Positions 1 to 41,398 of a stretch of DNA of 41,398 nt are shown here, piece after piece. The notes beneath the pieces were generated by a model. The model was not told the origin of the DNA, made no database searches, and saw only the letters and a list, made by a program, of their open reading frames with translations. How positions within the stretch are numbered: the first letter of the stretch is position 1; each line of letters begins with the position of its first letter. The position numbers and the translations under genes are program-made. The DNA is from Iphinoe sp. HA4291-MV1 (GTDB lineage: Bacteria; Cyanobacteriota; Cyanobacteriia; Cyanobacteriales; Nostocaceae): the NCBI GenBank assembly GCA_019359415.1, contig JAHHHH010000069.1, positions 1 through 41,398 on the forward strand, written 5' to 3'.

Positions 1-422
1 TCCGAACCCTAAACACAAACAAGTAAATTATCTGTTTTTCACGCCTCTGGTAAATAGCGATCGCTAGTTTTTTTCTGAATTCTCCTTACGCACTTTTTGT
101 CTTGATTGTCAATGCGTAAGTTCTAATCTTGTTTCTCACGAATGATTTAGGATTGCTATAGAGCGAATTTAATTGAAAATTTTCTTGATAATTTGTATAA
201 AAAATTAATCAGTTTTTACTTATCTTCTGACGGCTTGACAGCTGATCGCCCAATAAATTGCATAATTTTGATTCTACATAATCTAATAAGAATTATGGAA
301 AGAAAGCTCTTTCATCTGAACTTCTGTATTACAAATCAAGTAGGGAGAATTGACGAGTTTTACTTAACGTTAATTAAAGATACAAGTTCAGTGCGTGACA
401 GTTTAATAAAAAGGAGAAAAAT
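1..422. other. Gene-free left edge with two mobile-element ends
   Basis: No convincing gene is seen; the open frame from 193 lacks any recognisable domain and overlaps the next gene. The segment holds a HIP1 octamer near 58-65, a 15-base motif at 107-121 that recurs inverted at 25369-25383, and an element end at 128-160. The 3' part (about 165-415) is AT-rich and probably carries the promoter and leader of the truncated aldehyde dehydrogenase, but no promoter could be fixed. Confidence 0.5.
128..160. repeat. End of a TA-flanked MITE family
   Basis: The last ~33 bases match the right end of the complete MITE at 16411-16511 almost exactly, from AATCTTGTT through ACGAATGATTTAGGATTGCTA, and are followed by TA as expected for IS630/Tc1-type target duplication. 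The matching left end (TAGCAATCCT) is not found in the window, so this is either a solo end or an element whose other side lies further left or has decayed. Confidence 0.6.
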
Positions 423-677
423 ATGTCAACTTTGGTTCAAGAAGCAATTGGAATTCCTGTCAGCAGTCAAGTGTCGAAGTTTTTAACCCAACCTTTGAAA
501 CTACTGATTGGGGGAAAATGGGTTGAGTCTGCGAGTGGTCAAACCTTTCCTGTATATAATCCGGCTACAGGTCATGTCATCCAAAATGCTGCTTCTGGTG
601 AGAGCGAAGATATTAACCGAGCAGTACAAGCTGCACGTCAAGCCTTTGAAAATGGTCCTTGGTCGTTAATGTATTGA
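423..677 (+). pseudogene. Truncated aldehyde dehydrogenase, N-terminal fragment
   Basis: The 84 codons match the first part of NAD(P)-dependent aldehyde dehydrogenases, which oxidise aldehydes to acids. Residues 24-80 carry the typical start of the cofactor-binding domain (LLIGGKWV, FPVYNPATG, then AARQAFENGPW). Family members have about 490 residues; here the frame stops at TAG/TGA-rich DNA immediately after PWS, so the glutamate/cysteine active site and most of the Rossmann domain are absent. A good ribosome site (AAGGAG) lies 6-7 bases before the ATG, which suggests the 5' end of a once functional gene that lost its 3' part by deletion. Nothing homologous is visible between 678 and 758. 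A short stable peptide is possible but enzyme activity is not. Confidence 0.8.
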
Positions 678-758
678 CTTGTAGCTAGTCAATAAGGTAA
701 TGAATATTTATCAAGGCAATTGCGATAGTTTTCAAACTAAAAATAAATAAAAATAAAC

Positions 759-1898
759 ATGAAAGCAATCCCATTCATGCAACTTCGATTAATTCTGCTC
801 GGATTGATCCCGTTAGTTCTGATAGGTCCAGCTTGGAGCTACACTAAAGCTAAGCAGGAAGTCAGTGACTTGAAGACTCGCAATTTTTTGACACAGCTTC
901 GTACTGATACTCCAAAAAGTGATTTATCTAAAAAAGATATACCGACTCCAGAGAAATTCCAACAAGTCCTTAAGGAAGCCTACGAAACTTTCAAAGGAGC
1001 GAAAGAGGGAAAGAATGCCGACTACATTCCATTTCTGGCAAAGACAAATCCAAACTTATTTGGAATTGCGATCGCAACCGTTGATGGAAAGGTTTACGAG
1101 ATTGGCGATTCAAAGTATCCGTTTAGTATCCAATCGGTGAGCAAGGTCTTTACCTTTGCCCATGTACTACAGAGTCTGGGTAGCAATGCGGCTGAAGAGA
1201 AAATAGGAGTTAATGCAACAGGCTTGCCTTTCAACTCGTTTATGGCAATTGAACTAAATGATAAGCGTAGTGTCAATCCGTTTGTCAACGCGGGTGCTAT
1301 TACTACTGTCAGTTTCGTTCCAGGTAAGACTCCTAAAGAGCGATGGAATAAGATAATCGGAACAATGAGCGATTTTGCAGGTCGTCCGCTTTCAGTCCAA
1401 CAGGAAGTCTATCGTTCTGAATCCGAAACCAACTTGCGTAATCGAGGAATTGTCCTACTGCTGGATAGCTATAAGAAGCTTGGCAGCAATCCCTTGGAGT
1501 CGCTCGATTTGTATACTCGGCAATGTTCTGTAGAAGTAACAGCACGCGATCTGGCGCTCATGAGTGCGACGCTAGCAAATAGTGGAGTTAATCCAATCAC
1601 TTCAAAGCGAGTCCTTGATCAAAAGTACGTCCCTAAAGTGCTGGCTGTGATGTTAACCAACGGACTTTATGAAGATTCAGGCACCTGGGCTTACCAGGTT
1701 GGATTACCAGCTAAAAGTGGTGTCGCTGGCGGAATTATAGCAGTTGTTCCAGGTAAGTTTGCGATCGCGACTTACTCACCTCCATTGGATAAAGCTGGCA
1801 ACAGCTTCCGTGGCCAGAAAGCAATAGAGTACATTACTAACAAGCTGGGTGTTAATATATTTTCGGACGCTACACCAATAACCCTAAAGCGAGGGTAG
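759..1898 (+). CDS. glsA: Glutaminase A, exported form
   Basis: Predicted to hydrolyse L-glutamine to glutamate and ammonia. The 379-residue protein has the serine-dependent beta-lactamase-like fold of bacterial glutaminases: catalytic SxxK at residues 126-129 (SVSK), the substrate-binding NPFVNAGAI block, and the C-terminal KSGVAGGI and YSPPLD motifs. Classical GlsA has about 310 residues; the extra length is N-terminal, where residues 1-28 form a basic start, a hydrophobic stretch (LILLGLIPLVLIG) and an AWS-type cleavage region, so export to the periplasm or membrane anchoring is likely. This would let the cell scavenge external glutamine. It follows the broken aldehyde dehydrogenase by 81 bases and is convergent with gnd. 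The ATG at 759 is preceded only by AT-rich DNA without a clear ribosome site. Confidence 0.93.
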   Translation: MKAIPFMQLRLILLGLIPLVLIGPAWSYTKAKQEVSDLKTRNFLTQLRTDTPKSDLSKKDIPTPEKFQQVLKEAYETFKGAKEGKNADYIPFLAKTNPNLFGIAIATVDGKVYEIGDSKYPFSIQSVSKVFTFAHVLQSLGSNAAEEKIGVNATGLPFNSFMAIELNDKRSVNPFVNAGAITTVSFVPGKTPKERWNKIIGTMSDFAGRPLSVQQEVYRSESETNLRNRGIVLLLDSYKKLGSNPLESLDLYTRQCSVEVTARDLALMSATLANSGVNPITSKRVLDQKYVPKVLAVMLTNGLYEDSGTWAYQVGLPAKSGVAGGIIAVVPGKFAIATYSPPLDKAGNSFRGQKAIEYITNKLGVNIFSDATPITLKRG

Positions 1899-1934
1899 CT
1901 CAATTATCTTAACTGAACCGTATTGTTTTATATT

Positions 1935-1967
1935 CAAAAAAGTGACTCTGAAAAACTCAGAGTCACT
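1935..1967 (-). terminator. Rho-independent terminator of gnd
   Basis: A perfect 11-bp stem (AGTGACTCTGA / TCAGAGTCACT) with a 5-base loop lies between the convergent glsA and gnd genes. Read leftward it is followed by six T residues (complement of 1935-1940), so it fits the end of gnd best. It may also slow rightward transcripts from glsA, but that side has no T run. Confidence 0.8.
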
Positions 1968-2030
1968 CAAAATTCTCAACTGAAGTTCTTGAGACTACCG
2001 TAGAACTTGAAGGTGTCGTTGGTTGTCCAG

Positions 2031-3461
2031 TTACACAGACGTTTCAGTAATTGGTACCCATTCTGTGTGGAAGGCACCAGGTTTATCCACACGTGCATAG
2101 GTGTGTGCGCCGAAGTAGTCGCGTTGAGCTTGTGTGAGGTTTTGAGGTAAGCGATCGCGCCGATAACTATCAAAGTAATCTAGAGATGCACTAAATGCTG
2201 GTACTGGAATTCCCAATGTGGCAGCGGTTGCTAACACTTCACGCCAAGCGGCTTGTCTGTCGAGAATTGTCTGCTTGAATTCAGGAGCTAAGAGGAGGTT
2301 AGGAAGTGCTGGATTTTCGTTAAACGCGTTCTTAATCTTGTTCAAAAAGCCAGCGCGAATAATACAGCCACCCTTCCAAATCCGCGCCAATTCACTCAGT
2401 TTCAAATCCCAGTTATAGGTTTGGGAAGCTTTAGAAAGCAACGCCATTCCCTGAGCGTATGAACAGATTTTCGAGCAATAAAGGGCATCCCGCACCTTGT
2501 TGACAAACTCTTTGGTATTTCCCTCATACTTGCCTGTAGGACCTGTGAGGACTTTGGATGCTGCGACACGCTCTTGTTTGTAGGAAGAGATGATGCGACC
2601 ATTGACTGCTGCGATAATTGTTGGTATGGAAACACCCAATTCTAAAGCAGTCTGTACTGTCCAACGTCCAGTTCCCTTTTGACCTGCAGAGTCAACAATC
2701 AAATCTACCAGAGGTAAATTTGTTTCTGGATCAATGTAAGGGAAAATATTTGACGTAATTTCAATCAAAAACGAATTGAGCTCGTCCGTGGTGTTCCATT
2801 GGGTAAAAACCTCATGGAGTTGATTATGGTCAAGTCCACCGGCATTTTTCAGTAAATCGTATGCCTCTGCAATTAGCTGCATATCGCCGTACTCAATGCC
2901 GTTGTGTACCATTTTGACATAGTGACCAGAACCACCAGGACCAATGTAGGTTACACAGGGACCATCATCGACTTGGGCGGCAATTTTTGTAAAAATTGGC
3001 TCCAGATACTGGTAAGAGCTATCGGTACCTCCTGGCATCAAGGAAGGACCATTGAGTGCTCCTTCTTCACCACCGCTGACGCCCATACCAATAAATCGAA
3101 ACCCAGCGGGTTCTAATTCTTGGGTGCGTCGATCTGTATCTTCAAACCAAGAGTTGCCACCATCGATAATAATGTCGCCTTCGTCCAGCAAGGGTTTGAG
3201 CTGACCAATCACTGCATCTACAGGTTTACCAGCTTGCACCATGATTAAAATTCTTCTGGGACGTTCCAAGGAGCCAACGAACTCTTCTAGAGTAAAAGCG
3301 GCTTTAGCGTTTCTTCCTTGGGCGCGCTCAGCTATGAATCTATCAGTTTTGTCGCGCGAGCGGTTGTAAACTGCAATTGGAAAGCCGTTACGCTCAACAT
3401 TTAGAGCGATGTTTTCACCCATAACGGCTAGACCAATCACACCAAAGCTTTGCTGTGTCAT
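2031..3461 (-). CDS. gnd: 6-phosphogluconate dehydrogenase (decarboxylating)
   Basis: Catalyses NADP-dependent oxidative decarboxylation of 6-phosphogluconate to ribulose 5-phosphate, the last oxidative step of the pentose phosphate pathway and a main NADPH source for cyanobacteria in the dark. The 476-residue length is normal. Visible motifs are the N-terminal Rossmann loop GLAVMG (residues 10-15), MVQAGKPVD, the family signature DGGNSWFEDTDRR, the substrate loop GVSGGEEGA, and the catalytic lysine/asparagine region HYVKMVHNGIEYGDMQ. It is transcribed alone, leftward, and ends at the strong hairpin at 1935-1967. The ATG at 3461 lies right before the conserved beta strand, so the start is secure. 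Confidence 0.97.
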   Translation of the reverse strand: MTQQSFGVIGLAVMGENIALNVERNGFPIAVYNRSRDKTDRFIAERAQGRNAKAAFTLEEFVGSLERPRRILIMVQAGKPVDAVIGQLKPLLDEGDIIIDGGNSWFEDTDRRTQELEPAGFRFIGMGVSGGEEGALNGPSLMPGGTDSSYQYLEPIFTKIAAQVDDGPCVTYIGPGGSGHYVKMVHNGIEYGDMQLIAEAYDLLKNAGGLDHNQLHEVFTQWNTTDELNSFLIEITSNIFPYIDPETNLPLVDLIVDSAGQKGTGRWTVQTALELGVSIPTIIAAVNGRIISSYKQERVAASKVLTGPTGKYEGNTKEFVNKVRDALYCSKICSYAQGMALLSKASQTYNWDLKLSELARIWKGGCIIRAGFLNKIKNAFNENPALPNLLLAPEFKQTILDRQAAWREVLATAATLGIPVPAFSASLDYFDSYRRDRLPQNLTQAQRDYFGAHTYARVDKPGAFHTEWVPITETSV

Positions 3462-3845
3462 AAAATTTTGGCTAACTCTTGCAGATTCTCTTTATCTTTA
3501 AGGGTAGTCCGAGATTTCTGCTTCTCTCCTAAAGAAGACATTAAGACTTCTTAAACACAGCAAGAATACTCAATTTACACAGAGAAAAAATTTTAATTTG
3601 TATCTGATTCAACAACTTTCTGGCAAAACTTGCAAAATTGAGATATCTAGTTAAGCAATTGGGGACTGAATACTTCGTGGGTTCCTTCAGCTCCCGCTGC
3701 CCTCAGCTCCCACTTTATCATAGCATATTGACGGTACTTAAAAGTACCCATCCCATGCCTCCTAGATGCATGAATCAGCCTCAGGCTGAATCATACTCAA
3801 GGGCTTTCAGACTTACCGCAAAATTTTGTAAGGAGTAACTATAAA
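3462..3845. promoter_or_regulatory. Divergent intergenic region gnd / ycf66
   Basis: No gene is seen. The region must hold both divergent promoters. It contains two short perfect palindromic hairpins, GTACTT-AA-AAGTAC at 3735-3748 and TCAGCC-TCA-GGCTGA around 3777-3791, both just upstream of the ycf66 gene; their role is unknown. A ribosome site (TAAGGAG) ends about 11 bases before the ycf66 ATG. Confidence 0.5.
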
Positions 3846-4547
3846 ATGCTGGCATATATCCTGGCGTTGACTGTCGGTCTTGGAAGTATCGCGCTTTATA
3901 TAGCGGCTTTCTTTTTCCCTGAAATCCACCGTAAGAATGATTTTATCTGGAGTGGTGTAGGACTATTCTACGCCTTGGTCTTATGGATATTTGCCCGACG
4001 CATTACTGGAGGTCTTTTGCTGGGTCATGTGGCTAGTGTTACTCTTTTGAGTTGGTTTGGCTGGCAAACACTGTCATTACGTCGTCAACTCACGCCAAAG
4101 ATACAACAAACCCAGATACCCAGTACTGAGACAGTAAAAACAAACATTCAGCAGCAGGTTTCTCGATTGTCACTTCCCCAAAGACTTGCTCAGTTGCAAA
4201 AGAGTATCGGTAGCACTTTTTCAGGCGTAAAAAACCGAGTGCAAACTGTGGGTCAAAAGACACCCGAAAAATCTAAAACGGTACAGACTCCTGCACCCAC
4301 AGAGAAACCTGCGGTTGAGATTGTCGATAAAAGTACTCCCGTAACAGAGCAACCAGCAGTGACCTCTCCTGCCACAATTGATACAGAGGCAGTTCCACCA
4401 AATCCCCCATCTCCGGAATTGGTAGAAGCCGCCCAAGCACACACGGAGACTGAAGAAAAAACACTTCCTGTTACGGAAGTTGCTCCTGACGCTGAACTGG
4501 CTCCCCCAGCAGAAGCACCACCAAAGAACCAGGCTGAAGGTTCATAA
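3846..4547 (+). CDS. ycf66: Ycf66 family membrane protein
   Basis: The first ~85 residues match the Ycf66 family of cyanobacteria and some plastids, whose function is not established. There are three hydrophobic segments: residues 1-24 (MLAYILALTVGLGSIALYIA), about 35-50 (FIWSGVGLFYALVLWIF) and about 55-75 (GGLLLGHVASVTLLSWFGW), the last ending in the typical WQTLSLRRQLTP. The rest (to residue 233) is a Pro/Thr/Glu/Ala-rich tail of low complexity, probably disordered and cytosolic or stromal. Such variable tails are usual in cyanobacterial homologues. The gene stands alone, with ribosome site TAAGGAG before the ATG. Function is not inferred beyond a probable thylakoid or plasma-membrane location. 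Confidence 0.87.
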   Translation: MLAYILALTVGLGSIALYIAAFFFPEIHRKNDFIWSGVGLFYALVLWIFARRITGGLLLGHVASVTLLSWFGWQTLSLRRQLTPKIQQTQIPSTETVKTNIQQQVSRLSLPQRLAQLQKSIGSTFSGVKNRVQTVGQKTPEKSKTVQTPAPTEKPAVEIVDKSTPVTEQPAVTSPATIDTEAVPPNPPSPELVEAAQAHTETEEKTLPVTEVAPDAELAPPAEAPPKNQAEGS

Positions 4548-4712
4548 TTGTTAATGGCGATCGCTATCGCACTACCACAGGTAAAGTGAGCGATTGCGCT
4601 TTGCGCACTGCCAAAGGCAATCGCCAATAAGTTTTGTGGCTGGATTTATTAGCAGCAATAGACTGGGAGTAGACAATCTTGTAACATTTATTTTCAATGA
4701 CTGGAGAAGAAT

Positions 4713-5273
4713 ATGGTTGTCGATATTCGCCGCTGGACGGTTGCAGAATATCATCGTATGGGCGAACTAGGATTTTTTGCCCCAGATGAACAGGTTGAAT
4801 TAATCGAAGGACAAATTTTTAACAAACCAGTGAAAGGAACATCCCATAGTGCAGCTGTTAGCCGCATAGATAGACTACTAAGAAATCATTTAAGGGATAC
4901 AGTTTTGATTCGCCTGCAAGACCCAGTTCAATTAGATGATTATTCAGAACCAGAACCAGATGTTGCCGTAGTTCAACAAGATCCACTGTACTACGAAGAC
5001 CATCATCCTACATCCTCAGAAATTTATCTAATTATTGAAGTGGCTGATAGCACTCTAACTCGCGATACGGAATTTAAAGCCTTAGCGTATGCCAAGGCGA
5101 ACATTGCCGATTATTGGGTATTAGACGTGAATAAGCGTCAACTATACGTTTTTCGTCAACCGAGTGAAGAAGGTTATCAGGTGAAGGTTATTCTTTCGGA
5201 CACAGAAGCGATCACACCCTTAGCGTTTGCTGATGTCAGGCTTGCTGTTAGTGAAATGCTGCGACCTTTGTAA
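4713..5273 (+). CDS. Uma2 family (DUF820) nuclease-fold protein
   Basis: Belongs to the Uma2/DUF820 family, a PD-(D/E)XK endonuclease-like fold that is very abundant in cyanobacteria and of unproven function. Seen are the family start (RRWTVAEYHRMGELGFF), the early glutamate motif QVELIEGQIF (residues 27-36), the conserved EPEPDVAVV and the LIIEVADSTL core strand, followed by TEFKALAYAKANIADYWVLDV. Residues D (in EPD), E (in IEV) and K (in FKA) are the expected metal-site positions. At 186 residues it has the usual length. It stands alone, 165 bases after ycf66, and the gap between them holds GCGATCGC and GCGATTGC palindromes. No cognate partner is visible. Confidence 0.88.
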   Translation: MVVDIRRWTVAEYHRMGELGFFAPDEQVELIEGQIFNKPVKGTSHSAAVSRIDRLLRNHLRDTVLIRLQDPVQLDDYSEPEPDVAVVQQDPLYYEDHHPTSSEIYLIIEVADSTLTRDTEFKALAYAKANIADYWVLDVNKRQLYVFRQPSEEGYQVKVILSDTEAITPLAFADVRLAVSEMLRPL

Positions 5274-5302
5274 CTTCTAAACTTCTAGACTGTGGTAGAG
5301 GC

Positions 5303-5543
5303 AGCCCTTTCAACGCGAACAAATGAACTACTAAATCAAAGGCTGAAACCCGCTCCCAGACTAGAGCCAAAAATCATAGCTCTAACTCATCCATAAAACC
5401 TGAAGCGATCGCAATATCAAAGACGGTCAAAATATTGACCCTTTAGTTGAGTATTTTATTGAAGAAAATCCCGTAAGGATGATAACACAAGGATTAATAG
5501 AGGAGCGAAAAATATAGTACAAATGAACGCGTTGAAAGGGCTG
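5303..5543. mobile_element. Putative ~240-bp MITE with 13-bp flanking direct repeats
   Basis: The segment begins with AGCCCTTTCAACGCG (5303-5317) and ends with its exact reverse complement (5528-5542). It is flanked by a 13-base direct repeat, CTGTGGTAGAGGC at 5290-5302 and 5544-5556, as expected for a target duplication. A 10-base direct repeat (ACAAATGAAC) occurs just inside both ends (5319-5328, 5519-5528). No transposase is encoded, so it would be non-autonomous. The flanking repeat and the inverted repeat overlap by two bases (GC), so the exact borders are uncertain. Confidence 0.55.
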
Positions 5544-5628
5544 CTGTGGTAGAGGCTACTGCTCCCAAAAAGCACAAAGACGAGATTTATAGTCTGAACG
5601 CGAGTGCGTGCGCTGTCTTCGCAGGGGC

Positions 5629-5652
5629 AATTTACACATTTGGGATGCTCCC
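5629..5652. repeat. Solo end of the GGGAGCATCCC-type MITE
   Basis: The 24 bases ending in GGGATGCTCCC are identical to the right end of the complete 126-bp MITE (30927-30950). No matching left end (GGGAGCATCCC) is found upstream. The end abuts the surviving 3' part of an HNH endonuclease gene, so this element probably took part in truncating that gene. Confidence 0.6.
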
Positions 5653-5856
5653 CGTAAGCAGGAATGGTCAGAGCACTTTGTTTGGTCAACAGACGGTTTA
5701 AGAATTATTGGCGTCACCTCTACTGGACGCGCTACTTGTCATCGTCTAGACCTAAATGATGAACGTCACAATGAAGGTTCTATCGTTAAAGCACGTCGTT
5801 TATGGATACGGGGTGGTTGGCATCCGCCCCAAAAAGACCCCCGACAACAAAGATAG
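5653..5856 (+). pseudogene. HNH endonuclease, C-terminal remnant
   Basis: The frame reads RKQEWSEHFVWSTDG, then IIGVTSTGRATCHRLDLND and finally ARRLWIRGGWHPPQ, which matches the C-terminal tail of small cyanobacterial HNH endonucleases (about 160-170 residues). In those proteins the tail follows the zinc-binding CxxC/HNH core and has a similar W-HF-W, GRAT and GWHPP pattern. The core itself is missing: homology starts directly after the MITE end at 5652 and the upstream frame (from 5608) is unrelated. The product cannot be an active nuclease. Family assignment rests on recalled family pattern only. Confidence 0.65.
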
Positions 5857-5995
5857 AGTACCATAAATTTAATATTCAAGTCTTTCAGCAGGCATACCTT
5901 GCGTCGCTTGCCTAAAGGATGCTTTGCATCCCAGTTGAAAACTTTCTCACGCATAATGGTGAGAAGAAGACATTACTATTCCTTGGCATGAAATC
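5857..5995. repeat. Small hairpins in the ileS leader
   Basis: Two perfect short stems occur: GGATGC-TTT-GCATCC near 5919-5933 and TCTCAC-(8)-GTGAGA at 5945-5964, the latter about 30 bases before the ileS start. The segment also has palindromic repeat character (TTGCGTCGCTTGCC). No T-box specifier or antiterminator motif was recognised. Confidence 0.35.
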
Positions 5996-8932
5996 GTGAC
6001 AGAAACTGGAAAATACAAAGATACTGTAAATTTGCCCAAAACAAACTTTGATATGCGAGCGAACGCTGTGAAGCGGGAGCCAGAAATCCAAAGGTTTTGG
6101 GAAGAAAATAAAATTTATGAACGCCTGTCTCAAAATAATCCAGGCGAGTTATATATATTGCACGATGGACCACCATACGCAAATGGTTCTCTCCATCTTG
6201 GTCACGCTTTAGATAAAATTCTTAAAGATATTATTAACCGCTATCAACTGCTACGCGGACTTAAAGTTCGTTATGTACCTGGTTGGGATTGTCACGGTTT
6301 GCCGATTGAACTGAAAGTTTTGCAGAATATGAAGTCAGCAGAACGGCAAAACTTGACGCCTTTGCAACTACGTCACAAAGCAAAAGAATTTGCCCTTTCA
6401 GCGGTAAATGAACAGCGTAAAAGTTTCAAACGCTACGGTGTATGGGGTGATTGGGAACATCCGTATCTGACTCTGAACCCGGAATATGAAGCAGCTCAAA
6501 TCGGTGTTTTCGGTCAGATGGTATTAAAAGGTTACATCTATCGTGGACTAAAGCCAGTACACTGGAGTCCCAGTTCTAAAACCGCGCTGGCAGAAGCTGA
6601 GTTAGAGTATCCTGAAGGTCACACTTCACGTAGTATCTATGTGGCTTTTCCAATGACGGGTTTATCGGAGGCGGTGAAACCTGTATTGGGAGAGTTTTTG
6701 CCTGAGTTGGGTGTGGCTATTTGGACGACGACACCTTGGACAATTCCGGGTAACTTGGCTGTTGCGGTAAACCCAGATCTTAAGTACGCGGTGGTGGAAG
6801 TTTCGCGCAGAGTCGCCCAGACGCAGAGTAATCTTAGCGCCTTTGCGCCTACTCTGCGAGAACGGCTCCGCCGAATGCGTGAGACAAATTCAAAATATCT
6901 CATCGTTGCTGCTGATTTGGTGGAACGTTTATCTGAGGTTCTAGGAACTCAACTCACAGTAAAAACCACAGTTAAAGGGAAAGATTTAGAACATTCTATC
7001 TACCGTCATCCTTTATTTGAGCGGGAAAGTCCGATTGTCATCGGCGGTGATTATGTGACGACTGAGTCGGGTACTGGTTTGGTACATACTGCTCCCGGAC
7101 ATGGTCAAGAAGACTACATGGTCGGTCAACGGTACGGTTTACCTATCCTTGCGCCTGTAGATGACAATGGGAATTTTACCTCAGAGGCGGGACCGTTTGC
7201 TGGGTTGAATGTCCTGGGTGATGGAAATCAGGCGGTTATTGATGCTTTAGCGGCGGCGGGTTCTTTGCTGAAGGAGGAACCTTATGTTCATAAGTATCCT
7301 TATGATTGGCGGACGAAGAAACCGACGATTTTCCGTGCGACTGAACAGTGGTTTGCGAGCGTTGAAGGATTTCGGGATGAAGCGCTTAAGGCGATCGCTA
7401 CTGTAAAATGGATTCCCGCACAAGGTGAAAACCGCATCACACCAATGGTTGCAGAACGTTCTGACTGGTGTATCTCCCGTCAGCGCAGTTGGGGTGTCCC
7501 AATTCCTGTTTTCTACGATGAGGAAACCAGCGAACCTCTGCTGAATGAAGAAACTATCTCCCATGTTCAAGCAATCTTTGCCCAAAAGGGTTCTGATGCT
7601 TGGTGGGAACTTTCGGTTGAGGAGTTATTGCCAGAAAAATACCGCAACAATGGTCGGTCTTACCGTAAGGGGACTGATACGATGGATGTGTGGTTTGATT
7701 CTGGTTCATCCTGGGCAGCTGTAGCCCAACAACGATCAGAATTGCGTTATCCTGCTGATTTGTATCTGGAAGGTTCAGATCAGCATCGTGGTTGGTTCCA
7801 GTCGAGTTTGCTCACCAGTGTTGCGGTTAACGATTGTGCGCCGTACAAAATGGTGTTGACTCACGGCTTTATCTTGGATGAACAAGGGCGCAAGCAAAGT
7901 AAGTCATTGGGAAACACGGTTGATCCTAAAGTCGTGATTGAGGGTGGAAAAAATCAAAAAGAAGAACCCGCTTATGGTGTAGATGTGTTGCGTTTATGGG
8001 TGTCGTCGGTAGATTATACCTCAGATGTGCCTCTTGGTAAAAATATCCTCAAGCAACTGACGGATATCAGAAACAAGATTCGCAATACGGCGCGATTCTT
8101 GTTGGGTAACTTGCACGATTTCGATCCTGAAAAGGACGCGGTACCATTCGAGGAATTACCGCAGCTTGATAAATATATGCTGCACCGGATGACGGAGGTT
8201 TTCAAGGAAGTTACAGAAGCGTTTGACAGTTTCCAATTCTTCCGCTTTTTCCAAACAATTCAAAATTTCTGTGTGGTGGATTTATCCAACTTCTATCTGG
8301 ATGCTGTTAAGGATAGATTGTACATCAGTGCACCGAATGCTTTCAGGCGTCGTAGCTGTCAGACAGTTCTAAGGATTGCTTTGGAGAATTTAGCACGAGC
8401 GATCGCTCCTGTATTATGCCACATGGCAGAGGATATCTGGCAATTTCTCCCTTACAAAACGCCTTACAAGTCAGTGTTTGAAGCTGGTTGGGTACAGTTG
8501 GATCAGAAGTGGCAAAATCCAGAGTTAGCAGTGTTATGGCAACAATTACGACAAATTCGTACAGAGGTGAACAAAGTCCTGGAAGAAGCCAGAGTTAAGA
8601 AAATGATTGGTTCTTCCTTGGAAGCTAAGGTGTTGCTGTATGTAGCGGATGAGCAGTTACGCTCCACAGTAAAATCGCTGAATGCTAGTCATAATGGAGT
8701 AGACGAACTACGTTACCTGTTTATCACCTCACAGGTGGACTTATTGGATTCTCCGGAAGCAGTGCAAGGGTTGGAGTACAGTTTGCACTCCGATACATGG
8801 GAAATTGGAGTCGTAAACGCAGAGGGACAGAAATGCGATAGGTGCTGGAACTACTCAACTCACGTAGGAGAGTCAGCCGAACATCCCTTGATTTGCGAAC
8901 GTTGTGTTGCAGCTCTTACTGGGGAGTTTTAA
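5996..8932 (+). CDS. ileS: Isoleucyl-tRNA synthetase
   Basis: Charges tRNA-Ile with isoleucine in the cytosol. The 978-residue protein has class I HLGH (residues 67-70, inside PPYANGSLHLGHALDKI), the editing-domain motifs TTTPWTIPGN and GTGLVHTAPGHG, WFDSGSSW, the KMSKS variant KQSKS (about 633-637) and a C-terminal zinc finger (C946xxC949 ... C967xxC970 region, CDRCWNY and ICERC). The start is GTG at 5996; the conserved NLPKTNFDMRANAVKREP follows 12 residues later. Residues about 270-296 (RRVAQTQSNLSAF ... RERLRRMRE) do not look like IleRS and are encoded by a palindromic repeat inserted in frame. The gene stands alone between the HNH remnant and the accessory island. Confidence 0.97.
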   Translation: MTETGKYKDTVNLPKTNFDMRANAVKREPEIQRFWEENKIYERLSQNNPGELYILHDGPPYANGSLHLGHALDKILKDIINRYQLLRGLKVRYVPGWDCHGLPIELKVLQNMKSAERQNLTPLQLRHKAKEFALSAVNEQRKSFKRYGVWGDWEHPYLTLNPEYEAAQIGVFGQMVLKGYIYRGLKPVHWSPSSKTALAEAELEYPEGHTSRSIYVAFPMTGLSEAVKPVLGEFLPELGVAIWTTTPWTIPGNLAVAVNPDLKYAVVEVSRRVAQTQSNLSAFAPTLRERLRRMRETNSKYLIVAADLVERLSEVLGTQLTVKTTVKGKDLEHSIYRHPLFERESPIVIGGDYVTTESGTGLVHTAPGHGQEDYMVGQRYGLPILAPVDDNGNFTSEAGPFAGLNVLGDGNQAVIDALAAAGSLLKEEPYVHKYPYDWRTKKPTIFRATEQWFASVEGFRDEALKAIATVKWIPAQGENRITPMVAERSDWCISRQRSWGVPIPVFYDEETSEPLLNEETISHVQAIFAQKGSDAWWELSVEELLPEKYRNNGRSYRKGTDTMDVWFDSGSSWAAVAQQRSELRYPADLYLEGSDQHRGWFQSSLLTSVAVNDCAPYKMVLTHGFILDEQGRKQSKSLGNTVDPKVVIEGGKNQKEEPAYGVDVLRLWVSSVDYTSDVPLGKNILKQLTDIRNKIRNTARFLLGNLHDFDPEKDAVPFEELPQLDKYMLHRMTEVFKEVTEAFDSFQFFRFFQTIQNFCVVDLSNFYLDAVKDRLYISAPNAFRRRSCQTVLRIALENLARAIAPVLCHMAEDIWQFLPYKTPYKSVFEAGWVQLDQKWQNPELAVLWQQLRQIRTEVNKVLEEARVKKMIGSSLEAKVLLYVADEQLRSTVKSLNASHNGVDELRYLFITSQVDLLDSPEAVQGLEYSLHSDTWEIGVVNAEGQKCDRCWNYSTHVGESAEHPLICERCVAALTGEF
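6803..6885. repeat. Palindromic repeat inserted in frame within ileS
   Basis: About 83 bases, GC-rich, with nested inverted repeats: CGCAGAGTA (6822-6830) pairs with TACTCTGCG (6850-6858), and inside them GCGC-CTTT-GCGC. The sequence style (CGCAGAGTCGCC, CTTTGCGCC, CTCCGCC) is that of dispersed intergenic repeats of filamentous cyanobacteria. It adds about 27 arginine-rich residues without breaking the frame. Confidence 0.7.
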
Positions 8933-9153
8933 GAGGAGCAGAGGAGCCAGTGCTGCACCGACGTCTCCCACCGGGCTGCATCTGGCAACTGAAGCAGCCT
9001 CTGTTGGAGGAGACACCCGGAGGGGGGTTCCCCCCGTTGTAGCACCTGGCGTCAGCAGAGGAGATGTTGGCGCAGCCTCCCCGACAGGGGAAGAGTCAAC
9101 GTCCACTGGCTCTTTCCCCCTATCCCCCTATCCCCCCATCCCCCCCTCCTCTT

Positions 9154-10095
9154 CTACGATGTAGCAAATTCTAAATTTTTTCTTTGTTGCTGCTTTTCAA
9201 GCTCAGCATACTCTAGCTTTTGCAATAACTCTTGAGTTAATTGATAGAATGCTTTTGACCCTGCTGTGTTGGAATTGTTTAAAACAACAGGCATAAAACT
9301 GTCAACTGCCTTAGCGACATTCACATCCACTGGTATTTGTGTTTGACAAATTTTTGCATCACCAAAATCTTGATGAACACGCTGCATGACTTGTTTGTAA
9401 TATCTTCCACTGAGAAAGCTCGTGTTAGACATTGTGAAGACAATTCCCAGCATTTGTATATCTATATTTGCTTCATGTTCATGACTTTCCTTTAGCTGAG
9501 CAATGCGTCTTTCTAGCAATTGAATACCTACCACAGATAGCGGTTCTGGTTTAGCAGGAAGTATGTAGAATTGACTAGCCGCCAAAGCACTACGAGTTAA
9601 AAGATTATATCCAGGAGCGCAGTCTAAGATGATAAAATCATATTCTTGCCGAATGGGTTCTAAAATTTTCCCTAACAAGACTCTTTCAAAACGATTCCAA
9701 ATCGTTTCAAATTCATTCTCACCTAAATTGACTGCTTGTTGATGCAGCATTTCTGAGACAACAAATTCATCGTACAAGTCGATATCTCCTGGTAATAAAT
9801 CCAGTCCGGGGAGATTGCAAACCTGAGACTGAATGATATCCCGAATTGTCAATTTTGCCCTTGACGAGGGGCTGATAATGTCATCTATCAGATACCTCAA
9901 TGTCTGTCTTTGTTTGCGAAGTTTGGCAAAGTCCACAGGAGACATAAGACTGAGTGTGGCACTAATTTGGCTATCTAAGTCAAGAACAAGCACCCGCTTG
10001 CTATGATTTTTGACTAAACAAGTCGCCATATTGACGGTGAGAGTGGTTTTCCCAACTCCGCCCTTCATATTTGCAGTAGCAATGACATATCCCAT
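9154..10095 (-). CDS. ParA-family ATPase
   Basis: A deviant-Walker ATPase of the ParA/MinD type, 313 residues. Residues 1-20 hold the signature KGGVGKTTLTVN with the extra lysine typical of ParA, followed by VLVLDLDSQISATLSL (switch I-like) and FIILDCAPGYNLLTRSAL (Walker B/switch II). Such proteins form ATP-dependent dimers that bind DNA non-specifically and position plasmids, chromosomes or protein complexes. There is no ParB beside it on the same strand; the nearest ParB-like gene is at 12089 beyond the divergent ParA fusion. The start is ATG directly before the first beta strand. It may be an orphan or part of the neighbouring island; its cargo is unknown. Confidence 0.88.
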   Translation of the reverse strand: MGYVIATANMKGGVGKTTLTVNMATCLVKNHSKRVLVLDLDSQISATLSLMSPVDFAKLRKQRQTLRYLIDDIISPSSRAKLTIRDIIQSQVCNLPGLDLLPGDIDLYDEFVVSEMLHQQAVNLGENEFETIWNRFERVLLGKILEPIRQEYDFIILDCAPGYNLLTRSALAASQFYILPAKPEPLSVVGIQLLERRIAQLKESHEHEANIDIQMLGIVFTMSNTSFLSGRYYKQVMQRVHQDFGDAKICQTQIPVDVNVAKAVDSFMPVVLNNSNTAGSKAFYQLTQELLQKLEYAELEKQQQRKNLEFATS

Positions 10096-10530
10096 TGGTT
10101 AATTCCTCTAATAAAGCATTCTCATCTACTTAACGCAAATATTTCGTTATAGATAGAAAATTTTTGCGAAGTTTAATATTTTTGGATACTCATAAAGTGA
10201 TGCTTTAGTGACGGTTCCTCAATGAAAACAGTCAAAATTATAGCAGTGAGAGGTGTATTCGTGGAGAGATTAAGGGTGCAATTTTGGGTCTTTCTAATTC
10301 ACCTAGGTGTTAAGTTGTAGTAAATAGGCTTCACAGTGATACAGATATAAAAACTGCAATCTAAACCGGCTTGGAATGGCTCTACTATAGCTCTTGCATT
10401 CTCTTGGGATATTTCTCTCATTCTGAATCGGCGTGTTCCGTCACGCCTTTTGTCTTTTCTGCTTTACTTTATGACTTGTTTTTATTTTCAAAATTTTTGT
10501 ATTCTATTTTACTATTGGTAGAGCAGAAAA
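10096..10530. promoter_or_regulatory. Divergent intergenic region between two ParA-type genes
   Basis: This 435-base AT-rich stretch contains no gene. It must hold the promoters of the leftward ParA gene and the rightward fusion gene. No clear operator, iteron or parS-like repeat array was seen by eye, only scattered short palindromic elements. Confidence 0.45.
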
Positions 10531-12084
10531 TTGGAATATACTGAGGTCATAATTGATAAAGTGTATAGCTCAATGCTCACGGTGGTAAGTATGACTGTTG
10601 ACTCCGGTTCGAGCCTACAAGACATATTCAAAGCAATCACTCTAAATAGTAGTGAATCCGATGTAGAAAAAAAAATTGTTATTCCCCTCCTGCTTACCTT
10701 AGGTTACAACAATGCAGATTGGCAATCTCAAGTAGTCATTCTAAAATCCAAGCTTGACTTTCTGGTGGGTCAATCTGACTCAGCTTTAATCACAACGCCC
10801 TATTTAATTATTGAGGTTAAGGCACCAAATAAAAATATTGCTCATAGTGTTTGGCAAATTAACAACTATATGCGCCGCACTGGCGCTGTTCTTGGTCTGT
10901 TAAGCAATGGCTATGATTTTCGTGTACTTTATAACTACGAAGAAAAAATTACACAGATAGTAGAGTATTCTCAAGTAACATTGGTAAATTACTATAAAAC
11001 ATTTCACAAAATTCTATCTAAAAAAACTTATCTGCACTATACCGCGACTCTATATAAAAACCAACAGCAAATTCGTTTACATTTCTTAAAGCTAATTTCT
11101 CAAACAGTACAACAAGAGAATATGTTGGGTTTATTTAACAAAACTAAGACTTCTTCCACCCAAAGACAGCAACCTAGCGAAGAAGAAATTTTATTCTCAG
11201 AAGCTCAAGAGGAACTGAAATCCATGATAATTACTGTATTTAATAACAAAGGTGGGGTAGGTAAAACCACAACGACTATTAACCTTGCTGCTGCTCTCAA
11301 CAAACTGGGGAAGCGGGTATTACTAATTGATATTGATGCTCAGGCTAATTTGACAACAGGATTAGGAATAGATCCATTAGAAGATATTGAACAGAAAAGC
11401 AAGAAAGATATTAGCCATTTATTAACTGAACCGAGAACTAGTGTAGAAGATACTATTATTCGTAAACAGTGGGATGATATTGAACTAGATATCATTCCAT
11501 CTCACATTCGTTTAAGTGATATGGAAGCAACACTCATTATGACACCGGATATTGATAGGGTGTTAGCAAAGAAGCTTAAAAAATATCGCAATCAATACGA
11601 TTATGTATTAATTGATCCACCGCCATCATTTGGTAAGGCTAATACTATTTCACTCATGGCGTCTTCTGCAGTTTTGATTCCTACGCATTTATCTCCTTAT
11701 CCTATCAGAGCATTAGAGTATGTTATCAACAGAACTATTGCTGTAGATCAATCTAGAGATGAGTCTTTACATATTTTAGGTATTGCAGTCAGTATGTATG
11801 ATAGGTCTGCTAGTAGACTTACTGCTAATATGACTCAAAAAATTTTTGAAATTCTTGCTAAAAGTCCAGAAAGTAAAGATGTTGATTTATTTCCACAAAA
11901 TACATGGATTCCACGTCTAAATATTGTTTCTAATGTTGCTGATAAAGACAAGGGTTATCCACTCTGTTATGCTGAGTTTGATGAGAATTTAAGCACCAGA
12001 GATAAAGAGGCTGCACAGGATGCCTTTGGCTGCTATATAGAACTAGCTAAGCACTTAGCTTCTATTGCAAAGACACAGGATTAG
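10531..12084 (+). CDS. HsdR-N-like nuclease domain fused to ParA ATPase
   Basis: Two domains are joined. Residues about 25-190 resemble the N-terminal PD-(D/E)XK domain of type I restriction subunit HsdR: SDVEKKIVIPLLLTLGY, then D76 (KLDFLVG) and E95-V-K97 (LIIEVKAPN), then WQINNYMRRTGAVLGLLSNG. Residues about 232-517 are a ParA ATPase with NNKGGVGKTTTT (239-249), VLLIDIDAQANLTTGLG, and VLIDPPPSFGKAN. The first possible start is TTG at 10531; in-frame ATGs at 10573 and 10591 are equally plausible. A further in-frame ATG at 11224 has an AGAGGA ribosome-type site and would give ParA alone. It is followed after 4 bases by the ParB-like gene, so the two are cotranscribed. Whether the nuclease site cuts DNA is unknown. 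Confidence 0.85.
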   Translation: MEYTEVIIDKVYSSMLTVVSMTVDSGSSLQDIFKAITLNSSESDVEKKIVIPLLLTLGYNNADWQSQVVILKSKLDFLVGQSDSALITTPYLIIEVKAPNKNIAHSVWQINNYMRRTGAVLGLLSNGYDFRVLYNYEEKITQIVEYSQVTLVNYYKTFHKILSKKTYLHYTATLYKNQQQIRLHFLKLISQTVQQENMLGLFNKTKTSSTQRQQPSEEEILFSEAQEELKSMIITVFNNKGGVGKTTTTINLAAALNKLGKRVLLIDIDAQANLTTGLGIDPLEDIEQKSKKDISHLLTEPRTSVEDTIIRKQWDDIELDIIPSHIRLSDMEATLIMTPDIDRVLAKKLKKYRNQYDYVLIDPPPSFGKANTISLMASSAVLIPTHLSPYPIRALEYVINRTIAVDQSRDESLHILGIAVSMYDRSASRLTANMTQKIFEILAKSPESKDVDLFPQNTWIPRLNIVSNVADKDKGYPLCYAEFDENLSTRDKEAAQDAFGCYIELAKHLASIAKTQD

Positions 12085-12088
12085 GAAA

Positions 12089-12850
12089 ATGAATTCCGTA
12101 GAAAGTCAAAATCGTATTATTGAATATTTACGCATCAAACCAATCAGTCATGGTCAAGTTTACACTTTCCAGATTGCCGTACCAGAGTCTGAAGTTGTAG
12201 CAATTCCTTCTGAAAGACGAGAACAATTAAAGGAGAGCTTTACTCAGCAAGGTACTAACTTAATTCCTCTCATTGTGCGCCGTACAGAAGCATACAGCGA
12301 GGAAGAAGAGTACGAAGTCGTCTATGGTGTTGATTGGTGTCTTGTTGCTAAGGAACTTGACATTGAGAAGCTATGGGTTTGGGTTTTTGACATGACTGAT
12401 GAACAAGTAGTTACTGCTAAAGAAGAAATGCAGCAGTTGCTTGGTTCTTCAGATTCCACCCCGGTAGAAATACAACACGCTTCTGAAAAAATAGAATCAA
12501 TAAAACCTATACTTCAACATCTTGATAAATTATTTCAGCAATTAGCAACGCTAAACCAAAAGATTGAGCAAGTTACTGCATCTGTCAAAAAACTTGAGCG
12601 TGAGACAAATGAAGTCAAGCAGACAAATAATGATGACAAATTTGTTCAGCAAATTGCTGAATCTATCAAAAGAATTGAAGAAAAGCTGAACAAACCACCA
12701 GAACCAACACCTTCACCATTACAAGATTATGACAGGATGACACTTTCACAACTTCAAATGATTGCTTCAGAACGAAGTATAAAGGGACGTTCAAAGATGA
12801 AAAGAACTGACCTTATTGCGGCGCTAAAAAAAGCTGACGCAAGCAACTAG
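12089..12850 (+). CDS. ParB-like protein with coiled coil and SAP/Rho-N-like tail
   Basis: Of 253 residues, about 10-105 resemble the ParB/Srx N-terminal domain: ESEVVAIPSERREQLKESF, TNLIPLIVRR, then YEVVYGVDWCLVAKELDIEKLWVWVFD. The usual GxRR arginine patch is replaced by GVDW, so CTP binding as in canonical ParB is doubtful. Residues about 135-205 are a heptad-rich coiled coil, and the end (MTLSQLQMIASERSIKGRSKMKRTDLI) looks like a SAP/Rho-N helix-extension-helix DNA- or RNA-binding motif. The ATG at 12089 has AGGA 4-5 bases upstream and follows the ParA fusion stop by 4 bases, so translation is probably coupled. It is the likely partner of that ParA. No helix-turn-helix of classical ParB is seen. 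Confidence 0.7.
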   Translation: MNSVESQNRIIEYLRIKPISHGQVYTFQIAVPESEVVAIPSERREQLKESFTQQGTNLIPLIVRRTEAYSEEEEYEVVYGVDWCLVAKELDIEKLWVWVFDMTDEQVVTAKEEMQQLLGSSDSTPVEIQHASEKIESIKPILQHLDKLFQQLATLNQKIEQVTASVKKLERETNEVKQTNNDDKFVQQIAESIKRIEEKLNKPPEPTPSPLQDYDRMTLSQLQMIASERSIKGRSKMKRTDLIAALKKADASN

Positions 12851-12915
12851 TAAAGTGTATTAGGTAGTGAACCCCACATTGCTTCCTCCACGCCTTTGCG
12901 TCTTTGCGCGAAACA

Positions 12916-15492
12916 CTACCCCAGTCGAAGATCTGTCGCTAATAAACTCTGTAACCGATCCAATTGAGCGCCAATTTGATAGAGTAAATCGCCTTTCCCT
13001 AATAAGCGAGCAGCGGCTGTTTGTTTACCTCCCAAGATAATTGCTGAGTCTGCTTCGCTAGCGGTTCTAAGTGCAACTCGTCCTAGTAAATTTGAGCGAA
13101 TAATTGGGGTGACGATACCAGCTTCCGGGCGTTGAGTGGCGATAATCAAATGAATTCCAGCGGCTCTTGCCATTGCACCTAATCGTTTTATACTTTGTTC
13201 TAGAGCTGTGCGAGACTCTTTTTCTGCCATGAAGTCTGCGTATTCATCAAAGATACAGACAATTCTGGGCAAAGGCTGAGGAGAACGTTGATTATAAGTA
13301 CTTAAGTCAGCACATTTCGCTTTTTCAAATTGTTGATAGCGGGATTCCATTTCTGTTACTAGTTTCTCCATCAGTTCAATAGCGCGATCGCTCTCTTTAA
13401 CAACGGGTGAATACAACCACTGCATCTGCTCAAATTCAGGAAATGTCACTCGTTTGGGATCAACCAGAGCGATTTGTAAATGTGCTGGGGGATGACGAAA
13501 GATTAAACTAAGAAGGAGCGATCGCAAAAACTCACTCTTCCCACTCCCAGTTGTCCCCCCAACCAAAAAGTGACACGTATTTGGATCAGACAAATCAGCT
13601 TCTATCAGCTGTCCCTCTAAGTTCACCCCGATCGCAATTTTTATAGGTGCTGTTGCTGGTAAAGTTTGAGATTTTATGTAATCCTCAAACTTAGCAACTT
13701 GTCTATCCAGACGAGGTAAATCAATACTGACATATCCAGCTTGAGGGGAAATCAGAGGTGGATTGGCTAATCCTAACTGAACCTGTAAATCTGCTGATAA
13801 CTTTAGTATGGAGTTCACCTTAACACCAAGCAAGGGTTTGAGTTTCACTCGGATAAAAGCTGGACCAACAGCCGCCCCGTGGTAATCTACACCAATACCA
13901 AAAGATTGTAGAGTGTTCACCAAATCTTGACCCATCTCATCAGAATTAAATGCTTGTTCATCCTGACTCACTGTTTCTTGTTGATTCTCTTGGTGGGACA
14001 ATTCCTCAACTTGAGATTCTTGGACAAAGTAACTTTGACACTTTTGCTGTTGTGGACAAATTTTGCACAAGTGAGTTTGGGTTGTTAAGGGTGGAGGATT
14101 AGGTAATGGTGGTTCCCACTTCAACCATTGACGCATTTGCTGTAATTTATAAGGAATCAACTGATGAACCGTATTTTCGAGTTGTTCCCAGGTGTACTGA
14201 TACTCTTTGAATTCTGGCAAAACACAGTAAACGGCTGAGTCAACAGCGACTTGTTTCTTTTGCCATAGCATATAACTATAAAGCGCAACTTGAGCTAATT
14301 GTGCTGATGGATCGGCTGGTTGATAGGTTTTAAATTCCACCACGCAAAGGCGCTTTTTCTCAAAGTTGTAAACTAAGCAATCAAATTCCCCTGCTACCCG
14401 TTGCTGGCTATCATCCGGGAGATTAAAGTAGTACTCAAGCTTGCGCTCTTCATTGATAAAAGTGTGACGACTCACAGTTTCTGCACTGCAATAGCGGCGA
14501 TTGATGATGAGTAATTCAGCAAAGCGTTTGATGAGTCCTTGTAATCCCTGCCAAACTTTGAATAATGCTTGCGCTTGACTCGAATTTTTTTGAATAGCTT
14601 CTTGTAGGTAAGAATAGAACTTGATTTCATAAAAAATCTGTTGCAGACTAGAAGCTGTTTCCTCTATCTGTAATTGAGATGCGGTTGGTTTCAACAAATC
14701 TGTACATTGAGGCTCATGAGAAACAAAATGCACAAACTCATTAGCCAATTGATGAAATGTATGACCAATTCCAACAGCATTCTCTGGTGGTAAGAATAAT
14801 GTATTTCCTCCAAAGTGCTGATTGAGATAGAATAAGCGGGGACATTCAAAAGCGACTCGCACTTTTGTAACGGTTAAAGATAATTGTTCAGATTGTTTGG
14901 TTGATTTTTTTGAACCATTAGCGACCATATCAAAAATATTATTTATAGTATTGGGGTGAGAAATTTCCCATAAGCGACGATGGACAGCAGCCAGATAGAC
15001 TGTATCCATTGCAGCATAGTGTAGTTGTTTCTGTGTGAGAGGTCGTTTTCCCCAGTCACTTCCCTGTTCTTCTTTATCTACATCAGAGAATTGACAAAGT
15101 TCTGCTGCTAAGGTTTTTAGTTGTAGATTCGAGACTTGCAAAACTTGGCGGGTGATTTTTCTGGCTAGCTTCAGCGTACAGGTAACATTCTGTCCTAGCT
15201 TACCTCCGAGATATCTTAAATCAAAGCTGGCGTTGTGAAAGACTTTTTCGATTTGGGGATTCGCGATAACTTGATTAATGAAATCTACAGCTAAATCAGG
15301 TTTGTTCAAGACATCAAGAATAAAAACAGAGTCAATTCTTAAGTTTGTGGGTTCAGCGAGTACCTGAATAAGCGATAGTTTCGGATAGTAAGTATCCCAA
15401 TCAGCGATTTCTGTATCTAGCCACAGTGTTTGAGCCGAGGCGAATTTGAGGATTTGCGATCGGATTTCAGTCGCTTGTGTCAGGTATTGCAT
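12916..15492 (-). CDS. DEDDy exonuclease / Cas4-like nuclease / FtsK-HerA translocase fusion
   Basis: The 858-residue protein has three modules. (1) Residues 1-178: RNase D-like 3'-5' exonuclease with D26-T-E28, D91 (HNASFD) and Y159-x-x-x-D163 (YAAMD), a complete DEDDy set. (2) About 205-490: RecB/Cas4/AddB-type PD-(D/E)XK nuclease, with D371 (GEFD), E386-x-K388 (VVEFK), Q in AQLAQVALY, and four cysteines placed for an Fe-S cluster (C217 in CPRLFYL; C476, C479, C485). (3) About 525-858: FtsK/HerA motor with Walker A GGTTGSGKS (645-653), Walker B IFDEYADF (D749-E750) and the ATQRPE sensor. It is last in a leftward operon, 20 bases after the ATPase gene. A role in DNA-end processing or invader-DNA degradation is inferred. 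No membrane segments are seen, unlike chromosomal FtsK. Confidence 0.9.
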   Translation of the reverse strand: MQYLTQATEIRSQILKFASAQTLWLDTEIADWDTYYPKLSLIQVLAEPTNLRIDSVFILDVLNKPDLAVDFINQVIANPQIEKVFHNASFDLRYLGGKLGQNVTCTLKLARKITRQVLQVSNLQLKTLAAELCQFSDVDKEEQGSDWGKRPLTQKQLHYAAMDTVYLAAVHRRLWEISHPNTINNIFDMVANGSKKSTKQSEQLSLTVTKVRVAFECPRLFYLNQHFGGNTLFLPPENAVGIGHTFHQLANEFVHFVSHEPQCTDLLKPTASQLQIEETASSLQQIFYEIKFYSYLQEAIQKNSSQAQALFKVWQGLQGLIKRFAELLIINRRYCSAETVSRHTFINEERKLEYYFNLPDDSQQRVAGEFDCLVYNFEKKRLCVVEFKTYQPADPSAQLAQVALYSYMLWQKKQVAVDSAVYCVLPEFKEYQYTWEQLENTVHQLIPYKLQQMRQWLKWEPPLPNPPPLTTQTHLCKICPQQQKCQSYFVQESQVEELSHQENQQETVSQDEQAFNSDEMGQDLVNTLQSFGIGVDYHGAAVGPAFIRVKLKPLLGVKVNSILKLSADLQVQLGLANPPLISPQAGYVSIDLPRLDRQVAKFEDYIKSQTLPATAPIKIAIGVNLEGQLIEADLSDPNTCHFLVGGTTGSGKSEFLRSLLLSLIFRHPPAHLQIALVDPKRVTFPEFEQMQWLYSPVVKESDRAIELMEKLVTEMESRYQQFEKAKCADLSTYNQRSPQPLPRIVCIFDEYADFMAEKESRTALEQSIKRLGAMARAAGIHLIIATQRPEAGIVTPIIRSNLLGRVALRTASEADSAIILGGKQTAAARLLGKGDLLYQIGAQLDRLQSLLATDLRLG

Positions 15493-15512
15493 GGGTTAAA
15501 ATTTCAACATAA

Positions 15513-16410
15513 TTATATTTGAACTATGAAACAAATTAATTGGTCTTGTAACTTAGCTTTTGGATTAATAATTTTCACCTTCTTTTCTTGACACAAGAGT
15601 TCAATCAAGAGTAGAACTTCACTTTCTTTCACCAAAGGGAACTGACTAGTAGACTGTGTTATTAAAGTTGTGACTCCCATGTAACCTTGGGTTTTGACTA
15701 GATTCAACAAGAAATCTTTGACTTGTCTTGAATCTTTTTTTCCATTTGTATCGTCTCTACCGGTCTCTCGTTTAGAAACGATTCCTAAATCCTGTAACAA
15801 AGTACATTTTTCTAAAATTTTTGACTCACGAATTAAAGACTGTAGTTCCTGTAAAGTAATAGTCTTACCTGTAATAACTAATTCCTGAGCAAGTGCAGAA
15901 TTCACTAAGTTATGGTATGTCGCTAAATAGTGAACATAGGAGAGATTTGGTTTGATATAACGATGATTAGTACCTGTGAATATCTGGCTATAGATTTGAT
16001 TTCCTGCAAGCTTCGGGTTTCCTACACTTCCAATCCGAATCAAGTACATGGTTTGACAGAGATTTTGCTGAATTGCTCTATGACAAGCATTCATTATATT
16101 AAAAAAACTTGTCATGCTTGAATCCTCTGTCCAGACTATCCCCACTCGTTCATTATTACCACCAGGTTGTTGATAACTCAAAGAATAACTAGCGTACTTT
16201 CCACTTATGAGTTTGGTCTTAATTCCCTGTACTTCTAAGGCGGCTAGAGCTTCTTGCAACATCCCAATAAGTTCGGGTGCGGCTAACAGAGTAATTTTGG
16301 TGATTTTTTCCTGAACTTTTTTATATTCCTTTTGCCATAGCAATTTAAATTCTGCTTCACTTTTCTCACTTTCATTCGGCTGATTTATAATTATCGGAGT
16401 TTCAGGAGTA
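15513..16410 (-). pseudogene. 3' half of the MITE-split island ATPase gene
   Basis: This frame continues the ATPase gene that starts at 17757. Downstream of the MITE it reads TPETPIIINQPNESEKSEAE, then KLLWQKEYKKVQEKITKITLLAAPELIG and on to residue QI at 15513. There is no good start codon: a TTG at 16343 is the only possible one after the MITE. Removing the MITE plus one TA joins both halves in frame into 714 codons (2142 bases). The section has no recognised domain. It is hydrophilic and mixed alpha/beta, with a SYVHYLATYHNLVNSALAQE segment and a helical end that could be a winged-helix. It may still be translated from TTG or an internal start as a separate subunit, 20 bases before the nuclease-translocase gene. 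Confidence 0.75.
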
Positions 16411-16511
16411 TAGCAATCCTATTTGATTTATGAAAATCGCGCATGTTCAGATTCCTGACTTCGTAGAAGAAGTCGGGAATCTTGTTGTTCACGAATGATT
16501 TAGGATTGCTA
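16411..16511. mobile_element. Complete 101-bp MITE (TA target duplication)
   Basis: The ends are inverted (TAGCAATCCTA at left, TAGGATTGCTA at right, 11 bases perfect and weaker similarity further in), flanked by TA on both sides (16409-16410, 16512-16513). That is the pattern of IS630/Tc1-mariner-type elements. The middle forms a hairpin, GATTCCTGACTTC-(6)-GAAGTCGGGAATC. It carries no coding capacity. It lies inside the island ATPase gene and supplies that gene's premature stop codon. Confidence 0.85.
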
Positions 16512-17757
16512 TATGAGGTTTTTGAGTGACATGGGCAATAATTTTTTTACTATCGCCTGTCTGGTGTGATGTAAGAATTATCGGAGGTTTAGTAGTATCA
16601 CTGGTTTTAGTGTTTAATATTGAAAATTTATACTTTTGATACTCCTGTTTTCCCAATATTAGGGTATTTCTCGGCATAGTTTTGCCACCAGGAAAACTCT
16701 CTTCTAAAAACTGCCTCTTCAAAGGGAAAATAGGAGAATTGGGCTGAGGGTTTGCTTTCTGGTGTACTGCCTTTAACCTATAAGCCCAGAGAGCTTCTGC
16801 CTGGTCTAGTGTAATAAGTTTTAACTGAATTGAACGTTCAATCCTAGCTTTGTCAGCACTCTGAATACGAGCAATATTTCTCTTCCAGGTATTAGTAACT
16901 AAACTTATAATTACAAAGAAATTTTTGAGATAGTTATTATGAATAGTTGTATTAACATTAAATAAAACTTGAAAATCCTGAGAGCCATCTGGTAAGCAAG
17001 GAATGTTGTCTAAATTATCAAAACATAAAACAATAGGCTGAGTGTCAGTAGCAATCCTGCCAAAGTTAGCTAAGATATTTTTAGCTGCATCTTCTGAATC
17101 AATACAGTGTTTGACTTTCAACTCTTGCATAGATTCTTCACTTAAGTCATCCCCTTTTAACCACTCGCAAGCTAAGGGGTATAGTTCTGGATTTGTCAGG
17201 TCATGCAGCACACCAAAAAACATGTCAGCATTGTAAATGCTAGCTTGCTTGTAGGTTTGCTTGAGATGCTTGATGAATTTTTGGCGATCGCTTTGTAATA
17301 ATAGCCAGATACTATCATTAAAAAATCTCTGCTGAAGATTGCGTTTGGTAAAGGCAGATAAGCTTTTTAGCCATAACATCAACTGAGATTCTTGCTCGCC
17401 TTCTGGCACTTGAATTAAACTATCAACTGTATAGCGTAGGACATGACGCCAAATGTAGTCGCTATCAGCCCAAGGACCAATGTAGGCAAAAAAAGCTTTG
17501 GGATTAAAGGTTCGTTTGAGCCGACCTAATAAATAACTTTTGCCAGAACCGGAGTCACCTAAAAGCAACACACTACGACTACGATTGTCTGTGAAAACTA
17601 AGTCTAATAGCTCTTCAAGTTCAGCTATTGTTTCTTGATGAATTGACTCAACCATTAACATTGAGTCTTGCTGTTCTCCCCAAAAGTTACCGGGTTTCAA
17701 ATTTGTCAGGTCAAAAGGGTTTACCTCGCGTTTAATGATGTCGTTTATGGATAGCAT
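16489..17757 (-). CDS. P-loop ATPase, N-terminal part truncated by a MITE
   Basis: The 422-residue frame carries a P-loop: Walker A GDSGSGKS (residues 67-74, in VLLLGDSGSGKSYLLGRL) and a Walker B-like IVLCFDNLDNIP about 170 residues later, as in AAA/STAND/KAP-type ATPases that act on DNA or as signalling switches. The start motif is DIIKREVNPFDL, then FWGEQQD and VESIHQETIAELEELLDL. The last seven residues (IAILNHS) and the stop codon come from the inserted MITE, so the native protein was about 713 residues. The start ATG at 17757 lies 56 bases after the winged-helix-like gene, so the three genes form one operon. The N-terminal ATPase domain seems complete and could still work. It is likely the ATPase partner of the nuclease-translocase. 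Confidence 0.8.
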   Translation of the reverse strand: MLSINDIIKREVNPFDLTNLKPGNFWGEQQDSMLMVESIHQETIAELEELLDLVFTDNRSRSVLLLGDSGSGKSYLLGRLKRTFNPKAFFAYIGPWADSDYIWRHVLRYTVDSLIQVPEGEQESQLMLWLKSLSAFTKRNLQQRFFNDSIWLLLQSDRQKFIKHLKQTYKQASIYNADMFFGVLHDLTNPELYPLACEWLKGDDLSEESMQELKVKHCIDSEDAAKNILANFGRIATDTQPIVLCFDNLDNIPCLPDGSQDFQVLFNVNTTIHNNYLKNFFVIISLVTNTWKRNIARIQSADKARIERSIQLKLITLDQAEALWAYRLKAVHQKANPQPNSPIFPLKRQFLEESFPGGKTMPRNTLILGKQEYQKYKFSILNTKTSDTTKPPIILTSHQTGDSKKIIAHVTQKPHIAILNHS

Positions 17758-17813
17758 AGTTGTACTGAGGAGAGAATAACGAACTAAGTTTTCTTAAAAA
17801 GACTGATATATTG

Positions 17814-18665
17814 CTAGTTGACGCTGATAAAGAACAGTGGACCACCAATATTCTGGATAATTCCAGCATCAATTTGTTCTGGAGTATAGGCGTTAGCTTC
17901 TTGCAAAGTACTGAATTCAATTTGTTCGTTTGCTTGCAAACGATACAGAGCCTTATCAACTTCATCCCTTGACATTGGAGGTTGTAACTTTTCTCGCAGA
18001 TGAAAAATTGGCAAATAATTGTCAGTCCCCAGTTCCCTATCCAACTTCTGGATAGTTTCTAAAATCTCTTCGTCACTAATATTGATAATCGCTTCTAAAG
18101 AAGGCTCTTCATTCTTATGTAATGAAGGAGAGACTTGCTCAGGCTTACCATGCAGAGACTTCCGCATAAAGCGCAGATAATTATTCAGCAAATCCAAATT
18201 AATAGTCGCAGCGCCTTTGGGACTATAATCTTCCCGTAAATATTCCAGTCCTCGTTCAGTCAGCCATACCTCAGCTTTAGTTCTTTTGATTTTCGGTTGA
18301 GCTTCAATCAATCCCCGTTCACTCAGAGTTTTCAGTATCGTCTCTTTCTCAAGCGCTTTCAGGGATGACATTTTAATTTTGCTAGGGGAGATTTTACCAG
18401 CAGCTTTACTGATCTTCTCCAGCACCTTGAGTTCTTTGTCTGTAATAGGTAACTGATCTGGTTTAAGTTTCAGTAGAGCATTACCGGCTGGTAAAATCTT
18501 CACAGAAGCCATCTCGCGGGAATAGTCTACCAGTTCGCGATCGCCTAAATTTTGACAAATTTTATCTTTACCTTTAAAAGAATCGAAAATATTAGCACTA
18601 AGGCTTGACCGATAATTGGTACATCCTAGTAACTTTAGTAAGAACTTTAACTCATTTGTATCCAT
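17814..18665 (-). CDS. Winged-helix-like protein, first gene of the island operon
   Basis: A soluble 283-residue protein without a certain family. Residues about 75-150 look like a winged helix: ITDKELKVLEKISKAAGKI, then KETILKTLSERGLIEAQPK and VWLTERGLEYLRED, the order helix-helix-recognition helix-wing being common to MarR/ArsR-type domains. A second possible winged helix is at about 220-265 (YLPIFHLREKLQPPMSRDEVDKALYRLQANEQIEF). The N-terminal 60 residues (ELKFLLKLLG ... QNLGDRELVDYSREMASVKIL) resemble a third small helical DNA-binding unit. It heads the leftward operon with the ATPase and the nuclease-translocase. It may be the operon regulator or the DNA-recognition subunit. Start ATG at 18665. 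Confidence 0.65.
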   Translation of the reverse strand: MDTNELKFLLKLLGCTNYRSSLSANIFDSFKGKDKICQNLGDRELVDYSREMASVKILPAGNALLKLKPDQLPITDKELKVLEKISKAAGKISPSKIKMSSLKALEKETILKTLSERGLIEAQPKIKRTKAEVWLTERGLEYLREDYSPKGAATINLDLLNNYLRFMRKSLHGKPEQVSPSLHKNEEPSLEAIINISDEEILETIQKLDRELGTDNYLPIFHLREKLQPPMSRDEVDKALYRLQANEQIEFSTLQEANAYTPEQIDAGIIQNIGGPLFFISVN

Positions 18666-19105
18666 GCGGATTCTTACCTGTATTTATATCAGCACCACTC
18701 TAGCTCAAAAAGCAATAATTTACACCCCTTCTTATCCTAACTAGGTTTAGGGGTTCAGCCAGGGTAAGTGTTATTAAAACATCAACACAGATGTGTTGAG
18801 TTGTATCCTGGAGACACGCTACTGTGTTGGATACATTTAAAGCAAGAGTTTGTAAATACAATGTAAGATAATGTAATATTACTGTCTTCGTGCTTTTATG
18901 TCTTTGCGTGACGTATTACCCCATACCTGTTCAAAATATCCGGAAAGCAAGTTCCAGTCATAGAATAGCTATCTCAGCATTATGAGAAAAGATATCAATC
19001 GGGGGCTGAGATGGATAATTTAGAATCGAAAATTATTGATATTTTAAAGTGTGGTATTCCTCTAAGAACCAAGACAGGTGTGTATTATTAAATAATGGAA
19101 CAGAA
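18666..19105. promoter_or_regulatory. Intergenic region upstream of the island operon and the TA pair
   Basis: No gene is seen in these 440 bases. Divergent promoters are expected. About 18785-18835 carries nested inverted sequences around GTGTTGA and TCCTGGAGACACGCTACTGTGTTGGATAC, possibly an operator or small element. A cyanobacterial repeat-like phrase (CTTTGCGTGACG) lies near 18902. Confidence 0.4.
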
Positions 19106-19432
19106 ATGGAAGATTCATCAATGCAGTTAGTCAGTCGGGAGCATATCGAAATCGTTTCTGATGTGCGGAGTGGGAAGCCCCGCATTGTTGGTACCCGCAT
19201 TGCTGTAGAGGATGTGGCGGTGATGCATTTAAAACTAGGGTATTCCTTGGTAGAAATTGCTGGTAAGTATGACTTGTCACTGGCGTCTGTTTATGCAGCA
19301 ATGGCTTATTACTTTGATCACCGAGACGAGATTGATCGCCGCATAGCAGAAGAGGATGAGTTAGTTGAGGTACTGAAGCAAAATTATCCCTCGCGTCTCC
19401 AAGAGAAACTCAGACAGTTGAGGAATGAGTGA
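19106..19432 (+). CDS. DUF433 antitoxin-like protein
   Basis: Matches the DUF433 family (helix-turn-helix antitoxins of VapB type): ISREH-like start SREHIEIVSDVRSGKPRIVGTRI, then EDVAVMHLKLGYSLVEIAGKYDLSLASVYAAMAYYFDHRDEID. The frame is open from a GTG at 19049, but the family begins near the ATG at 19121. The ATG at 19106, preceded by GGAAC, is chosen here, giving 108 residues. It overlaps the next gene by 8 bases, the usual arrangement with a DUF5615 toxin. The antitoxin should bind the toxin and autoregulate the promoter just upstream. Confidence 0.88.
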   Translation: MEDSSMQLVSREHIEIVSDVRSGKPRIVGTRIAVEDVAVMHLKLGYSLVEIAGKYDLSLASVYAAMAYYFDHRDEIDRRIAEEDELVEVLKQNYPSRLQEKLRQLRNE

Positions 19433-19760
19433 ACGAATTTGCTTTCATTTGGATGAAAATGTCGATTCTGCAATTGCTCTTGGCTTGCGCCGTTATGGAA
19501 TTGATGTCACAACAACCAATGAGGTGGAATTGCGTACTCAAAGCGATGAAGTCCAGTTAGCATTTATTCAGGAAACACAGCGAGTACTGTTCACCCAAGA
19601 TGCAGATTTTTTGATTATTGCAAGTTCTAGGCTTGATCATCCTGGTATTACCTACTGCAAGAAAGGAACTCGTTCAATTGGTGAAATCATTGAAACCTTG
19701 GTTTTGATTTATGAGGTGATGACACCTGAAGAGATGGTGGGACGTGTCGAGTTTTGTTGA
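19425..19760 (+). CDS. DUF5615 PIN-like toxin
   Basis: A 111-residue protein of the DUF5615 family, a PIN-like ribonuclease fold paired with DUF433. Visible acidic residues are in FHLDENVDSAIALGLRRYGIDV (D9, E10), a central E in QLAFIQETQRVLFTQDADF (D in TQDADF) and the C-terminal GEIIETLVLIYEVMTPEEM. These match the metal-binding positions of PIN domains, so RNA cleavage is expected when the antitoxin is lost. The ATG lies inside the antitoxin gene (8-base overlap), implying translational coupling. Length is normal and no damage is seen. Confidence 0.88.
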   Translation: MSERICFHLDENVDSAIALGLRRYGIDVTTTNEVELRTQSDEVQLAFIQETQRVLFTQDADFLIIASSRLDHPGITYCKKGTRSIGEIIETLVLIYEVMTPEEMVGRVEFC

Positions 19761-19769
19761 ATGTCAGTC

Positions 19770-19790
19770 AATACAATAGTTGTATTTTGT
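19770..19790 (+). terminator. Weak hairpin between toxin gene and glycosyltransferase
   Basis: AATACAA-TAG-TTGTATT followed by TTGT forms a 7-bp AT-rich stem in the short gap between two convergent genes. A bidirectional terminator is likely by position but the stem is weak. Confidence 0.4.
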
Positions 19791-20738
19791 CTACCCCTTC
19801 ACCCTTCTCACTAACCCAAACGCCAAAGAACGCAACCCCACAGGTAACAGCGACAACCCTAACCCAGTCCAAGCCTTAGCACGAGAAAAAGATTTCCCTA
19901 CCAAAACTAACTCTCTTCCTTTGTGCGTTTCTCCTTTTTCAATCAGTCGTAATCCTAACAATAACTGTGTCTCTGCAAGACGCTGTTGCCTAATTTTCTC
20001 CAGCTTCTCTGACTCAAATTGATAACTTTCCAAATATAGCAACTTATCAGTTAAATAAGGAATTGCCCTGTTAATACCTTGCTGTTGCGCATGGAAGCGA
20101 TATTCCATCAACAATTCTGGTAGGTAATAGCCTTTATTTTGTGCCAAAGCCAGCCGCACAAATAAATCATTATCCTCACAATTTTGCCAATTTGGCTGCA
20201 TAAATCCCAACTTTTGTAAGGCGGAACGACGAAATAAAGTTGCGCCAATTTGAAAACTTTGGTTAACAAAAACAACTTCTAATAAATTATCAACAACACC
20301 TTCTGGTAAATTTGCCCTACCCCAGCGGCGAGAATTTTCTTGTGTTTTCGTTTCATCTCGGATATTGTTAATATCAATCACCCAGTGGTCAGTTCCAACG
20401 AAATCAATTCCTGGGTTTTTATCAAGAATTGCAGTAGTACGTGCTAGGAAATCTGAAGTTAACCTATCATCGTCATCAAATTTTATAAAATATTCGCCCG
20501 TTGCAGCATCAAAGCCAGAGCGCATATTATTGCTTTTTCCAATATTTTGCTGATGACGGATATATTTGATGCGGCTATCTGTGTACTGCGACATGAGTTT
20601 GGGTGTATCGTCTTGAGAACCATCATCACAGACTATTAATTCAAAGTCTTGATAAGTCTGCTTTAGTGCGCTTTCAATGGCAAAAGGTAGTAGGTTAACA
20701 CGGTTAAAAGTCGGAATGCAAACACTGACTTTAGGCAT
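19791..20738 (-). CDS. Family 2 glycosyltransferase
   Basis: A 315-residue GT-A fold enzyme that would transfer a sugar from a nucleotide donor to a glycan or lipid acceptor. The N-terminus has the family start VSVCIPTFNRVNLLPFAIES, the nucleotide-binding ELIVCDDGSQDDT and the metal-binding cluster FIKFDDDDRL (DxD). The C-terminal third is helical with no clear membrane span, ending in LSLLPVGLRSLAFGLVRRV, which could associate peripherally with the membrane. It is divergent from a family 4 glycosyltransferase 107 bases away, so the two probably act in one surface-polysaccharide or glycolipid pathway. Acceptor and sugar cannot be told from sequence. Confidence 0.93.
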   Translation of the reverse strand: MPKVSVCIPTFNRVNLLPFAIESALKQTYQDFELIVCDDGSQDDTPKLMSQYTDSRIKYIRHQQNIGKSNNMRSGFDAATGEYFIKFDDDDRLTSDFLARTTAILDKNPGIDFVGTDHWVIDINNIRDETKTQENSRRWGRANLPEGVVDNLLEVVFVNQSFQIGATLFRRSALQKLGFMQPNWQNCEDNDLFVRLALAQNKGYYLPELLMEYRFHAQQQGINRAIPYLTDKLLYLESYQFESEKLEKIRQQRLAETQLLLGLRLIEKGETHKGRELVLVGKSFSRAKAWTGLGLSLLPVGLRSLAFGLVRRVKG

Positions 20739-20845
20739 TTTTGAAATTGTAGGGTTGACAAAAGCTAAACTTAAGAAATAGTTCTTTGAATTCTACTCAT
20801 AACCTTTTTCATGAATCGATTGGTTCTATCCAAATAATTAAGTTT

Positions 20846-22096
20846 ATGAACATCTTGATGCTATCTTCCACGTTCCCCTATCCGCCTACACGAGGTGGAA
20901 CTCAGGTGAGGACGTTTCATTTACTCAAGTATCTGAGTCAACATCATGCTATCACCCTAGTGACTCAACGGGAATCTGATGTCACAGATGCGGAAATAGT
21001 AGGATTACAGAATTGTGTTGATAACTTAATTCTTTTTAATCGCCCCAAAAAAACTAATAAATATGGGAAAATAGTTGATAAAATCCAGCGTTTCAGTTCT
21101 TTTATACAACAAGGAATACCACCAAATGTGTTAAACCGCTACTCAACCGAGATGCAGACTTGGGTTGACAACTTCGTGCAGGCGGGAAAATGTGATGTCA
21201 TTACCAGCGAACATAGCGTAAATGAAATTTATGTGCGATGTCTGGCGACAAGCCGCTCCGCGTCTACGCATTTTCAAAAACGTCTTAGAACTGTAGTCAA
21301 TATTCATAGTTCAGTCTACGGTACCTGTCGCAACCAGCTAAACGCGGGGATTTCTGAAAATAGATTTCGAGATCAACTCTATTTACCACTTTTGCGTCGT
21401 TATGAACAACGCTACTGCTCTAAATTCTCGGCAATTGTGGTGACAACAGAAGAAGATAGAGTTCAGATACAAGAATTGAACCCAAACAGTGAAATTAAAG
21501 TTATTCCCAATGGCGTAGATTTAATTTCTTTTCCCGATCGCACTCATGATCCAAACGGACATCGCATCATTTTTATTGGTGCTATGGATAATTTAGCAAA
21601 TATTGATGCTGTTTGTTTTTTTAGCAATAAAGTCTTACCAGAAATTCAAAAGCTTTACCCTGATACCACTTTCGATATTGTTGGTTCTCGTCCTGCACCA
21701 GAAGTTTTAGCACTCCAAGAAAAACCTGGAATTACTGTTACCGGACGTGTCTCTTCAATGGTAGAGTATCTGCACAAAGCAACAGTCTGCGTTGTGCCAA
21801 TGCGGACAGGATTTGGTATTAAAAATAAAACTTTAGAGGCGATGGCTGCGGGTGTACCAATTGTAGCAAGTGACCGTGGTTTAGAAGGACTAGCTGTAGA
21901 TGGTTCAAGTATACCCCTAAGAGCATTACGAGCAAATCAGCCTACAGAATACATTACTGCTATCTGTCAATTGTTTGAAAATTCGCAATTGCGAGCAGAA
22001 TTGTCTCGTAACGGTAGACAATTCGTAGAAACAGAATTCACTTGGGATAGCGCAGGTAAACGCTATGAGGAAGTCCTAACAAGTACTGAGTGTTGA
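20846..22096 (+). CDS. Family 4-type glycosyltransferase
   Basis: A GT-B fold glycosyltransferase of 416 residues. The N-terminal domain begins MNILMLSSTFPYPPTRGGTQ with the glycine-rich acceptor loop. The C-terminal domain has VIPNGVDLISF, IIFIGAMDNLANIDAV, and the donor-binding MRTGFGIKNKTLEAMAAGVPIVAS with the E-x7-E-like pattern. The open frame extends upstream to a TTG at 20786, but the ATG at 20846 starts the first Rossmann strand and is preferred. At residues about 133-145 (ATSRSASTHFQKR) the coding sequence runs through a short dispersed repeat. It lies divergently from the family 2 enzyme. Confidence 0.92.
   Translation: MNILMLSSTFPYPPTRGGTQVRTFHLLKYLSQHHAITLVTQRESDVTDAEIVGLQNCVDNLILFNRPKKTNKYGKIVDKIQRFSSFIQQGIPPNVLNRYSTEMQTWVDNFVQAGKCDVITSEHSVNEIYVRCLATSRSASTHFQKRLRTVVNIHSSVYGTCRNQLNAGISENRFRDQLYLPLLRRYEQRYCSKFSAIVVTTEEDRVQIQELNPNSEIKVIPNGVDLISFPDRTHDPNGHRIIFIGAMDNLANIDAVCFFSNKVLPEIQKLYPDTTFDIVGSRPAPEVLALQEKPGITVTGRVSSMVEYLHKATVCVVPMRTGFGIKNKTLEAMAAGVPIVASDRGLEGLAVDGSSIPLRALRANQPTEYITAICQLFENSQLRAELSRNGRQFVETEFTWDSAGKRYEEVLTSTEC
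21244..21270. repeat. Short dispersed repeat inside the glycosyltransferase gene
   Basis: GCGACAAGCCGCTCCGCGTC plus TACGC resembles a repeat found many times in filamentous cyanobacteria (recalled, not searched). It is translated in frame within the family 4 glycosyltransferase as part of ATSRSAST, a stretch that does not fit the surrounding protein. Confidence 0.5.
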
Positions 22097-22145
22097 TATT
22101 AAGAAAACTTACGCAAAAACTCTCTCAAACTCTTATTTCTATGCG

Positions 22146-22216
22146 CTAAGGTGCTCCCTTCGGGTACGTGTCTTTTGTGGTACCCTGCGGGTTCGCCTTT
22201 AGGCGTTCTCGTAAGA
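22146..22216. repeat. Palindromic repeat before the CbbX remnant
   Basis: The segment contains CCTTCGGGTACG and TACCCTGCGGG, partly complementary, and GCCTTTAGGCG, a small hairpin. The style is that of dispersed cyanobacterial repeats. It sits exactly where homology of the CbbX remnant begins, so it may mark the deletion junction. Confidence 0.45.
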
Positions 22217-22752
22217 GTAGCCGGTTACAAAGACCGCATGGAGCGATTTTTTCAAAGTAATCCTGGTATGTCTTCACGGATTGGCCATCATCTAGACTTT
22301 CCCGACTATTCACCTGACGAATTGTTGGCGATCGCTCATCTTATGCTAGATCAACAGCAGTAAGCTGTTACGCATCTAATTTGCACATTTAGACAGCAGA
22401 GGGGCGGAGGAGCAGAGGAGCAGGGGAGAAGGATTGACGCTTTTTCTCCAAAATTAACAATATGCAAGTTAAATGTGTTTTAGCTTATCACTTCAGTCCG
22501 GATGCAGAAAAAGCCTTTCACGAGTATGTCCAAAGGCGGATGCAATTGCCCCATTTCGCTAACGCTCGCAGTATCCGCAACGCCCTTGACCGTTCCCGGT
22601 TGCGTCAGGCAAATCGCTTGTTTAATCAACGGGGAAAACAACTCACTAAGAAAGATCTTGTCATTATTGAGGCGCAGGACATTCTCGCTAGCCGAGTCTT
22701 CAAAGAAGGTCAACCGGATGAGCAGAAAGTAGAAACAGCCCCTGAAACTTAA
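22217..22752 (+). pseudogene. CbbX-like AAA ATPase, C-terminal remnant split by a MITE
   Basis: CbbX is a red-type Rubisco activase of the AAA family, about 300 residues. Only its C-terminal half is here. Residues VAGYKDRMERFFQSNPGMSS, then HHLDFPDYSPDELLAIAHLMLDQQQ end at a TAA produced by an inserted MITE; beyond it [14 protein letters not shown], then [20 protein letters not shown] and ILASRVF continue the family pattern. Removing the MITE and one TA restores QQQYHFSP in frame. Walker A, Walker B and pore loop are all missing, replaced by a palindromic repeat, so the gene is dead. It lies next to the bicarbonate transporter operon. Cyanobacterial CbbX-like proteins exist; their targets are less clear than in proteobacteria. 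Confidence 0.82.
22363..22485. mobile_element. 123-bp MITE inside the CbbX remnant (TA target duplication)
   Basis: Flanked by TA at 22361-22362 and 22486-22487. With the TA included, the two ends are imperfect inverted repeats of about 27 bases (roughly 19 identical), starting TAAGCT and ending AGCTTA, with the shared block TTACGCATCTAATTTGCACA-like at left. The interior includes a purine-rich GGAGGAGCAGAGGAGCAGG tract. No coding capacity. IS630-type mobilisation is inferred from the TA. Confidence 0.75.
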
Positions 22753-22760
22753 ATCATAAA

Positions 22761-22791
22761 AAAATGGAGCGTGTCTAATTCACTCCATTTT
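22761..22791 (+). terminator. Hairpin terminator after the CbbX remnant
   Basis: AAAATGGAG (22761-22769) pairs with CTCCATTTT (22783-22791), giving a 9-bp stem with a 13-base loop and a short T run. It sits between the remnant and the convergent carbonic anhydrase gene and could end transcription from both sides. Confidence 0.65.
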
Positions 22792-22842
22792 ATTCCTGCT
22801 TGTGGCGATATAGTGTTACTTAATTAAAAGGCGTTGGCAAAT

Positions 22843-23565
22843 TCAAGTGATAATACTTACCCTCCCCGTATCTAAGTCGTAACGACCTCCCACAATTTTT
22901 AGTTTGCCGGACTCTCGCTGTTCAGTTAAGAGTTGCGATCGCTGCAATCGTTCAATTTGATACTGCACATTTGCCACCACGGCGTTTTCAACTGCGTCAC
23001 CTGGTAAACTCTTAACTTTTTCTACGGCTGGCTTAATTGCTTTGACAAAGCTACCAATTTCACCTAGCAGCGCTGCCTTTTGTACAGCTGCTGTGACAGC
23101 CCCACATCGCTCATGACCCAGCACCATCAGCAGTGGAGTGCCTAATAGAGCAACTGCATATTCAATACTACCTATCGCTTCAGGTGTAGCAATATTACCA
23201 GCAATCCGAACATCAAAAATATCTCCAATGCCCTGATCGAAAATAATTTCTGCAGGTACCCGTGAATCTGCACAGCTGAGGATGGTTGCAAATGGATGTT
23301 GAGCTTGAGCAACTTCGTGCAACCGCTTTGCCGATTGATGTGGGTATTGGGATTGATGCTGGATAAACCGCTGATTTCCTGCTATCAACTTTTGTAGCGC
23401 TGCATCAGGACTGAGAGGTTGAGGAATCACTGGAGGGATTTCGCCAGCTTCAACAGGTTGAATCTGCCAAAGCAAATCGCTGGCGCTCACCATCATTCCA
23501 AACGCTCCCGTAACTGCTAACCTTAAGAAGTCACGACGTTCCATAAAATGCTTGTTTGTATTCAT
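22843..23565 (-). CDS. Beta-class carbonic anhydrase with Tat signal
   Basis: Interconverts CO2 and bicarbonate. The 240-residue protein has a beta-CA zinc site: CADSR (Cys and Asp) followed by GHERCGAV (His and Cys), with the spacing usual for the family. Residues about 8-30 (MERRDFLRLAVTGAFGMMVS) form a twin-arginine signal, then a PVEAGE cleavage-like region, so a periplasmic or thylakoid-lumen location is expected, as for EcaB-like enzymes. The frame is open further to 23589 but that start would overlap sbtB; the ATG at 23565 is chosen. It lies 7 bases after sbtB in the sbtA-sbtB-CA order, so the enzyme probably works with the bicarbonate transporter in the carbon-concentrating mechanism. 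Confidence 0.92.
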   Translation of the reverse strand: MNTNKHFMERRDFLRLAVTGAFGMMVSASDLLWQIQPVEAGEIPPVIPQPLSPDAALQKLIAGNQRFIQHQSQYPHQSAKRLHEVAQAQHPFATILSCADSRVPAEIIFDQGIGDIFDVRIAGNIATPEAIGSIEYAVALLGTPLLMVLGHERCGAVTAAVQKAALLGEIGSFVKAIKPAVEKVKSLPGDAVENAVVANVQYQIERLQRSQLLTEQRESGKLKIVGGRYDLDTGRVSIIT

Positions 23566-23572
23566 GATTTGT

Positions 23573-23884
23573 TTACAATGACGCGACACATTTTATAGAG
23601 CTGATTTCCATGACATCTGAGATGTAACAGGTACCCCCAAATTTGTTGAGCAGTGGTTTGATGTTTTCCACCACAGGCTTGACGTACTCTGGCATACAAA
23701 ACGCGATGATGTAAACATTATCGAGCATTGTCATATCTAAATCTTCTGCTGTTCCTCGCAATCCTTTACCAGCAACATTGCGGATGACAGCATGACCATG
23801 TACACCTGATTTGTCTAAACCCTGTAAAATTTTGCTAAGTTCAAAAGCATTGGCAATAATTTCGATCTTTTTTACTAGGTGCAT
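23573..23884 (-). CDS. sbtB: SbtB, PII-like regulator of bicarbonate uptake
   Basis: A 103-residue PII-like trimer protein that binds adenyl nucleotides and controls SbtA. Recognisable are MHLVKKIEIIANAFELSKILQ, the T-loop region SGVHGHAVIRNVAGKGLRGT and the C-terminal beta strand YISDVMEI. The start ATG at 23884 has an excellent GGAGG site 8 bases upstream; the longer frame to 23938 overlaps sbtA and is not likely. Some SbtB proteins end in a CGPxxC redox motif; this one ends IKCVASL with a single cysteine, so the disulfide switch seems to be absent. It follows sbtA by 4 bases and precedes the carbonic anhydrase. Confidence 0.92.
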   Translation of the reverse strand: MHLVKKIEIIANAFELSKILQGLDKSGVHGHAVIRNVAGKGLRGTAEDLDMTMLDNVYIIAFCMPEYVKPVVENIKPLLNKFGGTCYISDVMEISSIKCVASL

Positions 23885-23888
23885 ATTA

Positions 23889-24857
23889 TTACCTCCAAAA
23901 TAGGTTAATTGCGTACAGATATAACGGAATTCCCACAATAATATTGAAGGGGAATGTCACTGCCAAAGCGGTAGAAACATACAGACTGGGGTTCGCTTCC
24001 GGAACAGTTAACCGCATAGCTGCGGGAACAGCAATATAGGAGGCACTGGCACACAACACAGCGAACAATAGTGAGTCGCCTTGAGGCATACCTATGATTT
24101 TAGCAATCACTAACCCTATGCCTGCATTGAGTATTGGAATTAGTATGGCAAATGAAACGAGGAAAACTCCGGTTTTTTGCAAGTCTTTAATTCTTCTTGC
24201 AGCGACCAGTCCCATATCCAACAAAAAGAACGTGAGAACCCCATAAAACATCCTTTGTGTAAAGGGTTCTAACAACTGCCAACCGTGTTCTCCTGTTAAG
24301 AAGCCAATCACGAGACTACCAACTAACAAAAAGACTGAACTATTCAGAAATGCATCTCGCAAAACTTCTGGCCAGGAAAAGTCCCGCTTTTCATCAGCAG
24401 TGAATAGATTCACCAAGATCAAACCAACAATGATGGCAGGAGATTCCATCAGGGCAAGCGCTGCTACCATGTAACCATCAAAATCAATACCAAGCTCACT
24501 GAGAAAAGCACTAGCTGTGATGAAGGTGACAGCGCTGATTGAGCCGTAAGTTGCAGCGATCGCAGCAGCATCGTAAGTATCGAGCTTCAGCTTCAGAATA
24601 AAAAAGGTGTAAATAGGGACAAAACAAGCCATCAATATCGCTGCCAGGAGAGTTAGGACGACCTCAGTCGTGATTCCACCCTTACTTAATTCTACTCCTC
24701 CTTTAAAACCAATCGCAAGCAGCAGATAAAGCGATAGGAGCTTGGGCACAGGGGCAGGAACTTCCAGATCGGACTTGACAACAACAGCCGTCATCCCCAA
24801 AAAGAAAAAGAGGACTGGCGGATTTAGGATGTTGGACATAATTAAGCTGACATCCAT
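23889..24857 (-). CDS. sbtA: SbtA, sodium-dependent bicarbonate symporter
   Basis: Imports bicarbonate with sodium across the plasma membrane for the carbon-concentrating mechanism. The 322-residue protein has about ten hydrophobic segments in two inverted halves and the family motifs NPPVLFFFLGM, LLAIGFKGGVEL, and in the second half VLCASASYIAVPAAMR, where the SASYIAVPAA loop is the substrate site. Well-studied SbtA proteins have about 370 residues; here the cytosolic loop between halves (ADEKRDFSWPEVLRDAFLN) is short. GTG at 24863 is possible, but the ATG at 24857 is better spaced from AAGGAGG. It starts the sbtA-sbtB-CA operon. Direct repeats upstream may bind a LysR-type regulator such as CmpR or NdhR/CcmR. 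Confidence 0.94.
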   Translation of the reverse strand: MDVSLIMSNILNPPVLFFFLGMTAVVVKSDLEVPAPVPKLLSLYLLLAIGFKGGVELSKGGITTEVVLTLLAAILMACFVPIYTFFILKLKLDTYDAAAIAATYGSISAVTFITASAFLSELGIDFDGYMVAALALMESPAIIVGLILVNLFTADEKRDFSWPEVLRDAFLNSSVFLLVGSLVIGFLTGEHGWQLLEPFTQRMFYGVLTFFLLDMGLVAARRIKDLQKTGVFLVSFAILIPILNAGIGLVIAKIIGMPQGDSLLFAVLCASASYIAVPAAMRLTVPEANPSLYVSTALAVTFPFNIIVGIPLYLYAINLFWR

Positions 24858-24891
24858 TTCCACCCCTCCTTACACTGATGAAGTCGGCAAT

Positions 24892-24919
24892 TTAAGAAAT
24901 TTTTCATCTTAAGAAATTT
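24892..24919. promoter_or_regulatory. Direct repeats upstream of sbtA
   Basis: TTAAGAAATTT occurs at 24892-24902 and again at 24909-24919, about 35 and 52 bases before the sbtA start. The 17-base period places them on nearly opposite helix faces. LysR-type regulators of carbon uptake in cyanobacteria recognise AT-rich TTA-N7/8-TAA-like sites; this link is only inferred. Confidence 0.35.
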
Positions 24920-25596
24920 AGCGGCTGGATCATGATGTAACGTGTATTGTTACCCCATGTCAATTGGGTGAGGAAGTATCTCAAGAGCTATCAGGGCAAA
25001 CACATCTAAAATTCACAAAACTAAATGGACAAAAAACGTAGTTTGTGTATGTGACGCAAAAATAAGATTTATCGCCAATATTATTTTTTTATCCGTAGAT
25101 GAAAAGTAAAAAATTTCATCTTGTTTCTTCTCAATAATTAGAGCTTAATGCGATAAATTAGGAGTTCATTGAGAATGAGGTATTTTTACTGACCAAGAAG
25201 GGGTGTAAGAGTGTGGGGTGTAGGGTAGGGCGTTGACAAGATGCGTTTGCCCTGCTCAGTTTTACCTAGATATGATGAGACGCGTCTCTTGCGCCGCGCA
25301 ATCACCGTATTTATTAAGAAAGCTTGGGTATGTTATAAATAAAAATAATAAATGCGAAAATATGTAGGACTTACGCATTGACAGAAGGAACTAAATATGA
25401 GTATGGATTTTCAGGCATGAAAGTTTGACTTTTTCACTCTTATACGAACAATGCCTAGGCTAGGCTACGCCTACGCTCGTGATCTAAAAGTAATTACCAA
25501 CAGCCTGAAATGACCAAGTTTCGTTAATTCACATAATGGAAATTTGCTCACAAAAGAATCAGAGCTTTGAATAGCAAACTCCTTGCATTATCTTGA

Positions 25597-25702
25597 CTCT
25601 AGGAGATTAGCAACCGTTACTTAGGAAACTCCTCTCGCTCCCCTTGGTATTCTCTACCCCCCCACCTCTCTAAGAGATTAGCAACCGTTACTTAGGAAAC
25701 TC
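25597..25702. repeat. Two 35-bp direct repeats separated by 36 bp
   Basis: Copies at 25597-25631 and 25668-25702 differ at one base. They run from CTCTA through GAGATTAGCAACCGTTACTT to AGGAAACTC. The 36-base gap is pyrimidine-rich (CTCGCTCCCC, CTACCCCCCC). Repeat and gap lengths look like one CRISPR unit, but there are only two copies, no strong stem within the repeat and no cas gene nearby. The second copy ends two bases before the stop codon of the small gene at 25705. Confidence 0.6.
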
Positions 25703-25704
25703 AC

Positions 25705-25884
25705 TTATTCCTCATTTCTTGTGGCTCTTTGCGTTTTCATACTTTGCAACTGCTGTAGCAAGCAATCTACCTCTGCTTGCAGATGCATAAACTTGGTTAA
25801 CTGCTCAGTTTGGTAAAAGCATTTGTTCAATTTGCTTGCCCAGATACTCTGGGTTTCATTTTCTGACACACTAGATGTAGACAT
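25705..25884 (-). CDS. Small 59-residue coiled-coil protein
   Basis: A short frame beginning MSTSSVSENETQSIWASKLN, continuing KCFYQTEQLTKF and HLQAEVDCLLQQLQSMK, and ending RATRNEE. The second half has heptad spacing of leucines (L-x6-L, LL-x-x-L), so a helix or coiled coil is likely. The composition is that of a real cyanobacterial protein and the codon use is normal. It has two cysteines and no membrane segment. It stands alone in a 1.5-kb intergenic region and a 35-bp repeat lies directly after its stop. The family is not recognised. No strong ribosome site precedes the ATG. Confidence 0.6.
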   Translation of the reverse strand: MSTSSVSENETQSIWASKLNKCFYQTEQLTKFMHLQAEVDCLLQQLQSMKTQRATRNEE

Positions 25885-26398
25885 AGCCGTATCTATCCAA
25901 AACTCGACTCACACCATTAGAGATATTATAATAAGGCAAGTTTTAAGAATCATTAATTAATTTGTATATTTTTCTCCTGCTCATTTAACATATCTTAATG
26001 AAATCTTTAAAAAGTATTCATAATGTTATGCTCAACGGAGCGATCGCTTAGCGTAGACGCCCAGAGGGTAGCATCAAAGGACAGCGTCTCAAACCCTGAT
26101 CCTATGCCCTAAGCCTACGGCATGGCATTGGAAGGGCACGCTACGCATGCAATTTGCACCTTCTCCAAGAGGAGGCACGTTCTGCTTAGCCGAACTCAGA
26201 ATAACACTTTTGACTTCAGACAATCTTCTGTTGTTGTATCTTGGAAGACTGCATAGGCTATAGTTTTGTTCCAAAAACAATTTCAATAGGATGTCAGAGA
26301 AATTCATAATTTAGACCCTCTTGCACTTGCATAGCATCTCAAGTGCAAAATAGATACCAGATGCTGTTTTCATTTGGAGCTAAGAGCTTTTAAATACC

Positions 26399-27490
26399 GT
26401 GACTTTGAGCCTGTCTGCTGCTAAATCTCATCGCCAACCCTGGCTTGGACTTATAGAACAATATCGCGATTACTTGCCTGTCAACGAAAAAACACCAGTT
26501 GTCACTCTACTAGAAGGCAATACACCCTTAATACCTGTTCCCTCCATTGCAGAACGTGTTGGTAGACAAGTGCGTGTCTTTGTGAAATACGATGGTCTGA
26601 ACCCCACTGGTAGCTTTAAAGACCGAGGGATGACATTGGCAATTTCTAAGGCAAAGGAAGCTGGAGCAAAGGCAGTTATTTGTGCCAGCACGGGCAACAC
26701 CTCAGCAGCAGCAGCAGCTTATGCTCGGCGTGGAGGAATGCGTGCCTTTGTCTTAATTCCCGATGGCTATGTGGCGTTGGGCAAGTTGGCACAGGCGTTG
26801 CTGTATGGGGCAGAAGTCCTGGCAATCAAAGGTAATTTTGACCAAGCGCTGGAAATTGTGCGCGAAATGGCTCAAAGTTATCCGGTTACTTTGGTAAACT
26901 CAGTTAACCCTTACCGCTTAGAAGGTCAAAAAACGGCGGCGTTTGAAATTGTTGATGTTTTGGGCAATGCTCCAGACTGGTTGTGCATTCCAGTGGGTAA
27001 TGCGGGAAATATCACAGCATATTGGATGGGATTTTGTCAATATCATCAAGCCCAAAAGTGCGATCGCCTACCCCGAATGATGGGATTCCAAGCCGCAGGT
27101 GCCGCTCCCCTTGTGACAGGTGAGCCAGTGGCACATCCAGAAACTATAGCTACAGCAATTCGTATTGGTAACCCCGCCAGCTGGCAAAAAGCGATTGCAG
27201 CCCAACAAGCAAGCATGGGCACTTTCCAAGCCGTCACCGATGCGGAAATTCTTAATGCCTATCGCCTTTTGGCATCAGAAGAAGGGATTTTCTGCGAACC
27301 CGCCAGCGCCACTTCCGTTGCTGGTTTGTTACAGGTAAAAGACCAAGTTCCAACGGGCGCGACAGTCGTTTGCGTCCTCACCGGCAATGGTCTCAAAGAC
27401 CCAGATACAGCTATTAAACACAATCACAGTCAATTTAAACAAGGCATTGAGCCAGAATTGTTAGCAGTCGCAGAAGCGATGGAATTTTAG
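26399..27490 (+). CDS. thrC: Threonine synthase
   Basis: Converts O-phosphohomoserine to threonine with pyridoxal phosphate, the last step of threonine synthesis. The 363-residue protein shows the PLP lysine motif [11 protein letters not shown], the phosphate-binding [34 protein letters not shown] and the C-terminal [17 protein letters not shown] and [12 protein letters not shown]. Length is typical for the short bacterial (class II-like) enzyme. Its start is a GTG at 26399; no ATG lies in frame before the conserved [14 protein letters not shown]. It is transcribed alone and is followed at once by a GGGCAAT heptamer repeat. Confidence 0.96.
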
Positions 27491-27491
27491 A

Positions 27492-27529
27492 GGGCAATGG
27501 GCAATGGGCAATGGGCAATGGGCAATGGG
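27492..27529. repeat. Tandem heptamer repeat (GGGCAAT)5
   Basis: Five perfect GGGCAAT units and a partial sixth directly after the thrC stop. These short tandem repeats are typical between genes of filamentous cyanobacteria. The complementary unit (ATTGCCC) occurs at 28725-28771 and 40736-40793. Confidence 0.9.
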
Positions 27530-27575
27530 AAGAAAGAGTTAATAGACAATAATTATTTCTTTTTCCCTCCCTCTC

Positions 27576-28028
27576 TCACTCCCTCACTCCCCTCTCCTTT
27601 GTCAAACTATCTATGGCATCACCCAAAGCGCTAGTAAGACTTTTGCGTGTTTGGGTGTGGTTGTCTTGTTCTGTTTTCAAAGCTTGTAGCAGGCGATCGC
27701 GTTCTTTGGTGACCAAAATCAGTTTTGCCTTCAATTCCTCCACAGATTTGAGTTGTTCAACTTCTTGTTGAATAGCTGTCGTAGCTGTGGGATCATCAAA
27801 TTGTGCTTCCTCAATACCTTGAATTTGCTGTATCTGTGCTTTTAAAGCAGCGATTGTCTGCTGCGCCATCTGAGCATCTGTACGGCGTTGTTCTGCTTCG
27901 GTGTTGTAGAGTTTACGCCATTTTTCGGCACTTTGCCACCCTGCTTCTTGTTCGGCTTGAAGTTCCGCTATCTGCTGTTTGAGCACTTTAATTTCTGCCA
28001 ACCACTGTGATGTTAATTCGTGAGTCAT
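27576..28028 (-). CDS. Coiled-coil protein of unknown function
   Basis: A 150-residue soluble protein, nearly all predicted helix: WLAEIKVLKQQIAELQAEQEAG, then AEQRRTDAQMAQQTIAALKAQIQQIQ and VEELKAKLILVTKERDRLLQALKTEQ. Heptads run through most of its length, with a break near residue 75-85 (FDDPTATTA). It ends LTSALGDAIDSLTKERG, an amphipathic helix. Nothing indicates membrane or nucleotide binding. Its neighbours (thrC, DUF4112 gene) give no functional hint. A structural or scaffold role is possible but not shown. Start ATG at 28028. Confidence 0.75.
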   Translation of the reverse strand: MTHELTSQWLAEIKVLKQQIAELQAEQEAGWQSAEKWRKLYNTEAEQRRTDAQMAQQTIAALKAQIQQIQGIEEAQFDDPTATTAIQQEVEQLKSVEELKAKLILVTKERDRLLQALKTEQDNHTQTRKSLTSALGDAIDSLTKERGVRE

Positions 28029-28162
28029 AAATGCCTACACTATTGCTCATCCGCAAAATCTGAGAACATAATTTATATCAAATATCAAAGATGAACTATT
28101 CTCTTTCCCAGCTAGAGAGGTAAAATATTTAGCGGTCTCACAACTCAAATGCAAACGCGCTA

Positions 28163-28690
28163 ATGTCTGAACTTCCCCCTCACTATCCTACGATTGAACC
28201 TGATGCCAAAGCACCGACTTTAAGAAGGCTGCGTCAGTTAAGCCGCCTGCTCGATAGAGCCATTACCGTTCCAGGAACACGGTTTGGTATTGGTCTAGAT
28301 CCAATTTTGGGACTAATACCTGTTGGTGGTGATTTTTTGGGAGTCATGCTTTCAGCGTACATTGTCCTTGAAGCTGCACGGCTAGGAGCACCTGCGTCTA
28401 CATTGAGTAGAATGGTATTGAATGTCATTATTGATGGCTTAATAGGCTCAATACCCATAGCAGGAGACTTGTTTGATGTTGGCTGGACAGCTAACGAGTA
28501 TAATGTCAAGCTACTAGAAGATTACCTGAAGTTTCCCAGCCAGAGGAAGAGTGCAGACAAGTGGTTTGTATTTGCGGTTTTCATTGTATTGTTCATAGTT
28601 GCTATTGGATTAGTCACATTTGCCGTAATAATTATGAGACTACTTGGAATGCTGCTTGGAATGCTACAGGGATTGTTAATTGGCGGTTAA
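28163..28690 (+). CDS. DUF4112 domain membrane protein
   Basis: A 175-residue protein with the DUF4112 pattern: LRQLSRLLDRAITVPGTRFGIGLDPILGLIPVGGDFLG, then MVLNVIIDGLIGSIPIAGDLFDVGWTANEYN. The paired GLIPVGGD and SIPIAGD loops are characteristic of the family, whose function is unknown. Hydrophobic segments lie at about 55-75, 90-105 and a strong one at about 135-165 (FAVFIVLFIVAIGLVTFAVIIM), so it is membrane-embedded. The start ATG at 28163 is clear. It ends at a heptamer repeat tract and stands alone. Confidence 0.88.
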   Translation: MSELPPHYPTIEPDAKAPTLRRLRQLSRLLDRAITVPGTRFGIGLDPILGLIPVGGDFLGVMLSAYIVLEAARLGAPASTLSRMVLNVIIDGLIGSIPIAGDLFDVGWTANEYNVKLLEDYLKFPSQRKSADKWFVFAVFIVLFIVAIGLVTFAVIIMRLLGMLLGMLQGLLIGG

Positions 28691-28691
28691 A

Positions 28692-28771
28692 ACAGGGAAC
28701 AGGGAACAGGGAACAGTTATCTAGCATTGCCCATTGCCCATTGCCCATTGCCCATTGCCCATTGCCCATTG
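28692..28771. repeat. Tandem heptamers AGGGAAC and CCCATTG
   Basis: Three AGGGAAC units (28692-28714) are followed by about seven CCCATTG units (28725-28771). The two families differ in unit and strand. The tract separates the DUF4112 gene from the hydrolase gene. Confidence 0.88.
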
Positions 28772-28802
28772 ATAACTAGTTAGATAAGTTACAACAAAAT
28801 TA

Positions 28803-29738
28803 ATGAAGGACTGGTGGCAAGCAACTTTCCCAAACGGTAGGCAAAGTCTCACAATTACCGATGCTAATGGGTATCCTGTCAAAATCGCTTACGGTGAAAA
28901 AGGAACAGGTAAACCTTTATTTCTCTTACATGGCGTTGGTAGCTGGAGCTACAATTGGCGTCACAGCGTCCAACTACTTTCTAAACATTTTCGGGTTATT
29001 TGTTTTGATGCAAAGGGTTATGGGTTTTCCGAAAAACCTGTGTTTCGTCGAGAACAGAATGGTCATCAAATCATTGAGTTCGAAAGAATCATTCTTTCTT
29101 TATGTGATGAACCTGTAGTTGTTGTGGGAGAATCTTTGGGTGCATTAGTCGCCCTTGGTCTTGCTCAAGCAAATTCCCAGTTAATCGCGCGCCTTGTGGT
29201 GCTCAATGTACCTATTTTTCCCCAACGTTTACCCCATTGGGGAATGTGGTTGCTTTCTCAAATACCTTTAGAAATCGTGCAAGCAATTGACTCCTCTCGT
29301 TTAGCCCACCTGTTGGCACCACTGGTGAGAGAAATTATGGCAATAGAAAGGCGTGGAGTCTTATACGACCCATCAATACTGACGCAAGAAGATGTTTACT
29401 GGATAACCTACCCTTATACTAAAATTCCAGGGACTCTTGCAAAAGTCGCTGAAGAATTACAAATAGCAGCGCGAGAAATTGAACACTTACAAACAAATAA
29501 GCCAAGTTTAATCAGTAAAATTCAGAATAATCTTAGTGCCATTAGGTGTCCTACCCTGATTTTATGGGGCGAACACGATACTTGGTTTCCTGCTAGTGAT
29601 GGAGAAAAATTGCGTCAGCGCCTTCCTGATGCAAAATTACAAATTCTACCCAACTGCTGTCATGATGCATCGACTGGTGCTTCGGAAGCAGTGAATACAG
29701 CAATTCTTCATTTCTTGCAAGAAACCAATTTCTGTTAA
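28803..29738 (+). CDS. Alpha/beta-fold hydrolase
   Basis: A 311-residue soluble hydrolase. Seen are the oxyanion loop LLHGVGSWSYNWRH (HG motif), the strand FDAKGYGFSEKP, the nucleophile elbow VVVGESLGALVALGLA (serine in GESLG), the acid in LILWGEHDTWFP and the catalytic histidine in LPNCCHDAST near the end. A lid region lies at about 140-225. Serine-Asp-His triad is therefore complete, but the substrate (ester, epoxide or haloalkane) cannot be told; GESLG favours an esterase or lipase-like activity. The ATG at 28803 follows TTAATTAATG-type AT-rich DNA. No operon partner. Confidence 0.92.
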   Translation: MKDWWQATFPNGRQSLTITDANGYPVKIAYGEKGTGKPLFLLHGVGSWSYNWRHSVQLLSKHFRVICFDAKGYGFSEKPVFRREQNGHQIIEFERIILSLCDEPVVVVGESLGALVALGLAQANSQLIARLVVLNVPIFPQRLPHWGMWLLSQIPLEIVQAIDSSRLAHLLAPLVREIMAIERRGVLYDPSILTQEDVYWITYPYTKIPGTLAKVAEELQIAAREIEHLQTNKPSLISKIQNNLSAIRCPTLILWGEHDTWFPASDGEKLRQRLPDAKLQILPNCCHDASTGASEAVNTAILHFLQETNFC

Positions 29739-29742
29739 ACTG

Positions 29743-29826
29743 TTACGCTAAATATTTTAACAAATTATCTGCTTCCTCTAAAGGTAAATCCGGTACGACT
29801 GACCCCTTGAGTGTACGCAGCTCATG
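29743..29826 (-). pseudogene. Short C-terminal gene remnant
   Basis: A 27-codon frame read leftward (HELRTLKGSVV, PDLPLEEADNLLKYLA, stop) looks like the end of a small bacterial protein, with natural codon choice, but no start and no preceding domain exist. It lies in the 92-base gap between the hydrolase and the DUF3365 gene. The parent family is not identified. Chance cannot be ruled out. Confidence 0.25.
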
Positions 29827-29830
29827 ATGG

Positions 29831-30721
29831 CTAGTTACGGTTGTTATTTAACATATTGAGAGCCATTTCTAAACTATACTTCATCCGATTGAAAGCCGCT
29901 GCTAAGTCTCCAATTTCATCTTGAGATTCTTTCCCAAAATTTGCATTCATATCGCCAAGGCTAACTTGTTCTGCCACATTGGCAATTTTTTTAACACGCA
30001 GTAGTACAATCTTTTTCAACAACTGATTCATGATGATAAAAATGGCTGTAAAAATAATGCCTATAACTCCCATTATCAAAAGCCATGATCTAGTAGCATT
30101 GTTCAAAATATTCGCAGCCGGAACATAAACTATTTGGGCGGCAACAATTTGATGAAGTTTCCATCCAAAACCATTGTCTTTTCCGTAGGTTACTATTAGG
30201 CTTTTTGGAGCTTTTTCAGGAGTGGTATGACAGCGCAAACAACTTTGTTTCTCAATTCTAAAAGGTCGGGCGCTATAAAACAGTTTTTCTCCAGACCGAG
30301 TTCGGAAACCAGATAGGGTTTTTAAACTCGGTTCTTGACGAAATCGTTTTACAATCTCACCTTCAAATTCGTCAGGTTTATCTCGCAAATTTATTGGATT
30401 CGGTGCGGCGTCTTTGTAGACAAAATTCGCATATTCTTTATTTTTACGGAAAAGTTCAAACACCTCTCTACTAGAAAATGTTGGTATGGCTTCTGGAATG
30501 AACTGCTCTTGAGTGTCTAATTTCGGTAACAATAAGGGTTGTACACGGTCATTGGTATATCTTCTCACCGAATTGGCAATTTCCATCAGAATCTCGGCTT
30601 TTGAGGTAACCTCATTCTCTGCTTTTTTTTCAAGTACATTTGATAAGAGTATTCCACTAAAAAGAATACCGCTGATAAAAACTATTATTAAAACTAGATT
30701 AACTTTAGTTCCTATTTTCAT
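29831..30721 (-). CDS. DUF3365 / HAMP membrane sensor-like protein
   Basis: The 296-residue protein has a first membrane segment at about 8-28 (VNLVLIIVFISGILFSGILL), a periplasmic region of about 150 residues with the haem-binding motif CLRCH (C-x-x-C-H), a second membrane segment (WLLIMGVIGIIFTAIFIIM) and a HAMP-like tail (IANVAEQVSLGDMNANFG, DEIGDLAAAFNRM). The periplasmic part matches DUF3365, known from the thermophilic cyanobacterial haem protein Tll0287. There is no kinase or methyl-accepting domain after HAMP, so it may signal through a partner or be a redox or gas sensor. The frame is open to 30775, but the ATG at 30721 begins the basic stretch before the membrane helix and is preferred. 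Confidence 0.85.
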   Translation of the reverse strand: MKIGTKVNLVLIIVFISGILFSGILLSNVLEKKAENEVTSKAEILMEIANSVRRYTNDRVQPLLLPKLDTQEQFIPEAIPTFSSREVFELFRKNKEYANFVYKDAAPNPINLRDKPDEFEGEIVKRFRQEPSLKTLSGFRTRSGEKLFYSARPFRIEKQSCLRCHTTPEKAPKSLIVTYGKDNGFGWKLHQIVAAQIVYVPAANILNNATRSWLLIMGVIGIIFTAIFIIMNQLLKKIVLLRVKKIANVAEQVSLGDMNANFGKESQDEIGDLAAAFNRMKYSLEMALNMLNNNRN

Positions 30722-30824
30722 GATTCTTTTTACTGAAAATACATCTTTGTATGTATAAATTTTAATATACAGCACATTGCAAGTAAATCAAGTACAACGC
30801 TGAGGTCTAAAAGCCAGACTCTAA

Positions 30825-30950
30825 GGGAGCATCCCAATGCATGCAAAAAAACGGTAGTGGGAGCCTAGCATTGCTCCCTAATTTATAACCGAAGCGGGCT
30901 TCTAGCCCGCATTACAAAATAAAATAAATTTACACATTTGGGATGCTCCC
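30825..30950. mobile_element. Complete 126-bp MITE with 8-bp target duplication
   Basis: Ends are perfect 13-base inverted repeats (GGGAGCATCCCAA / TTGGGATGCTCCC). The flanks are exact 8-base direct repeats, GACTCTAA at 30817-30824 and 30951-30958. An internal hairpin GCGGGCTT-C-TAGCCCGC is present around 30893-30910 (GCGGGCT / AGCCCGC). No coding capacity. Eight-base duplications occur in several IS families; the parent cannot be named. A solo end identical over 24 bases lies at 5629-5652. Confidence 0.9.
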
Positions 30951-31076
30951 GACTCTAAACCCTTTTTACTTCTGACTTCTCCGTTGTCGCAGACAAGGGC
31001 GAAGGGAAGACGCTACGCGATCTGATGACGACTGACGCCAATATTTCTACTGTAACTACAGTTCAGTCAGGGCTAC

Positions 31077-32255
31077 TTAAAAATATAAGACTTCGCATTC
31101 ATAGTCTTCTGGAGTCGGCTCTATCTTCCACACCAAGCCTTCCTCAGGTTCGCCCAAAGCTACTTCAATGTAAAGACTGTTTACAGGAGTTGTGGCTTGC
31201 ACTTGATTTCCCTTGAATGGTTGTAAATCTTCGGTTAGGAGTCTCAATTGAAACCCACTGGGAATCTGTTCGCCTATCGTTGCATTCCGCACCTCAAAGC
31301 GCCATACTCTATCTTTAATGTTGCCTTTGGGTTGCAATCGCAATTCATATTGCTGTCCAGCAATAGTTAATCTTCGCACCAAAGTTGGCAATACAGCTGT
31401 CTGCTCTGAACCCCGCGCTCCTACAAAACTGGACTGTAAATCAACACTTCCCCAACCAAATTTTTTGGCAAAATCTGATACACCAGTTTGCAACCATTGC
31501 ATAATCGACCATTGGTGTTGCAGTCCCTGACGCTGTTCGTACAAACGTTGTCTCCAACCTCCATGTTCTAGGAGCGCTCCCCAGACTTGAAATGGTACTG
31601 CTATGCGTGGTAGAATTAGCATAGGATTTCCTAAACGCAAAAGCAAGCCTTCTGCTTGTGCAACGCCTAAAGGCGGTAAGGGGGCAGTTTCAATACGAGT
31701 CACTTCTTCTGGGCATAGTTGATGCGCTATCCACAAGATATTGAGATTAGAAATCAAATCCTCTCCATCTAAACAATAAGCGCGATCGCTCGCATCATAA
31801 GTTCCCCTACTCTTAAGCTGCGCGTGGGTTGTATATCCCCAAATCCGAATGTAGCCCTCTTCTAGATTCACTTGCACTGCTAGATAATAATCAGCACTCC
31901 AGCTAGGAATATCTACCCATTCTTGAGGAACACGCAGTTCGCTCAAATCAATCGCCTCAGTGGGGATTAATACCATTCGTGACGTTCCTAGGGAAATACC
32001 TGTACCATTTACGACTTCCCAAATGCTCGGGTTAGTCGCAAGATTGGGAAAAGGAGTCGCACCTGTAGCGTATTCTGCCTGTAGCCAAGGTAAAAAAGTA
32101 TTCAGACTCAAGCGGTTGAGATAAGCAATCCAACAACGATTGGAGGTTGAAAAAGCTTGACTTTGCTCCCAAATCTTTGTTTGTTCGGCTTCAGAAATTT
32201 CTAACCACATATGTGTAGAGTTTGTTAATGTAAGTGCGTCTAGGTTAAATGTCAT
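31077..32255 (-). CDS. DUF1822 family protein
   Basis: A 392-residue soluble protein of the cyanobacterial DUF1822 family, whose function is not known. Visible are the usual start (TMWLEISEAEQTKIWEQSQAF, here with H), RWIAYLNRLSLNTFLPWLQAE, VVNGTGISLGTSRMVLIPTEA, DLSELRVPQEWVDIPSWSADYYLAVQVN with EGYIRIWGYTTHAQLK, and the C-terminal beta-rich half PTLVRRLTIAGQQYELRLQP. In cyanobacteria this family is commonly encoded beside a sigma-70-like factor and CHAT or caspase genes, and here it follows the sigma gene by 2 bases, so they are cotranscribed and probably translationally coupled. A role as anti-sigma or effector partner is plausible but unproven. Confidence 0.88.
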   Translation of the reverse strand: MTFNLDALTLTNSTHMWLEISEAEQTKIWEQSQAFSTSNRCWIAYLNRLSLNTFLPWLQAEYATGATPFPNLATNPSIWEVVNGTGISLGTSRMVLIPTEAIDLSELRVPQEWVDIPSWSADYYLAVQVNLEEGYIRIWGYTTHAQLKSRGTYDASDRAYCLDGEDLISNLNILWIAHQLCPEEVTRIETAPLPPLGVAQAEGLLLRLGNPMLILPRIAVPFQVWGALLEHGGWRQRLYEQRQGLQHQWSIMQWLQTGVSDFAKKFGWGSVDLQSSFVGARGSEQTAVLPTLVRRLTIAGQQYELRLQPKGNIKDRVWRFEVRNATIGEQIPSGFQLRLLTEDLQPFKGNQVQATTPVNSLYIEVALGEPEEGLVWKIEPTPEDYECEVLYF

Positions 32256-32257
32256 AA

Positions 32258-33466
32258 TTATTGCTCTAACTGGGAGGAGGAACGGCTATAGTAAACTTGT
32301 AACCATTCTTCTAAAACGGTGTTAATGTAGTTAAGTACCTGTGAGTTTAGTAAGATATGCAGTGACTCTTTAGTCCAGGTAGCAAGCTTGAGCAGTAACG
32401 AGTCTTTTGCTTTGCCCAGGCGACGAGAAACAGTGTACTGCTTCACTCCTAGTTGTTTTGCAATATGCTGTTGAGTTAAACCCCCACTGTAGTAGAGTTT
32501 TATTATATTTTGCGCCTCCCAATCCAGTTCGTTTAAAGCTGCGATTAACGTAGTATTGATTTGAGATTGCTGCGACTGTCGCTCAAGCAGTTGTTCTTGA
32601 GCAATAACTTCCGTAAGAAACGATTCCTGCTGGAGTTGCGGTAAGATATCCTGAAATTCCCCAGAATCATCCCCTTTCGGCGCATTCAAAGAAGTAAAAT
32701 TTGGGTACAGGTAAGAGCGAACAGCTTTCGCACAAGCAAGCAGCCATTGTTCTATTGTTTGAGCACTGCACTCTGCTCCTGGTGACGACAGTTGAGTGTG
32801 ACGTTGGAAATTGTAAAGTTGAGCGATCGCATCCCATGTAGCGTCATCTGGTCTTGTCAGTTGACGAGTACCAGTAGATTGCTGTGGAGCATATAGGGAC
32901 TGGTAGCATTTCCAAGCTAATACATAACGTTCTATTGTATCTGCACTCAATCCAACATTTTGTAAAGACTCTACCAACCGCTTTTGAGTCAGCCTCCGCA
33001 ACAATCGCCAAGTGGTGCAAATATCAACTTCGTTCTGTTGGCGCAGCATTTCCTTGAGTTCGCTGCTAAAAATCGCACTGGCGTAATTCTTGAGGTTAAA
33101 ACCCATCTCGGGTTTAAACTTTTTCAAAACTTTATCTATGCAAGTTGTTACCATTTGGAAGCAGTCTGATAATGTGTACTGTCTAGAAGAAAAATTGGCA
33201 ACTGTTTTATGAGCCGTCCAATAGCATGCTTCTTGTAAATAAGCTGACAAATGTCCTCGTGCCAGACTTTCTGCTTGTTTTAGCCACAATTTATACCAAT
33301 AGTACACCCAAAAATTCTCAGAATTTTCTGGTTTTGATAAACGTGCTTGACAACAGTTGAGAAAATTTCGATGCAGCTTAGCATCGGTAGCCCAACCAAT
33401 TACCCTGTCAGCGTCAAATTGTAAGAAAGTTGTAAATAGCTCAGTAATACCTTGGCGGGAACGCAT
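32258..33466 (-). CDS. Sigma-70-like factor, DUF1822-linked type
   Basis: A 402-residue protein whose C-terminal part is a sigma region 4: ALNELDWEAQNIIKLYYSGGLTQ, QHIAKQLGVKQYTVSRRLGKAKDSLLLKL, a clear helix-turn-helix. The N-terminal half is larger and more diverged than classical group 3 sigma factors (LSDCFQMVTTCIDKVLKKFKPEMGFNLKNYASAIFSSELKEML looks like region 2). It would direct RNA polymerase to a special promoter set. The gene is divergent from the caspase-like gene, 438 bases away, and overlaps functionally with DUF1822 downstream (2-base gap). ATG at 33466. Confidence 0.82.
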   Translation of the reverse strand: MRSRQGITELFTTFLQFDADRVIGWATDAKLHRNFLNCCQARLSKPENSENFWVYYWYKLWLKQAESLARGHLSAYLQEACYWTAHKTVANFSSRQYTLSDCFQMVTTCIDKVLKKFKPEMGFNLKNYASAIFSSELKEMLRQQNEVDICTTWRLLRRLTQKRLVESLQNVGLSADTIERYVLAWKCYQSLYAPQQSTGTRQLTRPDDATWDAIAQLYNFQRHTQLSSPGAECSAQTIEQWLLACAKAVRSYLYPNFTSLNAPKGDDSGEFQDILPQLQQESFLTEVIAQEQLLERQSQQSQINTTLIAALNELDWEAQNIIKLYYSGGLTQQHIAKQLGVKQYTVSRRLGKAKDSLLLKLATWTKESLHILLNSQVLNYINTVLEEWLQVYYSRSSSQLEQ

Positions 33467-33904
33467 AAACTAAACACCTCATAAAGGATCTTACATAAAT
33501 GTATAGTTACATCACAAATACACTTATGCAGTCAATGAGGGTACTACAACAGCTAGAGTTGATCAGCAAATCTATCTTTAGATGTATATCATAAGTATTG
33601 ATAATGACTTTCATGTTTTAGCAACTCTTATTATTCGGTTTTGTAAAGGTTAGGGTAATTTGCCAAAATGAAAGTGACTTATAAATATAGGTAAAAGCAT
33701 TTGATTCCAATAGATAAAAACCGTATATAGTTAGCAAAGAAGTGCAAAATAAGCTTTTATTTAGGTACTTCAACGCAAGAGATTTGCTATATTAAACGAA
33801 AGGAAAAATAGTTTTCTTGAAGCTACTGCTTCAAGCCTAGACGAGTTGCTCTAAACGAACTCATAGTGAATTATCAAAGTTGTTTTTAGAATTAAGTAGT
33901 AAAT
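33467..33904. promoter_or_regulatory. Divergent region between sigma and caspase genes
   Basis: No gene in 438 AT-rich bases; both divergent promoters should be here. A perfect hairpin CTTGAAGC-TACT-GCTTCAAG lies at 33816-33835, about 70 bases before the caspase start, and may be a regulatory or RNA structure. No clear sigma consensus was fixed. Confidence 0.5.
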
Positions 33905-36196
33905 ATGTCCCCGCTCGGCGTTGGTTCTAGTGACTCGACTAATATATTAACAACAGGAGAAGCCAAGCTTTGGATTTTATTGGTAGGTGTTAACAAATAC
34001 CAAGATAAAAACTTGCCTTCTTTGCGCTATCCAGCGTTAGATTGCCAAGGGTTAGGAAAAGCACTCAGCAGCGCTACTCAGGGATTTCCAAATAAAGAAG
34101 TCATTGTTCATCACGATTTTGCAGCACAGCCTCCTACCTTGCAAATAATTTGTGAGAGCCTGCAAAAAATTGTTTCACAATCTCAACCCCAGGACTCTAT
34201 TCTGTTATACTTCTCAGGGCATGGAATGTTAGAGCCGAATACTCAGCATTCTGTCTTGTGTCTAGCAGATACCCGCAAAAATGACTTGCTAGGTACAGGG
34301 TTGGGTATGCAAAATCTGTTGCAAATATTAGAAGCTAGTTCAGCTCATCAACAGTTGCTTTGTTTAGACACCTGTCATAGTGGTGATATGAGGTTGTTCG
34401 GGAAAAACGCTGGTAGCGCCAGAGATGGAGATATCCCTGATAATTCACTCGATCCCACAACACAAGTCATGATGGATGCCTTGAGACAACGTGCTGCTCA
34501 AAGTAAGGGATTTTGCGCCTTACTATCTTGTGATCAAGGACAAAAGTCTTGGGAGTTTCCAGAATTAGGACATGGATTATTCACTTACTATTTGATGCAG
34601 GGACTGTTGGGCGAAGCAGCTGATTCACATGGACTCATTGAAGCAGACGGGCTTTACAAATATGTTTACCGCCAGACGCGACAATATATTGATAAATTAA
34701 ATCAGCAACTGCGTCTGATTAATCAGCAAAAGTTCAACCGTGGGGATAGTCAACTCCATCCAGAATATCCCCTGCAAACACCTAAACGAATTGTAGAAGG
34801 AGTAGGAGAATTAATTGTTGGATTCAAGCCTGCAAAAGTTGAATCTCAAAAAGCAAGACGTGCAGTTGTGATTGATGGGCTTTCAAACAAGAAAACGACT
34901 ACTGACTTGAGTCGATTATTTGCTGGTGCTGGCGATTTTGAGGTAGATTATTTTCCTCAAAAAGGCAAAAATTGGTCAGAGATACGGGGAACGATCCAAG
35001 GATTGACTCGTTGGCATAGTGAATCAGAAATAAAATCTTCTTCACAGTTCGGGATAGTAAGAAATATACCAACATTCTTATTATACTTGCGCGGGCACAT
35101 CGAAGAAATCGAAGAGGGAGAAGCTTGGTTAATTTTGGGTGATGAGACGCGCCTGAGTCGTTCTTGGTTAAGACAAGAGTTACGCCGCGCTCAAAAAACT
35201 CAACAAATAATTGTCTTAGATTTAATTATTTCAGATTCTTCTGTTGCTACTTCCCCAGAAAATTGGATAGAAGATTTGCAATGTAGTGCAGAGTATGGAC
35301 AATGTTTAATAGCCGCTGCAACGCCGGCTCATGAGCCAGAATTATTTTCCCAAACGCTTCTAGAAACTCTTATTGCAGCAAATCCGCAAGTCGGCTTACC
35401 AGTTGCTAAATGGATTACTCAATTACAAATGCTTTTACAAGCCAAAGGTATCAACTTGCACGTTTGGTTATCAGGCACACAAGCAGTCATTGATATTTTA
35501 CCTGGTAATATTGGCACGACTTTCAAAGATTTGCAGGGACTAGAAGTATCTGAAGTTCAGGAAAACAAACAGGAAGACAAGGAAAATTCGCTCTCCATAT
35601 CTCCTAATCTTCATGGAGTGGAATCTTCGAGTTCCCCACCTTTTTCTGCTCCCTTGTCTTCACGCCAATCACAAAAAGAGGAGTCTCTCTCTCCTTCTGC
35701 TCCTGATGTTCATGAATCTTTAGCAACCCAACAACCTCAACTCAGTTTATTTCTGGGTTCAGAACAATATACTAACCTGGAACAGTTACTAAAGCAATCT
35801 ATAGGACCAATTGCACCTCTAATATTACAACAAGCTGTCACACAAGTAGCAAATTGCCAAGAATTAGTGGAAAATTTAGCTACTTACTTATTGCCACAGC
35901 AAAAAAAACAATTTGAGAAACAGGCAATAGCTATATTAGAAACATTCACTGTTTCATCTCAAGCCCAGTCAGCTAAATCGTTAAGAGGGGAACATCAAAC
36001 AATCGATGCCAACTTTATTAGTAAATGCGAGCGTGAGTTGGCTTATTCAATTGGTCCGATCGCTAATTTTCTCATTAAACAGATTTTGCAATCTCAGCCG
36101 CAAATTTCCTTACCAGAATTTGTCACTCAGTTAGCTGAGAAAATTCCCGAACCAAAACAAGCTCTAGAGTTTGAGCGGCGCATGCTTGATCAATAG
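33905..36196 (+). CDS. Caspase-like protease with second degenerate caspase domain
   Basis: Of 763 residues, about 20-290 form a caspase/orthocaspase p20-like domain with the dyad H106 (LLYFSGHGML) and C157 (LLCLDTCHSGD). Residues about 318-530 repeat the same fold in degraded form: FLLYLRGHIEE corresponds to the His strand and QQIIVLDLIISDS to the Cys strand, with cysteine lost. Linker about 545-620 is Ser/Pro-rich. The C-terminus has two copies of a ~60-residue helical unit with the motif S-IGPIA (QSIGPIAPLILQQAV; YSIGPIANFLIKQIL), probably protein-interaction domains. Bacterial orthocaspases cleave after Arg/Lys; here specificity is unknown. It is divergent from the sigma/DUF1822 pair and followed by the coiled-coil/TPR gene, suggesting one signalling module. 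Confidence 0.87.
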   Translation: MSPLGVGSSDSTNILTTGEAKLWILLVGVNKYQDKNLPSLRYPALDCQGLGKALSSATQGFPNKEVIVHHDFAAQPPTLQIICESLQKIVSQSQPQDSILLYFSGHGMLEPNTQHSVLCLADTRKNDLLGTGLGMQNLLQILEASSAHQQLLCLDTCHSGDMRLFGKNAGSARDGDIPDNSLDPTTQVMMDALRQRAAQSKGFCALLSCDQGQKSWEFPELGHGLFTYYLMQGLLGEAADSHGLIEADGLYKYVYRQTRQYIDKLNQQLRLINQQKFNRGDSQLHPEYPLQTPKRIVEGVGELIVGFKPAKVESQKARRAVVIDGLSNKKTTTDLSRLFAGAGDFEVDYFPQKGKNWSEIRGTIQGLTRWHSESEIKSSSQFGIVRNIPTFLLYLRGHIEEIEEGEAWLILGDETRLSRSWLRQELRRAQKTQQIIVLDLIISDSSVATSPENWIEDLQCSAEYGQCLIAAATPAHEPELFSQTLLETLIAANPQVGLPVAKWITQLQMLLQAKGINLHVWLSGTQAVIDILPGNIGTTFKDLQGLEVSEVQENKQEDKENSLSISPNLHGVESSSSPPFSAPLSSRQSQKEESLSPSAPDVHESLATQQPQLSLFLGSEQYTNLEQLLKQSIGPIAPLILQQAVTQVANCQELVENLATYLLPQQKKQFEKQAIAILETFTVSSQAQSAKSLRGEHQTIDANFISKCERELAYSIGPIANFLIKQILQSQPQISLPEFVTQLAEKIPEPKQALEFERRMLDQ

Positions 36197-36227
36197 ACTA
36201 TGGGCAATACAGAAGTTTATATAAAAC

Positions 36228-36600
36228 TTGAGGGGTTTCGTCCATAGCAGTAACGTAACACCGAGCGTGCAATGGACGGAATGGTCACCTCTTAGGTCAA
36301 CCAGGTTCCGCCACCGGATATTATTTTCCACTATACAATACAATCTTTATGGTTTAACATTGGCAGAAATTCTATTTGCTCCTACACCAGAAACAGTGCT
36401 TGAATGGATGACACAAGGAAAGGCTGTTGCTGGTGCCATTTCGTTAAACGTAATTCAATTACCACTACAGGACTGCTAGATTGGAAATATGTTATGTATT
36501 GTGCTGCTTCAAAAACTGACCAACGGGTAGAGATCATCATTTATGAAGAGCAAAAATCAAGTCATCTTCGCCTTATTGTTGAAAAGCGCTGTAGTCTTTT
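36228..36600 (+). pseudogene. Possible frameshifted small gene
   Basis: Two successive frames look protein-like: GLTLAEILFAPTPETVLEWM, TQGKAVAGAISL (to about 36460), and in another frame TTTGLLDWKYVMYCAASKTD, QRVEIIIYEEQKSSHLRLIVE (about 36465-36590). A single frameshift near 36460 would join them. No family is recognised and the last part overlaps the start of the next gene. It could be a broken member of the caspase module, or chance. Confidence 0.3.
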
Positions 36601-38957
36601 CACCCATTATACTGTCCGTTGGTATTGCCAGTGCCCAAAGAACACCTTCTTCCCCACAGCCTTCGGTACTTTCCACTCCATACCGAGAGGAAATACCGCG
36701 ACTGACAGAAGAACATCGCGCTTTTCTTCGTACAACTATCTTGTTCAATGTCTGGCTAGCCATACTGACTCTAGTTCCAGTCACAGTCATTGCTGCTTTA
36801 CTGCTCCTGCGACGGGTTGCTATTCGTGAGATAGTTGATAAAGCTATGGAACGGCTATATGGATTGGAAGAATTAGAAAAACAGCTAGCCACTGTTAAGC
36901 AAGAAGCACAAAAGCTCATCCAAGAGACTAGAAATGTGACTTCTGACTTAGACAAGGAAGTAAAGGCACTTCAACAAAAAATCAAAATAGAGCAAGAAAG
37001 TTTATCTAGACTTCCATCTGAAGTATCGTATGTTAAAGAACAACTTCTCGTAGAATTAGAAACAGCAATCAAAAACTCTAAACAAGAGGTAAAAACTTTA
37101 GAGGGTGAATTTACCTCTCAAGTTTCTGAATTACAATTGCAAACTCAACAACAAAGAAATATAACTTTTGAGAATTTAGGAAAATTAGAAGTAGAGCTTG
37201 CATCTCAAGTGTCTGAATTACAGAGCAGTGTTCAACAACAAAAGGATATTGTCCTTGAACATTGCGAAAAATCTCACTTGGAGTTTGCAACTCAACTATC
37301 TGGATTACAATTTGGTGCTGAGCAGCAAAAGAACAACATTTTTGAGGATTTGGAGCAATTACGGTTAGAGGTGACTTCTCGACTGACTGAATTACAGGAG
37401 AGTGTTCAACAACAAAAAGATATTGCTCTGGAAAATTTCGAAAAATCAAATTCGGCATTTACATCGGAAATATCCGGATTCCAATCGGATGCAGAACAGC
37501 AAAAAAGCAAAATTATCCGAAATCTGGAACAATTGCGCTTAGAATTTACATCACAACTATCTCAATTACAGGAGAGTGTTCAACAACAAAAGGATATAGC
37601 CCTTGAAAATTTCGAAAAATCAAATTCGACATTGACATCGGAAATATCCGGATTCCAATTGGATGCAGAACAGCAAAAGAGCAAAATTATCCAAAATCTG
37701 GAACAATTGCGCTTAGAATTTACATCACAACTATCTCAATTACAGGAGAGTGTTCAACAACAAAAGGATATTGCTCTGGAAAATTTCGAAAAATCAAATT
37801 CGGCATTTACATCTGAAATATCCGAATTCCAATTGGATGCAGAGCAGCAAAAGAGCAAAATTATCCGAAATCTGGAACAATTGCGTTCAGAATTTGTATC
37901 TATCCTCTATAAACTACAAGTAGATGCTCAACAACGAAAAGAAATAATTATAGAAAATTTAGAGAAATCTGGCGCTGAGTTTGCATCTCAATTCTCGGAA
38001 TTACAGTTGAATGCTCAACAAAGAAAAAATATCATCCTTGAGAAGCTTGGAGAATTAGAAATAGAATTTGTCTCTCAACTTTCCCAATTGCAGAGGGATG
38101 CTCAACAAAGAAAAAATATCATGCTTGAGCAACTGTCTGTTGTCACACCTCCTCCTTTGATTCCAGAGTCTACTACCCCTAAAGTGGAGGAAAGAATACA
38201 GGAGGTATCACAACCATCTGAGGTAAGAGAACATACTGAAACTCAGGAGGAGTTGAAAGTTGATGATTATCTAAAACAAGGAGATTTTCTTTTCTCCCAA
38301 AGACGTTACGAAGATGCACTTGCAGTTTACAACCAAGCAGTAAAAATTCACCCCAAAGACACTGTTGCTTGGCTAAACCGAGGTATGGTTTTAGGGAGGT
38401 TAAAACAGTATCAAGTGGCGATCGCTTCTTATGAACAAGCTTTGAAAATCAAGCCAGATTACCATCAAGCCTGGGTTGACAGGGGTGTAGCACTGGGATA
38501 TTTACAAAGACACAAAGAAGCTTTTGCTTCTTTCAAGAAAGCTACGCAAGTCAAGCCTGATGATGCTGTCGCATGGTTCAACCGAGGTCTTGCTTTGCAA
38601 GAATTGGAACGATACGAAGAAGCGATCGCTTGTTTTGACAAAGCTATCATGCTTAAGCCTGACTCTTATAAAGCTTGGAATAACCGAGGTTACGCCTTAG
38701 TGAGGTTGGGACGCGATGACGAAGCTCTTGAAAGCTTCGACAAGTCGTTGGAAATGAAACCAGACTACGCCAATGCTTACTATAACAAAGCCGCCTGTTA
38801 TGCGCTGCAAAGACAAGTCGAGTTAGCCTTAGAAAATTTGCAACGAGCAGTTGAGATTAATCTTAATTATAAACAAGAAGCTGCAACTGACATAGATTTC
38901 GATGAAATTGCTAACGAGAAACGTTTCCAGCAATTTGTTGCTGAGGTAAACCACTAG
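36543..38957 (+). CDS. Membrane-anchored coiled-coil and TPR protein
   Basis: The 804-residue protein begins with a signal-like hydrophobic stretch (about 7-30, FALLLKSAVVFSPIILSVGIASA) and a membrane helix at about 65-88 (ILFNVWLAILTLVPVTVIAALLLL). Residues about 190-531 are twelve tandem 29-residue repeats of pattern F-T-S-x-L-S-x-L-Q-x-x-x-Q-Q-Q-K-x-I, predicted as one long coiled coil. After a linker, about 575-790 hold TPR units (YLKQGDFLFSQRRYEDALAVY, AWLNRGMVLGRLKQYQVAIASY, AWVDRGVALGYLQRHKEAFASF, AWFNRGLALQELERYEEAIACF, AWNNRGYALVRLGRDDEALESF). It likely holds partners at the membrane, perhaps the neighbouring caspase. Its 3' end overlaps panC-cmk by 4 bases. Confidence 0.88.
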   Translation: MKSKNQVIFALLLKSAVVFSPIILSVGIASAQRTPSSPQPSVLSTPYREEIPRLTEEHRAFLRTTILFNVWLAILTLVPVTVIAALLLLRRVAIREIVDKAMERLYGLEELEKQLATVKQEAQKLIQETRNVTSDLDKEVKALQQKIKIEQESLSRLPSEVSYVKEQLLVELETAIKNSKQEVKTLEGEFTSQVSELQLQTQQQRNITFENLGKLEVELASQVSELQSSVQQQKDIVLEHCEKSHLEFATQLSGLQFGAEQQKNNIFEDLEQLRLEVTSRLTELQESVQQQKDIALENFEKSNSAFTSEISGFQSDAEQQKSKIIRNLEQLRLEFTSQLSQLQESVQQQKDIALENFEKSNSTLTSEISGFQLDAEQQKSKIIQNLEQLRLEFTSQLSQLQESVQQQKDIALENFEKSNSAFTSEISEFQLDAEQQKSKIIRNLEQLRSEFVSILYKLQVDAQQRKEIIIENLEKSGAEFASQFSELQLNAQQRKNIILEKLGELEIEFVSQLSQLQRDAQQRKNIMLEQLSVVTPPPLIPESTTPKVEERIQEVSQPSEVREHTETQEELKVDDYLKQGDFLFSQRRYEDALAVYNQAVKIHPKDTVAWLNRGMVLGRLKQYQVAIASYEQALKIKPDYHQAWVDRGVALGYLQRHKEAFASFKKATQVKPDDAVAWFNRGLALQELERYEEAIACFDKAIMLKPDSYKAWNNRGYALVRLGRDDEALESFDKSLEMKPDYANAYYNKAACYALQRQVELALENLQRAVEINLNYKQEAATDIDFDEIANEKRFQQFVAEVNH
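37110..38135 (+). repeat. Twelve tandem 87-bp coding repeats
   Basis: Each unit encodes 29 residues; units 4-9 form three near-identical 174-bp pairs (copies of ATTACAGGAG at 37391, 37565 and 37739). Outer units are more diverged, so recent expansion is in the centre. The twelfth unit is incomplete. Confidence 0.9.
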
Positions 38958-40552
38958 CTAATCCGCTGATGGTAACAGTCAACAATTTGTTGCGTGACAT
39001 CAGACACGCTCATACCATCAGTCTTAATTTCAATTGCATCCGTTGCTTTTTGCAAAGGGGAAACTTTGCGAGTGCTGTCTTTCCAATCGCGCTCAGCGAT
39101 GTCCTTTTCCAGCTGCTCTAAACTGATTTCCAGTTGACCTTGTTTTTGAAAGTCTTGCTGGCGTCTACGAGCACGTTCGCCTACAGAAGCAGTGAGAAAG
39201 ATTTTCACTTCCGCATCTGGGAAAACTTGGGTACCGATGTCTCTTCCTTCAGCAACTAAACCACCTTTTTTCCCCCAACTTTGCTGTTGTTTCACCAGTG
39301 CTTGACGTACGGCGCTTTGAGCGGCGATCGCCGATACTTTAGATGTCACCTCAATGGTGCGAATTGCTTGAGTTACATCAATATCGTTAATTCTAACCTG
39401 CACTGGTGTTTGTAAGTCTTTGCTGGGGGATAGTTTAATCACACATTGGTTAGCTGATTCTGCGATCGCACATTCATCGTCTAGAGCGATTCCCTTTTGC
39501 AGCGCCAGCCAGGTGATAGCACGGTACATTGCTCCCGAATCTAAGTATACCAGACCCAACTTTGCCGCCACTTGACGAGCAACAGTAGATTTTCCGGCTC
39601 CAGCGGGTCCATCTATAGCAATGATAGGTTGGCGATCGCGCAAGATGATATTGTCAATCAAACGTGTAGAACCAAGACGAACTGCGATCGCGAGCATTCC
39701 TTCCTCCTCAATTTTTTCTATAGGCATCAACGTATTTGGTTCAACCAACTCAATATATTCCACAGATATAGAACTAACCATTGCCACTTCCTGCTGCACC
39801 ACTGCTATGAGGGCAGTGCAATCGCGTTCTCCAGTACAGAACGCTGCTTGGACCTTTTGCAAGCTGCGATACAATACTGCTGCTTGTTGCTTTTGTGTTG
39901 CTGTCAAATATTGGTTGCGAGAACTCATCGCAAGACCTGATGCTTCGCGCATCGTCGGACAAGCAACAATCTCTATCGGAAAATTCAAATCAGTTACTAG
40001 CCGTTTAATAAGGGCAAGTTGCTGACCATCCTTTTGACCGAAGTAGGCTCGATCAGGCTGTACCAAGTTGAAAAGCTTGGTTACAATCGTAGCTACACCT
40101 TGAAAGTGACCCAGCCGAGAACGACCACACAAGCCTGATATCATAGCAGATGGCGGGATAACTTGTGTAACTTTTGATTTTTGTATATTCTTCTGGGCAA
40201 CTCCCACCTCTTCCGGAGTAGGAGCAAAAATCGCATCTACCCCTGCTTGAGAGCAAAGTAATTGGTCCTGGTCTAAAGTGCGAGGATAGCGTTGGTAATC
40301 TTCGTTTGGACCAAATTGCAGGGGATTTACGAAGATACTAACAATCACTATGGCATTTTCTTGCCGTGCCCGTCGAATTAAGCTTAAATGACCCTCATGC
40401 AACGCTCCCATCGTAGGAACCAAACCAACTGCTGTCTTTGACCTAGCAGTTACCTCAAATGGCAATAGCTGCGCTTGATCGACAAGCTGGTTTTCAAAAC
40501 GGTGTTTAGCTAAATAGCAGCCAAGAGCTGCGACTGTCGTTAACAGGCGCAC
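38954..40552 (-). CDS. panC/cmk: Bifunctional pantothenate synthetase / cytidylate kinase
   Basis: A fusion known from cyanobacteria. The N-terminal part (about 1-275) is pantoate-beta-alanine ligase: LVPTMGALHEGHLSLI (HxGH), FVNPLQFGPNEDYQRYPRTL, GLCGRSRLGHFQGVATIVTKLFNLVQPDRAYFGQKD and MSSRNQYL. The C-terminal part (about 305-532) is CMP kinase: IAIDGPAGAGKSTVARQVA (P-loop), YLDSGAMYRAIT, VAEGRDIGTQVFPDA and RERARRRQQDF-type region. It makes pantothenate for CoA and CDP for nucleotides. The frame is open to 40621, but GTG at 40552, with AGGGG 7 bases upstream, gives the usual VRLLTTVAALGCYL start. It overlaps the TPR gene end by 4 bases, tail to tail. Confidence 0.95.
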   Translation of the reverse strand: MRLLTTVAALGCYLAKHRFENQLVDQAQLLPFEVTARSKTAVGLVPTMGALHEGHLSLIRRARQENAIVIVSIFVNPLQFGPNEDYQRYPRTLDQDQLLCSQAGVDAIFAPTPEEVGVAQKNIQKSKVTQVIPPSAMISGLCGRSRLGHFQGVATIVTKLFNLVQPDRAYFGQKDGQQLALIKRLVTDLNFPIEIVACPTMREASGLAMSSRNQYLTATQKQQAAVLYRSLQKVQAAFCTGERDCTALIAVVQQEVAMVSSISVEYIELVEPNTLMPIEKIEEEGMLAIAVRLGSTRLIDNIILRDRQPIIAIDGPAGAGKSTVARQVAAKLGLVYLDSGAMYRAITWLALQKGIALDDECAIAESANQCVIKLSPSKDLQTPVQVRINDIDVTQAIRTIEVTSKVSAIAAQSAVRQALVKQQQSWGKKGGLVAEGRDIGTQVFPDAEVKIFLTASVGERARRRQQDFQKQGQLEISLEQLEKDIAERDWKDSTRKVSPLQKATDAIEIKTDGMSVSDVTQQIVDCYHQRIS

Positions 40553-40636
40553 AAAAATACCCCTAGTGTTCTCTATCTCTTCCCAGTAGTTTATATCTGA
40601 AACTGAGAAAGACACCAGCAATTAGAGATATGAGAT

Positions 40637-40793
40637 GGGAATTGGGCATGGGGCATAGGGCATGGGGAATTGGGAATTGGGAATTGGGAACAAAAGAGCT
40701 GGGAACTAGGAACTCCCAAATCGAGTATTATACATTGCCCCTTGCCCATTGCCCATTGCCCATTGCCCCTTGCCCATTGCCCATTGCCCATTT
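40637..40793. repeat. Heptamer-type tandem repeats, two opposed tracts
   Basis: A G-rich tract of GGGAATT/GGGCAT units (40637-40690) and a C-rich tract of TTGCCCA units (40736-40793) are partly complementary and could fold into a long imperfect stem around 40690-40735. They lie between panC-cmk and the ArsR gene. Confidence 0.85.
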
Positions 40794-40821
40794 GTATCAG
40801 GCCCGAAAATGGTATTAGCAC

Positions 40822-40850
40822 TTGACATTCTTGGATAGTACATTTAAACT
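40822..40850 (+). promoter_or_regulatory. Sigma-70-type promoter of the ArsR gene
   Basis: TTGACA at 40822-40827, a 17-base spacer and TAAACT at 40845-40850, about 32 bases before the ATG. The -35 is perfect, the -10 matches at four of six positions. Confidence 0.6.
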
Positions 40851-40852
40851 AG

Positions 40853-40878
40853 TATTTAATTAACTGCGCGGTTAAATA
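40853..40878. promoter_or_regulatory. Candidate ArsR operator
   Basis: TATTTAATTAAC-TGCGCG-GTTAAATA is an interrupted inverted repeat between the promoter and the ATG. Self-repression by the encoded ArsR protein would fit, but is inferred. Confidence 0.45.
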
Positions 40879-40881
40879 CAG

Positions 40882-41232
40882 ATGTCTACCGATCAACTGA
40901 GTGTCACCTTTGCCGCTCTTGCCGATCCCACGCGGCGCGCCATCCTGGCTCATCTCGCCAAGGGTGAGGCATCGGTCACTGAGTTAGCCAAGCCCTTCGA
41001 GATGAGTCTTCCTGGAATCTCCAAGCATCTCAAGGTGCTGGAGCGTGCTGGACTGATCACGCGGAGTCGTGAGGCTCAATGGCGACCCTGCCAGATCAAA
41101 GCGGAACCGCTCAAAGATGTGGTGGATTGGCTCGAGCAATATCGCCAATTCTGGGAAGAGAGCCTTGATCGGCTGGATGATTACCTCCACGAATTACAAA
41201 CCCAGGAGAAACAAGATGAGCAACAAAACTAG
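40882..41232 (+). CDS. ArsR-family transcriptional regulator
   Basis: A 116-residue winged-helix repressor of the SmtB/ArsR fold. The start DQLSVTFAALADPTRRAILAHLAKGEAS, VTELAKPFEMSLPGISKHLKVLERAGLI and the wing TRSREAQWRPCQIKAEPL are typical of the subgroup encoded with START/AHSA1 proteins. No cysteine pair for metal sensing is present (one Cys in RPCQ). Base composition (about 55% GC) is higher than in the neighbours, suggesting transfer. Its end overlaps the next gene by 17 bases. A -35/-10 pair and an inverted repeat lie just upstream. Confidence 0.92.
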   Translation: MSTDQLSVTFAALADPTRRAILAHLAKGEASVTELAKPFEMSLPGISKHLKVLERAGLITRSREAQWRPCQIKAEPLKDVVDWLEQYRQFWEESLDRLDDYLHELQTQEKQDEQQN

Positions 41233-41398
41233 TTCCACTACGGCTCAATCTGATCGCGAAATCGTCATTACGGTTGAGTCGATGGGGACTATTATGTCCC
41301 GCACCTCTCAGTTAGATCCGGACGTGCCCATTTCTGTGCATCCGGCTCCCGATATTCTTAGGGCTTATCCCTTTTACCCATGTGGATATAATCGTGAC
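41216..41398 (+). CDS. START/AHSA1-like gene, 5' part only
   Basis: The frame begins inside the ArsR gene (ATG at 41216) and runs off the window. Its first 19 residues (MSNKTSSTTAQSDREIVIT) fit the N-terminus of AHSA1/START-domain proteins, which bind hydrophobic ligands and are usually paired with this type of ArsR regulator. After VIT the expected RVFDAPRELVW does not follow; instead VESMGTIMSRTSQLDP, DVPISVHPAPDILRAY is read, not recognised as AHSA1. A frameshift, an insertion or recombination after about 41273 is likely. The gene is incomplete, so this cannot be settled here. Confidence 0.5.
   Translation, partial: MSNKTSSTTAQSDREIVITVESMGTIMSRTSQLDPDVPISVHPAPDILRAYPFYPCGYNRD

Follow-up and report, generated by a model that had tools for sequence, protein, structure and literature searches.

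Machines which combine a motor with a nuclease include HerA-NurA and AddAB/RecBCD, where the AddB/Cas4-type cysteine pattern also occurs, and a DEDDy fold and residues like those of the protein described here are found in RNase D. Systems of 'HerA/FtsK capture' coupled to Orc/CDC6 AAA+ ATPases were described in silico by Rakesh, Aravind and Krishnan in 2024 (PMC10853773). In the accessible text of that paper Orc/CDC6 is proposed to serve localisation, with HerA/FtsK intercepting DNA during its segregation or transfer; active nucleases of two families are given, one named by AbiJ, and some members have a further gene of 2-4 winged helices which is DndG-related. SspFGH/DndFGH (accessible part of PMC8092258) likewise consist of three genes, one for a P-loop ATPase, one for a further protein and one for a chain joining a nuclease to FtsK, as in the present locus. 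NrnC/diDNase (accessible part of PMC11706625) have the same DEDDy fold and residues as the exonuclease domain analysed here, which is fused to other domains. The 858-aa protein presented below is, in our judgement, probably the nuclease-motor subunit of a three-gene restriction-like DNA-conflict system of the HerA/FtsK-capture, Orc/CDC6-coupled class.

The nuclease-motor protein and its operon partners

The gene is located on the minus strand at 12916..15492 of the window, the whole analysed stretch of 41,398 nucleotides from the cyanobacterium Iphinoe sp. HA4291-MV1. Its open reading frame and Pfam profiles gave, in order and all on the minus strand, a DEDDy 3'-5' exonuclease domain (residues 2-176; 14965..15489), a PD-(D/E)XK nuclease domain in which four cysteines are invariant (residues 206-486; 14035..14877; PDDEXK_1 over the full profile length, 5.2e-13), an FtsK-alpha domain (residues 505-593; 13714..13980; 6e-11) and an FtsK/SpoIIIE motor domain (residues 613-789; 13126..13656). 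An earlier note, made from the letters of the sequence, had read a DEDDy exonuclease, a Cas4/AddB-like nuclease and an FtsK/HerA-type motor in one protein, and both profiles and alignment confirmed this. For the alignment, 145 relatives were found in genome_contigs by close-relative patterns, and the best 80 of 145 were kept and aligned with the window protein (81 rows). The residues named in that note (D26/E28/D91/Y159/D163, D371/E386/K388 and cysteines 217, 476, 479 and 485, together with Walker A at 645-653 and Walker B at 749-750) were found at those positions and were conserved in nearly all 81 proteins, the exceptions among the best 80 of 145 relatives being one to two gaps at the first three positions and a D in place of E386 in five. 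The note had also allowed that the middle region might prove not to be PD-(D/E)XK, or that the three parts might be an assembly fusion. By profiles alone, with 23 of 24 homologues in agreement, the middle domain is an AddB/Cas4-type PD-(D/E)XK nuclease with four cysteines, and the three parts were matched throughout in the best 80 of 145 loci (in L076 only from residue 56), which rules out an assembly artefact or chance fusion.

The AlphaFold model of the 858-aa protein (pLDDT 74.8, pTM 0.41; residues 792-858 below 50) backed the exonuclease and motor folds. A fold search with the whole model barely covered residues 186-592, and the middle domain by itself gave no credible match in a PDB profile search. 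As to a possible descent of the DEDDy domain from a stand-alone paralogue of the host, the stand-alone proteins formed one clade (99/95) beside the fused DEDDy, a placement compatible with either direction of descent; the closest stand-alone relatives are cyanobacterial proteins, about 305-430 aa long, and not NrnC. Purifying selection was seen by dN/dS comparison.

In relatives the gene order is winged-helix gene, ATPase gene, nuclease-motor gene, so that the earlier note, which was right about the modules, had considered only the third gene of a three-gene operon. The first gene (17814..18665, minus strand) encodes a tandem winged-helix protein of 283 aa with winged-helix matches at two places in a PDB profile search (SlyA 2.3e-5, Z-alpha-like domain 0.013). 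The ATPase is present in the window as two pieces on the minus strand, an N-terminal AAA+ piece (16489..17757; AAA_16 1e-8) whose last codons lie inside an inserted element, and a C-terminal piece (15513..16343) holding an insert domain and a winged helix. Among the best 80 of 145 loci the two pieces were matched in 76/80 and 77/80 and the winged-helix gene in 72/80, several of the missing partner genes being accounted for by contig ends, and the ATPase was a single open reading frame in 73 of 76 loci, mostly of 660-739 aa. In L036 it is likewise split, near the same linker; L063 and L066 are not true splits, the C-terminal query having matched another ATPase reading frame better.

The model of an intact relative of the ATPase (L007; pLDDT 87.1, pTM 0.84) found ORC/Cdc6 proteins as its best solved matches by VIA-align, with TnsC and BrxC close, while in Foldseek only two TnsC chains passed an E of 0.001 and Cdc6 stood at 0.0011. 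In this model an alpha-beta domain (438-566) lies ahead of the winged helix (621-687). The inserted domain is of mixed helices and strands, a conserved E-x-K is absent from its consensus as judged by eye, and no fold match was obtained for it from the L007 model. Several ORC alignments extend to the last residue of the ATPase, at high rmsd, and we read the modelled C-terminal winged helix as matching that of ORC across the inserted domain. Profiles and models show that the operon encodes a predicted tandem winged-helix protein, a predicted Orc-type AAA+ ATPase with a winged helix at its C-terminal end, and a chain of DEDDy, PD-(D/E)XK and FtsK domains.

Comparison with described systems

The features of the HerA/FtsK capture class that are given in the accessible text of PMC10853773 recur here: an Orc/CDC6-family AAA+ ATPase whose C-terminal winged helix is preceded by an inserted domain, an active nuclease with an FtsK carrying FtsK-alpha (activity here being predicted from the domains and catalytic residues present), a candidate gene of several winged helices, and a motor bearing a 3'->5' exonuclease, as in the 858-aa protein. 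The modelled ATPase insert may correspond to the 'inactive REase' placed there between AAA+ and winged helix. The earlier note had known of no described system with this architecture; that was mistaken, because the operon matches this Orc/CDC6-linked class, which includes a 3'->5' exonuclease-HerA/FtsK fusion, and both the Orc/FtsK class and the exonuclease-motor fusion are already in print there, as predictions. The strings 'cyanobacteri' and 'RecB' and the word 'ParA' are absent from the main text of PMC10853773. The four-cysteine AddB/Cas4-type nuclease, the site exchange and the AAA+ swapping presented below go beyond the accessible text of that paper, as does the presence in the window of both modules together with a 100-bp repeat splitting the ATPase gene. 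No experimental study of the Orc/CDC6-HerA/FtsK class was found in the accessible open-access literature.

HerA-NurA and AddAB/RecBCD differ in that the motor here is of FtsK type, is fused to two nucleases and has an Orc-type partner; in place of the separate motor and nuclease subunits of HerA-NurA there is one chain, for which FtsK was the best family and HerA profiles were weaker. With respect to SspFGH, the motor matched SspH as its best PADLOC model (3.6e-69; 31% identity over 325 columns). The FtsK of the system did not group with SspH in a rough tree, and cyanobacterial SspH differs at its N-terminus and has a length of 1770-1815 aa. For the ATPase and the winged-helix gene no match to the SspF and SspG profiles was obtained: profile comparison of SspF with the ATPase gave a probability of 7.5 over the P-loop only (2 sequences on the SspF side), PADLOC SspF matched the AAA+ piece at 0.0024 over 45 residues, and comparison of SspG with the winged-helix protein gave a probability of 0.1 (3 sequences on the SspG side). 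These non-matches rule out membership of SspFGH. As for sspBCD, judged by SspD, a match at E<=1e-100 was seen in 7/38 system genomes compared with 3/4 SspH-bearing control genomes, the only match in the window's own genome being at its DndC (5e-9). In PADLOC the winged-helix protein was unmatched and the ATPase had weak P-loop matches only (best PtuA 1.5e-4).

Given the likeness of the motor to SspH, the operon might serve in trans as the restriction arm of phosphorothioate (Dnd) modification in cyanobacteria, as DndFGH does elsewhere. DndC (E<=1e-60) is present in 36/38 system genomes, and dnd genes are described as enriched in Nostocales, with the dndFGH cluster lacking (accessible part of PMC8569181). 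Yet the phylum-wide link (36/38 against 58/348) vanished within the order (36/38 against 57/67, Fisher p 0.20), DndC being found in 93 of the 105 genomes sampled there; since 57 of 67 same-order genomes without the system also carry it, a specific tie to Dnd is absent. System genomes G051 and G159 lack DndC, DndC does not adjoin the operon (about 88 kb off in G153, for example), and neither SspF nor SspG was detected as a relative of the partner genes, so that of the explanations weighed in this report the Dnd arm seems the most improbable. The source genome has a strong DndC on another contig (G000:C133:2018-3433; 2e-197).

Distribution, variants and exchange with a second module

PDDEXK and FtsK were found together in 38 of 386 cyanobacterial genomes (38 of the 105 that belong to the order), including G305, where the gene is interrupted. 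The ATPase was found in 47/386, and in 38/38 genomes with the nuclease-motor, so that the putative ATPase and nuclease-motor are shown to be co-retained. The other 9 ATPase genomes carry it without nuclease-motor or winged-helix gene (G072, G231, G306) or with the winged-helix gene and no nuclease-motor (G109, G119, and G118, the last with tandem copies). In G199 the winged-helix gene is accompanied by a DEDDy piece and in G320 by a PDDEXK-only gene, while G385 has the ATPase as a remnant. G051, G101 and G233 retain both parts, with the winged-helix/ATPase pair a long way from the nuclease-motor gene. Two Orc-type ATPases in tandem follow the winged-helix gene without a nuclease-motor in L115 and L119, and beside a complete operon in L120. 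The DEDDy domain is accessory, since it is absent in G159 and on a conjugative plasmid of Pseudanabaena PCC 7367 (L094), truncated in G101 and G278, and reduced to a 61-aa remnant in G121. On that plasmid the operon (L094:2298-6435) adjoins genes for a DEAD/DEAH helicase and a SWIM zinc-finger protein.

In G131 a gene at L095:10508-13873 joins DEDDy, an insert which by eye is serine/threonine protein-kinase-like, a degraded PDDEXK and FtsK, and a separate PDDEXK gene stands at 5925-6788. The PDDEXK-only gene of G320 (L096:6309-7214), beside the ATPase, has by eye lost D, E and K and kept the four cysteines; in this one case the cysteines outlast the predicted catalysis. A 517-aa protein with a hydrophobic N-terminus, DEDDy and an extra C-terminal region (by eye) is encoded away from the operon genes at L118:6394-7947 (G119). 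Record titles of the best 80 of 145 loci kept from genome_contigs, in a scan which reaches close relatives only, were all cyanobacterial; no relatives were found in viral_contigs by a search which distant kin could escape, and among plasmids the full ATPase and winged-helix gene were present in one record, cyanobacterial too.

In the window a second module, here module B, is flanked by the nuclease-motor gene on one side and a ParA-like gene on the other. Its first gene (10531..12084, plus strand) encodes a fusion of a PD-(D/E)XK nuclease of HsdR_N type to ParA (HSDR_N_2 2.4e-7, AAA_31 1.1e-47), with the nuclease D, E and K present; its second (12065..12850, plus strand) is ParB_N-like with a C-terminal Rho_N (ParB_N 0.0047, Rho_N 5.3e-9), and two counterparts of it beside gene 1 elsewhere match ParB_N at 9e-6 and 6.4e-10. 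The ParA-like gene (9154..10095, minus strand) adjoins ileS and marks a chromosomal site, being found near the nuclease-motor and near module B. Among the best 80 of 145 nuclease-motor loci this marker is nearby at an identity of at least 61% in 43/80, and ileS is in the flank of 22/80.

Among 118 genomes of the host's cyanobacterial family an intact nuclease-motor was present in 59 and the module B nuclease domain in 61; 9 had both, 52 only module B, 50 only the nuclease-motor and 7 neither (Fisher 4e-16, a value inflated by relatedness of the genomes). Genomes of both kinds occur within fifteen genera, and permutation within genera, with the 7 'neither' genomes dropped, gave 18.6 genomes with both as expected against the 9 observed (0/20,000 as low). 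These counts take the nuclease domain of the first gene as module B and the nuclease-motor gene as the operon; the window genome counted as intact though its ATPase gene is split, as did G101 and G278 (DEDDy-truncated) and G443 (38% contaminated), and G305 and G404 counted as broken. Both modules with an untruncated module B were seen in four genomes (G000, G400, G430, G440), and module B is truncated alongside an intact nuclease-motor in G300, G408 (on another contig), G431 and G453. Module B regions were fetched from 47 of the 61 genomes and in 41/47 one or more of four flanking genes are present; without 7 regions that had been selected for operon remnants, the figure is 34 of 40. Operon remnants take the form of FtsK 3' ends beside module B (G024, G042, G421, G427, G448), DEDDy pieces (G199, G251, G467) or the ATPase alone (G072, G231, G306). 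The nuclease-motor is also lost without module B, because in G305, G385 and G424, three of the 7 'neither' genomes, it is broken and module B is absent. From these genome comparisons the nuclease-motor gene appears to alternate with module B, mostly at one site, and the exclusion could stem from replacement at the shared site alone. No report of such an exchange was found in the accessible open-access literature; such alternation of two nuclease modules at a single chromosomal site may be new.

The AAA+ part of the ATPase behaves differently from the rest of the operon. Across 72 relatives, identities of the winged-helix, DEDDy, PDDEXK and FtsK parts to the window intercorrelate at 0.73-0.83. 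Their correlation with the AAA+ part is only 0.16-0.23, and that with the C-terminal part of the ATPase is intermediate (0.60-0.68). In the 60 relatives closest by nuclease-motor, AAA+ identities fall into two groups, around 50 and around 70 percent, apart from three at 92, and in L007 dS from the window is 1.89 in the AAA+ part as against 0.30-0.49 in the nuclease-motor domains. The putative AAA+ part looks like a recognition module swapped independently of the operon, and we infer that this swapping is target-driven.

The window's ATPase gene is in two reading frames because a MITE-like insert of 100 bp with 13-bp terminal inverted repeats (16412..16511, minus strand) sits between them. This element, which has a hairpin fold (z -5.7), has 51 matches in its own genome, a number that includes itself and counts some copies once per strand; L078, L038 and L011 are contiguous at its position. 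Against relatives, in a comparison that does not single out the window's own lineage, dN/dS was 0.08-0.20 for the AAA+ piece and 0.16-0.32 for the C-terminal piece, and this conservation fits a recent break of the predicted ATPase gene. Since the gene is interrupted, the window's operon copy is possibly impaired; with both modules present and the ATPase gene split by the repeat, the copy may be decaying. At 19049-19760 the window has two small overlapping genes of toxin-antitoxin-like look, which we take to be of the DUF433/DUF5615 type.

A probable conflict system and its alternatives

The earlier note had suggested processive DNA-end degradation or resection. A housekeeping machine for resection or repair, comparable to HerA-NurA or AddAB, with the motor on a broken end and the two nucleases processing the strands, would account for a motor joined to an AddB/Cas4-type nuclease, for purifying selection and for the recurrent synteny (marker ParA near 43/80 and ileS flanking 22/80 of the best 80 of 145 loci). 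The patchy presence of the system in 38/386 genomes and 38/105 in the order, the often decayed copies, the swapped AAA+ alleles, the Orc-type partner and the rival module B do not bear it out, and we consider it unlikely; an accessory conflict system fits this genomic pattern better.

A domesticated transposon- or plasmid-derived module for maintenance or segregation (TnsC/Orc with FtsK), not aimed at invaders, is similarly doubtful. The exchange with a ParA/ParB-type module, TnsC among the best ATPase matches and the copy on a conjugative plasmid are in its favour, and in a rough tree the FtsK is nearest to cyanobacterial plasmid-type FtsK, which is a hint only because the branches are long and the bootstrap unsettled, one of the three 'plasmid-type' rows (L110) moreover being on a 6.8-Mb contig. 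Two conserved nuclease active sites suit destruction better, and 59/118 family genomes are without an intact nuclease-motor.

Against the DNA-conflict system which we favour stand the stable site indicated by the marker ParA near 43 of the best 80 of 145 copies, the lack of relatives in the viral_contigs search, the purely cyanobacterial range of the kept loci (close relatives only), rather restricted for a defence system, the single plasmid record with the full ATPase and winged-helix gene, the missing fold match for an inactive nuclease in the ATPase insert, and the naming by PADLOC of the motor alone (SspH, mad8). In such a conflict system the winged-helix protein and the Orc-type ring would recognise invading DNA, be it a plasmid, a conjugative element or a phage, mark it and load an FtsK hexamer, the hexamer would pump duplex DNA past the cysteine-clamped PD-(D/E)XK nuclease, which would cut, and the DEDDy domain, dispensable in some lineages, would then trim 3' ends or short products. 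More tentatively, the site may be a two-allele conflict locus, occupied by the Orc/FtsK two-nuclease operon or by the PD-(D/E)XK-ParA and ParB-like pair as an undescribed partition-coupled anti-element nuclease, with repeated mutual replacement, the Orc-type AAA+ as a swappable recognition module, and the window in mid-transition, holding both modules with its old ATPase gene broken.

The operon offers a cyanobacterial case, open to experiment, of a defence class found only as predictions, with identified partners and with DEDDy-less variants and degenerate copies which can be used as natural controls. Its exchange with a ParA/ParB-type module makes a direct test possible of whether two unrelated machines do the same job or exclude each other.
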